From positions 1 to 38,895 of the IMG/VR virus record IMGVR_UViG_3300004457_000113: a DNA stretch of 38,895 bases; one strand, given 5' to 3'. Below the pieces are notes generated by a model. It worked only from the letters and a program-made list of their open reading frames with translations. It did not search any database and was not told the origin of the DNA. This DNA is from a virus. The translations under genes were made by a program, and so were the position numbers. Of this stretch, positions 1 through 38,895 are shown piece after piece (position 1 is the stretch's first letter; each line of letters opens with the position of its first letter).

Positions 1-24
1 AAGACTCTTAAGCAATGGCGAGAT

Positions 25-468
25 ATGTCTTACGAAAGAAGGTTTCAGTATGACACAAAGAGCATGACATACACTACTTCTTCGGGAAAGATTCTTTCAT
101 TGGATGCTTCTGCGACTTGTAAAGCAGGTGAACTTTCCGATGCGTTAAGTAGTGGTCTTATGAATGGGCAGAAATGCCCTTCTTTCCAAATCTCTGCCAA
201 TCCAGATGCAGAACAACTCAAAGTTCTGGTCGGAAGCAAGATGGGCGGCGAAACATATACTGACTTAGTAGAATCGCTGACGTTGATAAAATGGGATACT
301 ATCGAGATAGTAGCAAGTGGTCTGGAAAATACATTCGCTTTAGTGGAGCGCAACCGAGACGTTAAGTTGGTCGTGTTTGATTTGACTAAAGAGGGTGCTT
401 CTGGCGCACTTTTAGCAATCGAAATCGTCGGTATCGGTATTATTCTTCAACGTGTTTCGTATGTCTGA
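25..468 (+). CDS. Unidentified protein, possibly 5'-truncated
   Basis: I do not recognise this 147-residue protein. Its frame is also open from base 1 to the ATG at 25 (eight more codons), so the true start may lie outside the window and the annotated ATG is only the first one visible. It has no clear motif. The C-terminal end (IVGIGIILQRV) is hydrophobic but too short to be a confident membrane segment. Its stop codon overlaps the start of the next gene within ATGTCTGA, as expected for translational coupling at the head of the early block. Codon use matches the neighbours, with many TCG and GTC codons. That it is coding is likely; its function is unknown. Confidence 0.6.
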   Translation: MSYERRFQYDTKSMTYTTSSGKILSLDASATCKAGELSDALSSGLMNGQKCPSFQISANPDAEQLKVLVGSKMGGETYTDLVESLTLIKWDTIEIVASGLENTFALVERNRDVKLVVFDLTKEGASGALLAIEIVGIGIILQRVSYV

Positions 469-802
469 TAAATACATCTTATCGGCAGTAGCGGGTGGTT
501 GTAGCCTTCCCAGAGAAGATATTCTACACGCTCTGTCGAAGATGGGTAAGATAATGTCGAGGAAGAGGATACATCTCAAAGTAGCAGTCATGCACCACGT
601 CCTGCAAATGGAAAGTGGAGAAGTTACTTCCTCTCTCGGTACTTGCGAGGAAATCAATCCCTTTATTCGCAATAAGTCTGGTGTAACAACTATGTCTGTC
701 GCTGCTATCTTTCGCTTGATGGTCAAGTGGGGATACCTTGAAAGATTAGTTACATCTAACGGTACTGTGTATAGGAGAACTGCGTATGTGGGAAGTAGTT
801 GA
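461..802 (+). CDS. Small winged-helix-like protein
   Basis: This is a 113-residue basic, helical protein. Its C-terminal half (IFRLMVKWGYLERL followed by NGTVYRRT) looks like the recognition helix and wing of a winged helix-turn-helix domain, as in replication-initiation or transcription-regulatory proteins; this rests on pattern only. I chose the ATG at 461 over an in-frame GTG at 452 because it sits in the stop-start overlap with the upstream gene. Its 3' end overlaps the methyltransferase start by 17 bases, so the two are probably cotranscribed. A role in early gene control or replication would fit the neighbourhood, but nothing in the sequence proves it. Confidence 0.6.
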   Translation: MSDKYILSAVAGGCSLPREDILHALSKMGKIMSRKRIHLKVAVMHHVLQMESGEVTSSLGTCEEINPFIRNKSGVTTMSVAAIFRLMVKWGYLERLVTSNGTVYRRTAYVGSS

Positions 803-1580
803 AGGCAGTATATTTAATGTCGATTTAGAGAAGAAGAAGTATCGTTGTTGCGTTACTTCCCCTCCTTACTTCGGTATGCGAAGTTACGGCGATTCAGAAG
901 AGGAACTCGGAAGTGATTCCTCTCTCGATGATTATATCGAAGAACTATGTAGTGCCTTTGATGACGTGCGAGAACTACTGACGGATGACGGTACTCTCTG
1001 GGTCAATATGGGCGATTGCTACAATGGTTCTGGAGGAGCAGGTTCTGATTACAAAGAGGGCGGTATCAAAGAAGGTCGCAACAAATGGGGAAGTCGCAGA
1101 GTCAAAGGATTGGCTCCCAAGAATCTGATTGGTGTCGGATGGAGATTTGCTTTTGCTATGCAGAAGCGAGGTTGGATATTGCGAAGTGAGATTATTTGGT
1201 CTAAGACTAAATCATATCCTCAACCAGAAGCGTACATCAAGAGACCCATCCCTAAGCACGAAACGATATTCATGTTCTCTAAATCGCATGATTATCACTA
1301 CAATGCGGCTAATCTGTTCTCTGTATGGGAGATTACTCCCGTATCTAAGAGTGGGCATGAGGCTCCGTATCCTGTGGAGTTAGCAGAGCGTTGCGTTTTA
1401 GCAGGCTCAGATGAGGGAGATTGGGTTCTCGACCCTTTTGCAGGCTCTGGTACGACAGCCGTAGCAGCGATTACTCGCAGGAGGAATGCTACTATGGTCG
1501 AACTCTATCCAGAAATAGCAAAAAGTATGGTCGAGAGGCTGAACAATACACCCGATTTAGCCGACGATAGTTGGGTTTAA
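786..1580 (+). CDS. Amino-group DNA methyltransferase (N4-C or N6-A)
   Basis: This 264-residue enzyme should transfer a methyl group from S-adenosylmethionine to the exocyclic amino group of cytosine or adenine in DNA. The catalytic motif TSPPYFG lies at about residues 24-30, near the N-terminus. The cofactor-binding motif VLDPFAGSGTT lies near residues 214-224. This catalytic-before-cofactor order is that of the beta class. An SPPY form of the catalytic motif is most common in N4-cytosine enzymes, so m4C is the better guess. Length is normal for a one-domain phage methyltransferase. No restriction endonuclease is next to it, so it more likely protects viral DNA than belongs to a restriction system. 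The target sequence cannot be read from the protein. Confidence 0.93.
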   Translation: MWEVVEGSIFNVDLEKKKYRCCVTSPPYFGMRSYGDSEEELGSDSSLDDYIEELCSAFDDVRELLTDDGTLWVNMGDCYNGSGGAGSDYKEGGIKEGRNKWGSRRVKGLAPKNLIGVGWRFAFAMQKRGWILRSEIIWSKTKSYPQPEAYIKRPIPKHETIFMFSKSHDYHYNAANLFSVWEITPVSKSGHEAPYPVELAERCVLAGSDEGDWVLDPFAGSGTTAVAAITRRRNATMVELYPEIAKSMVERLNNTPDLADDSWV

Positions 1581-1606
1581 ATGATAGTCAGTATGTGGGT
1601 GATGGT

Positions 1607-1909
1607 ATGAATGTCATAACAGTACCATGCCCCGAATGCGAAGAATTGATTGAACAGGATGTCGAAGGATATGGGGTTCACATATTGCTATGCGAATGTG
1701 GGAATGAAATGAAACTCGACCTAAGTAGATTCATACGCAAGAAATTGGCCGATTACAAAGATAAAGATTGGCTCCTAAAGAAATACGTCGATGAAGAAAT
1801 GTCGATGGCAGAAATAGCAAGTATCTGCGCCGTATCCCCCATGACTATTCACAACTGGTTGATTACTCACGACATCGAAAAGAGGTCGAGAGGTCGTCGC
1901 TCGAAGTAG
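1607..1909 (+). CDS. Zinc-ribbon plus helix-turn-helix protein
   Basis: This protein of about 100 residues has an N-terminal zinc ribbon (CPEC near residue 7, then CECG about 27 residues later). A C-terminal helix-turn-helix of the resolvase/homeodomain-like type follows (MSMAEIASICAVSPMTIHNW), and it ends in a basic tail, RSRGRRSK. The ATG at 1607 is preferred over an upstream TTG because GGTGAT lies just before it, a good match to the archaeal anti-Shine-Dalgarno. It is probably a DNA-binding regulator made early. It is followed by an intergenic TATA box, so the next gene starts a new transcript. Confidence 0.75.
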   Translation: MNVITVPCPECEELIEQDVEGYGVHILLCECGNEMKLDLSRFIRKKLADYKDKDWLLKKYVDEEMSMAEIASICAVSPMTIHNWLITHDIEKRSRGRRSK

Positions 1910-1911
1910 GG

Positions 1912-1919
1912 TTTATATT
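1912..1919 (+). promoter_or_regulatory. Archaeal TATA box for the GNAT/PolB transcript
   Basis: TTTATATT is centred about 27 bases before the ATG at 1943, the normal distance from an archaeal TATA box to a transcription start. The mRNA would begin at or next to the start codon, and no Shine-Dalgarno sequence is present, so the message is probably leaderless. The same octamer precedes the gene at 4757. Confidence 0.65.
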
Positions 1920-1942
1920 GACATCTCGTCTTATCTCTGTTT

Positions 1943-2434
1943 ATGGAAGAGAGTGGCGAATTGGTAATCAGACACATGACAGAGTTCGGTTTGTTGTGTG
2001 CTTTAGAGCATAATAAGAATGAACATAACCCCGACCCTGTGTTGAAAGGTTATCCAGATATTTACAGAGATGCTCAATACTTCGTAGTTTTTAATGGCGT
2101 GGAAGTCTTGGGCTACACTTCTTACAATCATATGGGCGAGTACATAGTCGTAGGCAATACGTATGTCATGCCCGAGTGGAGAAGTGTGGGGTTGCATAGA
2201 CACTTGCTAAAAGCGAGGAACCGTTACTTATCGCAGTTCGGTCAAAGTATCATCACCGTATTGAATCCTCTTGCGGATGTGAAGAAAGCGCAACTTCGCA
2301 AGGTGGTTAGTTCGTTGTGTTACTGGAAAGTAGGTCGATGGGAAGATGTCGAAGATATTATGGATGAAGCAGAATATATGGGTCAATTTTATGACCATGA
2401 GACTTGGAGACTCGACATGAAGGTGATTCTCTGA
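1943..2434 (+). CDS. GNAT-like N-acetyltransferase
   Basis: This 163-residue protein has the features of the GCN5-related acyltransferase fold. A central beta segment (FVVFNGVEVLGYTSY, then YIVVGNTYVMPEWRS) runs into a glycine-containing cofactor loop and helix, RSVGLHRHLLKARNRYL, which corresponds to motif A for acetyl-CoA. The cofactor loop is less glycine-rich than the usual Q/RxxGxG/A, so enzymatic activity is likely but not certain, and the substrate is unknown. It begins right downstream of a TATA box and its 3' end overlaps the polymerase gene by 31 bases, so both are probably on one leaderless early message. Viral GNAT proteins often modify host or viral proteins, but that cannot be told here. 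Confidence 0.7.
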   Translation: MEESGELVIRHMTEFGLLCALEHNKNEHNPDPVLKGYPDIYRDAQYFVVFNGVEVLGYTSYNHMGEYIVVGNTYVMPEWRSVGLHRHLLKARNRYLSQFGQSIITVLNPLADVKKAQLRKVVSSLCYWKVGRWEDVEDIMDEAEYMGQFYDHETWRLDMKVIL

Positions 2435-4632
2435 TTATCGAGAGAGGAAGAGAAAACGGTATCGTCGTGCGATATCGCAACGAGCAAGGAGAGCGTTGTA
2501 TAGACAAAGTCAAAGGTAAACAGCCGTACTGCTATGTCAAAGCAGACGCAGGTCGGCATGAGGGTCTGTATGGAGAGACTCTGACGACGAGAGAGTTTAG
2601 GTCTACACAGGATATGCACGAATACGCTAAGAACCATGATACATGGGAATCAAATATCGCATGGGAGAATCGTGTTTTAGCAGATTCTGGAAGAAGTTTT
2701 GACAATTACGAACACCGAGTCTGGTTCCTCGATATGGAATGGAAGATAGATTCTGGTGAAATTACAATCATAGTCGTGCGAGACTCGAAGATGGGCGAGT
2801 ACGTATGGTTCCACCACGAAGATTACGAAGCGGGTCATTACGATTCGATACCTGCTAAAAACCATCCCTATGGTAAAGATGCTTGCGAGTCTGGAGATAG
2901 GAAGTTCAAGGCTTTTGCTAATGAAAGGGATATGCTACTGGATGTTACACGTATGCTCGTCAAGCATGACCCAGACATCATTACAGGTTGGAACGTCATA
3001 AACGCAGATATGCAGCAGTTACTCAAGCGTTTTAATGCGAATAACCTCGATGCTCGCCTACTATCCCCTATGAAGCGTGTGCGATATGACTTCGGGGATT
3101 GGGGTCAGCCTTTAGCAGGGATAAACTGTATTGATTTGATGGTCGGTTTCAAGAAGTTATGGACTCTGAAAAACGGACAACTGCCTGCTATGTCCCTCGA
3201 CGCAGTATCCGAGTTCTGCTTAGGTGATAAGAAAGTACCTCTGGAGGACGGCCACGATACGTATTACACGGACTTCGGTACATATCTGGATTACGCAAGA
3301 CAGGACGTAGACTTGTTGCCCAGACTCAACGAACTGGTCGATGTTCTTGGTTACTTTACTGCTTTGCAACACATCGTTCAATGCGATATTAGAAGTACGC
3401 CTTTCGTTACCAAGATGTTTTCTGTTCTTGCTATTCGTGATGAGAACTTCAAGCAGAAGATACCAAGCAAGCCTAAGTTTGCTAAAGTAGATTACGAAGG
3501 CGCAGACATCATGACTCCTGTTGCGGGTCTGTATCATGACATCGGTATCTTCGACGTGAAAGCGATGTACCATAGCAACATTAGCAAGTATGGTATTTGT
3601 TGGACTACTCTCGATGACAGCGAGAAAGCGCAGGACTGCGGCAATGGTATCAAGTTCGATAGGTCTCGCAAGGGACTTCTTTGCCGTCAGATGGATAACA
3701 TGACATTGTTGCGTAACAGGTACAAGCGTAAGATGAAGGAAGCGGATAACGACGCAGAACGAAAGCGATACGATGCACTACAATATGCTACGAAGTCGCT
3801 TGTCGCATCTATGTACGGAGTAGCGGGAGATGCTAAGTACGGAATGTATCACCCAGACATCGCAGCCGCTATCACCTACACGTCTCGCAAGACATTGGGA
3901 CAACTGCGTGATATTGCGGAAGGTCTCGGGCATCGTGTCATTTACGGACATACGGATTCAATCATGTGTGAAGTCGCAACACCAGAAGAAGGAGTAGCGG
4001 CCTTGAAGATTATTGACGAGGCTATGTATCCTATCGAGACCGAGTTCGAGAAGTGGTCGTCCTCATTCCTCGTAGTTGCTAAAAATCGTTACGCAGGTAT
4101 GGTATCATGGACGGATGGAGAGCATCATGCTCCAGAGCGATACGTCAAAGGAATCGAGATGAAGCAGAGTAGACTGCCTAAAGCGATGAAGGATGCTATG
4201 GGAACGGTCATAGATGGTATTTTAGAGGGTCGTGAGGAGACTGAAATAACAGGTCTCTTGAGTACATTGACTTCCGCAGTAGTCAATAAGGAAATCCCCC
4301 CAGAGGAACTGACTATCAAGGCTAAATTGAAACAGGACTTGCATAAATATCGCGTGTTAAGTGAGGCGAGAGCAGGTGCGGCGTGGGCTAACGAGCATCT
4401 GGGCAAGGGCTATCGCAAAGACTCGTACTTCTACTGCACTCTGGATGAGAATGGTGATTATATCGCATTTGACGAACCTTCTGAACTGGAGGGTATAGCA
4501 AAAATTGGATACCGACAGATGGCACAGAAGTTCATCGTAGACAAAGTAAAACCGTACTACGAGGTCATGTCTTGGGACTATATGCCTCTCGAAAACGCCC
4601 TACGTGGTCTTGATAAGACAGCGTGGGTATAA
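2404..4632 (+). CDS. polB: Family B DNA polymerase with proofreading exonuclease
   Basis: This 742-residue replicative polymerase has an intact 3'-5' exonuclease: Exo I FLDMEWK (D110, E112), Exo II GWNVINADM near residue 195, and Exo III YARQD near 297. The polymerase motifs follow: motif A DVKAMYHSN near 382, motif B KSLVASMYG near 462, and motif C YGHTDSI near 513. Several positions differ from the family consensus. Motif C has His for the first Asp, motif A has His where YPS is usual, and motif B has Ala where Asn is usual, but the main catalytic aspartates of motifs A and C are present. The only upstream start in this frame is a TTG at 2404, because TGA at 2398 closes the frame; the start is therefore somewhat uncertain. 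It should copy the viral genome together with the primase encoded downstream. Confidence 0.95.
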   Translation: METRHEGDSLIIERGRENGIVVRYRNEQGERCIDKVKGKQPYCYVKADAGRHEGLYGETLTTREFRSTQDMHEYAKNHDTWESNIAWENRVLADSGRSFDNYEHRVWFLDMEWKIDSGEITIIVVRDSKMGEYVWFHHEDYEAGHYDSIPAKNHPYGKDACESGDRKFKAFANERDMLLDVTRMLVKHDPDIITGWNVINADMQQLLKRFNANNLDARLLSPMKRVRYDFGDWGQPLAGINCIDLMVGFKKLWTLKNGQLPAMSLDAVSEFCLGDKKVPLEDGHDTYYTDFGTYLDYARQDVDLLPRLNELVDVLGYFTALQHIVQCDIRSTPFVTKMFSVLAIRDENFKQKIPSKPKFAKVDYEGADIMTPVAGLYHDIGIFDVKAMYHSNISKYGICWTTLDDSEKAQDCGNGIKFDRSRKGLLCRQMDNMTLLRNRYKRKMKEADNDAERKRYDALQYATKSLVASMYGVAGDAKYGMYHPDIAAAITYTSRKTLGQLRDIAEGLGHRVIYGHTDSIMCEVATPEEGVAALKIIDEAMYPIETEFEKWSSSFLVVAKNRYAGMVSWTDGEHHAPERYVKGIEMKQSRLPKAMKDAMGTVIDGILEGREETEITGLLSTLTSAVVNKEIPPEELTIKAKLKQDLHKYRVLSEARAGAAWANEHLGKGYRKDSYFYCTLDENGDYIAFDEPSELEGIAKIGYRQMAQKFIVDKVKPYYEVMSWDYMPLENALRGLDKTAWV

Positions 4633-4639
4633 TTCTAAT

Positions 4640-4721
4640 TGGCGAGTGTGTGGTATTCCTTGAGAGGGTCATGGTTAATTTTGCAGGGCATTTATGCTTG
4701 ACTTCCCGAAGTCCCTCGCCA
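4640..4721 (+). other. Intergenic element with nested inverted repeats
   Basis: The 124-base gap after the polymerase gene can fold into a closed structure. TGGCGAG (4640-4646) pairs with CTCGCCA (4715-4721), AGGG pairs with CCCT inside it, and two small hairpins lie in the middle (GCAT-TT-ATGC and GACTT-CCCG-AAGTC). It follows the polymerase stop and precedes the next TATA box, so it may end the polymerase transcript or be a small RNA. The seven-pair closing stem suggests a tRNA, but no T-loop or D-loop signature is present. Confidence 0.35.
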
Positions 4722-4726
4722 TCAGA

Positions 4727-4734
4727 TTTATATT
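4727..4734 (+). promoter_or_regulatory. Archaeal TATA box for the nuclease/methyltransferase/primase block
   Basis: TTTATATT is centred about 26 bases before the ATG at 4757. It is identical to the octamer before the gene at 1943. The distance predicts a leaderless message that starts at the zinc protein and probably runs on through the overlapping Cas4-like and methyltransferase genes. Confidence 0.65.
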
Positions 4735-4756
4735 ATCGTAAGGACAACCACTAACT

Positions 4757-5047
4757 ATGCCGAGCAAAAGAAAGCCGACTATACGTGAACTGGACGAGAA
4801 GATGAGCATTATGGTGAGTAGGGTGGATACCTTCCTTAACATGATTGTGCAAGAAATAGAAAAGCATAATACGATTATATCGAAGATGCTTGAAGCGCAA
4901 GGACTCATGGACTCGCAGGAATGTGGTTCCTGTGGGGGTATCGTAAGAACCCCTATCCTCGATGGAATTGACAAAGTGGATGAATGTCCCTACTGCAATG
5001 AACCTTTGAATAAAGAACAACAGAAACTTCCCCTCGAAGAGGAATGA
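4757..5047 (+). CDS. Coiled-coil zinc-ribbon protein
   Basis: This 96-residue protein has a predicted long N-terminal helix (roughly residues 10-50, rich in Glu, Lys, Ile and Met with heptad-like spacing), then a four-cysteine zinc site made of CGSC and CPYC about 20 residues apart. Such small proteins often bridge nucleic acid and protein partners, but I cannot name its family. It starts 26 bases after the centre of a TATA box, and its stop overlaps the Cas4-like start as ATGA, so translation of the two is probably coupled. The pairing with a nuclease suggests an accessory role in replication or repair; this is inference from position. Confidence 0.75.
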   Translation: MPSKRKPTIRELDEKMSIMVSRVDTFLNMIVQEIEKHNTIISKMLEAQGLMDSQECGSCGGIVRTPILDGIDKVDECPYCNEPLNKEQQKLPLEEE

Positions 5048-6024
5048 GTATGAAAGACCCATCCGAAATGGATGCTAAAGAGTTGCAAGAAAACTCTTCG
5101 TATGACCCGAATGACGCAGAAGAGAAGCCTTTTCTGCGAGTATCGAAGTCGTCTTTCATCGGATATGATATGTGTCCGAGAAAATACTGGTGGGAGAAGG
5201 TTCAATTAAAGAATCAAAGGATGCCTGCTACTCCCGCTATGATTCGTGGGGGCTTCGTACATAAGAACCTCGAAATCCTATACGATAATTGGGATGGTCA
5301 GTCTGTCCTCTCCCCTCTTATTCCAGAGGGTCGTGAAGATATAGCGAATGAGAACTTAGCGTTCTTGGAAGAATGTCGTATCGCAAAGTGGGGAATCGAG
5401 AGTTTCGAGCCAGATGAATACGAAGTAAAGCACTACGTATGGGATGCGGAATACGAAGTAGTCCTCGTAGGAATGATAGACGGCGTACTCGTACATCCAG
5501 ATGGAGGTCTATGTATCTACGAATTGAAAACAGGTAACATGGCGAGTACGAAGATGTCAAAGACTCGCAAGGAACTTTGCTACTATACTCGTATGCTGAA
5601 ATTGATGGGCGAAACCAGACCTATCACTCACTTCGCATACTTATGTCCAGACGCAGAGAATCACAAATTCATCGCAGAACTTTGCAATTGGGGTATCTAT
5701 CAGCAGGTCGATGGCAAGAAGAAGCGTGTCGATTGGGATGAGGATAGAGTTCTCATGAGCGAAGCAGGTTGGCTCGATTCAGACAGCAAGCGTGATGTCG
5801 CTATCGGCAAGAAGGGTAAAGGGTTACTCGTCATCGAAAAACTGAATAATCGCAGTATGACTGCTTTTGAGAAGAGTTATGCTAAAGTCGTGGAAGGAAT
5901 TAAGACCCACGAATGGGATATGAAGTGGAATGATTACTTCTGCCCTGCATGGTGTGAGTTTGCTATGTCTTGCGAGAGCGAGTTAAACGGACTCGATAAT
6001 CTATGGGAAGGCGATGAATGGTGA
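5044..6024 (+). CDS. Cas4-like PD-(D/E)XK nuclease with Fe-S cluster
   Basis: This 326-residue protein belongs to the RecB/Cas4-type nuclease family. It has the N-terminal KSSFIGYDMCPRKYWW segment with the first cluster cysteine, RGGFVHKNLE, then the catalytic core GMIDGVL (Asp) and YELKTGN (Glu-x-Lys, near residue 160). The C-terminal CPAWCEFAMSC supplies the other three cysteines of a 4Fe-4S cluster. Known members degrade or resect DNA ends. In archaeal viruses they are usually found with replication genes rather than with CRISPR adaptation genes, and no cas1 or cas2 is present here. The start overlaps the upstream stop by four bases (a second ATG lies six bases on) and the end overlaps the methyltransferase by seven. 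It probably processes viral or host DNA during replication or recombination. Confidence 0.9.
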   Translation: MSMKDPSEMDAKELQENSSYDPNDAEEKPFLRVSKSSFIGYDMCPRKYWWEKVQLKNQRMPATPAMIRGGFVHKNLEILYDNWDGQSVLSPLIPEGREDIANENLAFLEECRIAKWGIESFEPDEYEVKHYVWDAEYEVVLVGMIDGVLVHPDGGLCIYELKTGNMASTKMSKTRKELCYYTRMLKLMGETRPITHFAYLCPDAENHKFIAELCNWGIYQQVDGKKKRVDWDEDRVLMSEAGWLDSDSKRDVAIGKKGKGLLVIEKLNNRSMTAFEKSYAKVVEGIKTHEWDMKWNDYFCPAWCEFAMSCESELNGLDNLWEGDEW

Positions 6025-6827
6025 ATGTCTTATCGGCTTTTGATGGTATCGCTTGTGGTCTTGAGGCTCTCAAGAGAGCAGGTATCGAGGTTACGAATTA
6101 CTTCGCAAGCGAAGTAGACGAGTATGCGATTAAGGTCGCTATGAAAAACCATCCAGAAATTATTCAGTTGGGCGATGTCAAGAATTGGAGAGAATGGGAT
6201 TTGCCAGAAATTGATTTGGTTATCGGAGGTTCTCCCTGTCAAGGATTCTCTTACGCAGGTAAACAACTAAACTTCGATGACCCTCGCAGTAGGCTGTTTT
6301 TCGATTTCGTGGATATTATCAATCACTTCAAAACGAAGTATTTCTTGAGCGAGAACGTGCTAATGAAGAAGGAGTGGGAGGATGTGATGTCTCAACAACT
6401 GGGTGTCATGCCCATCATGATTAACAGTACACTCGTATCGGCACAGAATCGCAAGAGACTGTACTGGACTAATATCCCTAATGTCGGACAGCCAGAGGAC
6501 AAAGGTATCTTGCTAAAAGATATTCTTGAGAATGGCGTAGTCGATAGAGATAAGAGTTACTGCATAGATGCTAATTATTTCAAAGGCGGTAACTTAAAGT
6601 CTTATTATGAGAAGGGTCGTAGGCAGTTAGTTTTTGTAGAGCGAGGTTTTGACTATCGCAAACTAACTCCTATCGAGTGCGAGAGATTACAGACTCTCCC
6701 AGATAACTACACCGAAGGCGTTTCAAACACTCAGAGATACAAAATGTTGGGTAACGGCTGGACTGTCGATGTCATTTCTCATATTTTCAAAAATATAGGA
6801 CAGGAGGATGAGAACAAATGGATATGA
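6018..6827 (+). CDS. DNA cytosine-C5 methyltransferase
   Basis: This 269-residue enzyme should methylate carbon 5 of cytosine in DNA using S-adenosylmethionine. The cofactor motif SAFDGIACG is at the N-terminus, the catalytic loop GGSPCQGFS with its nucleophilic cysteine is near residue 70, the ENV motif is near 112, and motif X GNGWTVDVI is near 246. It is shorter than typical bacterial enzymes (about 320-400 residues), with a small target-recognition region at about 150-215, so it resembles compact viral enzymes. It is the second DNA methyltransferase in this early block and differs in class from the one at 786. No endonuclease partner is visible. Protection of viral DNA against host restriction is the simplest reading. 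Confidence 0.93.
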   Translation: MVNVLSAFDGIACGLEALKRAGIEVTNYFASEVDEYAIKVAMKNHPEIIQLGDVKNWREWDLPEIDLVIGGSPCQGFSYAGKQLNFDDPRSRLFFDFVDIINHFKTKYFLSENVLMKKEWEDVMSQQLGVMPIMINSTLVSAQNRKRLYWTNIPNVGQPEDKGILLKDILENGVVDRDKSYCIDANYFKGGNLKSYYEKGRRQLVFVERGFDYRKLTPIECERLQTLPDNYTEGVSNTQRYKMLGNGWTVDVISHIFKNIGQEDENKWI

Positions 6828-6970
6828 TATGCGAAGTTTGCGATGGATTGATGCAGGTAACAACCGAAGAAGGAAAGCCGATGATGCTATTATCGGGAGA
6901 TGTAGAGACTGGTAACAAACGAGTAGCGGTATGTCTTTTCTGTGGTAATCGACGGATTCTTAAGGACTAA
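6818..6970 (+). CDS. Small four-cysteine zinc-finger protein
   Basis: This 50-residue ORF starts at ATG 6818, about ten bases after an AGGAGG Shine-Dalgarno at 6802-6807, and overlaps the end of the methyltransferase gene. It carries CEVC near the N-terminus and CLFCGN near the C-terminus, about 33 residues apart, the pattern of a small zinc ribbon. The strong ribosome binding site and tight packing between two real genes support translation. It lies directly before the primase gene, so a nucleic-acid-binding accessory role is plausible, but no function can be assigned. Confidence 0.7.
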   Translation: MDMICEVCDGLMQVTTEEGKPMMLLSGDVETGNKRVAVCLFCGNRRILKD

Positions 6971-6986
6971 AGGAAGTGTGGGGTTC

Positions 6987-7955
6987 ATGTTGGAATTTCC
7001 GAGACAGATTGGTTTGAAGAGAACGAGATGCTACGATAGAGGAGCGTTTCGTGATTACGTCAAGCGTCTGAATGGTCGTAGCGACCTATATACGAGCCTG
7101 TACTACTTCGATGACCCTAACGATTACGACTCCGTAGTTATGGATAGAGCGTGGTGGGATTTCGATATGACCGAAGAGTACGATATGACGAAAGTCAAGA
7201 CCGATGTCGCCAATCTCATTCGTAGATTGGAGGGAGATGTTCACCTCGTCGCTACGGGTCGTGGGTTCCACGTACATCAGATATTCGATAGACCTGTGCG
7301 TGGTCGAGAGTGGGCGTTCCATCTCGACAGATACCAACGCAAGATGTGTGAGGGTCTCGAATCCATTGATGGTGTAGGTTATCCAGAGAAGTTATGTCGC
7401 ATACCTAAGACGTACAACTGCAAGCGTGGTAAGTGGGCTGTTCCTATCAATGCTCTGTATTTTAGCGATGACCCTCATGGTTTCCAGATACCTAAGACAG
7501 TAGAGGGAAGTGCGAGATGGTGTCCTTTCACAGGAATTGCAGGTTCGCAACTATTTGATTTAGTTCGTTGGAATGCTGACAATCCTAATGTGGAACCGAA
7601 GCAACAATCACATACAGTAAAGGTCGGCAGCCACGAAGGAGATGTTCTACTTCCTACTTGCTTAGAACGTGCCATAACACTCTCCAATCCACCTCATCAT
7701 GTACGAGTAGCCCTTGTGCAAGAGATGGCGAGGCAGTTACGTTGGTACGCTAATCCGAACGATATATCGCACGAAGAGAAGATGGATATAGCGAATACCA
7801 TCTGTTCCTTCATTTCTGAACTTGGGTGGACTGACTACAATCCTGCAACCACCCAGAAGTATGTGCGTGGTATGATGAAATACGCAAACGCACCTTCTCC
7901 TATGTGGTATAAGCGACATAATCTTTGTCAGGGAGGCTGTTGGTATTGCGATTAG
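6987..7955 (+). CDS. Archaeo-eukaryotic primase, PriS-like
   Basis: This 322-residue protein has the motifs of the archaeal/eukaryotic small primase subunit. WWDFD near residue 55 carries the metal-binding Asp-x-Asp, GRGFHVHQIF near 91 is the family's SGxGxHxH-type motif, and RIPKTYNCKRG near 137 is the basic third motif. A C-terminal cluster CQGGCWYC may bind zinc. It should make the primers extended by the family B polymerase. The ATG at 6987 was chosen with AGGAAG upstream at 6971-6976; GTG at 6978 is an alternative. No fused helicase domain is visible, so the replicative helicase is either host-supplied or encoded outside this window. Confidence 0.88.
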   Translation: MLEFPRQIGLKRTRCYDRGAFRDYVKRLNGRSDLYTSLYYFDDPNDYDSVVMDRAWWDFDMTEEYDMTKVKTDVANLIRRLEGDVHLVATGRGFHVHQIFDRPVRGREWAFHLDRYQRKMCEGLESIDGVGYPEKLCRIPKTYNCKRGKWAVPINALYFSDDPHGFQIPKTVEGSARWCPFTGIAGSQLFDLVRWNADNPNVEPKQQSHTVKVGSHEGDVLLPTCLERAITLSNPPHHVRVALVQEMARQLRWYANPNDISHEEKMDIANTICSFISELGWTDYNPATTQKYVRGMMKYANAPSPMWYKRHNLCQGGCWYCD

Positions 7956-8146
7956 AACATGATATACGAGAGATGCTCATAGAGGCTAAAGGTATCAGAA
8001 ATATCTGGTTAGAGACAATTATGAATAAGGATTGGGATAATAAGCAAGAGATGATGGAAGCGATTCGCAACTACAATGCTTTGCGTGGAGTAGTCAAAAG
8101 TCTCCAATGGATACTTTCAGATGCTATGCCATCCCCATTAAGTTGA
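7946..8146 (+). CDS. Small helical protein of unknown function
   Basis: This ORF of about 66 residues lies between the primase and the ERCC4 nuclease and overlaps the primase end by a few bases. No ATG is available at its head. A TTG at 7946, nine bases after GGGAGG at 7931-7936, is the most likely start; TTG 7940 and an internal ATG are alternatives. The product is charged and helical with no cysteine cluster or membrane segment. It is likely to be real, because it fills the gap with a good ribosome binding site, but I recognise no family. Confidence 0.5.
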   Translation: MRLEHDIREMLIEAKGIRNIWLETIMNKDWDNKQEMMEAIRNYNALRGVVKSLQWILSDAMPSPLS

Positions 8147-8151
8147 TATAC
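8144..8151 (+). promoter_or_regulatory. Archaeal TATA-like box for the ERCC4 nuclease gene
   Basis: TGATATAC is centred about 25 bases before the ATG at 8173 and overlaps the 3' end of the preceding small gene. This fits leaderless transcription and helps choose 8173 over the upstream in-frame ATG at 8107, which would add a cysteine-rich stretch foreign to the family. Confidence 0.5.
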
Positions 8152-8172
8152 CTTTGCGAAGTATGTCGTATC

Positions 8173-8880
8173 ATGATATACGCTGATGACCGAGAAAACG
8201 AGAAGTTGTTGCATCGTCTCTACATGGCTTGTGGTAATCGTAAGACAGACCCTAAAGGGGATATAATGGTCAAGAGACTGCATCATGGGGATTATCAAAT
8301 AGGTGATTGGCTTATCGAAGCAAAGGAAATCAATGACTTGTATCGCACAATCTTGGGTATAGGTCGTAATGGTCGCACAATCAATCATCAACTATCGGAG
8401 ATGTGCGAAGTTTCTGAGATGCCGTTCCTTGCTATTTACGGAACGCAATTCAAACCGTTCTTCAAAGGACGTAGGCCGAAAGCAAACGAAATCAGTAGAG
8501 AAATAGCAAAAATGAATCGAGTAGTGAAGAACTTCAAGATGGTCGCCTACTCTCACTTCCCTAAGTTGCGTATCATAGAATTCAATAACATGGATGACTT
8601 CGTAGAGTGGTTGTCTGTTTCGCATCTAAAGAAGCAGATGGGTAAAAGTCTGACAGTTCCTAAGAGAACCAGAACATTACCCACAGACCCGAGACTACTC
8701 GCTCTTATGGGAGTGCAGGGAATCACAGAAGAAATAGCAACTGCACTTTTGGATAAGTACGGAAGTGTACCTAACTTGCTAAAGACGAAAGTTCGTATGA
8801 AGGACTTGATGTCTGTTCGTGGTGTGGGAAGAGTTACTGCAAGAAGAATAAAGCAATTGAGAACTTCGTGGAAAGATTGA
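8173..8880 (+). CDS. ERCC4-family structure-specific nuclease (XPF/Hef-type) with HhH domain
   Basis: This 235-residue protein begins directly with the ERCC4 nuclease core. It has YADDRE at residues 3-8, HHGDYQIGDWLIEAKEINDL (the GDxxIExKxxxD-type catalytic block, with Ala in place of the Arg of the usual ERK) near 35-55, and a basic helix region near 70-110. A tandem helix-hairpin-helix region follows at about 172-232 (LMGVQGITEEIATALL and LMSVRGVGRVTARRI), the DNA-binding part that pairs with the nuclease in XPF, MUS81 and Hef. These enzymes cut branched DNA such as forks and flaps. Here it probably resolves replication or recombination intermediates of the viral genome. It is the last rightward early gene before the convergent junction. 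Confidence 0.9.
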   Translation: MIYADDRENEKLLHRLYMACGNRKTDPKGDIMVKRLHHGDYQIGDWLIEAKEINDLYRTILGIGRNGRTINHQLSEMCEVSEMPFLAIYGTQFKPFFKGRRPKANEISREIAKMNRVVKNFKMVAYSHFPKLRIIEFNNMDDFVEWLSVSHLKKQMGKSLTVPKRTRTLPTDPRLLALMGVQGITEEIATALLDKYGSVPNLLKTKVRMKDLMSVRGVGRVTARRIKQLRTSWKD

Positions 8881-8904
8881 TAAGTACATAAAAGAATGGA
8901 TATA

Positions 8905-8979
8905 TGGGTCGGAGACACACCTCCTTCTTTTTCGGTTGCATCCATTGGTTTGGTTTCTTTTGCCTCCGTCTCCGACCCA
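8905..8979. terminator. Long inverted repeat between convergent operons
   Basis: TGGGTCGGAGAC (8905-8916) is the exact reverse complement of GTCTCCGACCCA (8968-8979). The 12-bp stem encloses 51 bases with T-rich stretches on one side and A-rich equivalents on the other. It fills the 106-base gap between the ends of the early rightward block and the late leftward operon. The position suits a bidirectional terminator or an anti-collision structure. The loop is long for a simple terminator, so a small structured RNA is an alternative. Confidence 0.5.
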
Positions 8980-8986
8980 CTTCTAT

Positions 8987-11900
8987 TCAATATGGTTTGA
9001 AGGCGTTGCTTTGACCAGATGCAGGTTTGTTATATCGTCTGATATTGACTGATACATTGTGTATTTTCACCGATTGATAAGGTGCAGCATCGTTTCCTTG
9101 TGAAGGCTTCCTCGAAATAGTGATTTTAAGGGTGTTTCCTGCCACTTCTGCGCCGTTTATGATAGATGATGGCATCAACACCGTAGAAGCCCTTGAGGAG
9201 CCTTGAGAGACGATTTTAGACGTATTGTGAGATGCGCCTGTTTCTACACATTCGACAGTCGTAGTAATCTCGGCATTTCCTCCACCAGTAATCGAGTCCA
9301 GAGAAATACTTGCTACTACTGAAATAAACCCTGTGCTTGTGTCGTTGGGTACTCGCACGTTCATAGAATGACTATGTTGTTCATTGTTCGCTCCTACTTC
9401 TGCATCGCTGATACCGCTAAGAACAAAACCATCGCTCGTTGCGATTGCTGAACCTTCGGATGACGACATACTCGTATCCAATCCATCTACTGCTCTATCG
9501 TAGGATGAAACAGCACCTGTATTTTTCGAGCCTATGATTCCCCAATCAGCATCCGAAGAAGATTGGTCTGATGCGAAATCTGCTTTCCCCTTAATCTTAC
9601 GTAGTAAAGAAGCAGAGATGTCATTAGAGGTTAATCCTGCGAATGCTGATTCTGGAGTACCATCCGACATATTCGTTCCTCTGGATAACAGAGGCATAGT
9701 CGATGGATTTCCTCCCAAAGTCGGTGGTTGTGGCTTCGGAGTAGGTCTCGGAGATGGAGGTGGGGATGCTGGTTTAGGGTCTGATTTAGGATTCATACGA
9801 GTAACCAAACTTGCGAAAGAATATGGATAGTGGTTGTTTGCTTTCTCCATCTTTATTGATACCTTTTCGTGCATTCTGTCCTTTTGCGACCAAGTAACTC
9901 CCTTTATGACCATACTTTCTGAACTCAAATCGACGTGTGTATCTGTGTAGGTTAGTGTAGTCGCAGGAATGAATTTCAAATCTTCAACTACATGAATTCT
10001 CGGGGAGTAATACGCAAGTCTACTGTCATAGTCTCTTGCGTGTCCATATTCATCGAAACCACATTGTCCTAATGGGAATACTGTTTCAGTAGAAAATCCA
10101 GACAAAGTTATTCCAGAAATATGATTTTTATTCTTTCCATTATCTCCACAACGATGTTTGACTAAAGCCCTCAGATACTCGCAATTAACTGATACAATTA
10201 TTTTCTTACTGTTGCTATCATAGGAAGATGGTAAAGTAAGTTCATAAAGTCCGTTAGCAGTAACTAATGCATTTGCTGAACCTCTTAATGTCGCTCCAAA
10301 CGCAGGCGTTTGGAAGGAACCTCCGCTTCCAGAAGTTGCAGTTGAAAATGAGTAATCTGCAACATATAATCTAAATTGAGCAGCATCATGGTCTGGGCTG
10401 GAAGAAGCATTATCGACTGAAATAGCAATTCGCAACTCTTCTCCAGATGTCTCGCTTACTAAGTTCGTATTAGCATCTACGTGAACAAGTTGTACTGCAT
10501 GAGATAAACTGTTAGTTCCATAGAAACTCATGTAGTCTTTGTGATTATTTTTGATGTAGCATTCTCCAAATGTGCAGTCTAAGGTTTCAAAACCTCCTCC
10601 ACCCGTAACTCCAGAAACATCTCCGACATAGAATGATAATGTGTAAGTAACTCCGCTTACTACTGACGTAGCAGTATAGTATCCTGCTGTGGTAAATGTA
10701 GTTTGAGTTCCGTAGTTCGTTGCACCATCGTAAGAAAATCGTATTGCTGCTTGCGTATATGTACCACCTGCGGGATAAAATGCTATTTGGCTTGCTGCTG
10801 TCGGGGCTGAACCATTACTTGCTTTTACGAGACGAGGAATAACGTGCGTAAGTGCTTGCCATGTCTGATTAGCCGGGACAACGAAGTAAGAATTATTTGC
10901 ATCAGCAGATGGTTGCGATACGTGAAGTGCGTTTTGCATACCATTGAAAGGCATACCTCCTCTCCTATTTGTCCAAAATCCTTGCGATTTAGGGTCATCT
11001 TCCATCATTTTTAAGCAGGTATCTGCTACATACCCATATCGACCAGACATCATTATATGGCGTTCTGATGCACCACGAATAACTTCTGCTGCAACACTAA
11101 TACGTGCAGTTGATTGTCGCAAATATTCTTGTTTGGCAATTGCTTCTGCTTCATCTTTATTGAAAATCTTTGGATGATTCAAGATTTGCCATCTTAAATC
11201 AGAGCCTTGAGGTGTCGGATAATCAGCGAAGGAAGAATTACCATTGTAATATACACGAACATTCGTAATTTTAGAAGCATTTTGCGTATCCATATTTGAT
11301 ACCTTCAATTCATTTCTTGTTAAAGCAAGATTATTTGCATATGTTTCTCTGAAGTCTAAACGATTATCTCTGCCAATCATAAAAGCAAATGACTTATCTG
11401 GTGTTTTAGACAAAGTTCCTATTCCTTCTTTATCTGACATTTCTCTTAGAATAGACATAAATGACTGACCTCTGGTATCTAAGACGCAACCATATCCTTC
11501 TCCACCCGTAGTAACATTCTTTGTAATAGGTACGTTGTTAATATCGCTAATACAAGGAAGAGATGAGTTCTTAGCCCAAGAATCTGCAATCCCTATATTT
11601 TGCAAGAACGATATTTTTTCGTGAGCATGGTATGTACCCATGTTAGATGACTTTACTCGTCCTCTTAAGTTTACCATCATTCTAAATCCATACAAAGCAG
11701 CAGTAGTATTGTAAACTCGTACTTTAGCAAACGCTCCTTCTGTTTTTGTACCACCGGGAGGAACGAATTCATTTGTCGCAATATCTACTTCACTTCCACT
11801 TGAGTAACTTCCAGAATCAGCCTTAAGTTGCACAACTGCGTTTTTGGGAGAAGCGACAACTTCATATGAAGTAATATATACATTATCAAGATAATCTACT

Positions 11901-14900
11901 TGAGAACCTTGAATAGTACCAGTACCTTTACCATTCCAATAAAAGTAATACACAGTCTTTTCTGTATTTCTTCCAGTTCCAGTTTCGCAGATAATAACTC
12001 CATATCCAGTAGTATCAAATTGAGTAGTATTTTTGAGATACAATTTGTTTTCTCCAGAAGCAATTGTACTTTTTAAGGTCGTTCCGTCGTTGATAAAGTA
12101 AATACTGTTTTTGTGTTTAGCAAGAGCAGAAGCACCTGTTGATATAACATTTTTGTAAGATGCTACTGCTTGACCCCAATAATGGTCTATGAGATAAGGG
12201 AATCCAAAGGAAGCAGTTTCGTAATCACTAAAGCCTGCTAAACCACCTGCATCGTATCCCGGACGACCCCCACAAGCAGAAGTATTTAGGTTCCAAAATC
12301 TACTTGCGTCAATAAGACACATAGCACCGCCCTTAGACTCCCAGTTTCGATAATGGGATAAAGTAGTAGGCTCGCTATTACTTGCTCCATTTTGAGCAGC
12401 CCACGAACTCATTCCATAGGGTTCGATGTTTGCGTCTAAATTCCACAAATCAGCATCTTCACCTATCTTGAGGTCGGTAAATACATCTGGAAGTCCGTTT
12501 TCATCTAATTGGTCTGCAAAAGTTAATTCGATAGAATAGTTGGAAGTAGTGGGAAGTTGTAAACCAAAATCAGACTTGCGAGTTCCTCCATCAGCATCAG
12601 CAGAACCATCGTTTCTCATATCAGACCATAATACAAAGCAATGCTTGTAGCCATTACTTTCATCTACTTTGCGATAGGAATAGATAGTTCTATCTTTCTC
12701 CCACTTTTTCTTAAGACCTTTGACTCCTTGTAAAGTAGTTGCTCCCCAAAATACCTTACCAGTATCTCCATCAATAGCATCCATTTGGTCTATTGATAAC
12801 AAATACATTTCTGATATAATACCGTCTGGGTCTAAATTATGTCTTGCATCGCCATCACTCCAACCTGCTCCGCTTTGATATTTTGCTTGCAAGAAACTAA
12901 ATCCATTTCTTGTTCCTACGAAGTTGTTAATTTTAAATGTCTTGTAGTCGCTTGTACTATTTACATTCCAAATCATATGTACTCCATTTGCTCGTTCGTC
13001 TGCAAAACCTGTATGTACTACAATTTGACCTACGGTAAATGTGCCGTCTGGCATAGTAGAATTAAAGTATTCGTTTGACGCATCCCATGTAATATTTTGA
13101 GAATTAGTAGGAGTAGTAAACGTACTTCCAATTACATATTGATGTTCGTTAGTTACGTTGTCTACTAAGTCAATAATAGCATAATCATCTCCTAACATCT
13201 TTTGATAGTACCACATAGCAGGTTCTTCAAATACTATCGAAGTAGCATCTACTGTTATATCAGCAGAAAGACCAGTCCAATTAGTTTGACCGTCAGAGTT
13301 AGGCCAACCACTAATACCCCGAGTACCATCGAAGGGATGTTGCGTTATACTTCCTTTTCCTCCTCTCCAATATGGCTCTTTAGCAATAACTCCGTATTGT
13401 GCTTTGAACCATGCTGATAAAGGAAGGTCTCTCATCCATCGAGCGTGTACGTTGCGATTTTTAATTTGTGAATAAAGAGAACTGGATTGAACAGATGTTC
13501 CAATTAAAACTGGTTTAGTAATTGGATAACGAGCCTTATTATGACTGTTAATGGCTGTCATATCGTAAGTATTATCAAAAGCGGTTCTGTAATTTGTTAA
13601 ATCTATTGCAGTAGAAGAAGTAAGTACAGGAGTTATGACGTGTACTTTATCAGTATCTGGAATTGCTATTATAGTGAGTGGTACACTTGCTAAAATTCTA
13701 TGAGTAGCAGTACCATCTGTAATACCCGCAGGGAAATATACTTGGTCTCCATAATCAAGACCATGCGCTACTCCATTTGTATCAATTTCAAATACTTGTT
13801 GATTGGAAGAAACTACGTTTGTCTCTATGGTTTGCGAAGTAGAAATAGATGTAATTGTATGTGTAGGCAATACTTGATTATCTGCTACTGCTCCTCCGCT
13901 ATCAGTAGTTCTAAATTCTACTACGTATTTACCTGCCTCTTCACGACGCTCGTAAATGTAAACTGCTTCAAGCGTGTAAGTCGTGCCTGTACTAAAAATA
14001 CCGCCATCTACTCTAAAGTTAGAACCTGCTGTAAAACCATGATACGTCGTTGCTGCATTTAATGTAGGTGTTGTTTCATCTTCATAATCTACAAAAAAAC
14101 AACGACGCTCCGTAGCAGAAGGACCACCGTTATGAGAAGGGTGATGACCAATAACTCGCAAAAGTTCTGTTCCTCCATTTCCAGTTGCTGATACAGACCC
14201 AGACCCATGCCCAACCCACTCTCGTTCAGCGAAGTTAGGACCATCTTCATCTTCATTGATATACATTTGAATCGCAGCAGAAGTGTATAAATTTGTTCTT
14301 TTATCTCCTACATCTCCATATCCTGTGGAAAGAGAATCTGTATCATAGGAGTTAAAGCCTAACGTACTGTCAAAGGTTTGCGTTTCTACTGAACCCATTA
14401 TCAATTTAGAAGATATTGATTGCGTTTCACTTAGTCTTTTTTGCATAGATTTTGCCATAGATATATGGTCATTCAAAGAAAAAATTGCGCTTTGACCAAG
14501 TTCCCATATCGGAAGTGTTCTATCAAGAATTGATAAAGAGTCTTTTGCAAGAATTGTAGTTTGTAGTGTTTGGCTTTTGTGATTTTGTTTATGCGATACA
14601 CTTTCAATAATACCAGACCATATTGGTCTGTCTGCTCCTTCGTAAAACATCAACATTCTCCACTCTGACGCAGCCGTTCCTGTCGTTAGCGGAGCGAGAA
14701 TATGATAGTTCGAGTCGTCAAGTATTTCTATTTTTGCGCTACTTATTTCGTTTGAGTTGTATGAAATGTTAAAATTGTTTACTGGAGGAAATAAGGTTTG
14801 GTCGAGATTACCGTCTGCATGACTAAGAGAAAGGGCTACTGCGGCTCTGTCAATTAAAGTAGTATGCGAAACATAATCGTCTGCACCATGATTCCAATTG

Positions 14901-16162
14901 AGGTCAAGACTCCATCCGATAGCAGTAGTGGAAGTTACAGATGTATTGATAGAACCACTTGCGAAATGAGTAGTAGCATCATCCTTGTAAGCCTTCCAAG
15001 TATTAGCAGAAAAGTCTGGGATGATAATTACATCGACCCAATCGTAAGCAGGAGTAGATTGTCCTACTGCTTTTTCGTATTTATCAAGACCTCCATGCGT
15101 TAATCCTAAATTAGCAGAAGTCATAGTAATTGTCATTAAGGAAGTTGTATCTGAAAATGCGTTTGTAGAAGAATCATACTCTGCATCAGACTTATATCCT
15201 ACTTTTAAAGTGTAGGTAAAAGCACCATTTGTAATTGCGTGGGCTGATAATCGCAAATGAAATGCTTCTCCGAGACCTTTGAATCGCAATCCTCCAGTAT
15301 AGGTAATGATTCTTTGAGTACCAGATGTAGTTGATGGGCTTCCGAAGTTACCATCTCCATGTTCTATGTAAGCATTGTGAATAAAAAACGGCATTTTAGA
15401 TGGACTTGTAATAGGAGAAATGTACTTATTTGCTCCAGTAATTCCACTTGGGCTTTCGTTTGCTTCTTGTTTTTCCCCATAATATACGCTTGCGAAAGAA
15501 ACATTCATCATAGAATGCTCTGACATATCCCATGTAGTATCATTAGCATCAGATTGACCGTCTGTAATGAAGGGGATAGGGGAGCCTGCTGACTTGTGAT
15601 TGTTTGACCCATCTTGCAAATCTGCTTTTGCTAAAGGAGCATTGTTGAAAGACCAGTTCATTTCTCCTAATGGGCAGTAGTATGTGCCTGCGGTATCATG
15701 CCCGTTAGCAAATGCAAGCCAAGATTCGTCGTTATTAGTTCTGGATATAGGGTATCCTGTACTTTGCCATTTTTGTCTGTTTCCGATAACAGAGTTAGGG
15801 TATTGCAGAACTGCTCTGGCTTCAATATCGCTTGCTGACTCTTTAGTAGGGTCTATTGTAAGCCAACTTGCTATACTGCCGTTATGCTTTAGTTTATCAT
15901 CTGTCGTTGATAGAAATGTACTGTAACTAAATGCGCCTTCTCCATCTATAATAGATGTACGTACACGGTCTGGATAATCAAAAGAAAAGCGGGGATTAAG
16001 GCTTGATAATCCTTTTCCAATCGCAGAACCAAAATGAGTTTTAGTATGGTCTAAGGAAACTGATGATGCTTCATTTAAATCATCTGCAATTGCTCTGGAT
16101 GACGAAAAGTCATCGTAATATCCCGCTAACCAAAAATTGTGTTTTGTATTTACTGTTCTCAT
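8987..16162 (-). CDS. Giant tail hub/fibre protein
   Basis: This 2391-residue structural protein is the last gene of the late operon. The N-terminal 450 residues are rich in Ser, Thr, Gly and Asn and contain a lectin-like beta region. Around residues 460-560 a segment resembles the N-terminal half of phage tail hub proteins (IWSGIIESVSH). A second hub-like segment with charged helices (SFMSILREMSDKEG) lies near 1570, so about 1000 residues of beta-rich material seem to be inserted between hub halves. A proline-rich linker (PPPSPRPTPKPQPP) near 2125-2155 leads to a C-terminal beta domain of about 200 residues. It should sit at the tail tip downstream of the tape measure, with receptor-binding or carbohydrate-binding parts. 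It starts at the TAATG junction with the tape measure gene. The domain calls are from pattern only. Confidence 0.75.
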   Translation of the reverse strand: MRTVNTKHNFWLAGYYDDFSSSRAIADDLNEASSVSLDHTKTHFGSAIGKGLSSLNPRFSFDYPDRVRTSIIDGEGAFSYSTFLSTTDDKLKHNGSIASWLTIDPTKESASDIEARAVLQYPNSVIGNRQKWQSTGYPISRTNNDESWLAFANGHDTAGTYYCPLGEMNWSFNNAPLAKADLQDGSNNHKSAGSPIPFITDGQSDANDTTWDMSEHSMMNVSFASVYYGEKQEANESPSGITGANKYISPITSPSKMPFFIHNAYIEHGDGNFGSPSTTSGTQRIITYTGGLRFKGLGEAFHLRLSAHAITNGAFTYTLKVGYKSDAEYDSSTNAFSDTTSLMTITMTSANLGLTHGGLDKYEKAVGQSTPAYDWVDVIIIPDFSANTWKAYKDDATTHFASGSINTSVTSTTAIGWSLDLNWNHGADDYVSHTTLIDRAAVALSLSHADGNLDQTLFPPVNNFNISYNSNEISSAKIEILDDSNYHILAPLTTGTAASEWRMLMFYEGADRPIWSGIIESVSHKQNHKSQTLQTTILAKDSLSILDRTLPIWELGQSAIFSLNDHISMAKSMQKRLSETQSISSKLIMGSVETQTFDSTLGFNSYDTDSLSTGYGDVGDKRTNLYTSAAIQMYINEDEDGPNFAEREWVGHGSGSVSATGNGGTELLRVIGHHPSHNGGPSATERRCFFVDYEDETTPTLNAATTYHGFTAGSNFRVDGGIFSTGTTYTLEAVYIYERREEAGKYVVEFRTTDSGGAVADNQVLPTHTITSISTSQTIETNVVSSNQQVFEIDTNGVAHGLDYGDQVYFPAGITDGTATHRILASVPLTIIAIPDTDKVHVITPVLTSSTAIDLTNYRTAFDNTYDMTAINSHNKARYPITKPVLIGTSVQSSSLYSQIKNRNVHARWMRDLPLSAWFKAQYGVIAKEPYWRGGKGSITQHPFDGTRGISGWPNSDGQTNWTGLSADITVDATSIVFEEPAMWYYQKMLGDDYAIIDLVDNVTNEHQYVIGSTFTTPTNSQNITWDASNEYFNSTMPDGTFTVGQIVVHTGFADERANGVHMIWNVNSTSDYKTFKINNFVGTRNGFSFLQAKYQSGAGWSDGDARHNLDPDGIISEMYLLSIDQMDAIDGDTGKVFWGATTLQGVKGLKKKWEKDRTIYSYRKVDESNGYKHCFVLWSDMRNDGSADADGGTRKSDFGLQLPTTSNYSIELTFADQLDENGLPDVFTDLKIGEDADLWNLDANIEPYGMSSWAAQNGASNSEPTTLSHYRNWESKGGAMCLIDASRFWNLNTSACGGRPGYDAGGLAGFSDYETASFGFPYLIDHYWGQAVASYKNVISTGASALAKHKNSIYFINDGTTLKSTIASGENKLYLKNTTQFDTTGYGVIICETGTGRNTEKTVYYFYWNGKGTGTIQGSQVDYLDNVYITSYEVVASPKNAVVQLKADSGSYSSGSEVDIATNEFVPPGGTKTEGAFAKVRVYNTTAALYGFRMMVNLRGRVKSSNMGTYHAHEKISFLQNIGIADSWAKNSSLPCISDINNVPITKNVTTGGEGYGCVLDTRGQSFMSILREMSDKEGIGTLSKTPDKSFAFMIGRDNRLDFRETYANNLALTRNELKVSNMDTQNASKITNVRVYYNGNSSFADYPTPQGSDLRWQILNHPKIFNKDEAEAIAKQEYLRQSTARISVAAEVIRGASERHIMMSGRYGYVADTCLKMMEDDPKSQGFWTNRRGGMPFNGMQNALHVSQPSADANNSYFVVPANQTWQALTHVIPRLVKASNGSAPTAASQIAFYPAGGTYTQAAIRFSYDGATNYGTQTTFTTAGYYTATSVVSGVTYTLSFYVGDVSGVTGGGGFETLDCTFGECYIKNNHKDYMSFYGTNSLSHAVQLVHVDANTNLVSETSGEELRIAISVDNASSSPDHDAAQFRLYVADYSFSTATSGSGGSFQTPAFGATLRGSANALVTANGLYELTLPSSYDSNSKKIIVSVNCEYLRALVKHRCGDNGKNKNHISGITLSGFSTETVFPLGQCGFDEYGHARDYDSRLAYYSPRIHVVEDLKFIPATTLTYTDTHVDLSSESMVIKGVTWSQKDRMHEKVSIKMEKANNHYPYSFASLVTRMNPKSDPKPASPPPSPRPTPKPQPPTLGGNPSTMPLLSRGTNMSDGTPESAFAGLTSNDISASLLRKIKGKADFASDQSSSDADWGIIGSKNTGAVSSYDRAVDGLDTSMSSSEGSAIATSDGFVLSGISDAEVGANNEQHSHSMNVRVPNDTSTGFISVVASISLDSITGGGNAEITTTVECVETGASHNTSKIVSQGSSRASTVLMPSSIINGAEVAGNTLKITISRKPSQGNDAAPYQSVKIHNVSVNIRRYNKPASGQSNAFKPY

Positions 16163-19100
16163 TACATTCCACCTGTCTGCGCTCTAATCTCTTCTAACAC
16201 TCCTTTAGTAACTCTATCGACCATTTCTTCTGTATTATAGCCGTTAAAGGTGTTTGATTGCACAATCTCTACTTTATGTAGCAAACTTTCAACACCTCCT
16301 TGCGTTACTTGCTTATATATCGCACCTGTGAAATTTGCTCTTGTTCCAAAAAATAATTCTTCTCTTGCATTTGCAAATTGATTTTGTTCTGACGCTAAGT
16401 CATTGTAAAGTTGTCTATCTGCATCTAACATATCAGAATTAGCATTATCTTGAACATCAAGAAGATTTGCATAATACTCCATTGTCAAATCATCTATTTG
16501 AATAAATTGCGATTCTTTTAATTCTACAATACGGTTTTGTGCTTTATATTCTCTATCAAAAGTTTCTTTTACAAATTCTCCTTGTAAATTAGTATATTCT
16601 AAATGGTATCTGTAAGCATCATCTGTTGCTCCTCTATACAAAGCAACAAAAGGGTTGTAACTCAAGTCGCTTTCTTTTTCAAGAGTATATGAACCTAAAT
16701 CTTGATAGCGACTTCCGCCACTTGCTATGATTTTTTGTGCTTCGGAAATAGCCTGAGTTTTATCTAAAACTGTATCTAAAGAAGCGATTTCACTTCCCAA
16801 TGCAGCAGCACCTTCAACATCACCTGCGCTAATTAGTTTTTGTCTTGTTTCTACAAGACCTGCTATTCTACTTTCAATACTGTCTATTGTTTGTACTGCT
16901 AATTGCGAATTTTCTTTTAAATCTTCAAAGGTTGTGTCTCCGAAAAGAGGTTCGTAAACTTCTCCTTTTGCTGCTCCTCCTTGTAAATCTGTAAGAAGCA
17001 TAGCAGTTTTGTCAAGTTGCGAGTTCATTTCGGCTACTTGACCAATGTCGCTTGCAAATTTGTCTCCAAGAATTGTATCAAAAAGTTCAAATCCTTCGTA
17101 AATCGCAAGAGCAGAGAGACCTAATGTTAAACCACTTAAAAGACCTGCTGTCATACCTGCTGCTATACCTGCTGCCTTAATCGCTTTAGTAGTAGCCGCA
17201 AACGCAGGAACTAAACTTCCGACCATCATAATACCCATACCATACATCATCGCTGACATAGTTTTTGATTCATCGGTAATCATAGGGATAAGCATTGTCA
17301 TAGGCATCATCGCTGCTTTAGCACTTTTCATAGCCGCTCCGTTTGCAAAAAAGTCTTTTGTAGTTGATTTAATTTGTGCGCCAAGACCCATATGAGCCAT
17401 ACTGCTACTTTTAAGTGAATTCATGTGTGAATTATGTGCGTGTATAAGACCAGATACTTCTGCTCTTTCTTGACCAAGAGCCATAACTAACTCTTTTGTT
17501 TCGTTAATTTTCAGATTTATTGCTGTAATATCTTCGCCGTCTGCTATTTTCTTAGCCTTTAGTCCATGCAGACTTGCTAAACGAGCCTTCGCTTCTTGTT
17601 GAGTAGCAAGTATTTCAGATTGCTTTACTTGAAGCATCGCTAAAACGTGGGGAGCAAGTGCTTTGTAGAGAACAACCTCTTCCCCCATAATCTTTGAGTG
17701 AAGTGCTATTCCTTGATTGAGTTCACGTTGCTCGATTACAGTTTTAGTAATAACATCTAATGACCTTTTTTCCATCATTTCTCTTGCTTTTTTGCCTGCA
17801 ACGACACCCGCACTTATTGAAATTTCTAATTGGTCATTCATAATTGCTTTATCTACTGCAACTTGTTTTCTTGCAATTGTGTTTGTTAATTTTGATTCTA
17901 CTCTTTCTAATTGATTAGTTGCTGCTACTAAGGCTTTTTGTGCCGCAAGTGCTTCTTTGCCGTCTCCTTCTGCTGCTATTTTGTGTTTTGCAATAGCCGC
18001 TTTGAGGGAATCCGTTTCAATTTTTAACTTTGTTTTTGCTAAAGAATGTTGAACTCTTGCATCTGTAACTGCTTGACTTGCTCCTCTTTTTAGAGTTTCT
18101 TGAAGTCTGTTATTTATCTGTATTTCTAATATAGTAACATCTGTTAGGCTTTGCTTAACCAAAGCATTTTCCATCATAGCAGCAGACTGCTGTCTGTATT
18201 TAGCAGCAGCACCCATGATTAACTTCATGTTTTCTGGCTGTACTGCTTGCAAAGTTTTCATTGCGATAACGATGTTAAACATATTCAGACCCATGTCTGT
18301 AACTGGTCTGACTATTTTATCGAAAGCGTTACTAAGACCTATTGCTCCTCCAATTATATTTTCAAATCCGGGCAACGCAAGAATATCTTGCGCCCTTCGC
18401 AAAAAGAACTCTTCGGCTCTGTATGCTGTCATGTAAGCAGGAGCAAGTTTTTCACCTAACTCTACTTGTAGATTTTCAATTTCAGCAGACATTTGTTGTA
18501 TTGTAAACGAAGCACTTTCTTGCTTGTTTTCAAATTCTTCAATTGCCCCATACTGTCCTTGAAATGCAGCAGTCTGCAATTCTGTTAAACGAGTTTGGTT
18601 TTCCATAATCTTTAAGAATTTGATATAGTGGCGGGAACCTGCGATACTAACTGCAAGAGAACGCTTTTCTGCTGATTCCATATCATTGTAATAAGGCGCA
18701 ATTTGCTTAATTACATCCGATAGTTTAAGTTGCGCTACTCCTTGAGCGTCGAGACCGGGAATAAGTTCTGCGATAGCCTTTGTTGCTTGATTGTTTGCAT
18801 TTCCGAGACGTTGGTAAATCATACGCAAACCAGTACCTGCTCTGCTTACTTCTTCACCAGTCTCAAGTAATAGCGCAGACATAGCAGCCATTTCACCAAT
18901 AGACTCACCTGCGATATTTGCTTGGCTTGCGAATTGGTTAAGAACGAAAGTAATGTCTTGCATCGTAGCGACAGAAGAGTTTTCGATAGTGTTTAGTTGG
19001 TCGAGGGTTCGGATAGAAGTTTCACGTACCATGTTGGCTTGTGATTCTGCATCTAACGCTTCAAATCTGGCCTTAGTAAGACCACCATACATAAATTGAG

Positions 19101-19584
19101 TCTGTTGAGCAAGAGCAATGAATCGGTTCATACCTTCTTCTGTTTCCATTTCACCGACTTGAGCCATCAAAAGACCTGCTCTTGTTGCCTCAATAACTGC
19201 AAGTTGCGACTTTAAAACACCCTTAAGTTGGGATGTTCTTGCTGCGGCTGCTAATGATTCTGCTCCAGTAAATGCGAAAGCATGACCCATTTCTCTTGCT
19301 GCATCAGCAAATTCTATGACTTCGCTTTTAGAAGCGTTGTAAAACTTTCGCACACGTACTAACTGTTCTTCATACTCAAGAAAAGAATTTGTCATTTCTT
19401 CCGTAGTCTGAAGAATCATATCAGACATTCCTTGAAATGCGTCAGCGATACCGCTATACGCATCCATCATGATTGCCTTTTGAACAGTCGCTGCTGCTTG
19501 AGTATCACCCAGAAGTCTTTGTGCTTGGAATTGACCTACGATGTCGAAGAAAATACGTGCTGCTCCGACTTTTGCCATTCTCAT
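16162..19584 (-). CDS. Tail tape measure protein
   Basis: This 1140-residue protein sits between the tail assembly chaperone and the tail hub, the standard tape measure position. The first 400 residues are helical and resemble the TP901-type conserved region (for example EYEEQLVRVRKFYNAS and GTGLRMIYQRLGN). Long coiled coils rich in Ala, Gln, Lys and Glu follow (about 480-740). A hydrophobic segment near 775-850 (MMVGSLVPAFAATTKAIKAA, then an Ala/Gly/Leu-rich stretch) may enter the host membrane during DNA delivery. Length would predict a tail of roughly 170 nm at 1.5 angstrom per residue, if the whole chain is helical. The first ATG overlaps the upstream stop; the second ATG, at 19578, has GGTGA at a better distance and may be the real start. 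Confidence 0.93.
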   Translation of the reverse strand: MRMAKVGAARIFFDIVGQFQAQRLLGDTQAAATVQKAIMMDAYSGIADAFQGMSDMILQTTEEMTNSFLEYEEQLVRVRKFYNASKSEVIEFADAAREMGHAFAFTGAESLAAAARTSQLKGVLKSQLAVIEATRAGLLMAQVGEMETEEGMNRFIALAQQTQFMYGGLTKARFEALDAESQANMVRETSIRTLDQLNTIENSSVATMQDITFVLNQFASQANIAGESIGEMAAMSALLLETGEEVSRAGTGLRMIYQRLGNANNQATKAIAELIPGLDAQGVAQLKLSDVIKQIAPYYNDMESAEKRSLAVSIAGSRHYIKFLKIMENQTRLTELQTAAFQGQYGAIEEFENKQESASFTIQQMSAEIENLQVELGEKLAPAYMTAYRAEEFFLRRAQDILALPGFENIIGGAIGLSNAFDKIVRPVTDMGLNMFNIVIAMKTLQAVQPENMKLIMGAAAKYRQQSAAMMENALVKQSLTDVTILEIQINNRLQETLKRGASQAVTDARVQHSLAKTKLKIETDSLKAAIAKHKIAAEGDGKEALAAQKALVAATNQLERVESKLTNTIARKQVAVDKAIMNDQLEISISAGVVAGKKAREMMEKRSLDVITKTVIEQRELNQGIALHSKIMGEEVVLYKALAPHVLAMLQVKQSEILATQQEAKARLASLHGLKAKKIADGEDITAINLKINETKELVMALGQERAEVSGLIHAHNSHMNSLKSSSMAHMGLGAQIKSTTKDFFANGAAMKSAKAAMMPMTMLIPMITDESKTMSAMMYGMGIMMVGSLVPAFAATTKAIKAAGIAAGMTAGLLSGLTLGLSALAIYEGFELFDTILGDKFASDIGQVAEMNSQLDKTAMLLTDLQGGAAKGEVYEPLFGDTTFEDLKENSQLAVQTIDSIESRIAGLVETRQKLISAGDVEGAAALGSEIASLDTVLDKTQAISEAQKIIASGGSRYQDLGSYTLEKESDLSYNPFVALYRGATDDAYRYHLEYTNLQGEFVKETFDREYKAQNRIVELKESQFIQIDDLTMEYYANLLDVQDNANSDMLDADRQLYNDLASEQNQFANAREELFFGTRANFTGAIYKQVTQGGVESLLHKVEIVQSNTFNGYNTEEMVDRVTKGVLEEIRAQTGGM

Positions 19585-19832
19585 TCACCGTTAATCCAAT
19601 CATTCATGGTTTGACTTGTCATCTTTTCTCTCTTTTGATTTCTTTTAGCAACTGCTCTTTTTGCTCGTCTTGATGATGATTCGTTATTACTTTTTTCTGT
19701 TTGTTCTGTAATTCTGTCTGATATTTCTGCTGCGATTAGCAAATCATATTCTAACTTAATGAAGCCGCCTTCGCAATCGTACTTCTCAAATAAATCGCTT
19801 GGTAATACTCCTTTAAACGTGGAGCATAGCAT
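19581..19832 (-). CDS. Tail assembly chaperone, frameshift-extended part (GT-like)
   Basis: This 83-residue ORF has an acidic/hydrophobic N-terminal half and a very basic C-terminal half (SSRRAKRAVAKRNQKREK). It has no Shine-Dalgarno sequence before its first ATG. Its reading frame is the -1 frame relative to the upstream chaperone gene and stays open back to the slippery sequence at 19856-19862. It is therefore best read as the T part of a G-GT pair: a minority of ribosomes shift and make a fusion of about 200 residues. In lambda-like phages this fusion binds the tape measure protein, whose gene follows directly here. Confidence 0.75.
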   Translation of the reverse strand: MLCSTFKGVLPSDLFEKYDCEGGFIKLEYDLLIAAEISDRITEQTEKSNNESSSRRAKRAVAKRNQKREKMTSQTMNDWINGE

Positions 19833-19846
19833 AGGCGCAACTTGAG

Positions 19847-20197
19847 TTAGGATTCTAAAGGGACTGCACCCTCCATGTCGTCTCCACGAACAAAGCCGAG
19901 AAGCATTCGCAATTCACCTGCGGTAAGCATATCAGCATCGACATTTTCGGAAATAATACAGCGAGGAACCCAATCTTGAATTTGAGCAGTTAATCCGCCG
20001 CCTTGTTCTTCAAGTTCGTTTGCAAATTCTTGTTGTTGTTCATCGGACCATTCTTCTGGGTTTACTCCGAAGTGTCGGAATTTACGCAAGGTTTTGGCTT
20101 GGATTGCTTCTATTCGCAACTTATCCATACCAGATGCTTGGCGCACCCAAATTTTTGTTCCATCATTCAATTCTATCTCTTTTCTTAGTACAGGCAT
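19847..20197 (-). CDS. Tail assembly chaperone (G-like)
   Basis: This protein of about 116 residues lies between the tail tube gene and the tape measure gene, the normal site of the tail assembly chaperone. It is acidic and helical (PEEWSDEQQQEFANELEEQ in the middle) and begins with a short beta-rich part (KEIELNDGTKIWVRQ). The ATG at 20197 is used; an in-frame GTG at 20206 is possible. Near its end the mRNA reads gtC CCT TTA gaa tcc taa, containing the canonical heptamer CCCTTTA for -1 frameshifting a few codons before the stop. The protein should coat and stabilise the tape measure protein during tail assembly and be absent from the virion. Confidence 0.8.
   Translation of the reverse strand: MPVLRKEIELNDGTKIWVRQASGMDKLRIEAIQAKTLRKFRHFGVNPEEWSDEQQQEFANELEEQGGGLTAQIQDWVPRCIISENVDADMLTAGELRMLLGFVRGDDMEGAVPLES
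19856..19862 (-). promoter_or_regulatory. Programmed -1 ribosomal frameshift site
   Basis: The minus strand reads C CCT TTA in the zero frame of the chaperone gene, an exact X XXY YYZ slippery heptamer (X=C, Y=T, Z=A). A slip of one base back gives ccc ttt aga atc cta, which runs open into the downstream ORF (19581-19832). The zero-frame stop is three codons later. The same arrangement produces G and GT proteins in many tailed phages. Confidence 0.75.
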
Positions 20198-20280
20198 CTT
20201 TATCACTATTCTCTATCTCTGACCCGATGAAATTCATCGAGGAATCTAAACTTGCTATTACACTTAGCATACTAAACACC

Positions 20281-20472
20281 TCAGCCTACTGCTTCGTATG
20301 TTATAACGGCCATCATATTATTACCGTGATTTAATCTCACGATATTAACTGATATAACTTCGTCTTGACCATCTACATTCGCTCTAAGCGAGGTTTGTAT
20401 CTGTGTGTGAATTGTTGTATGTGTTCCATATACTACTAATGAGGATATGTTTGCGGCGTTTTGGACAGGCAT
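20281..20472 (-). CDS. Small protein between tail tube and chaperone genes
   Basis: This 63-residue protein starts at an ATG with a strong GGAGGGA ribosome binding site just upstream. It is polar and beta-rich (LVVYGTHTTIHTQIQTSL, then ISVNIVRLNHGNNMMAVI), as small tail-associated proteins often are. A tail completion or tube-associated role would suit the position, but I do not recognise its family. A 74-base spacer follows it before the chaperone gene. Confidence 0.6.
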   Translation of the reverse strand: MPVQNAANISSLVVYGTHTTIHTQIQTSLRANVDGQDEVISVNIVRLNHGNNMMAVITYEAVG

Positions 20473-20488
20473 CTAAATCCCTCCAACC

Positions 20489-21532
20489 TCAAGCGTCATA
20501 GTTTGAAAGTCCATCTGCTGATTTACAGGTAATTTGCATTACTTTGTTTGCATCGCCCAAATCGTAAAGTCCGTGAAAGTTCACAGTCATTGTTTGTGTA
20601 TCACGACCAGATACTGATGTTTCTGGCATTTCAAAGTGAACCTTAAAGAAATCGAATCGGATAAAGTTATCAGCATCAGCGACAAAGAACGCTGAAAGAG
20701 CAGGTGAAGCAGAGCCGGGATTTGATAATGCTTGACCATTTGCTTTTGTAGCACCCATCAATTCATTAAAAAATGGTTCGTTTTCGGTTGCATCTCCTGT
20801 AAGTAAAGACTTATGGAAAGTAATACTTCCTGTAACTTCTCGAAGTGTAACAGGAGGCGCACGAATACAGGTATCGCTTCCTAAAGCATACGAGTTATCC
20901 ATGTCTCGACCTGTCTTGATTTCAAAGTCAATACTTTGAACAAGTCCAGAATGACCTCCTGCTGTTGTATCAGCCTCACCTTCAAATCGAACAAAGGTTT
21001 TTGCGAAATGTGCTGCATCTCCTGTATAAGTTGGTACTGCTGTTGCAAGAGCCGCCGTTGAAGAATTTTGTTCTGCACCAACTGTATTAACAGTCATCAT
21101 AGCGTATTCTCCAATGCTTGCTGAAATACTAACAGATTCAAGAACTTGGCCTGCAAATATATGTTCTTTGTCATCACGACCTACACGGAATGTATAGGAA
21201 GGAAGAGAATCAGTCGAAGTAATTGCAAGTTCATCAAATGTGCGAGTATCATTACCACCGCCGCTTCCGGGTGAGTCATTACCCATAATGCCATGAAGCA
21301 TCATAAAAACAAATTTGTCTGGTTGCAAAGCCATGCTGATTGAACCTTCTGCGATTTTCTTGCTAACAATTGCTTTTGCTGCATTGTAGTAGTTCATATC
21401 ATTTCGCTTCAATACATCGTAAGATTGTTGGAACGATTCAGATTCAACTTCCCCAACTGCGGTTGCAGCGACAGGACTATTGTATGTTGCTTCTTTACCT
21501 GCGCTAACGTAGCGTGTATGGTTTGTAGTCAT
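20489..21532 (-). CDS. Major tail tube protein
   Basis: This 347-residue protein lies between the tail terminator and the chaperone/tape measure genes, where the tail tube gene is expected. Its sequence is Ser/Thr/Gly-rich and beta-rich (SISMALQPDKFVFMMLHGIM, YTFRVGRDDKEHIFAGQVLE, VTLREVTGSITFHKSL). It begins with a loop-like segment, YVSAGKEATYNSPVA, similar to the start of many tube proteins of the long-tailed type. It is longer than a minimal tube protein (about 200 residues), so extra surface domains are likely. A TATA box 27 bases upstream suggests its own promoter inside the late operon, consistent with high demand. Confidence 0.8.
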   Translation of the reverse strand: MTTNHTRYVSAGKEATYNSPVAATAVGEVESESFQQSYDVLKRNDMNYYNAAKAIVSKKIAEGSISMALQPDKFVFMMLHGIMGNDSPGSGGGNDTRTFDELAITSTDSLPSYTFRVGRDDKEHIFAGQVLESVSISASIGEYAMMTVNTVGAEQNSSTAALATAVPTYTGDAAHFAKTFVRFEGEADTTAGGHSGLVQSIDFEIKTGRDMDNSYALGSDTCIRAPPVTLREVTGSITFHKSLLTGDATENEPFFNELMGATKANGQALSNPGSASPALSAFFVADADNFIRFDFFKVHFEMPETSVSGRDTQTMTVNFHGLYDLGDANKVMQITCKSADGLSNYDA

Positions 21533-21555
21533 AGATAAACCATTCTCGGCTTATC

Positions 21556-21563
21556 TTATAATA
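21556..21563 (-). promoter_or_regulatory. Internal late TATA box before the tail tube gene
   Basis: On the minus strand TATTATAA is centred about 27 bases before the tail tube ATG at 21532, in the 36-base gap after the tail terminator gene. It could give a leaderless message for the tail tube and downstream tail genes. It lacks the ACGTTTAATAG form of the two late promoters at 33.6-34.0 kb. Confidence 0.5.
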
Positions 21564-21568
21564 GTTTC

Positions 21569-22654
21569 TCATACTTCTCTAAAGAACATCCGAATCTTTT
21601 TCATATAAGTAAGGTTTAGGACGTGAACGCAGATAACTTCGTCGTCATCAATTTTACTATCCAGACTTGCATCATAGGAAATTAAAGAATCGACTCCACC
21701 TTGAAGTCCAGTTTGAGTATATAGTTCGTCAAATACTTCTCCCATAATTGATGCTCCTAAACGATAAGCATTGCGATAATCAGTACCTCTCGTAGTTACA
21801 TACACGATGACATTGTATCTTTGGTCGGTACGACTTCCTGCTAATGTCAAAAAATCTGGAGAGTCTACTTTTTGTGTAAGAACGTGGATTGAAGGGGGAT
21901 GTACCCTGCTAATCATAGCATTAGAGGAAAGGTCATATCCATATTGAATAGCATCTCCTACATGGGTACGTATGTAATATCTACGTGAACCTTTTAGAAT
22001 GTTTACGACGTTAAATCCTGTTTGGTACAGCGTTTGAGTAGTCCAGTCGCTCATATCCATTTCGTCTGGAGAATAAGCACCAAAAGAAGTGTAATAAACG
22101 ACATACCAATCGAGTGTCCCATTCGTGTTTCCAAAGAAAGCACCTTGAGAAGAAGAAGAACTTCCAGTTGCTTGAATGTAATAGGCAGCCCCTCCGTCAT
22201 CTTCTACGATGTCATAGAAGTATAAATAAGCATTTCCATCTGAATCCAAAGTAAGTCGCAACAATAAAGGGACTGGTTCTTCTCCTATCATAGTCAAATC
22301 TAAATCTGTTTTTGTAGTAGTAGTAGCACCTACTAATTTTATGCCTGTATTAGTCCCATTTGACTGCACTTCTATGCGATGGGTTCCATTGTCTAAGGAA
22401 AGCAAAACTGTGCCGTCAGAAGGCGTAACTTCGTACTTTATGCCTGCTATAATAGTTAAGTCATTATCATCATTACCGACAGTCTGTTTCCATGTCTGGC
22501 CGCTTCCAGATATTCTCCATGCGTCTCCAGATACTGCGCCATCGCTCGAACTTCCTGTTAAAGACCATGCAGTATTATTGTTTCCTACTGGACTTGCAGG
22601 GTCATTACCCCCTAATCTCGCATTCCAATAATGATTTAATTTTGCTACTGACAT
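21569..22654 (-). CDS. Tail terminator-like protein fused to a lectin-like domain
   Basis: In this 361-residue protein the first 200 residues look like a LamG/concanavalin-type beta sandwich (KLNHYWNARLGG, LTIIAGIKYEV, LLLRLTLDSDGNAYLYFYD, LDWYVVYYTSFGAY). The last 150 residues (QRYNVIVYVTTRGTDYRNA, VICVHVLNLTYMKKIRMFF) have the character of a tail terminator, which closes the top of the tail tube. The position between the gp10-like neck gene and the tail tube gene supports this. Terminators are usually about 130-150 residues, so the lectin-like part is an addition that would be displayed at the neck. The start ATG directly abuts the upstream stop (TAGATG). Confidence 0.6.
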   Translation of the reverse strand: MSVAKLNHYWNARLGGNDPASPVGNNNTAWSLTGSSSDGAVSGDAWRISGSGQTWKQTVGNDDNDLTIIAGIKYEVTPSDGTVLLSLDNGTHRIEVQSNGTNTGIKLVGATTTTKTDLDLTMIGEEPVPLLLRLTLDSDGNAYLYFYDIVEDDGGAAYYIQATGSSSSSQGAFFGNTNGTLDWYVVYYTSFGAYSPDEMDMSDWTTQTLYQTGFNVVNILKGSRRYYIRTHVGDAIQYGYDLSSNAMISRVHPPSIHVLTQKVDSPDFLTLAGSRTDQRYNVIVYVTTRGTDYRNAYRLGASIMGEVFDELYTQTGLQGGVDSLISYDASLDSKIDDDEVICVHVLNLTYMKKIRMFFREV

Positions 22655-23350
22655 CTAATTCACACCAAACCCGCTTGCTAATCCTGCTGCTTTTACTACA
22701 TCCTTTGCGTTTTTCTCAAACTCTTTTGTAGTCTCTCTATCAATTACTTTCATGTAATCAAAAGTTTTCTTGAATCCGGGATGAGTACCTTTCTTCATCA
22801 TACCCATAGTAAAGTCTCCGGGAAACCCTGTTTTCTTGTAGTATGCTGCACTACTTCTTACCATATCTGGTAAATAATGGGGATATTTGTATGGTTTATG
22901 ACCTTCTGCTACAAGTAATGAAAGATTCATACCACGACTTCCTACACGTCCTTTGTGTGCTGTTTCAAATGAAGTACCAGAGTGAACACGAATATGAGAT
23001 TGTCCGGGAACATCATCTTGTCGCAAAGCATTTGCTAAAGTTACATAGATGTTTTTGCTCGGACCTTCGCCCCATGTAGGAGGAACACTAACTCCTACTA
23101 AAGCACCTGCCATTTTTCGCAACTTTTCTTGAGTACGTTCTATCGCTACTTGCGCTGCTGCTTTAAGCGCAGTTTTCAGATGTCTTTCTCCTTCAAAACC
23201 TAAATTATTTATTGCTTGAACAAGGGCTTCGTCGTCCCAATCGAGACGAAATTGCATTTGATATGCGCCATTAGTAGAAAGAGTTGATTTTCCTCTGGTG
23301 GTATATCCTTTAGGTCCACCGCCAGAACCATGACGTATTGTTCGTCGCAT
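22655..23350 (-). CDS. HK97 gp10-like neck protein
   Basis: This 231-residue protein has a basic N-terminus (MRRTIRHGSGGGPKGY) and the typical gp10-like pattern. A helical stretch of repeated Ala and Glu (GERHLKTALKAAAQVAIERTQ) is followed by a segment with short beta strands, and the C-terminal signature GTHPGFKKTFDYM leads into a last helix. Proteins of this family join the connector to the tail in long-tailed phages. Its place between the connector (23355-23879) and the tail terminator matches HK97 order. The first 35 residues are an extension compared with short homologues. Confidence 0.8.
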   Translation of the reverse strand: MRRTIRHGSGGGPKGYTTRGKSTLSTNGAYQMQFRLDWDDEALVQAINNLGFEGERHLKTALKAAAQVAIERTQEKLRKMAGALVGVSVPPTWGEGPSKNIYVTLANALRQDDVPGQSHIRVHSGTSFETAHKGRVGSRGMNLSLLVAEGHKPYKYPHYLPDMVRSSAAYYKKTGFPGDFTMGMMKKGTHPGFKKTFDYMKVIDRETTKEFEKNAKDVVKAAGLASGFGVN

Positions 23351-23354
23351 CGTA

Positions 23355-23879
23355 TCAAGCCTGCCCTAAGTGAGCAAGTCTTTGTAGTTCATCATATCCT
23401 CTTTCTCTTAGGTTTTTGCCTCTAAGGTCGCCAGAGTTTTGATGAGTTGCTTCATCTTCCATGTAAAGACCACTTGCTATATCTGCACATATCTCTCGCA
23501 AGACGTGTGCCATTTGTCCTTCTTGAACTGCTACTCCACTTGCATGGTCGAAAGATAGTCCTGTAACTCCTGTTAAGTCGTTAGTAGATTTACCAGTCCA
23601 TGTAAAGGAATCGCCATCGACATTTCCAGAGCCTGCTGACGAAAAGGATGTTCCGCTTGCTAAAGTAATAGTCGTAGAGCCTGCTGTAAATGAGCCATTT
23701 AGAGTGGTATCTGCTATCGACTTACTCGGTTCGTTTCTTCCGTAATCAAGAAAGCATTGGTCAATCTTAATAGATGCTCTGCGAACACATGAAGTAATTC
23801 GACTTGTCGCTCTTGTACGCTGTGCGCTATCAAGACCAAGTCGCATTCCTACATCGGCCACAGAACAATAGTAGGTCAT
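23355..23879 (-). CDS. Head-tail connector (gp6-like) with beta insertion
   Basis: This 174-residue protein starts with a helical segment typical of connector adaptors (VADVGMRLGLDSAQRTRATSR and VRRASIKIDQCFLDYG) and ends with another helical part (VLREICADIASGLYMEDEA, then LRERGYDELQRLA). Between them is a Gly/Ser/Thr-rich beta insertion of about 60 residues, which is not part of minimal adaptors. The gene overlaps the SAP protein gene by four bases (ATGA). It should form the ring under the portal. Confidence 0.75.
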   Translation of the reverse strand: MTYYCSVADVGMRLGLDSAQRTRATSRITSCVRRASIKIDQCFLDYGRNEPSKSIADTTLNGSFTAGSTTITLASGTSFSSAGSGNVDGDSFTWTGKSTNDLTGVTGLSFDHASGVAVQEGQMAHVLREICADIASGLYMEDEATHQNSGDLRGKNLRERGYDELQRLAHLGQA

Positions 23880-24151
23880 TCAGTAGCCTCCAAAAGCCTT
23901 TCAACCAATTCCTTTTTGATACCTTTAGTATCTACACCACGTTCTTCGCAAAGAACAATGAGTTCATCTTTCTTTAGTTTGCTAAGTTGTGATTTTGAAG
24001 GAAGGTCATCTACTACATCTTTTATTTCTTCTACTGCTTCGATGATTTCATCTAAAGTTAATTTACCATCAGCAAGAAATTTGCGATATAATTTGTATCC
24101 TGCGCTTAGTAGAATAGCACCTGCTACTCCATAGTATAAGTATTCATTCAT
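23876..24151 (-). CDS. Single-pass membrane protein with SAP-like domain
   Basis: This protein of about 91 residues starts with a hydrophobic helix (YYGVAGAILLSAGYKLY), followed by an acidic helical linker (LDEIIEAVEEIKDVVDD). It ends with LKKDELIVLCEERG, then a TKGIKKELVERL segment, which closely matches the SAP DNA-binding motif. The ATG at 24151 is preferred because GGAGAG lies 7-8 bases upstream; the longer frame would need a TTG. A membrane anchor joined to a DNA-binding SAP motif is unusual for a gene in the head-neck block. It may tether DNA or the capsid to the membrane, but this is inference. Confidence 0.75.
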   Translation of the reverse strand: MNEYLYYGVAGAILLSAGYKLYRKFLADGKLTLDEIIEAVEEIKDVVDDLPSKSQLSKLKKDELIVLCEERGVDTKGIKKELVERLLEATE

Positions 24152-24317
24152 TTTTATCTCTCCATTCAATTGATTTTATTGAAGAATGAGGCAGGGACAT
24201 AAATGGCCTATCTTCTCCCACCCTATATAGTTTGTAACCATGTGGTGTCTCTTCAATCTTTACCCTCGAAAAGCATTTTTCTGGGGGCGTATATACAATC
24301 TTACCTATTTTTATCAT
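24144..24317 (-). CDS. Small 57-residue protein
   Basis: ATG 24317 follows AAGGTGA at a spacing of about six bases, a strong archaeal ribosome binding site. The frame runs 57 codons to a TGA that overlaps the start of the next gene. The product is basic and beta-like (MIKIGKIVYTPPEKC, then HGYKLYRVGEDRPFM). No family is recognised. Tight overlap on both sides and the strong ribosome binding site support it as real. Confidence 0.6.
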   Translation of the reverse strand: MIKIGKIVYTPPEKCFSRVKIEETPHGYKLYRVGEDRPFMSLPHSSIKSIEWRDKNE

Positions 24318-24408
24318 TTTTCTTCACCTTTTTAAATATACCATTTATTTTTTCTTGTTTATCCATTAGTTGTGCCATGTATTCGTCTAAATATCTACAT
24401 CTCGTCAT
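24301..24408 (-). CDS. Very small 35-residue basic protein
   Basis: This short frame begins at an ATG overlapping the stop of the preceding small gene (CTATGA) and ends inside the start region of the next. The product is charged and helical (LDEYMAQLMDKQEKINGIF, then KKVKKNDKNR). It could be a coupled small peptide, or merely the spacer that carries the ribosome binding site of the gene at 24317. Weakly supported. Confidence 0.35.
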   Translation of the reverse strand: MTRCRYLDEYMAQLMDKQEKINGIFKKVKKNDKNR

Positions 24409-24578
24409 AGGTTATTCCATCCATTTATTGTTTCTTGCGTTGGAGGTGTACCCCAATCGCTTGGCCATTCGACCATGTTGAGTTGTCCTTCTACAAACAT
24501 TGTGCAATGAATAGCATAATCAAAGTCAGTAAAACCTGCATTGTGCATTCCAGTTGTCATTTGTTGTGGTGTTGTCAT
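24405..24578 (-). CDS. Small 57-residue protein downstream of the fibre gene
   Basis: The ATG at 24578 overlaps the stop of the fibre gene as TAATG, the same junction type seen at other late gene boundaries here. The 57-residue product has an N-terminal polar part rich in Thr, Gln and Met and a Trp/Pro-containing end (MVEWPSDWGTPPTQETINGW). Such short proteins next to fibre genes are often fibre chaperones or attachment proteins, but no family is recognised. Confidence 0.55.
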   Translation of the reverse strand: MTTPQQMTTGMHNAGFTDFDYAIHCTMFVEGQLNMVEWPSDWGTPPTQETINGWNNL

Positions 24579-26707
24579 TATAACATCTCCGTTACTGTGA
24601 AATAACTAAGGGAATTTAATCCCGATTGTATAGTAGTGCTTCCCGATTGATTAGCAAAGTGAGCAATTTTATCGTTTGCATCTAACTTAACTACTGATGA
24701 AATCATATTATCCTGTCCGTTAGAACTTGGTCTACGAAGAATGTAAGTGCTAAATCCCGAACCTGTGTCAATGTAAATAAGAGACATACCCCATGTTGGA
24801 GTAGCAGACGAATAATAACTGCACGTTACTAAATAATAACCGTCTCTTGGTGCTGTAAACCAGTTATTAGAAGTGTCATAATTACCTCCTACATCATATA
24901 ACACAGCATTATGATTTACTTTTAATGAACCCGAAGAGTAAGATTGATTTCCAGTCATATAAGCATACACCTTTGCTTTAGTTTTTATATCATCAATTGA
25001 AGTAATGTTAGTATTGATAAGATTTGTATTGCCATTGAATAAAGGACTTAGAGCCGCTATTGCGTCTCCGTCAGTATATTGCGTTAGACCATCTAACTTT
25101 GATTTGTCAGCACCCGACATAGAGCCTGCTGCACTTGTTGTAGCCGCACTAATACTTATTGCGGGTGTAGCCCCACCCGAAGAAGCAATTGGGGTTGTGC
25201 CTGTTACGCCAGTTACAGTACCCGTAGTTGTGCTATATCCCGCAGACGCATGATTACCCCATCCATGTGCAGTATCAGCCTTTGTACCTTGTGCTGCCGT
25301 AGCATAGTCGGAAGCATCAAACGCTTTAACTTCTGCGAGGTTAGTAACTTCGCTATCCATTAAAGCCCCTGCCGCAGTTACATTGGTTGTATCTGTAACA
25401 TCAGCACCTGCTTCAATTGCATTTAGTTTGCTATGGTCAGCATCGGTGAATACATTTGAGTCAGTTGCTGCTTCAACAGCCGCCCTTATTTCTGCATCTG
25501 TTTGGTCTGCCGTCGAACTTGCCTCGATACCGAGCATTGTGCGAATTTCAGCAGGAGTTAATTCTTCGCTATCTCCACTTCCTCCATCATTACGACCTAA
25601 AATAGTATTTGTTGCGACATTAGAAACGACATCGACAGTCCCTCCTCCTCCTCCAGAAACAGTTTGCCACTCAATTCCAGTTGCCCCTGCATTTGTAGCA
25701 AGAACTTGATTAGCACTTCCTAAAGTATTGAGTCCAGTACCACCGTCTCTAAACCCTAATATATCTCTTTTAGGAAATACGTAATATCCGTCAGAAAGGG
25801 GAACAAAGCCCCATGTTCCGTTAATTGTAGGTCTATTAACTAACATAATCGAAGAACCTTTACTGCTATCTCCCTTTAGAGAAACTCCTGTTTCTACTGT
25901 AAGGTCATTTAAAATAAGTCTTGTTGCTGGTCCAATAGTAGCCCATGTACCTACTCCATTAAGATTACCTATTACCATTTTATGAAATTTAAAAGTTCCT
26001 GCATAAGCAGCAGCATGACCAGAAACAGGCAATAAGAATCCAGAACCTAATGCCTGAAATGTCCATGTCGCAAAACCTCCATCAAAAGCAGCAGCATTAC
26101 AAACAAATTGCGACTGTGCATCTCCTTCTATTATCCAGTTTTTTGTTCTATCAGTAGCAGCAGGACTTCCTGTGGGTTGGAATGTTACTCCACTTGCGAT
26201 ACTAAGACTTAACATCTTTACATCTGTGGCATTTGTAACACTTGGAGTAATAAATTGGGGAGTAAAAGTACCGCTTGCTAAACTTACTTTAGGATATTCA
26301 CCGCAATCAAAGGAAATAGTACCTGTTGCTGCTATACTAAATGTCAAATTACTTCTACTTGAAGCATTTACAAATGGGCTTGATGTAGCACCGATAAGAA
26401 TATAGGATTTGTTAGAAAGATAAGGTGCAGTTCCAGAAAAATTGAGTTGAGTAGCACTTGTTACACTAATTTGTGCATTAGTATCCATTCGCAAACCTTT
26501 GAGTGCTACGTTTGTTCCTGCAAAAACGATTACTGTTTGCCCTTGATGATGAATTTCATCAACTGTTGCTATATCCCATGTGCATTGATGGGGAACTGCT
26601 CCATTAAAATGAGCGATGTCTCCTGCTCCGGGTGGACCTGAAGGAGTCCAATTTCCAGAAACAGATGCGTTGCCGGGACCAGATGCTGACCAAACGTGTG
26701 TTGTCAA
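24578..26707 (-). CDS. Fibre protein with C1q-like C-terminal head
   Basis: This 709-residue protein has an N-terminal half of beta-rich Ser/Thr/Gly sequence. A fibre-shaft region typical of tailed-phage fibres follows (HSKLNAIEAGADVTDTTNV and GWGNHASAGYSTTTGTVTG), then a C-terminal domain of about 130 residues with the C1q/TNF-like signature FTAPRDGYYLVTCSY. It is probably a trimeric receptor-binding or surface-adhesion fibre. Its place among head and connector genes, rather than after the tail hub, suggests a head or neck fibre. The frame has no ATG at its head; TTG 26707 is the first start, right after the upstream stop. Confidence 0.85.
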   Translation of the reverse strand: MTTHVWSASGPGNASVSGNWTPSGPPGAGDIAHFNGAVPHQCTWDIATVDEIHHQGQTVIVFAGTNVALKGLRMDTNAQISVTSATQLNFSGTAPYLSNKSYILIGATSSPFVNASSRSNLTFSIAATGTISFDCGEYPKVSLASGTFTPQFITPSVTNATDVKMLSLSIASGVTFQPTGSPAATDRTKNWIIEGDAQSQFVCNAAAFDGGFATWTFQALGSGFLLPVSGHAAAYAGTFKFHKMVIGNLNGVGTWATIGPATRLILNDLTVETGVSLKGDSSKGSSIMLVNRPTINGTWGFVPLSDGYYVFPKRDILGFRDGGTGLNTLGSANQVLATNAGATGIEWQTVSGGGGGTVDVVSNVATNTILGRNDGGSGDSEELTPAEIRTMLGIEASSTADQTDAEIRAAVEAATDSNVFTDADHSKLNAIEAGADVTDTTNVTAAGALMDSEVTNLAEVKAFDASDYATAAQGTKADTAHGWGNHASAGYSTTTGTVTGVTGTTPIASSGGATPAISISAATTSAAGSMSGADKSKLDGLTQYTDGDAIAALSPLFNGNTNLINTNITSIDDIKTKAKVYAYMTGNQSYSSGSLKVNHNAVLYDVGGNYDTSNNWFTAPRDGYYLVTCSYYSSATPTWGMSLIYIDTGSGFSTYILRRPSSNGQDNMISSVVKLDANDKIAHFANQSGSTTIQSGLNSLSYFTVTEML

Positions 26708-26709
26708 AA

Positions 26710-27099
26710 TTAGCCCTGCCTACTATCAGTTTTACCGATAGAAAAGGCAGAACCACCTGCTTCTGATATAGCACTCATATACTCATCTGCTCTTTTCTCA
26801 AATCGGGACAATTGCGCCCGAACTCTTATATCTTGCTGTCTTTGCATATTCTCTGGGAGATATGATGGAATTGTATCTAACATTATTCGCAAGCAATCAA
26901 CTGCTACTAACATTTTAATTGCTGACTCTTTTACTGTATCGTCATTTCCGACTGCATCGGAAAGACCGTAAAGAGTAGAAGAACGTGCTTTTTTATTTAC
27001 TTCTGCTGTACGCATAGTAAGGTATTCACTAATTGTTTCCTCATTCAGTCCTCTCGGTCTGTTGAGCAAATCACGAATCTGACTTGTTGTTACCGCCAC
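26710..27099 (-). CDS. Connector/adaptor-like helical protein
   Basis: This 129-residue, almost wholly helical protein (TSQIRDLLNRPRGLNEETIS at the N-terminus, then repeated basic helices) lies just after the capsid block, where head-tail adaptors are usually encoded. Another adaptor candidate lies at 23355-23879. This one may be a first connector ring or a head-completion protein. Its start overlaps the upstream gene by 29 bases. Confidence 0.55.
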   Translation of the reverse strand: MAVTTSQIRDLLNRPRGLNEETISEYLTMRTAEVNKKARSSTLYGLSDAVGNDDTVKESAIKMLVAVDCLRIMLDTIPSYLPENMQRQQDIRVRAQLSRFEKRADEYMSAISEAGGSAFSIGKTDSRQG

Positions 27100-27478
27100 T
27101 TTGCTTCACTTCCTTTTTCTTAGCAGGGGTTTTCTTTTTCTTAGGTTCTGGCTTAGGCTCAGTATATGTCTCAGTTTTTGGGACATCAATAAGATTATAA
27201 CGCTCATCATAAAAAGCACGACCCATAGGGAACATAGCACCAGTCTTAATTAAATCTCTTGCGAATTGACTGTTAGGAACCCAGACTACTGCTCCAAATG
27301 GTATTTCAGCAGGAAGTTGCTTTCGAGCATAGAATCTACTTTTGATTCTTCGGAAAAGATAACCTTTACCTTCTCCCCATGTATTCAATCGGTGCATCAT
27401 TGCATCAAATGAATCTTCTTCTGGGAGAGGATGACCTTTATCTTTAAGTGCCTTAGCAACTGCCGCTTTATTCTTCAT
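27071..27478 (-). CDS. Basic late protein of unknown function
   Basis: This protein of about 135 residues has a compact N-terminal part (LKDKGHPLPEEDSFDAMMHR, RIKSRFYARKQLPAEIPFG, FGAVVWVPNSQF) and a disordered lysine- and proline-rich tail (KPEPKKKKTPAKKKEVK) that could bind DNA. The ATG at 27478 lies inside the end of the upstream gene. Its position just after the major capsid gene suggests a minor head or internal protein. I recognise no family. Confidence 0.6.
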   Translation of the reverse strand: MKNKAAVAKALKDKGHPLPEEDSFDAMMHRLNTWGEGKGYLFRRIKSRFYARKQLPAEIPFGAVVWVPNSQFARDLIKTGAMFPMGRAFYDERYNLIDVPKTETYTEPKPEPKKKKTPAKKKEVKQSGGNNKSDS

Positions 27479-27686
27479 CTTTTGCAACCTCTTTAGTTAC
27501 TTTAGTATCGGGCTTCTCTTTTAGAACCTTTGGCTTTTTAGGCTTAGGTTTTGCAAAAGTCCCGCAAAGGTCTCTAACAACTCTGCGATTAGTTTCTACT
27601 GAAACTAACTTCGCTTCATCTGCTGTTAGTTCTCGACCTAAGATGCGTCCTGCATATTGGCAGAGGAACTCGCCTCTGTCAGACAT
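27468..27686 (-). CDS. Small late protein with lysine-rich tail
   Basis: This 72-residue protein directly follows the major capsid gene. The N-terminal half is folded-looking (FLCQYAGRILGRELTADEAK, then VETNRRVVRDL); the C-terminal half is Lys/Pro-rich (KPKPKKPKVLKEK). The tail resembles that of the next gene product, so the two may share a DNA-associated role in the head. Function unknown. Confidence 0.6.
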   Translation of the reverse strand: MSDRGEFLCQYAGRILGRELTADEAKLVSVETNRRVVRDLCGTFAKPKPKKPKVLKEKPDTKVTKEVAKDEE

Positions 27687-27697
27687 ACTTATTCACC

Positions 27698-28600
27698 TCA
27701 AGCGGAGATGTTTGTAATCTTACAGATGCGATTGTTCTTTCCAGAAGCAGCACCATCTTGCATTTCGTGAACGATACATCCCATGTAGCCTGTGAGCATC
27801 CAGTCGAAACCGACACCCGGAATACGAGTCAATTCAGTCTCTTGGAATCCGTCGCCGTTGTATTGGAAGAACTCAGCAGTTTCTGAACCCGGAATCAATA
27901 GAAGTGCGGTGTCTGCAAATCCAGCGTTTCGTGTGTAAAGAATTGTCAAGTTGCTCATTCGCTTTAGGTGGTCCTCCAAAGACTCAACTACGTTTCCATA
28001 GAGAGTTGTTTGTAGAAGAACACTTCGATGCTTTGCAGGAACGATAAGAGCCATTGGTTCGTTACCAGAGACACGTCCGTTCTCGAAGATTTGGTCCATA
28101 GCACCCAGAATGTTTGCTTCTGCATCTGCGCCTGCTGCATCCCATTCGTTACCACCTGCAACTGCAAGAGATTGTCCTGCACCTGCTACGAGAGCATCGA
28201 GGATTAGGTCGTCAATAACATCAGCCATGTTTCGCACGATAGCGAGTTGCTGACGGTCAAGATTCTCAAAGGATTCTCCACGAAGTAGTGTTGAGTCGAG
28301 GAAAATACATCGTCCCATACCCTTTCTTAGGTGAACTGAGTAGTTTGCAGTTCCAATCTTGGTTGGGTCTGCAACTGCGTTATCAGCGAGAGGGTAAGTG
28401 AATGTACCTTCTGCACCTGTGTAGAAAGTGTATTCGAGCCATCCGACTCGGCGTACACCGACTACTTGAGTACCAACTGCAATCAAAGTAGATTGTAGTT
28501 GGATGAAATCACGTAGAGTTTGTTCGAGAACTGCATCGGATTGTCCGAATGGTCCTGCTGCTGCTTCAACTGTTAAAATTTGTTCTAATGTCTTATTCAT
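27698..28600 (-). CDS. Major capsid protein, HK97 fold
   Basis: This protein of about 300 residues follows the protease/scaffold and decoration genes, the standard capsid order. An N-terminal helical part (LEQTLRDFIQLQSTLI) precedes an E-loop-like beta region (EYTFYTGAEGTFTYPL). A spine helix (FENLDRQQLAIVRNMADVID) and an A-domain-like core (EPMALIVPAKHRSVLLQTTL) follow, with beta strands near the C-terminus. The ATG at 28600 has GGAG nine bases upstream; 28609 is possible. Any longer pro-form cleaved by the upstream protease is not obvious, since the N-terminal arm is short. Confidence 0.88.
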   Translation of the reverse strand: MNKTLEQILTVEAAAGPFGQSDAVLEQTLRDFIQLQSTLIAVGTQVVGVRRVGWLEYTFYTGAEGTFTYPLADNAVADPTKIGTANYSVHLRKGMGRCIFLDSTLLRGESFENLDRQQLAIVRNMADVIDDLILDALVAGAGQSLAVAGGNEWDAAGADAEANILGAMDQIFENGRVSGNEPMALIVPAKHRSVLLQTTLYGNVVESLEDHLKRMSNLTILYTRNAGFADTALLLIPGSETAEFFQYNGDGFQETELTRIPGVGFDWMLTGYMGCIVHEMQDGAASGKNNRICKITNISA

Positions 28601-28633
28601 ATTATTCATCTCCAATATATTGTTTTACACCGC

Positions 28634-29062
28634 TTAGTTAGCAGTTCCGACTCCTGTCATTACAGGGATTAGGTCGCCTGCGCTTGCAGAAGTTGTAACT
28701 CCTTCTCCGATGTAAATTCCGATAATTTTTCCTGCTGTTGAACTGCCAGAATCGTCGCCATCAGCAACGAGTCCAGAGTTGTCTGCATAAACAGCAAGTC
28801 CTGTGGTAAAGGTTTGAGATGCCTTGCTTGCAACCATCATAACTCCACCGAGAGGGCGGAATCCGACTCTTGCACCTGCGGCGGTTACAAGTCCTGTTAT
28901 ATCACGTTCTGATTCATCAGATGAGACACCGAGAACGGTCTCTCCCCATGTTACCAAGTCAAGTGTGTTGCTTGTTCCGTCGTGGGTGAGCAAATAGCCC
29001 GGTCCTGCGACAGTTGTTCCTGTTTTCAAAATTGCGCTTCGTACTTCTTCTTTGTTAGTCAT
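28634..29062 (-). CDS. Capsid decoration/stabilisation protein
   Basis: This 142-residue beta-rich protein lies between the protease/scaffold gene and the major capsid gene, where lambda gpD-like decoration proteins are encoded. It has Gly/Thr/Val-rich short strands (KTGTTVAGPGYLLTHDG, GETVLGVSSDESE, FTTGLAVYADNSG, GKIIGIYIGEGVTT). The start ATG is preceded by AAGGTGAT, a very good archaeal ribosome binding site. It should bind the capsid surface after expansion. Confidence 0.75.
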   Translation of the reverse strand: MTNKEEVRSAILKTGTTVAGPGYLLTHDGTSNTLDLVTWGETVLGVSSDESERDITGLVTAAGARVGFRPLGGVMMVASKASQTFTTGLAVYADNSGLVADGDDSGSSTAGKIIGIYIGEGVTTSASAGDLIPVMTGVGTAN

Positions 29063-29073
29063 ATTAAATCACC

Positions 29074-29568
29074 TTAAATTAAATCCTTCTCCTTCGCTTC
29101 TGCGTAAAGAGGAATGTTCATGTTTTCTCCGTTGTAAGACTTACGGAAAGCACCTGCCCAAAGGTTGTATGCTTTTTCGTAGATTTCTTCTGGAGTGGAT
29201 ACTCTTTTTTGGTTAAGGAAGTTTGCGACAACTGGTCCGTCAGTAACTACTGGAGCAGACTCAACTGATTCGCTTGCGACGACTGGCTTCATTTCGACTT
29301 CTGGTCGAGCAGCCTCGAAGGAAGCGATAACAGATTCAATTGTTTCTGATGGGAGGTCAGTCATTCCTGCAATTCCCATTTCAGTTGCTTTCTCAACGAG
29401 AGAAAGGCGAAGTTCTTCTGCCTTTGCTTCTTCTGCTGCTTTGATAGCATTAAGTTCTTCTTCTCGCGCTGCGAGCGAAGCCTTGAGTGCTTCGATTTCT
29501 GCTTCGTAATTAGGCGATTCCACTACTTCTTCTGTGGAAGCCTCGATTGTTAGTTCTTCATCTGACAT
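29074..29568 (-). other. Possible nested scaffold start inside the protease gene
   Basis: An in-frame ATG at 29568 (MSDEELTIEASTEE), preceded by GTGAG at a usable distance, lies exactly between the protease and the coiled-coil scaffold. Translation from it would give a free scaffold of 164 residues, as in the lambda C/Nu3 arrangement. This is an inference from architecture. Confidence 0.4.
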
Positions 29569-31602
29569 GATACTCACTTCGTCGTTATCATTGCCATTAT
29601 TTGTATGACTATTAAAGGCTTCGTCATTCGCAACTTCTAATGTTACTCTTTCTGCTGTCTCGATATTCGCTCGTTCGTATGCAGGTTTATGGACGATAGC
29701 GAGGTGGTCGAAGGTAAAGTCAGTCTCGAAACTCATGATAGTTCGGCCATCTTCTGCTTCCATTACTTCATCTGGAATACCAGAGCCGCCAATAGAAACT
29801 CCATAGCCAGAACGTAGCCAAAGTCCAGATTCAAGTGCTTCAAAGAGTTCTGTGCGATAAACATCAGCCTTAAATCTAACTTCCCAGTTACTTCCTATTT
29901 TATCTACGATAGATGCTTCGGTAACTATGCCTACTACTGCATCAGTAACTCCTCCATCCATATTACGCTTGAAACGACCAGATTCAGAAGGAGGGTGATT
30001 CAACGTCAAATCAGCACCAACCATTTGAGGTACTGCGAGGTCAGCACCCGCCCTTGTGATTTGCCAACCATTTTTGTTAGTTCCTTCATGGAAAGCGATA
30101 CCAGAGATACGAACAATTTGACGACCAGTAGATGCTTCAAGTATTGTTTCATCTACTGAAAAATCAATATCAATAGTCACGGCTACCTTTTGGCATTTTC
30201 CACCAACCATTTTTTCGCCCATTCCGCAAGAATGATATGAAGCATCATGCGAATCATTCTTGTCAAACCACTGTTGGAAAGTTGCTTCGTCTTTTCCGGG
30301 GAAGTAAAGTTTAGTTCCATCAGCGGTTGTATCTGTGTGGAATGTGTCGCCAAGACCGATTTCTTGCGATTTCTTTCTTGCACCTTCTTCGTCTGAAAAA
30401 ATGTAGTCTTCCATACCCGCTGATAGAAATTCTTCATAAAAATCTTCTTCGGATTGGAAAGTATGTCCTTCGTGTGCTTCCATGCACTCTGCTTGCGAAT
30501 AGCCCATTTCTTCACATCGACTCATATATGCATCATGTGTTTCATCGTCTTTCGGAGTTGGTTCTGCTGCTTCAACAGAACCGCAATCATTACAACCACA
30601 GCCGCCCATGCCTTCTACTAATGTATCGTCTGTTTTATTAAACTCTTCATCGCCTTTGACCTTTGAACCACTACGCCATTGATAGCAAGACCAGTAGCCG
30701 GGAGTAGTTTTATCTTTCTTTTCAGCGCAGTTATGTCTATCACGGAACGCCTTTCTTCTTTTTGGGTCATCACGCTTGATTTCCATGTTAGGGTCGCCAA
30801 AGCGAACGATTATTACATTACCAGCAGAATTTTGGACATATACTCCAAACTTCTTCTTTTTTCCGGGAGTACGGAATGGTTTATTGAGAGTAACTTTTTT
30901 TCCTTGATATTCTGCTGCTTCCATAGGTTCATCTCCTAATTCTTCTTCTGCATCTGGGTCGTTCTTGCGATACCATGTAAGAAACTCTTCTTCTGTTTTA
31001 GCAGGGAAATATAGAGTTTCTCCATCAGCAGTAGTAGAAGTATGGGTTTCTCCATCGAAACCTATCTCTCTTGACCTTTCTTCTGCTTTAGATTTATCAA
31101 GAAAGATGTAATCTTCCATAGCGGCTTCTACACTCGCTCTCGGGTGGGATTTAGGAAGTAAGTCATTATCTTGTTTGTAGTTAGGATTAGATGGTCTGCC
31201 GTTACGCAAAAGATACAAAAAGGCTTTTACTCTTGCGATTCCCCAACCCCCTCGACTCATATTAGGAGCATGGCTTTTTGAAAATGCACCTGCACCTCTT
31301 CGATATGCAGTTTTTAGCATACCCATACTTGCTTTCGAGCCTTTACCTTTACTTGCGACCTTCTTATTGTGTTCAGTCATCATTTTACGCAAACGGGATT
31401 CTGTTTCCTTGCTAACTTGAATTGAGTTATTAGGTTTCTTAGCAGAGCCGGGTTTATTTTTCTTAGAACCTTTACGACGCTCGCTTGGTTTAGCAGGAGT
31501 CTTGCGAGGGTCATTTTTCTTAGGCTTGCCATATTGCAACGCTTCGACAGTATCTTCTGCAATAAAATCTTGAGATGCACCAGTTCGAGTAATAGACTTC
31601 AC
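29074..31602 (-). CDS. Prohead protease-scaffold fusion with extra N-terminal domains
   Basis: This 842-residue polyprotein-like gene has several parts. Residues about 30-150 carry a basic domain (RRGAGAFSKSHAP, then DNDLLPKSHP) seen in marine phage proteins. Two copies of a roughly 57-residue repeat start near 160 and 397 (EDYIF ... TTADG..LYFP ... W..KND). Between them is a domain with DDPKRRKAFRDRHNC and WSCYQWR, then a cysteine-rich GGCGCNDCG. Residues about 474-660 are the prohead protease, with LNHPP supplying the likely catalytic His, GVSIGG the likely Ser, and the signature FDHLAIVHKPAYERA. Residues about 680-842 are an acidic coiled-coil scaffold. The GTG at 31602 overlaps the previous gene by four bases. 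The protease should cut out the scaffold during head maturation. Confidence 0.88.
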   Translation of the reverse strand: MKSITRTGASQDFIAEDTVEALQYGKPKKNDPRKTPAKPSERRKGSKKNKPGSAKKPNNSIQVSKETESRLRKMMTEHNKKVASKGKGSKASMGMLKTAYRRGAGAFSKSHAPNMSRGGWGIARVKAFLYLLRNGRPSNPNYKQDNDLLPKSHPRASVEAAMEDYIFLDKSKAEERSREIGFDGETHTSTTADGETLYFPAKTEEEFLTWYRKNDPDAEEELGDEPMEAAEYQGKKVTLNKPFRTPGKKKKFGVYVQNSAGNVIIVRFGDPNMEIKRDDPKRRKAFRDRHNCAEKKDKTTPGYWSCYQWRSGSKVKGDEEFNKTDDTLVEGMGGCGCNDCGSVEAAEPTPKDDETHDAYMSRCEEMGYSQAECMEAHEGHTFQSEEDFYEEFLSAGMEDYIFSDEEGARKKSQEIGLGDTFHTDTTADGTKLYFPGKDEATFQQWFDKNDSHDASYHSCGMGEKMVGGKCQKVAVTIDIDFSVDETILEASTGRQIVRISGIAFHEGTNKNGWQITRAGADLAVPQMVGADLTLNHPPSESGRFKRNMDGGVTDAVVGIVTEASIVDKIGSNWEVRFKADVYRTELFEALESGLWLRSGYGVSIGGSGIPDEVMEAEDGRTIMSFETDFTFDHLAIVHKPAYERANIETAERVTLEVANDEAFNSHTNNGNDNDEVSIMSDEELTIEASTEEVVESPNYEAEIEALKASLAAREEELNAIKAAEEAKAEELRLSLVEKATEMGIAGMTDLPSETIESVIASFEAARPEVEMKPVVASESVESAPVVTDGPVVANFLNQKRVSTPEEIYEKAYNLWAGAFRKSYNGENMNIPLYAEAKEKDLI

Positions 31603-32009
31603 TTCCTATCTTTGATTGGAGTGATTTTGCTAAAACCAGTTTCATGCTTTTCTACGATATGCTTATGCTCTTGGTCTTGCTTTTCTAAGTACATAGTGTG
31701 TTCGTGCTGTTCTGCTCCAATTTCACGGTCATGCTTTAGTTCGACTGGAATGTTTTCGATTTCGACGCTTTGTTCGGATTCCCACATACGCAAAACTGTA
31801 TTAAGTGCAGGAGCAGCAACTCCGCCGATAATAGCGATAAGTGCAATAAATCCGTCAAGATTTTCGAGAACGACATTTGGTTTCCAAATACCCATAGCGA
31901 CTACTGCGCCGCTTGCAAGAAGCCAGAGATAAATAGCAGGAATAACTGTCTTGCTTACCATTTTGTCGTTAAACGACTTTACTTTCATTCGGTCTCCTCT
32001 ATTTGTCAT
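31599..32009 (-). CDS. Two-helix membrane protein, holin-like
   Basis: This 136-residue protein has two hydrophobic segments (IPAIYLWLLASGAVVAMGI and GFIALIAIIGGVAAPALNTV) with a short polar loop. A charged, His- and Glu-rich C-terminal tail follows, likely a coiled coil. The ATG at 32009 has AGGTGATG just upstream. The topology and the neighbouring helix-plus-anchor protein recall holin/XhlA lysis pairs, but archaeal virus lysis is poorly known and the genes sit between portal and protease, so a structural or membrane-attachment role is also possible. Confidence 0.6.
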   Translation of the reverse strand: MTNRGDRMKVKSFNDKMVSKTVIPAIYLWLLASGAVVAMGIWKPNVVLENLDGFIALIAIIGGVAAPALNTVLRMWESEQSVEIENIPVELKHDREIGAEQHEHTMYLEKQDQEHKHIVEKHETGFSKITPIKDRK

Positions 32010-32010
32010 T

Positions 32011-32223
32011 TTACATCACCTGTATGCCCGTTACTATTGTAACAACTACACTTGCAACAGTAATCAAGCCTTTCTTTAATGTTGCCATATCTTTTTCGAT
32101 ATGATGCAAATGATTGTTTTTGATTATATGCACGTCTGTTTTCAAATGACTTACTTCGCTAACAAGCCATGTAATTTTTCCATCGGTATCTCTACCTAAA
32201 ACTTCGTCTAAATCATTCGTCAT
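32011..32223 (-). CDS. XhlA-like small membrane-anchored coiled-coil protein
   Basis: This protein of about 70 residues has an N-terminal amphipathic helix (ITWLVSEVSHLKTDVHIIKN, then a His-rich turn and MATLKKG) and one C-terminal hydrophobic segment (LITVASVVVTIVTGIQV). This is the layout of XhlA-type proteins that act with small holins. It is encoded next to a two-helix membrane protein. The ATG at 32223 lies within the end of the portal gene. Confidence 0.55.
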   Translation of the reverse strand: MTNDLDEVLGRDTDGKITWLVSEVSHLKTDVHIIKNNHLHHIEKDMATLKKGLITVASVVVTIVTGIQVM

Positions 32224-33616
32224 TTTCATCATCTTCTCTTAGGTCAGATGCTCCATCTTGACCATTTTCTCTGGGAAGGCGACCCATAGGAGTATTTTCG
32301 CCATCTCCCTTTCTATTATCGCCTTCGAGTTCTTGAGGCATACCTACTATCTCAAGTGCTTGATTAAGTGTAATAATTCCTGCATTGTAACCGATATTGG
32401 CTCTTTGCATCTTGTTAAGTCTGGTTTCTTCGTCAATTGGTTCAAAGACTAATACAGGCAAGTCTTTCATTTCATGAGCGATGTTTAGCAATTCGAGATG
32501 TCTCGAAAATAACTTTCGTACACTCTGGTTTAGAATTGATAACATTCTGCGAATTGCTTGAGCCGACCATTGGTTAGCAGTATAAGTAGCAGCGAACGTC
32601 GAGCCTTTTTCTTGACCTGCTGCAACTCTCGGAACTTGAAGAACTGCTGCGATGTCAGCATTGACGTTATCTAAGAAGGAAGTAGTGTCTGGTATAGCGG
32701 TTCTTTGGTCGATATGTTGTATCTTTACATAATCTGGGAAAATTGGTACTTGGTCTCCTCGCAAACTTTCCAATGTATCGACTACTTGATTCATAATGAA
32801 GGATAGTCTTTCTTGTTGCTCATTAGGGTCTTGGATATGCGCTATCGCAGATTTGTCGATTGTGATGAATTGTTTGGTCATAGCATCTTCAAGTGCTATT
32901 CGATTGTTGATACTATTGTATTTAGCACGTATAGCCTGTTTTAAAGATGTAAAGCGGGATGCACCCCATATTCCGTATGTAGTTCTGGTTTCGCTATCTT
33001 CAAACCAATTGCTTCGATAATCTGTTCTGATGTGTAGTATTTCTTTTGCGGGGAACTCTTCGACGGTTTGTTCACCTTCTCGCAAGAAATATCGCTCTGC
33101 TGCTATAACTGGATTGATTTCATCTGCTACTTCGTTAATACCTCGACCATCGAGAATAGTTATTTGTTTTACAGGAAGATTTTGGATGTCAGTCAGACCT
33201 TCACGCGACGTACCTACGTACTTATTGATGTCGTTACCATATACCATCATGTTACGCATGGCACTAATTAGGAAGTCATCGAAGTCTAATGTCTCTTCGG
33301 TAAGTGTTCTTATGGCTTCACGTATTCGAGCGTTACGTGCTGCTCTGTAATCTATCTTGTAATTGTTAGCCGTTAGACTAACTGCTCGGACTGCGCCGTT
33401 AAGTTCTGGGTCGAGTTTAAGCATCTCATCAAATAACTCGAAGTCAGTATCATAGTTAGTATTATCACGCAGTTTATTCGTCTCTTCTACTATGTCGGAC
33501 ATACCTGCCACAAGAGAGAAAGGACTGCGATGAGGCACAGTATATCGAAAATCAGAAGAAATTTGAACTTTTTTATCGCTTTTCTTCTCTTTTTTTCTAA
33601 AAAACGGAAAGTCCAT
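32213..33616 (-). CDS. Portal protein
   Basis: This protein of about 467 residues (from ATG 33616) is a phage portal. It has a basic N-terminus, a helical wing region (LTEETLDFDDFLISAMRNMM), the FPAKEILHIRTDYRSNWF region, a long stem/crown helical part (FLDNVNADIAAVLQVPRVAA, then the QWSAQAIRRMLSILNQSVRK helix) and an acidic tail (SDLREDDENDE). It forms the dodecameric gateway for DNA. The frame is open 25 codons further up, but a TATA box centred 27 bases before 33616 would place the transcript start at this ATG. It heads the leftward late operon. Confidence 0.9.
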   Translation of the reverse strand: MDFPFFRKKEKKSDKKVQISSDFRYTVPHRSPFSLVAGMSDIVEETNKLRDNTNYDTDFELFDEMLKLDPELNGAVRAVSLTANNYKIDYRAARNARIREAIRTLTEETLDFDDFLISAMRNMMVYGNDINKYVGTSREGLTDIQNLPVKQITILDGRGINEVADEINPVIAAERYFLREGEQTVEEFPAKEILHIRTDYRSNWFEDSETRTTYGIWGASRFTSLKQAIRAKYNSINNRIALEDAMTKQFITIDKSAIAHIQDPNEQQERLSFIMNQVVDTLESLRGDQVPIFPDYVKIQHIDQRTAIPDTTSFLDNVNADIAAVLQVPRVAAGQEKGSTFAATYTANQWSAQAIRRMLSILNQSVRKLFSRHLELLNIAHEMKDLPVLVFEPIDEETRLNKMQRANIGYNAGIITLNQALEIVGMPQELEGDNRKGDGENTPMGRLPRENGQDGASDLREDDENDE

Positions 33617-33633
33617 GCTACTTTGATGTATCA

Positions 33634-33649
33634 ACTCTCTATTAAACGT
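33634..33649 (-). promoter_or_regulatory. Late promoter of the leftward structural operon
   Basis: On the minus strand ACGTTTAATAGAGAGT places a TTTAATA TATA-like box about 27 bases before the portal ATG (33616). The same 16 bases, with one change, precede the divergent metallophosphoesterase gene at the same distance. This suggests a shared late promoter recognised by the same factors. Confidence 0.7.
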
Positions 33650-33699
33650 GTGGGAGTCCCTCCGCCACATATATGAATCATTCAAATACATTTCGGATT

Positions 33700-33852
33700 A
33701 TGTACTTAGGAGACGTAGAAAAAATACTACTTGCTTTAAAAACAGGAGGGTTGTGGTTAGTCCTTGCAGAAATAGCATTTTGGGCTGGTTTGTACGTATT
33801 CTTTTTGATTGGTAAAAATAAAAGAAAAAGAAATAAACGCAATACTGAGTAG
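33700..33852 (+). CDS. Small single-pass membrane protein
   Basis: This 50-residue ORF lies in the divergent gap. It encodes a short amphipathic start (MYLGDVEKILLALKTGG), one strong hydrophobic segment (LWLVLAEIAFWAGLYVFFLI) and a very basic tail (KNKRKRNKRN). The ATG at 33700 has an ATATAT box about 28 bases upstream, so it could be leaderless; an ATG at 33673 would add nine residues. The membrane-plus-basic-tail form is common in small viral membrane proteins. Function unknown. Confidence 0.5.
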   Translation: MYLGDVEKILLALKTGGLWLVLAEIAFWAGLYVFFLIGKNKRKRNKRNTE

Positions 33853-33866
33853 AAGTTGTCGTTTAT

Positions 33867-33958
33867 CTTTATTCTTTCTTAAGAGTGAATACTTATTATT
33901 ATAATAATAAGAGATAGTGTAAGGGGCATTTATTCTAAACTCTTAGGAAAGAATAAAG
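33867..33958. repeat. Inverted repeat and palindrome in the divergent late control region
   Basis: CTTTATTCTTTCTTAAGAGT (33867-33886) and its near-perfect reverse complement at 33939-33958 (19 of 20 positions) flank a perfect 20-base palindrome, CTTATTATTA followed by TAATAATAAG (33892-33911). The stretch is very AT-rich and lies between two divergent late promoters. It could be an operator for a dimeric regulator, a terminator for the small ORF upstream, or an AT-rich replication origin. Confidence 0.6.
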
Positions 33959-34028
33959 AATAGTCAAATGTATGTTTCAGTACCTCATTTATTTCTTTTG
34001 TTATTCTTTCAATGGCTTAGAATAAAAT

Positions 34029-34044
34029 ACGTTTAATAGGGAGT
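34029..34044 (+). promoter_or_regulatory. Late promoter of the rightward packaging operon
   Basis: ACGTTTAATAGGGAGT contains a TTTAATA box centred about 27 bases before the ATG at 34062, which predicts a leaderless message. It matches the minus-strand promoter at 33634-33649 in 15 of 16 positions. Confidence 0.7.
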
Positions 34045-34061
34045 ATGTAAGTAGATACATT

Positions 34062-35300
34062 ATGAACAAAACAGAGCGAAAGGCAGCGAGAATAGAATTT
34101 GTATTAGAACACTTCAATGAATACAAAGGTGATATTGTAGCATTTTCAAAATATCTGACAAGCATATCAGAATACAGCATTACTTCTTGGAGAGCATTTA
34201 TTCATCGCATGAAACTAAACGACCCTAAGATGTTTAAAAATCAACAAAAACCTAATCCAGATAGTACACTTCCTAAAATTTGGGACGGAACAGATACACA
34301 ACTTGCTTCTGTCATGTATAAAAGAAACTCTACTCTTTCGCATAATGCTTGGAGAAAAAGAATCATAGAAGCGAGACGAAGAGGAGCAATCACTACGAGT
34401 CATAACCCTCACTTCGTAGTCGAGCATCTTAAAAAAGAAAACAAAAGTCAAGAAGATTTGTGGAATGACATCGAAGCACTTAGCAAAAAAGCAATTGCAG
34501 GTATCGAACACGCTCGTTGGGCTGATATTACCTTAGACCAAAAAGAAAAATATGTAGGTATCGCATTTCAAAGCGACCAACATATCGGTAATCCATTCTG
34601 CGACCATGAGCAATTAAGAAAAGACACAGAACTTATTGCTAATAGCACAAATGTATTTGTTATTCACGCAGGAGATTACATCGACAACTTCATCGTAGAT
34701 AAACCTCGACCTGCAATGAAAGCGACAATTCCTCCTTCTGTTCAATGGAAACTTTGCGAGCATTATATCGACATGACTCCAGACAGTCTTATGGCTATCG
34801 TAGCAGGTAATCACGACCTCTGGACTGCAAGTATGACTGATTATGACCCTCTAAAGCGTCTGGCATCAGAACGTGGTATTCTTTATCATGCTCACGAACT
34901 TAATTTAAGAGTTTGGCTAAATGATATTCCTTATCATATCTCGATAAGACATAAGCGACGTGGTAATTCAAACCTTGACCCAAGCCGTGTAATTAAGAAA
35001 ATGTGGGACGATGGCGAAGCAGACTTCGATGTAGGAGTAGTAGGTCATCATCATACGCCTTCCGTAGTTCCATTTACCAAACATGGTATCGAGCGTTGGG
35101 CAGTAAGACCCGGAGCATACAAAATTGTAGATACCTTTGGTGAAATGTGTGGTTTTTCCAGAGAAAGACCCACAAGCCCTATGATTATCATATGCCCTCA
35201 TACAAAAGAAATACAAGCATTTACAGATTTGCGAATGGGTCTCCGAACATTAGCAGCACTTAACGGAGATGAGTATGATGAAGATATGGGCATCCTATGA
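34062..35300 (+). CDS. Calcineurin-like metallophosphoesterase with N-terminal HTH-like region
   Basis: In this 412-residue protein the C-terminal 250 residues carry all motifs of the calcineurin-like phosphoesterase superfamily: QSDQHIG near 171, HAGDYID near 202, AGNHDLW near 248 and GHHHTP near 328. These bind two metal ions and hydrolyse phosphoesters; substrates in the family include DNA ends and nucleotides. The first 150 residues are helical and basic (ERKAARIEFVLEHFNEYKGD, SITSWRAFIHRMKL) and look like a helix-turn-helix DNA-binding part. The gene stands where the small terminase subunit is normally found, two genes before the large subunit. It may thus combine DNA recognition with a nuclease or phosphatase activity for packaging, but a nucleic-acid repair role is equally possible. 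Confidence 0.85.
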   Translation: MNKTERKAARIEFVLEHFNEYKGDIVAFSKYLTSISEYSITSWRAFIHRMKLNDPKMFKNQQKPNPDSTLPKIWDGTDTQLASVMYKRNSTLSHNAWRKRIIEARRRGAITTSHNPHFVVEHLKKENKSQEDLWNDIEALSKKAIAGIEHARWADITLDQKEKYVGIAFQSDQHIGNPFCDHEQLRKDTELIANSTNVFVIHAGDYIDNFIVDKPRPAMKATIPPSVQWKLCEHYIDMTPDSLMAIVAGNHDLWTASMTDYDPLKRLASERGILYHAHELNLRVWLNDIPYHISIRHKRRGNSNLDPSRVIKKMWDDGEADFDVGVVGHHHTPSVVPFTKHGIERWAVRPGAYKIVDTFGEMCGFSRERPTSPMIIICPHTKEIQAFTDLRMGLRTLAALNGDEYDEDMGIL

Positions 35301-35469
35301 TAAAGAAATGCGACTTACTGAAATAGCAGATAACTTAGTCGCTGCTAACATAATGACGCAAGAATATGTCATAGGTGTCATGCTTTCGAGGCGTGAAGTT
35401 GAAATACTATGTGTGTCATTAGCCGAATGGTGCGGTATCCCTCTCGGTATCGCAGATGAGGAAGAATAA
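35275..35469 (+). CDS. Small helical protein before the large terminase
   Basis: This protein of about 64 residues overlaps the phosphoesterase end and meets the terminase start as TAATG. The ATG at 35275 (or 35278) follows GGAG at a good distance; 35269 and 35308 are alternatives. The product is helical and acidic at its end (MRLTEIADNLVAANIMTQEY, REVEILCVSLAEW, IADEEE). It might be a small terminase-associated protein, but its size is below that of known small terminase subunits. Confidence 0.6.
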   Translation: MMKIWASYDKEMRLTEIADNLVAANIMTQEYVIGVMLSRREVEILCVSLAEWCGIPLGIADEEE

Positions 35470-36983
35470 TGAATAGAATGCTAACTGCTCTCAATCTTGA
35501 GAGGTCTAAGTATGATGTCAAGCATTTTTATGAGTGGCTCGGTTACAACTGGGGCGACCACATAGGAGAATGGCTCGATTTGTATGGAGACAGACAGGGG
35601 GCGCAAGTACATCGTGTTTGTATTATCGCACCCAGAGACCATAGTAAATCGACTACTCTTCGTGTCAAAGCATTGCATATGTTACTTTTCGAGAGGTGGC
35701 GCAACAAACCCTTCACTATCTGGCTATTTTCAGCGAGCAAAGATTTGGCTATGAACCGTCTCGAAGAAATACGGCAAGACCTTAAGAGGCATCCCGAACT
35801 ATCAAGACAAATAGATGAAAAGCGTGGCAACCGTTTTGAAATCCGTCTTAACAACGGCGCATGGATTAAGGCGACATCTGTTGGTTCTGGTATTCGTGGT
35901 GAGCATCCTGCTGCAATTCTACTTGATGACGTACTCGATGACCAAAACGATATGTCTTTTGACTTTACGCAACAATGGTTTAGAAAGAAACTAACACCTA
36001 TGCTGTCTCCGGGAACCTCAGTTTACTGCGTAGGTACTCCGATGTCTATGAATGACCTCTATCACACAGAGATGTTAGAAAATGAGTCATGGAAATCATG
36101 GAGAGAAGGGGCTATCACTAACTATGATGAGTGGAGACAAGACCCAGATAACATAAAACCTGTATGTCTCTGGCCTGCTGAAAGACCTCTCGACTTTTTA
36201 TTAGAGCAAAGACAGGCTATCGGTGAACTTGCATTTGCTCAAGAGTACCTATGTAAGGTCGTAGACGATGACAGCGCAGTATTTCCTGCGACAATGACTC
36301 GCAAGAATATGTCGTTGTCCGAAACTTTAGAGTTTAGCAAGTTACACGACGGCAAATATGCAGTAGGTTTTGACCCTTCGCATGGTATCGGACAAGATTA
36401 CTCCGTAATGGTCGTAGTTCGCAAAGATTCTGACGGCAATATCCACATCGTAAACATCTGGCGACGTAATGACTTTCCCCCTGCTAAACAGATAGATGTA
36501 ATCGCAGACTTCAACGACAAGTACAAGAGACCTAAATTCGCATTTGAAAGCGCAGGTTTCCAACATCTCTACAAATCCCTCTTGGAACAAAGAGGAATGA
36601 CACTCGATATGAAGATGTCTAAAGTATCTAACAAGACATTGAAACAAGGATTGCTTACGAGACTACGTAGTTGGTTCGAGCAAGGTAAGATTATCGTACC
36701 CTATGGTAACGATGAGACCCGCAAGAGTATGATTGTACTACTTTCTGAGTTAGAATCGCACGTATGGAAGAATGGAGACATTCTCGATAAGGGTAAGCAC
36801 AACGATATAGTGATGGCATTAGCACACGCAGTAGATATGTTCAATATGAGTACCAAAGGCGGTATGCCTGCCGTATCAGCCAATGTAGATATGTCATCAT
36901 GGGGCAGAAACAAGAAAAAGAACAATTCTAATAGAGTTAGCAGAAAATCTGGTAAATCTGGAAAGTATAGGACGTTTTTCTAA
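35469..36983 (+). CDS. terL: Terminase large subunit
   Basis: This 504-residue packaging motor has both ATPase and nuclease domains. The Walker A variant APRDHSKST is near residue 55 and Walker B ILLDDVLDD near 149. The coupling region VYCVGTPMSMNDLYHTEM follows near 190. The RNase H-like nuclease motifs are VGFDPSHGIGQDYSV near 298, FAFESAGFQ near 357 and HNDIVMALAHAVD near 443. It cuts and pumps viral DNA into the head through the portal. The ATG overlaps the upstream stop (TAATG). The C-terminus is basic (KKKNNSNRVSRKSGKSGK). Length is normal for the family. A TATA box lies right after its stop. Confidence 0.95.
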   Translation: MNRMLTALNLERSKYDVKHFYEWLGYNWGDHIGEWLDLYGDRQGAQVHRVCIIAPRDHSKSTTLRVKALHMLLFERWRNKPFTIWLFSASKDLAMNRLEEIRQDLKRHPELSRQIDEKRGNRFEIRLNNGAWIKATSVGSGIRGEHPAAILLDDVLDDQNDMSFDFTQQWFRKKLTPMLSPGTSVYCVGTPMSMNDLYHTEMLENESWKSWREGAITNYDEWRQDPDNIKPVCLWPAERPLDFLLEQRQAIGELAFAQEYLCKVVDDDSAVFPATMTRKNMSLSETLEFSKLHDGKYAVGFDPSHGIGQDYSVMVVVRKDSDGNIHIVNIWRRNDFPPAKQIDVIADFNDKYKRPKFAFESAGFQHLYKSLLEQRGMTLDMKMSKVSNKTLKQGLLTRLRSWFEQGKIIVPYGNDETRKSMIVLLSELESHVWKNGDILDKGKHNDIVMALAHAVDMFNMSTKGGMPAVSANVDMSSWGRNKKKNNSNRVSRKSGKSGKYRTFF

Positions 36984-36991
36984 TATATAAA
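36984..36991 (+). promoter_or_regulatory. TATA box at the start of the hairpin-rich region
   Basis: TATATAAA begins one base after the terminase stop codon. It predicts a transcript starting near 37012-37016, just before the first long hairpin. No ATG lies at that point, which favours a non-coding or long-leader RNA. Confidence 0.5.
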
Positions 36992-37034
36992 GCGTTTTGA
37001 AAAAAATACCAAAAATTTTTGCGAGGTGCTTGGC

Positions 37035-37280
37035 GACTACTGGCGTAGCCAGTAGTCATTGTTTGGCCGCAACCAGACCCCATCCCTTTGGGATGGGGTC
37101 TGATATTTATGACGTGAAAAAATCGGGCAGAATTATCTACGATAATTCTGCCCGGAATTGCTGAACTCCAGACTATTTCACCCCCTTTCCCTTTAGGGAA
37201 AGGGGGTGTCGGCTTTTGCCGAGCCGACGATTTAGGTTGCCCTAACAATTTCATTCTCCTTTACGTAGTAAAGGAGAATG
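37035..37280 (+). repeat. Cluster of long perfect hairpins after terL (candidate structured RNA)
   Basis: Five long hairpins follow each other: 37035-37057 (10-bp stem, loop GTA), 37074-37102 (13 bp, loop TTT), 37124-37154 (14 bp, loop TAC), 37179-37208 (13 bp, loop TTTA) and 37252-37280 (13 bp, loop GTA). A sixth at 37208-37228 has a 7-bp stem. The stems are perfect and far longer than chance. Both strands show open frames here (36997-37170 plus from TTG, 36937-37254 minus), but no frame has a good start. The position next to the terminase and downstream of a TATA box suits a structured RNA, possibly for packaging, or a cis-acting DNA site. Confidence 0.65.
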
Positions 37281-37292
37281 GTTCAAGGAAAA

Positions 37293-37300
37293 TTCTATAA
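37293..37300 (+). promoter_or_regulatory. TATA-like box for the small zinc ORF
   Basis: TTCTATAA is centred about 27 bases before the ATG at 37324, the same spacing as the other leaderless promoters in this window. Confidence 0.45.
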
Positions 37301-37323
37301 GCAATGCTGTATTAGTCGTATCA

Positions 37324-37446
37324 ATGTCAAAAGACACCGAACCAAAATGCAACTGCCGAAGAGACGATGAAGGATACCTACTTGGTGAACCTTGTTCACC
37401 ATGTAAGATAGCCTTCAAGAAGGACATTCAAGACTGGGTTCTCTGA
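37324..37446 (+). CDS. Small zinc-knuckle protein within the hairpin region
   Basis: This 40-residue ORF (start MSKDTEPKCNCRRDDEG) contains CNC and CSPC thirteen residues apart, a likely four-ligand metal site, and ends with FKKDIQDWVL. A TATA-like box lies 27 bases before the ATG. An 8-bp hairpin (37383-37401) lies inside the gene and its stop codon falls in the loop of the strong hairpin at 37427-37460. The cysteine pattern and promoter support it as a real gene in spite of its size. Function unknown. Confidence 0.5.
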   Translation: MSKDTEPKCNCRRDDEGYLLGEPCSPCKIAFKKDIQDWVL

Positions 37447-37460
37447 ACCCCAGTCTTGAA
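37427..37460 (+). terminator. Hairpin around the stop codon of the zinc ORF
   Basis: TTCAAGACTGGG pairs perfectly with CCCAGTCTTGAA (12 bp), with three more pairs after a one-base bulge and a TCT loop that adjoins the TGA. AAAAAG rather than a T-run follows, so it is not a classical terminator; it may protect the 3' end of the message. The next hairpin, 37477-37498 (10 bp, loop TT), follows within 17 bases. Confidence 0.4.
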
Positions 37461-37503
37461 AAAGACCCCGTCGTAATCAGTACAATTTATTGTACTGAAA
37501 GCC

Positions 37504-37550
37504 GAATCCAGAGGAGGTCAGCCTCCTCTGGATTCTTTTTTTTTTTTTTT
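37504..37550 (+). terminator. Strong hairpin followed by fifteen T residues
   Basis: GAATCCAGAGGAGG pairs with CCTCCTCTGGATTC (14 bp, loop TCAG) and is followed at once by T15 (37536-37550). Poly-T tracts terminate archaeal RNA polymerase, and the GC-rich stem would reinforce this. It probably ends the packaging operon transcript and the transcripts started at 36984 and 37293. Confidence 0.8.
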
Positions 37551-37811
37551 ATGTCAAAACAAACCTTCGGTTTGAACTAATATAAAGGGGGAAGTTTTGC
37601 TAAGAAATTTTTAGCATTTTTATCATGGGGTTCTCAGAGAGAACCTCGCACTAAAATCGCAAGAGTTTATCGAAGATATTTTTTGAATCGGTTCGTTCGT
37701 TGGACTAAGGCTTTAGCCTTAGAATCTGATGTTCCCTTTCATGTACTTATTAGATACAAAGTTACTGAAATACTGCAACAAGTTGCAGTAAAAGGACAAC
37801 TATCGGCATAA
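37551..37811 (+). pseudogene. Interrupted ORF with in-frame TAA
   Basis: ATG 37551 opens a frame of nine codons (MSKQTFGLN) to TAA at 37578. The same frame then stays open for 76 codons and reads like a basic helical protein (FAKKFLAFLSWGSQREPRTK, YRRYFLNRFVRWTKALALE). No ATG lies in the long part; TTG 37683 is the only plausible internal start. It may be a gene broken by a nonsense change, a readthrough product, or a chance frame. A TATAAAGG lies just after the stop. Hairpins at 37560, 37629, 37705 and 37771 lie inside it. Confidence 0.3.
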
Positions 37812-37957
37812 TTCCGAGAATGAACTTGATTATCAGATAAGCAACGAAGTTGCGATTTGAACAAAGAGTATATTTATTGGTTAGTGTTGAGAAACTACTA
37901 ACCAATAAATCGGGAAATTTCCTCTGGAAATTTTTTCCATGCTCGCGTACTTGCGAG
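37560..37957 (+). repeat. Series of short perfect hairpins, middle part
   Basis: Perfect stem-loops: 37560-37574 (6 bp, loop TTC), 37598-37616 (6 bp, loop 7), 37629-37645 (7 bp, loop AGA), 37705-37722 (8 bp, loop TT), 37771-37790 (9 bp, loop AA), 37841-37853 (5 bp, loop GAA), 37872-37910 (14 bp, loop 11), 37915-37933 (8 bp, loop TCT, followed by T-rich sequence) and 37942-37957 (5 bp, loop 6). Apart from the interrupted ORF, no gene was found from 37812 to 37938. Confidence 0.75.
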
Positions 37958-38196
37958 ATGATTGGTCGGTTCAAAACATCAGGACCCTAAAGGGTCCTGC
38001 TTTTCGCAAAACTTCTAATACCAAGTCCTTTAAAAGGACTCTATGTGTAGGGGTGAGTACCTCGATTTTCAAACCAAAAATTGTTGCTAAAAATATCTCC
38101 GATATTTCCTTTACTTTTAGCAATAAGGTATCAGAATACCTTATTGCAAAAGTCTGGGGGTTAGTCCCTAAAGGGACTACTGTCTTGTTATTTTAG
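37939..38196 (+). CDS. Hypothetical 85-residue protein in the hairpin region
   Basis: ATG 37939 opens 85 codons ending at a TAG just before the leader of the next gene. The sequence is basic in the first half and beta-like in the second (TSIFKPKIVAKNISDISF, YLIAKVWGLVPKGTTVLL). No ribosome binding site or correctly placed TATA box precedes it. Much of it is made of palindromes: for example LKG, FKR and VPKG fall on hairpin loops. It may be a real gene shaped by the palindromes or a frame kept open by chance. No family recognised. Confidence 0.35.
   Translation: MLAYLRDDWSVQNIRTLKGPAFRKTSNTKSFKRTLCVGVSTSIFKPKIVAKNISDISFTFSNKVSEYLIAKVWGLVPKGTTVLLF
37980..38179 (+). repeat. Series of perfect hairpins inside the 85-residue ORF
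   Basis: Stem-loops at 37980-37999 (9 bp, loop AA), 38024-38040 (7 bp, loop TAA), 38091-38107 (7 bp, loop TCC) nested in an outer 7-bp stem 38084-38123, 38120-38147 (12 bp, loop CAGA) and 38162-38179 (8 bp, loop AA). The outer stem and the 12-bp hairpin share bases and could be alternative folds. Confidence 0.75.
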
Positions 38197-38243
38197 TATC
38201 ATTTAGTCTCCTTAACAAGTGAAGGAGACGTATAAAATGATAC
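38196..38243 (+). promoter_or_regulatory. Nested stem that covers the ribosome binding site and start codon
   Basis: GTATCATTT (38196-38204) pairs with AAATGATAC (38235-38243), which contains the ATG at 38237. Inside it GTCTCCTT (38206-38213) pairs with AAGGAGAC (38222-38229), which contains the Shine-Dalgarno sequence AAGGAG. In the closed form both signals are hidden, so translation of the downstream gene could be switched by a protein, a small RNA or temperature. Confidence 0.6.
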
Positions 38244-38895
38244 ATAAAGATAACAAAAAGAACGAAAACCAAACCGAAGGAGGTCGAATCAATCACTTAA
38301 CTGGTAACGAAGTTACCGAGTTTGACTTCGATGTAGCAATCAAGATTGCTTTCCCTTTGAAGTTCCAACGACCTTTGGTCGAATTGGCTCAAAGCACTTT
38401 GGACTTAGTCCAAGAAGTAGTCGATGATGAGTTGCTAAAGCAAGTGTTTACTAAAGTAACCCCTTCTGCCTTTGGCAGATTTTTTGCTCTTGTTGGTCTT
38501 TCAGACCAGCCAAGAACGATACAATCGTTCTTTTCTGAATTGGAAATCTTCGTAGCCAGAGTTTACTCTGGAAGTCAAGTCGATTGGTTCGTTGATGCAA
38601 TCAACGATGAGAAGTTCAGTAACCTTGTAAACAAGGTCTCAGAATTTCTTGCTAAAAGCAAGGATGACCTTCTGAATGATTGCATCATTCCAGTTTACAG
38701 AGTTCCGAAGGAAGGCCGTGAAATCGACCTTCAAGTTTTACTTGAATCTGCTTTTGACAAAATGGTTCTACGAACCTTCAGAACTCCAGCCATCATCTTC
38801 GATGATGAACTGCCTATCATTTATGATAGATTGGACGAATTTACAATCGAAGATTGCAATTTAGTCTACGACTATTGCTCTGCTAAAGCAGAAGA
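38237..38895 (+). CDS. Unidentified protein encoded through dense hairpins, 3'-truncated by window end
   Basis: From ATG 38237 a frame runs 219 codons to the end of the window without a stop. AAGGAG lies nine bases upstream. The start is polar (MIHKDNKKNENQTEGG), and the rest is a regular helical, acidic protein (LVELAQSTLDLVQEVVDDEL, VDWFVDAINDEKFSNLVNKV, PAIIFDDELPIIYDRLDEF). I recognise no domain. The codons are built around about 22 small perfect hairpins; in eight of thirteen 3-base loops I checked, the loop is exactly one codon. The protein looks folded and constrained, so it is probably real, with an added constraint on its nucleic acid. Confidence 0.65.
   Translation, partial: MIHKDNKKNENQTEGGRINHLTGNEVTEFDFDVAIKIAFPLKFQRPLVELAQSTLDLVQEVVDDELLKQVFTKVTPSAFGRFFALVGLSDQPRTIQSFFSELEIFVARVYSGSQVDWFVDAINDEKFSNLVNKVSEFLAKSKDDLLNDCIIPVYRVPKEGREIDLQVLLESAFDKMVLRTFRTPAIIFDDELPIIYDRLDEFTIEDCNLVYDYCSAKAE
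38303..38892 (+). repeat. About 22 perfect short hairpins inside the terminal ORF
   Basis: Stem-loops (stem length in bp): 38303-38317 (6), 38335-38350 (7), 38369-38381 (5, with an outer 4), 38390-38401 (5), 38399-38413 (6), 38432-38443 (5), 38448-38459 (5), 38465-38479 (6), 38494-38508 (6), 38512-38532 (9), 38556-38571 (6), 38589-38607 (8), 38622-38637 (7), 38648-38662 (6), 38674-38690 (7), 38730-38746 (7), 38764-38776 (5), 38791-38807 (7), 38814-38829 (7), 38844-38856 (5), 38862-38874 (5), 38879-38892 (5). Loops are 2-4 bases. Most do not overlap each other. Confidence 0.85.

Follow-up and report, generated by a model that had tools for sequence, protein, structure and literature searches.

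The stretch of DNA analysed here in its entirety (the window) is a virus record of 38,895 bases that carries genes for a terminase large subunit (terL), portal and tail proteins, and a B-family DNA polymerase (PolB). This gene content identifies the source as a tailed virus that infects bacteria or archaea. Beyond terL, the window ends in a region crowded with short perfect hairpins (the field), and the features of this region are as follows.

35469-36983, forward strand: terL (phrog_38, E = 3.5e-49), upstream of the field and without hairpin excess
36984-37035, forward strand: boundary element, composed of TATATAAA, an A/T-rich run and then GAGGTGCTTGGCG (37023-37035); the field begins here
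37035-38236, unstranded: core of the field, mostly non-coding, with 18 perfect stems of at least 7 bp and up to 14 bp
37035-37057, unstranded: hairpin 1, loop GTA; in the relative L009 the loop is TAC (exact inversion) and the stem is rebuilt
37074-37102, unstranded: hairpin of 13 bp; in L009 the upper stem is wholly different, both arms together
37124-37154, unstranded: hairpin of 14 bp, identical in L009
37179-37208, unstranded: hairpin of 14 bp with core CTTTAG; in L009 the core is inverted (CTAAAG) and the arms are the same
37252-37280, unstranded: hairpin of 13 bp
37324-37446, forward strand: cysteine-rich open reading frame (ORF) of 40 amino acids (CxC and CxxC; CNC..CSPC) within the field
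37504-37550, forward strand: terminator-like hairpin of 14 bp followed by a T run; in L009 the loop TCAG is kept and the stem is rebuilt
37771-37790, unstranded: hairpin of 9 bp with core ACAAGT, inverted in L009 (ACTTGT)
38120-38147, unstranded: hairpin of 12 bp, conserved in L009
38237-38893, forward strand: hairpin-saturated ORF of no known family that runs beyond the contig end

The product of the ORF at 38237-38893 has no Pfam or PHROG match, and the structural model of a homologue, which itself has no match in the PDB, predicts an all-helical protein (pLDDT 79). The cysteine-rich ORF is conserved within the field, and a reading frame is also open at the corresponding place in L009, around 5790-5907. 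Elsewhere in the window, positions 8107-8880 encode an XPF-like nuclease with ERCC4 and helix-hairpin-helix (HHH) domains that has no match in named phages. Together with an RFC-like clamp loader found in relatives, this nuclease hints at an archaeal host, but is not proof of one. Two GTDB scans for a host, using terL and PolB, returned no relative, and no tRNAs were found. Among named phages, the best terL match reaches 28%, and the PolB matches are mixed, with haloarchaeal viruses among them. These viruses also encode an SbcD-like phosphoesterase. Homologues of both the ERCC4-HHH nuclease and the phosphoesterase are kept in relatives that carry no hairpins, and the trait is therefore not accounted for by either gene.

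A preliminary description had counted 14 stems of at least 8 bp between 37035 and 38236, and this count was reproduced for loops of 2-4 nt. When loops of 2-8 nt are admitted there are 15 such perfect stems, the additional one having a loop of 8 nt, compared with 0.17 on average and at most 2 in dinucleotide shuffles. From 37035 to the end of the window, 27 perfect stems of at least 7 bp (loops 2-8 nt) are present, whereas 100 dinucleotide shuffles of this region gave a mean of 1.07 and a maximum of 3; eight stems reach at least 10 bp, against 0.02 in the shuffles. The remainder of the window holds 0-3 stems per kb, and thus the region is indeed unlike its surroundings. The DNA fold of positions 37024-37560 has a z-score of -15.8. 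In addition, GC skew, which elsewhere tracks gene direction, is approximately zero within the field because inverted repeats force it to be so.

Hairpins are also in excess within coding sequence. The reading frame from 38219 to the end contains 15 stems of at least 6 bp where 1.4 are expected. When the codons of 38237-38893 were permuted such that both protein sequence and codon usage were kept, the expectation was 1.5 for these 15 stems and 0.57 for the nine stems of at least 7 bp, and none of 200 permutations attained either observed count. The same codon-preserving test revealed no hairpin excess in terL or PolB. Neither type of shuffling therefore reaches the observed density. The proposal that the pattern ignores the line between coding and non-coding DNA holds in that coding hairpins exceed the codon-preserving control, but genes do limit the stems, mostly to 6-9 bp, whereas non-coding stems extend to 16 bp. 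The spacing of hairpins is wider than the 20-40 bases originally proposed, with a pooled median of 54 nt and no sharp fixed interval.

A terL search of IMG/VR yielded 80 relatives, and in about half of these the DNA after terL is saturated with hairpins at 10-23 per kb, thinning over 5-25 kb. Contigs of 62-64 kb display the complete one-sided ramp. For example, successive kilobases of genome G010 hold 17, 13, 21, 16, 12, 7, 4, 4, 2... hairpins before background is reached, G011 and G012 have similar ramps, and log-linear decay lengths for the three contigs are 5.7-6.9 kb, near 6 kb. One further contig (G025; L163-L165) derives from the same virus, being 99.95% identical to window positions 1-25383 (25.4 kb). 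It begins within the field and supplies the part of the genome that is absent from the window, where hairpins fade through 19, 10, 6, 5, 2, 2, 5, 2, 1 and 0 per kb. Stem length also drops with distance, from a maximum of 16 bp over the initial 600 nt to a median of about 8 bp in the next 600 nt, both of which are mostly non-coding, and to mostly 6-8 bp beyond. The field in the window is the edge of a larger one-way field in which both hairpin number and stem length decay. Of the limits first assigned to it, 37035-38892, the start is confirmed, but the end is merely that of the contig, since the contig from the same virus carries the field further.

The start of the field is set by the conserved boundary element and not by the terL gene. 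Its terminal motif, GAGGTGGTTGGCG (window 37023-37035), follows the A/T-rich stretch between terL and the field and occurs as a single exact copy in the window. The element is conserved in 19 aligned relatives, both hairpin-bearing and hairpin-free, including the hairpin-free sister clade. Some relatives have the element 415-724 nt away from terL, and in these the field begins only past the element. In two of these (L050 and L052), the first hairpin appears 11 nt past the first base of the motif (735 versus 724, and 705 versus 694), and in four others (L057, L058, L064 and L066) it appears only about 200 nt past it. About half of the relatives have a TATA-like sequence in the element. When the boundary element of the hairpin-free clade was searched for an RNA stem, no single consistent fold emerged.

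In the terL tree, the field marks a 32-row clade, with one 10-row subclade free of hairpins, and a 19-row outgroup lies near background. The field is found in both well-supported trait-bearing subclades, and two changes are needed to account for it on this tree; one gain and one loss would be the simplest reading. A comparison of gene presence and absence in 18 genomes identified no gene that is common to both hairpin-bearing groups yet absent from the hairpin-free one. PolB was also considered as a cause, and each of these viruses retains intact motifs for both the exonuclease and the polymerase.

Other types of repeats were encountered in these lineages. Members of the hairpin-free sister clade (L121:11662-13086 of G018, L127:17230-18909 of G022, and sister genomes) carry 15-23 dispersed copies of a motif of approximately 20 bp, AAACGATRGACTGMGAGCC, mostly in the same sense as terL. 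These copies are confined almost entirely to the initial 2 kb that follow terL. In outgroup viruses (L072:12983-16736, L092, L076 and L079), GGTTACAAAAAC is repeated about 40 times in the interval from +1.5 to +5 kb past terL. The boundary element is found in L072 too, along with a single sequence similar to the sister-clade motif.

Alignments between close relatives reveal how the hairpins change. The terL genes of L030 and L031 are identical (0 of 1494 positions differ), and the following 1420 nt contain seven differences in 876 non-stem sites plus one altered hairpin. In this hairpin, the middle of both arms has been rebuilt and yet is perfectly paired in each virus (CTATGTGGACATCGAAGATGTCCACATAG versus CTATACCCCCTATCGAAGATAGGGGGTATAG), such that 10 of 10 stem substitutions are paired. 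Arms have likewise been homogenized together, in what appears as a single step, in L022/L012 and window/L009. Among 18 hairpins compared between the window and L009, stems are rebuilt in three, a single pair is switched, and the loop is exactly inverted in three (GTA/TAC, TT/AA and AA/TT). Thus, loops can be inverted while the arms remain unchanged. Hairpins matched by their arms yielded 12 exact loop inversions versus 39 single substitutions, where some matches may be non-orthologous. When 10 alignments were pooled, 108 stem pairs had switched as pairs, 79 were broken and 2723 were the same, with 7.45% substitution outside hairpins; independent changes in the two arms would be expected to give about 0-1 switched pairs per comparison. 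Arms therefore change as pairs.

Template switching between inverted repeats yields arm homogenization and spacer inversion (PMC8604942), the two changes seen here, and such switching by a polymerase from one arm to the other is well supported as the mode of copying in these viruses. Runaway quasi-palindrome mutation, one of the options raised in the preliminary description, gains support from the one-step paired arm changes and the loop inversions, which point to such a process. We lean towards the reading that the field would be produced by a self-sustaining quasi-palindrome template-switch process, operating one-sidedly from a fixed initiation element. As viral DNA is synthesized, fold-back copying would perfect and lengthen chance palindromes of 3-4 bp with loops of 2-4 nt. 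Perfect hairpins would then correct themselves, such that their places persist while their sequence drifts. Less surely, the boundary element may be where an event that exposes single-stranded DNA begins, and exposure that drops over kilobases would give the one-sided gradient. Candidate starting events include strand-displacing replication, R-loop-primed replication or an R-loop-forming transcript, a DNA end, or its processing, at a packaging site beside terL, and transcription. Counted against the template-switch account are the different dispersed repeats that fill the same zone in other lineages, the GC-rich early stems, the slower change of stems in L025/L027, and the lack of a gene that tracks presence and absence of the field. 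The dispersed repeats look more like protein-binding sites than the result of a copying accident.

Several of these observations fit instead with a selected DNA function, in which the hairpins, as cruciforms or in single-stranded DNA, serve as binding or protection sites for viral or host proteins near the start of packaging, entry or replication, with template switching as no more than their source and means of repair. Homologous positions carry hairpins across terL identities of 60-98%, even within genes (VDxIN and LA-SK stretches), and stems in the first 1.2 kb, near the boundary element, are GC-richer than their flanks (0.47-0.50 versus 0.40). The repeats in the same zone of the sister and outgroup lineages agree with such a function as well. 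In L025/L027, stems change slightly more slowly than the flanking DNA, which could reflect selection for hairpins but could also reflect correction by template switching. However, stem sequence is not shared, spacing is not fixed, the spectrum of mismatches is random, one whole subclade has no hairpins, and the field thins smoothly across unrelated genes. We consider a selected function of this kind to be possible but rather unlikely. Two further options of the preliminary description, folding of single-stranded DNA and a protein that binds hairpins, are compatible with the data. Similarly tentative is the idea of an active system that writes and uses hairpins. The element past terL would start polarized writing of perfect hairpins into the first kilobases, genes included, for a structure-specific factor that might use them, for example, to shield or label whichever end is first to enter the cell or to be packaged, and sister lineages would have swapped in other dispersed repeats.

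A role at the RNA level would require an early transcript, long and structured or armoured against nucleases, that originates from the boundary element. The TATA-like sequence present in about half of the relatives, the position of the first hairpins just downstream of the element, and a conserved hairpin with a T run that resembles a terminator, some 0.5 kb further on, are consistent with this proposal. In L010, the hairpin corresponding to 37504-37550 is again 14 bp and has another stem sequence with the same TCAG loop. Tolerance of G.T or G.U pairs would be expected of RNA, or of single-stranded DNA under selection for stability. A survey of 17 regions revealed 472 perfect stems of at least 8 bp and 110 with one mismatch, but among the latter G.T (18) is not in excess over A.C (20), transitions make up about one third, as in random single hits, and G.U on the sense strand is not preferentially tolerated. 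Favoured loops are nearly strand-symmetric (TTTA 43, TAAA 37). Strong folding was indeed found, but has no sense bias, since the antisense strand of the coding part folds as well or better (z of -8.7 versus -6.8 for the sense strand). In addition, stem GC equals local GC within genes, an Rfam search gave no match at gathering score, and hairpin density carries on beyond the terminator-like site. The lack of G.T excess, near strand symmetry, the antisense fold and GC parity indicate that the pattern belongs to the DNA duplex or its copying. Selection for RNA structure is therefore disfavoured, as are the long structured RNA and armoured mRNA suggested previously, and we judge an RNA-level function to be improbable.

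The zone could in principle have been filled by palindromic elements that are mobile or inserted, comparable to Rickettsia palindromic elements or REP sequences, and some genomes do favour particular hairpin tips, such as CCTAAAGG (11 of the 21 hairpins in L053) and ATCGAAGAT (9 of the 48 in L050). However, stem sequences within a genome are unrelated, and searching the genome with the zone matches only each hairpin's own reverse copy, with tips partly shared. Moreover, many coding hairpins replace homologous codons of relatives without added length, and insertion would not predict a one-sided gradient, which makes this origin highly improbable. An artefact of assembly or amplification, or chance, has a negligible probability even though several contigs, including the window, end within the zone, given the shuffle and codon-shuffle controls, the full gradient on 62-64 kb contigs, and the near-identical zones recovered from several independent metagenomes (L033/L034; L044/L046/L047), which are not expected from assembly errors.

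The closest parallel in coding sequence comes from mitochondrial genes of Nematomorpha, whose palindromes have arms of 15-142 bp (mean 43) and for which template switching has been proposed (PMC6649704). Both systems have perfect inverted repeats in protein genes beyond what codon constraint would give, with both arms coding, perfection kept, and places partly common between species. In the virus, arms of at least 15 bp are not typical, as stem lengths are 6-16 bp with a mode of 6-8 bp. The Nematomorpha arms are long and scattered over mitochondrial genes and are not known to have such an anchor, whereas the field in this tailed dsDNA virus has arms of 7-16 bp, loops of 2-4 nt and 10-20 hairpins per kb, with one anchoring element, a one-sided gradient, and loop inversions between relatives. 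Template switching in yeast and E. coli shares arm homogenization, spacer inversion, multi-nucleotide changes and short spacers with the virus, but those events are rare and isolated (PMC8604942, PMC7202029), whereas the viral field is saturated over kilobases. For RNA genes, it has been argued that paired changes arise in one step, without G.U intermediates (PMC8794818). There too, perfect stems are made and mended by one DNA-copying event, but the genes are functional RNAs under RNA selection, of which the viral field gives no sign.

Quasi-palindrome mutation in yeast, which also makes arms identical, needs high transcription and RNA:DNA hybrids and is limited by the XPF-family nuclease Rad1-Rad10 (PMC3820800), to which the ERCC4-HHH nuclease of these viruses may be compared. 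By analogy, dependence on transcription could account for a gradient that starts at a promoter. The yeast events, however, are reporter hot spots in mutants, whereas the viral field is natural and the nuclease also occurs in relatives that lack hairpins.

The copying mechanism is thus already known, but we found no precedent in the open-access literature for a hairpin field or anchored gradient in a virus, extending over kilobases of coding and non-coding DNA with a measurable decay, and none of 50,697 phage records gave a DNA match to the hairpin zone. Template-switch mutation is usually studied as rare single-site events, and this virus offers a natural case in which kilobases, genes included, have seemingly been reshaped. 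Because the field starts at a fixed point and its gradient can be measured, sequence alone would suffice to test the rate at which palindromes form, the polarity of the process, and its self-reinforcement. The same data urge caution, as perfect paired changes do not prove RNA structure. If the hairpins are used, they would represent a new kind of sequence-independent genome mark.

A further sequence feature was also noted in some relatives. Non-coding DNA 3-4 kb downstream in L034 (5376-6252), and at a similar distance in L026 and L028, is rich in alternating purine-pyrimidine words, such as GCGTACATGTGCGTAC, that overlap hairpins.
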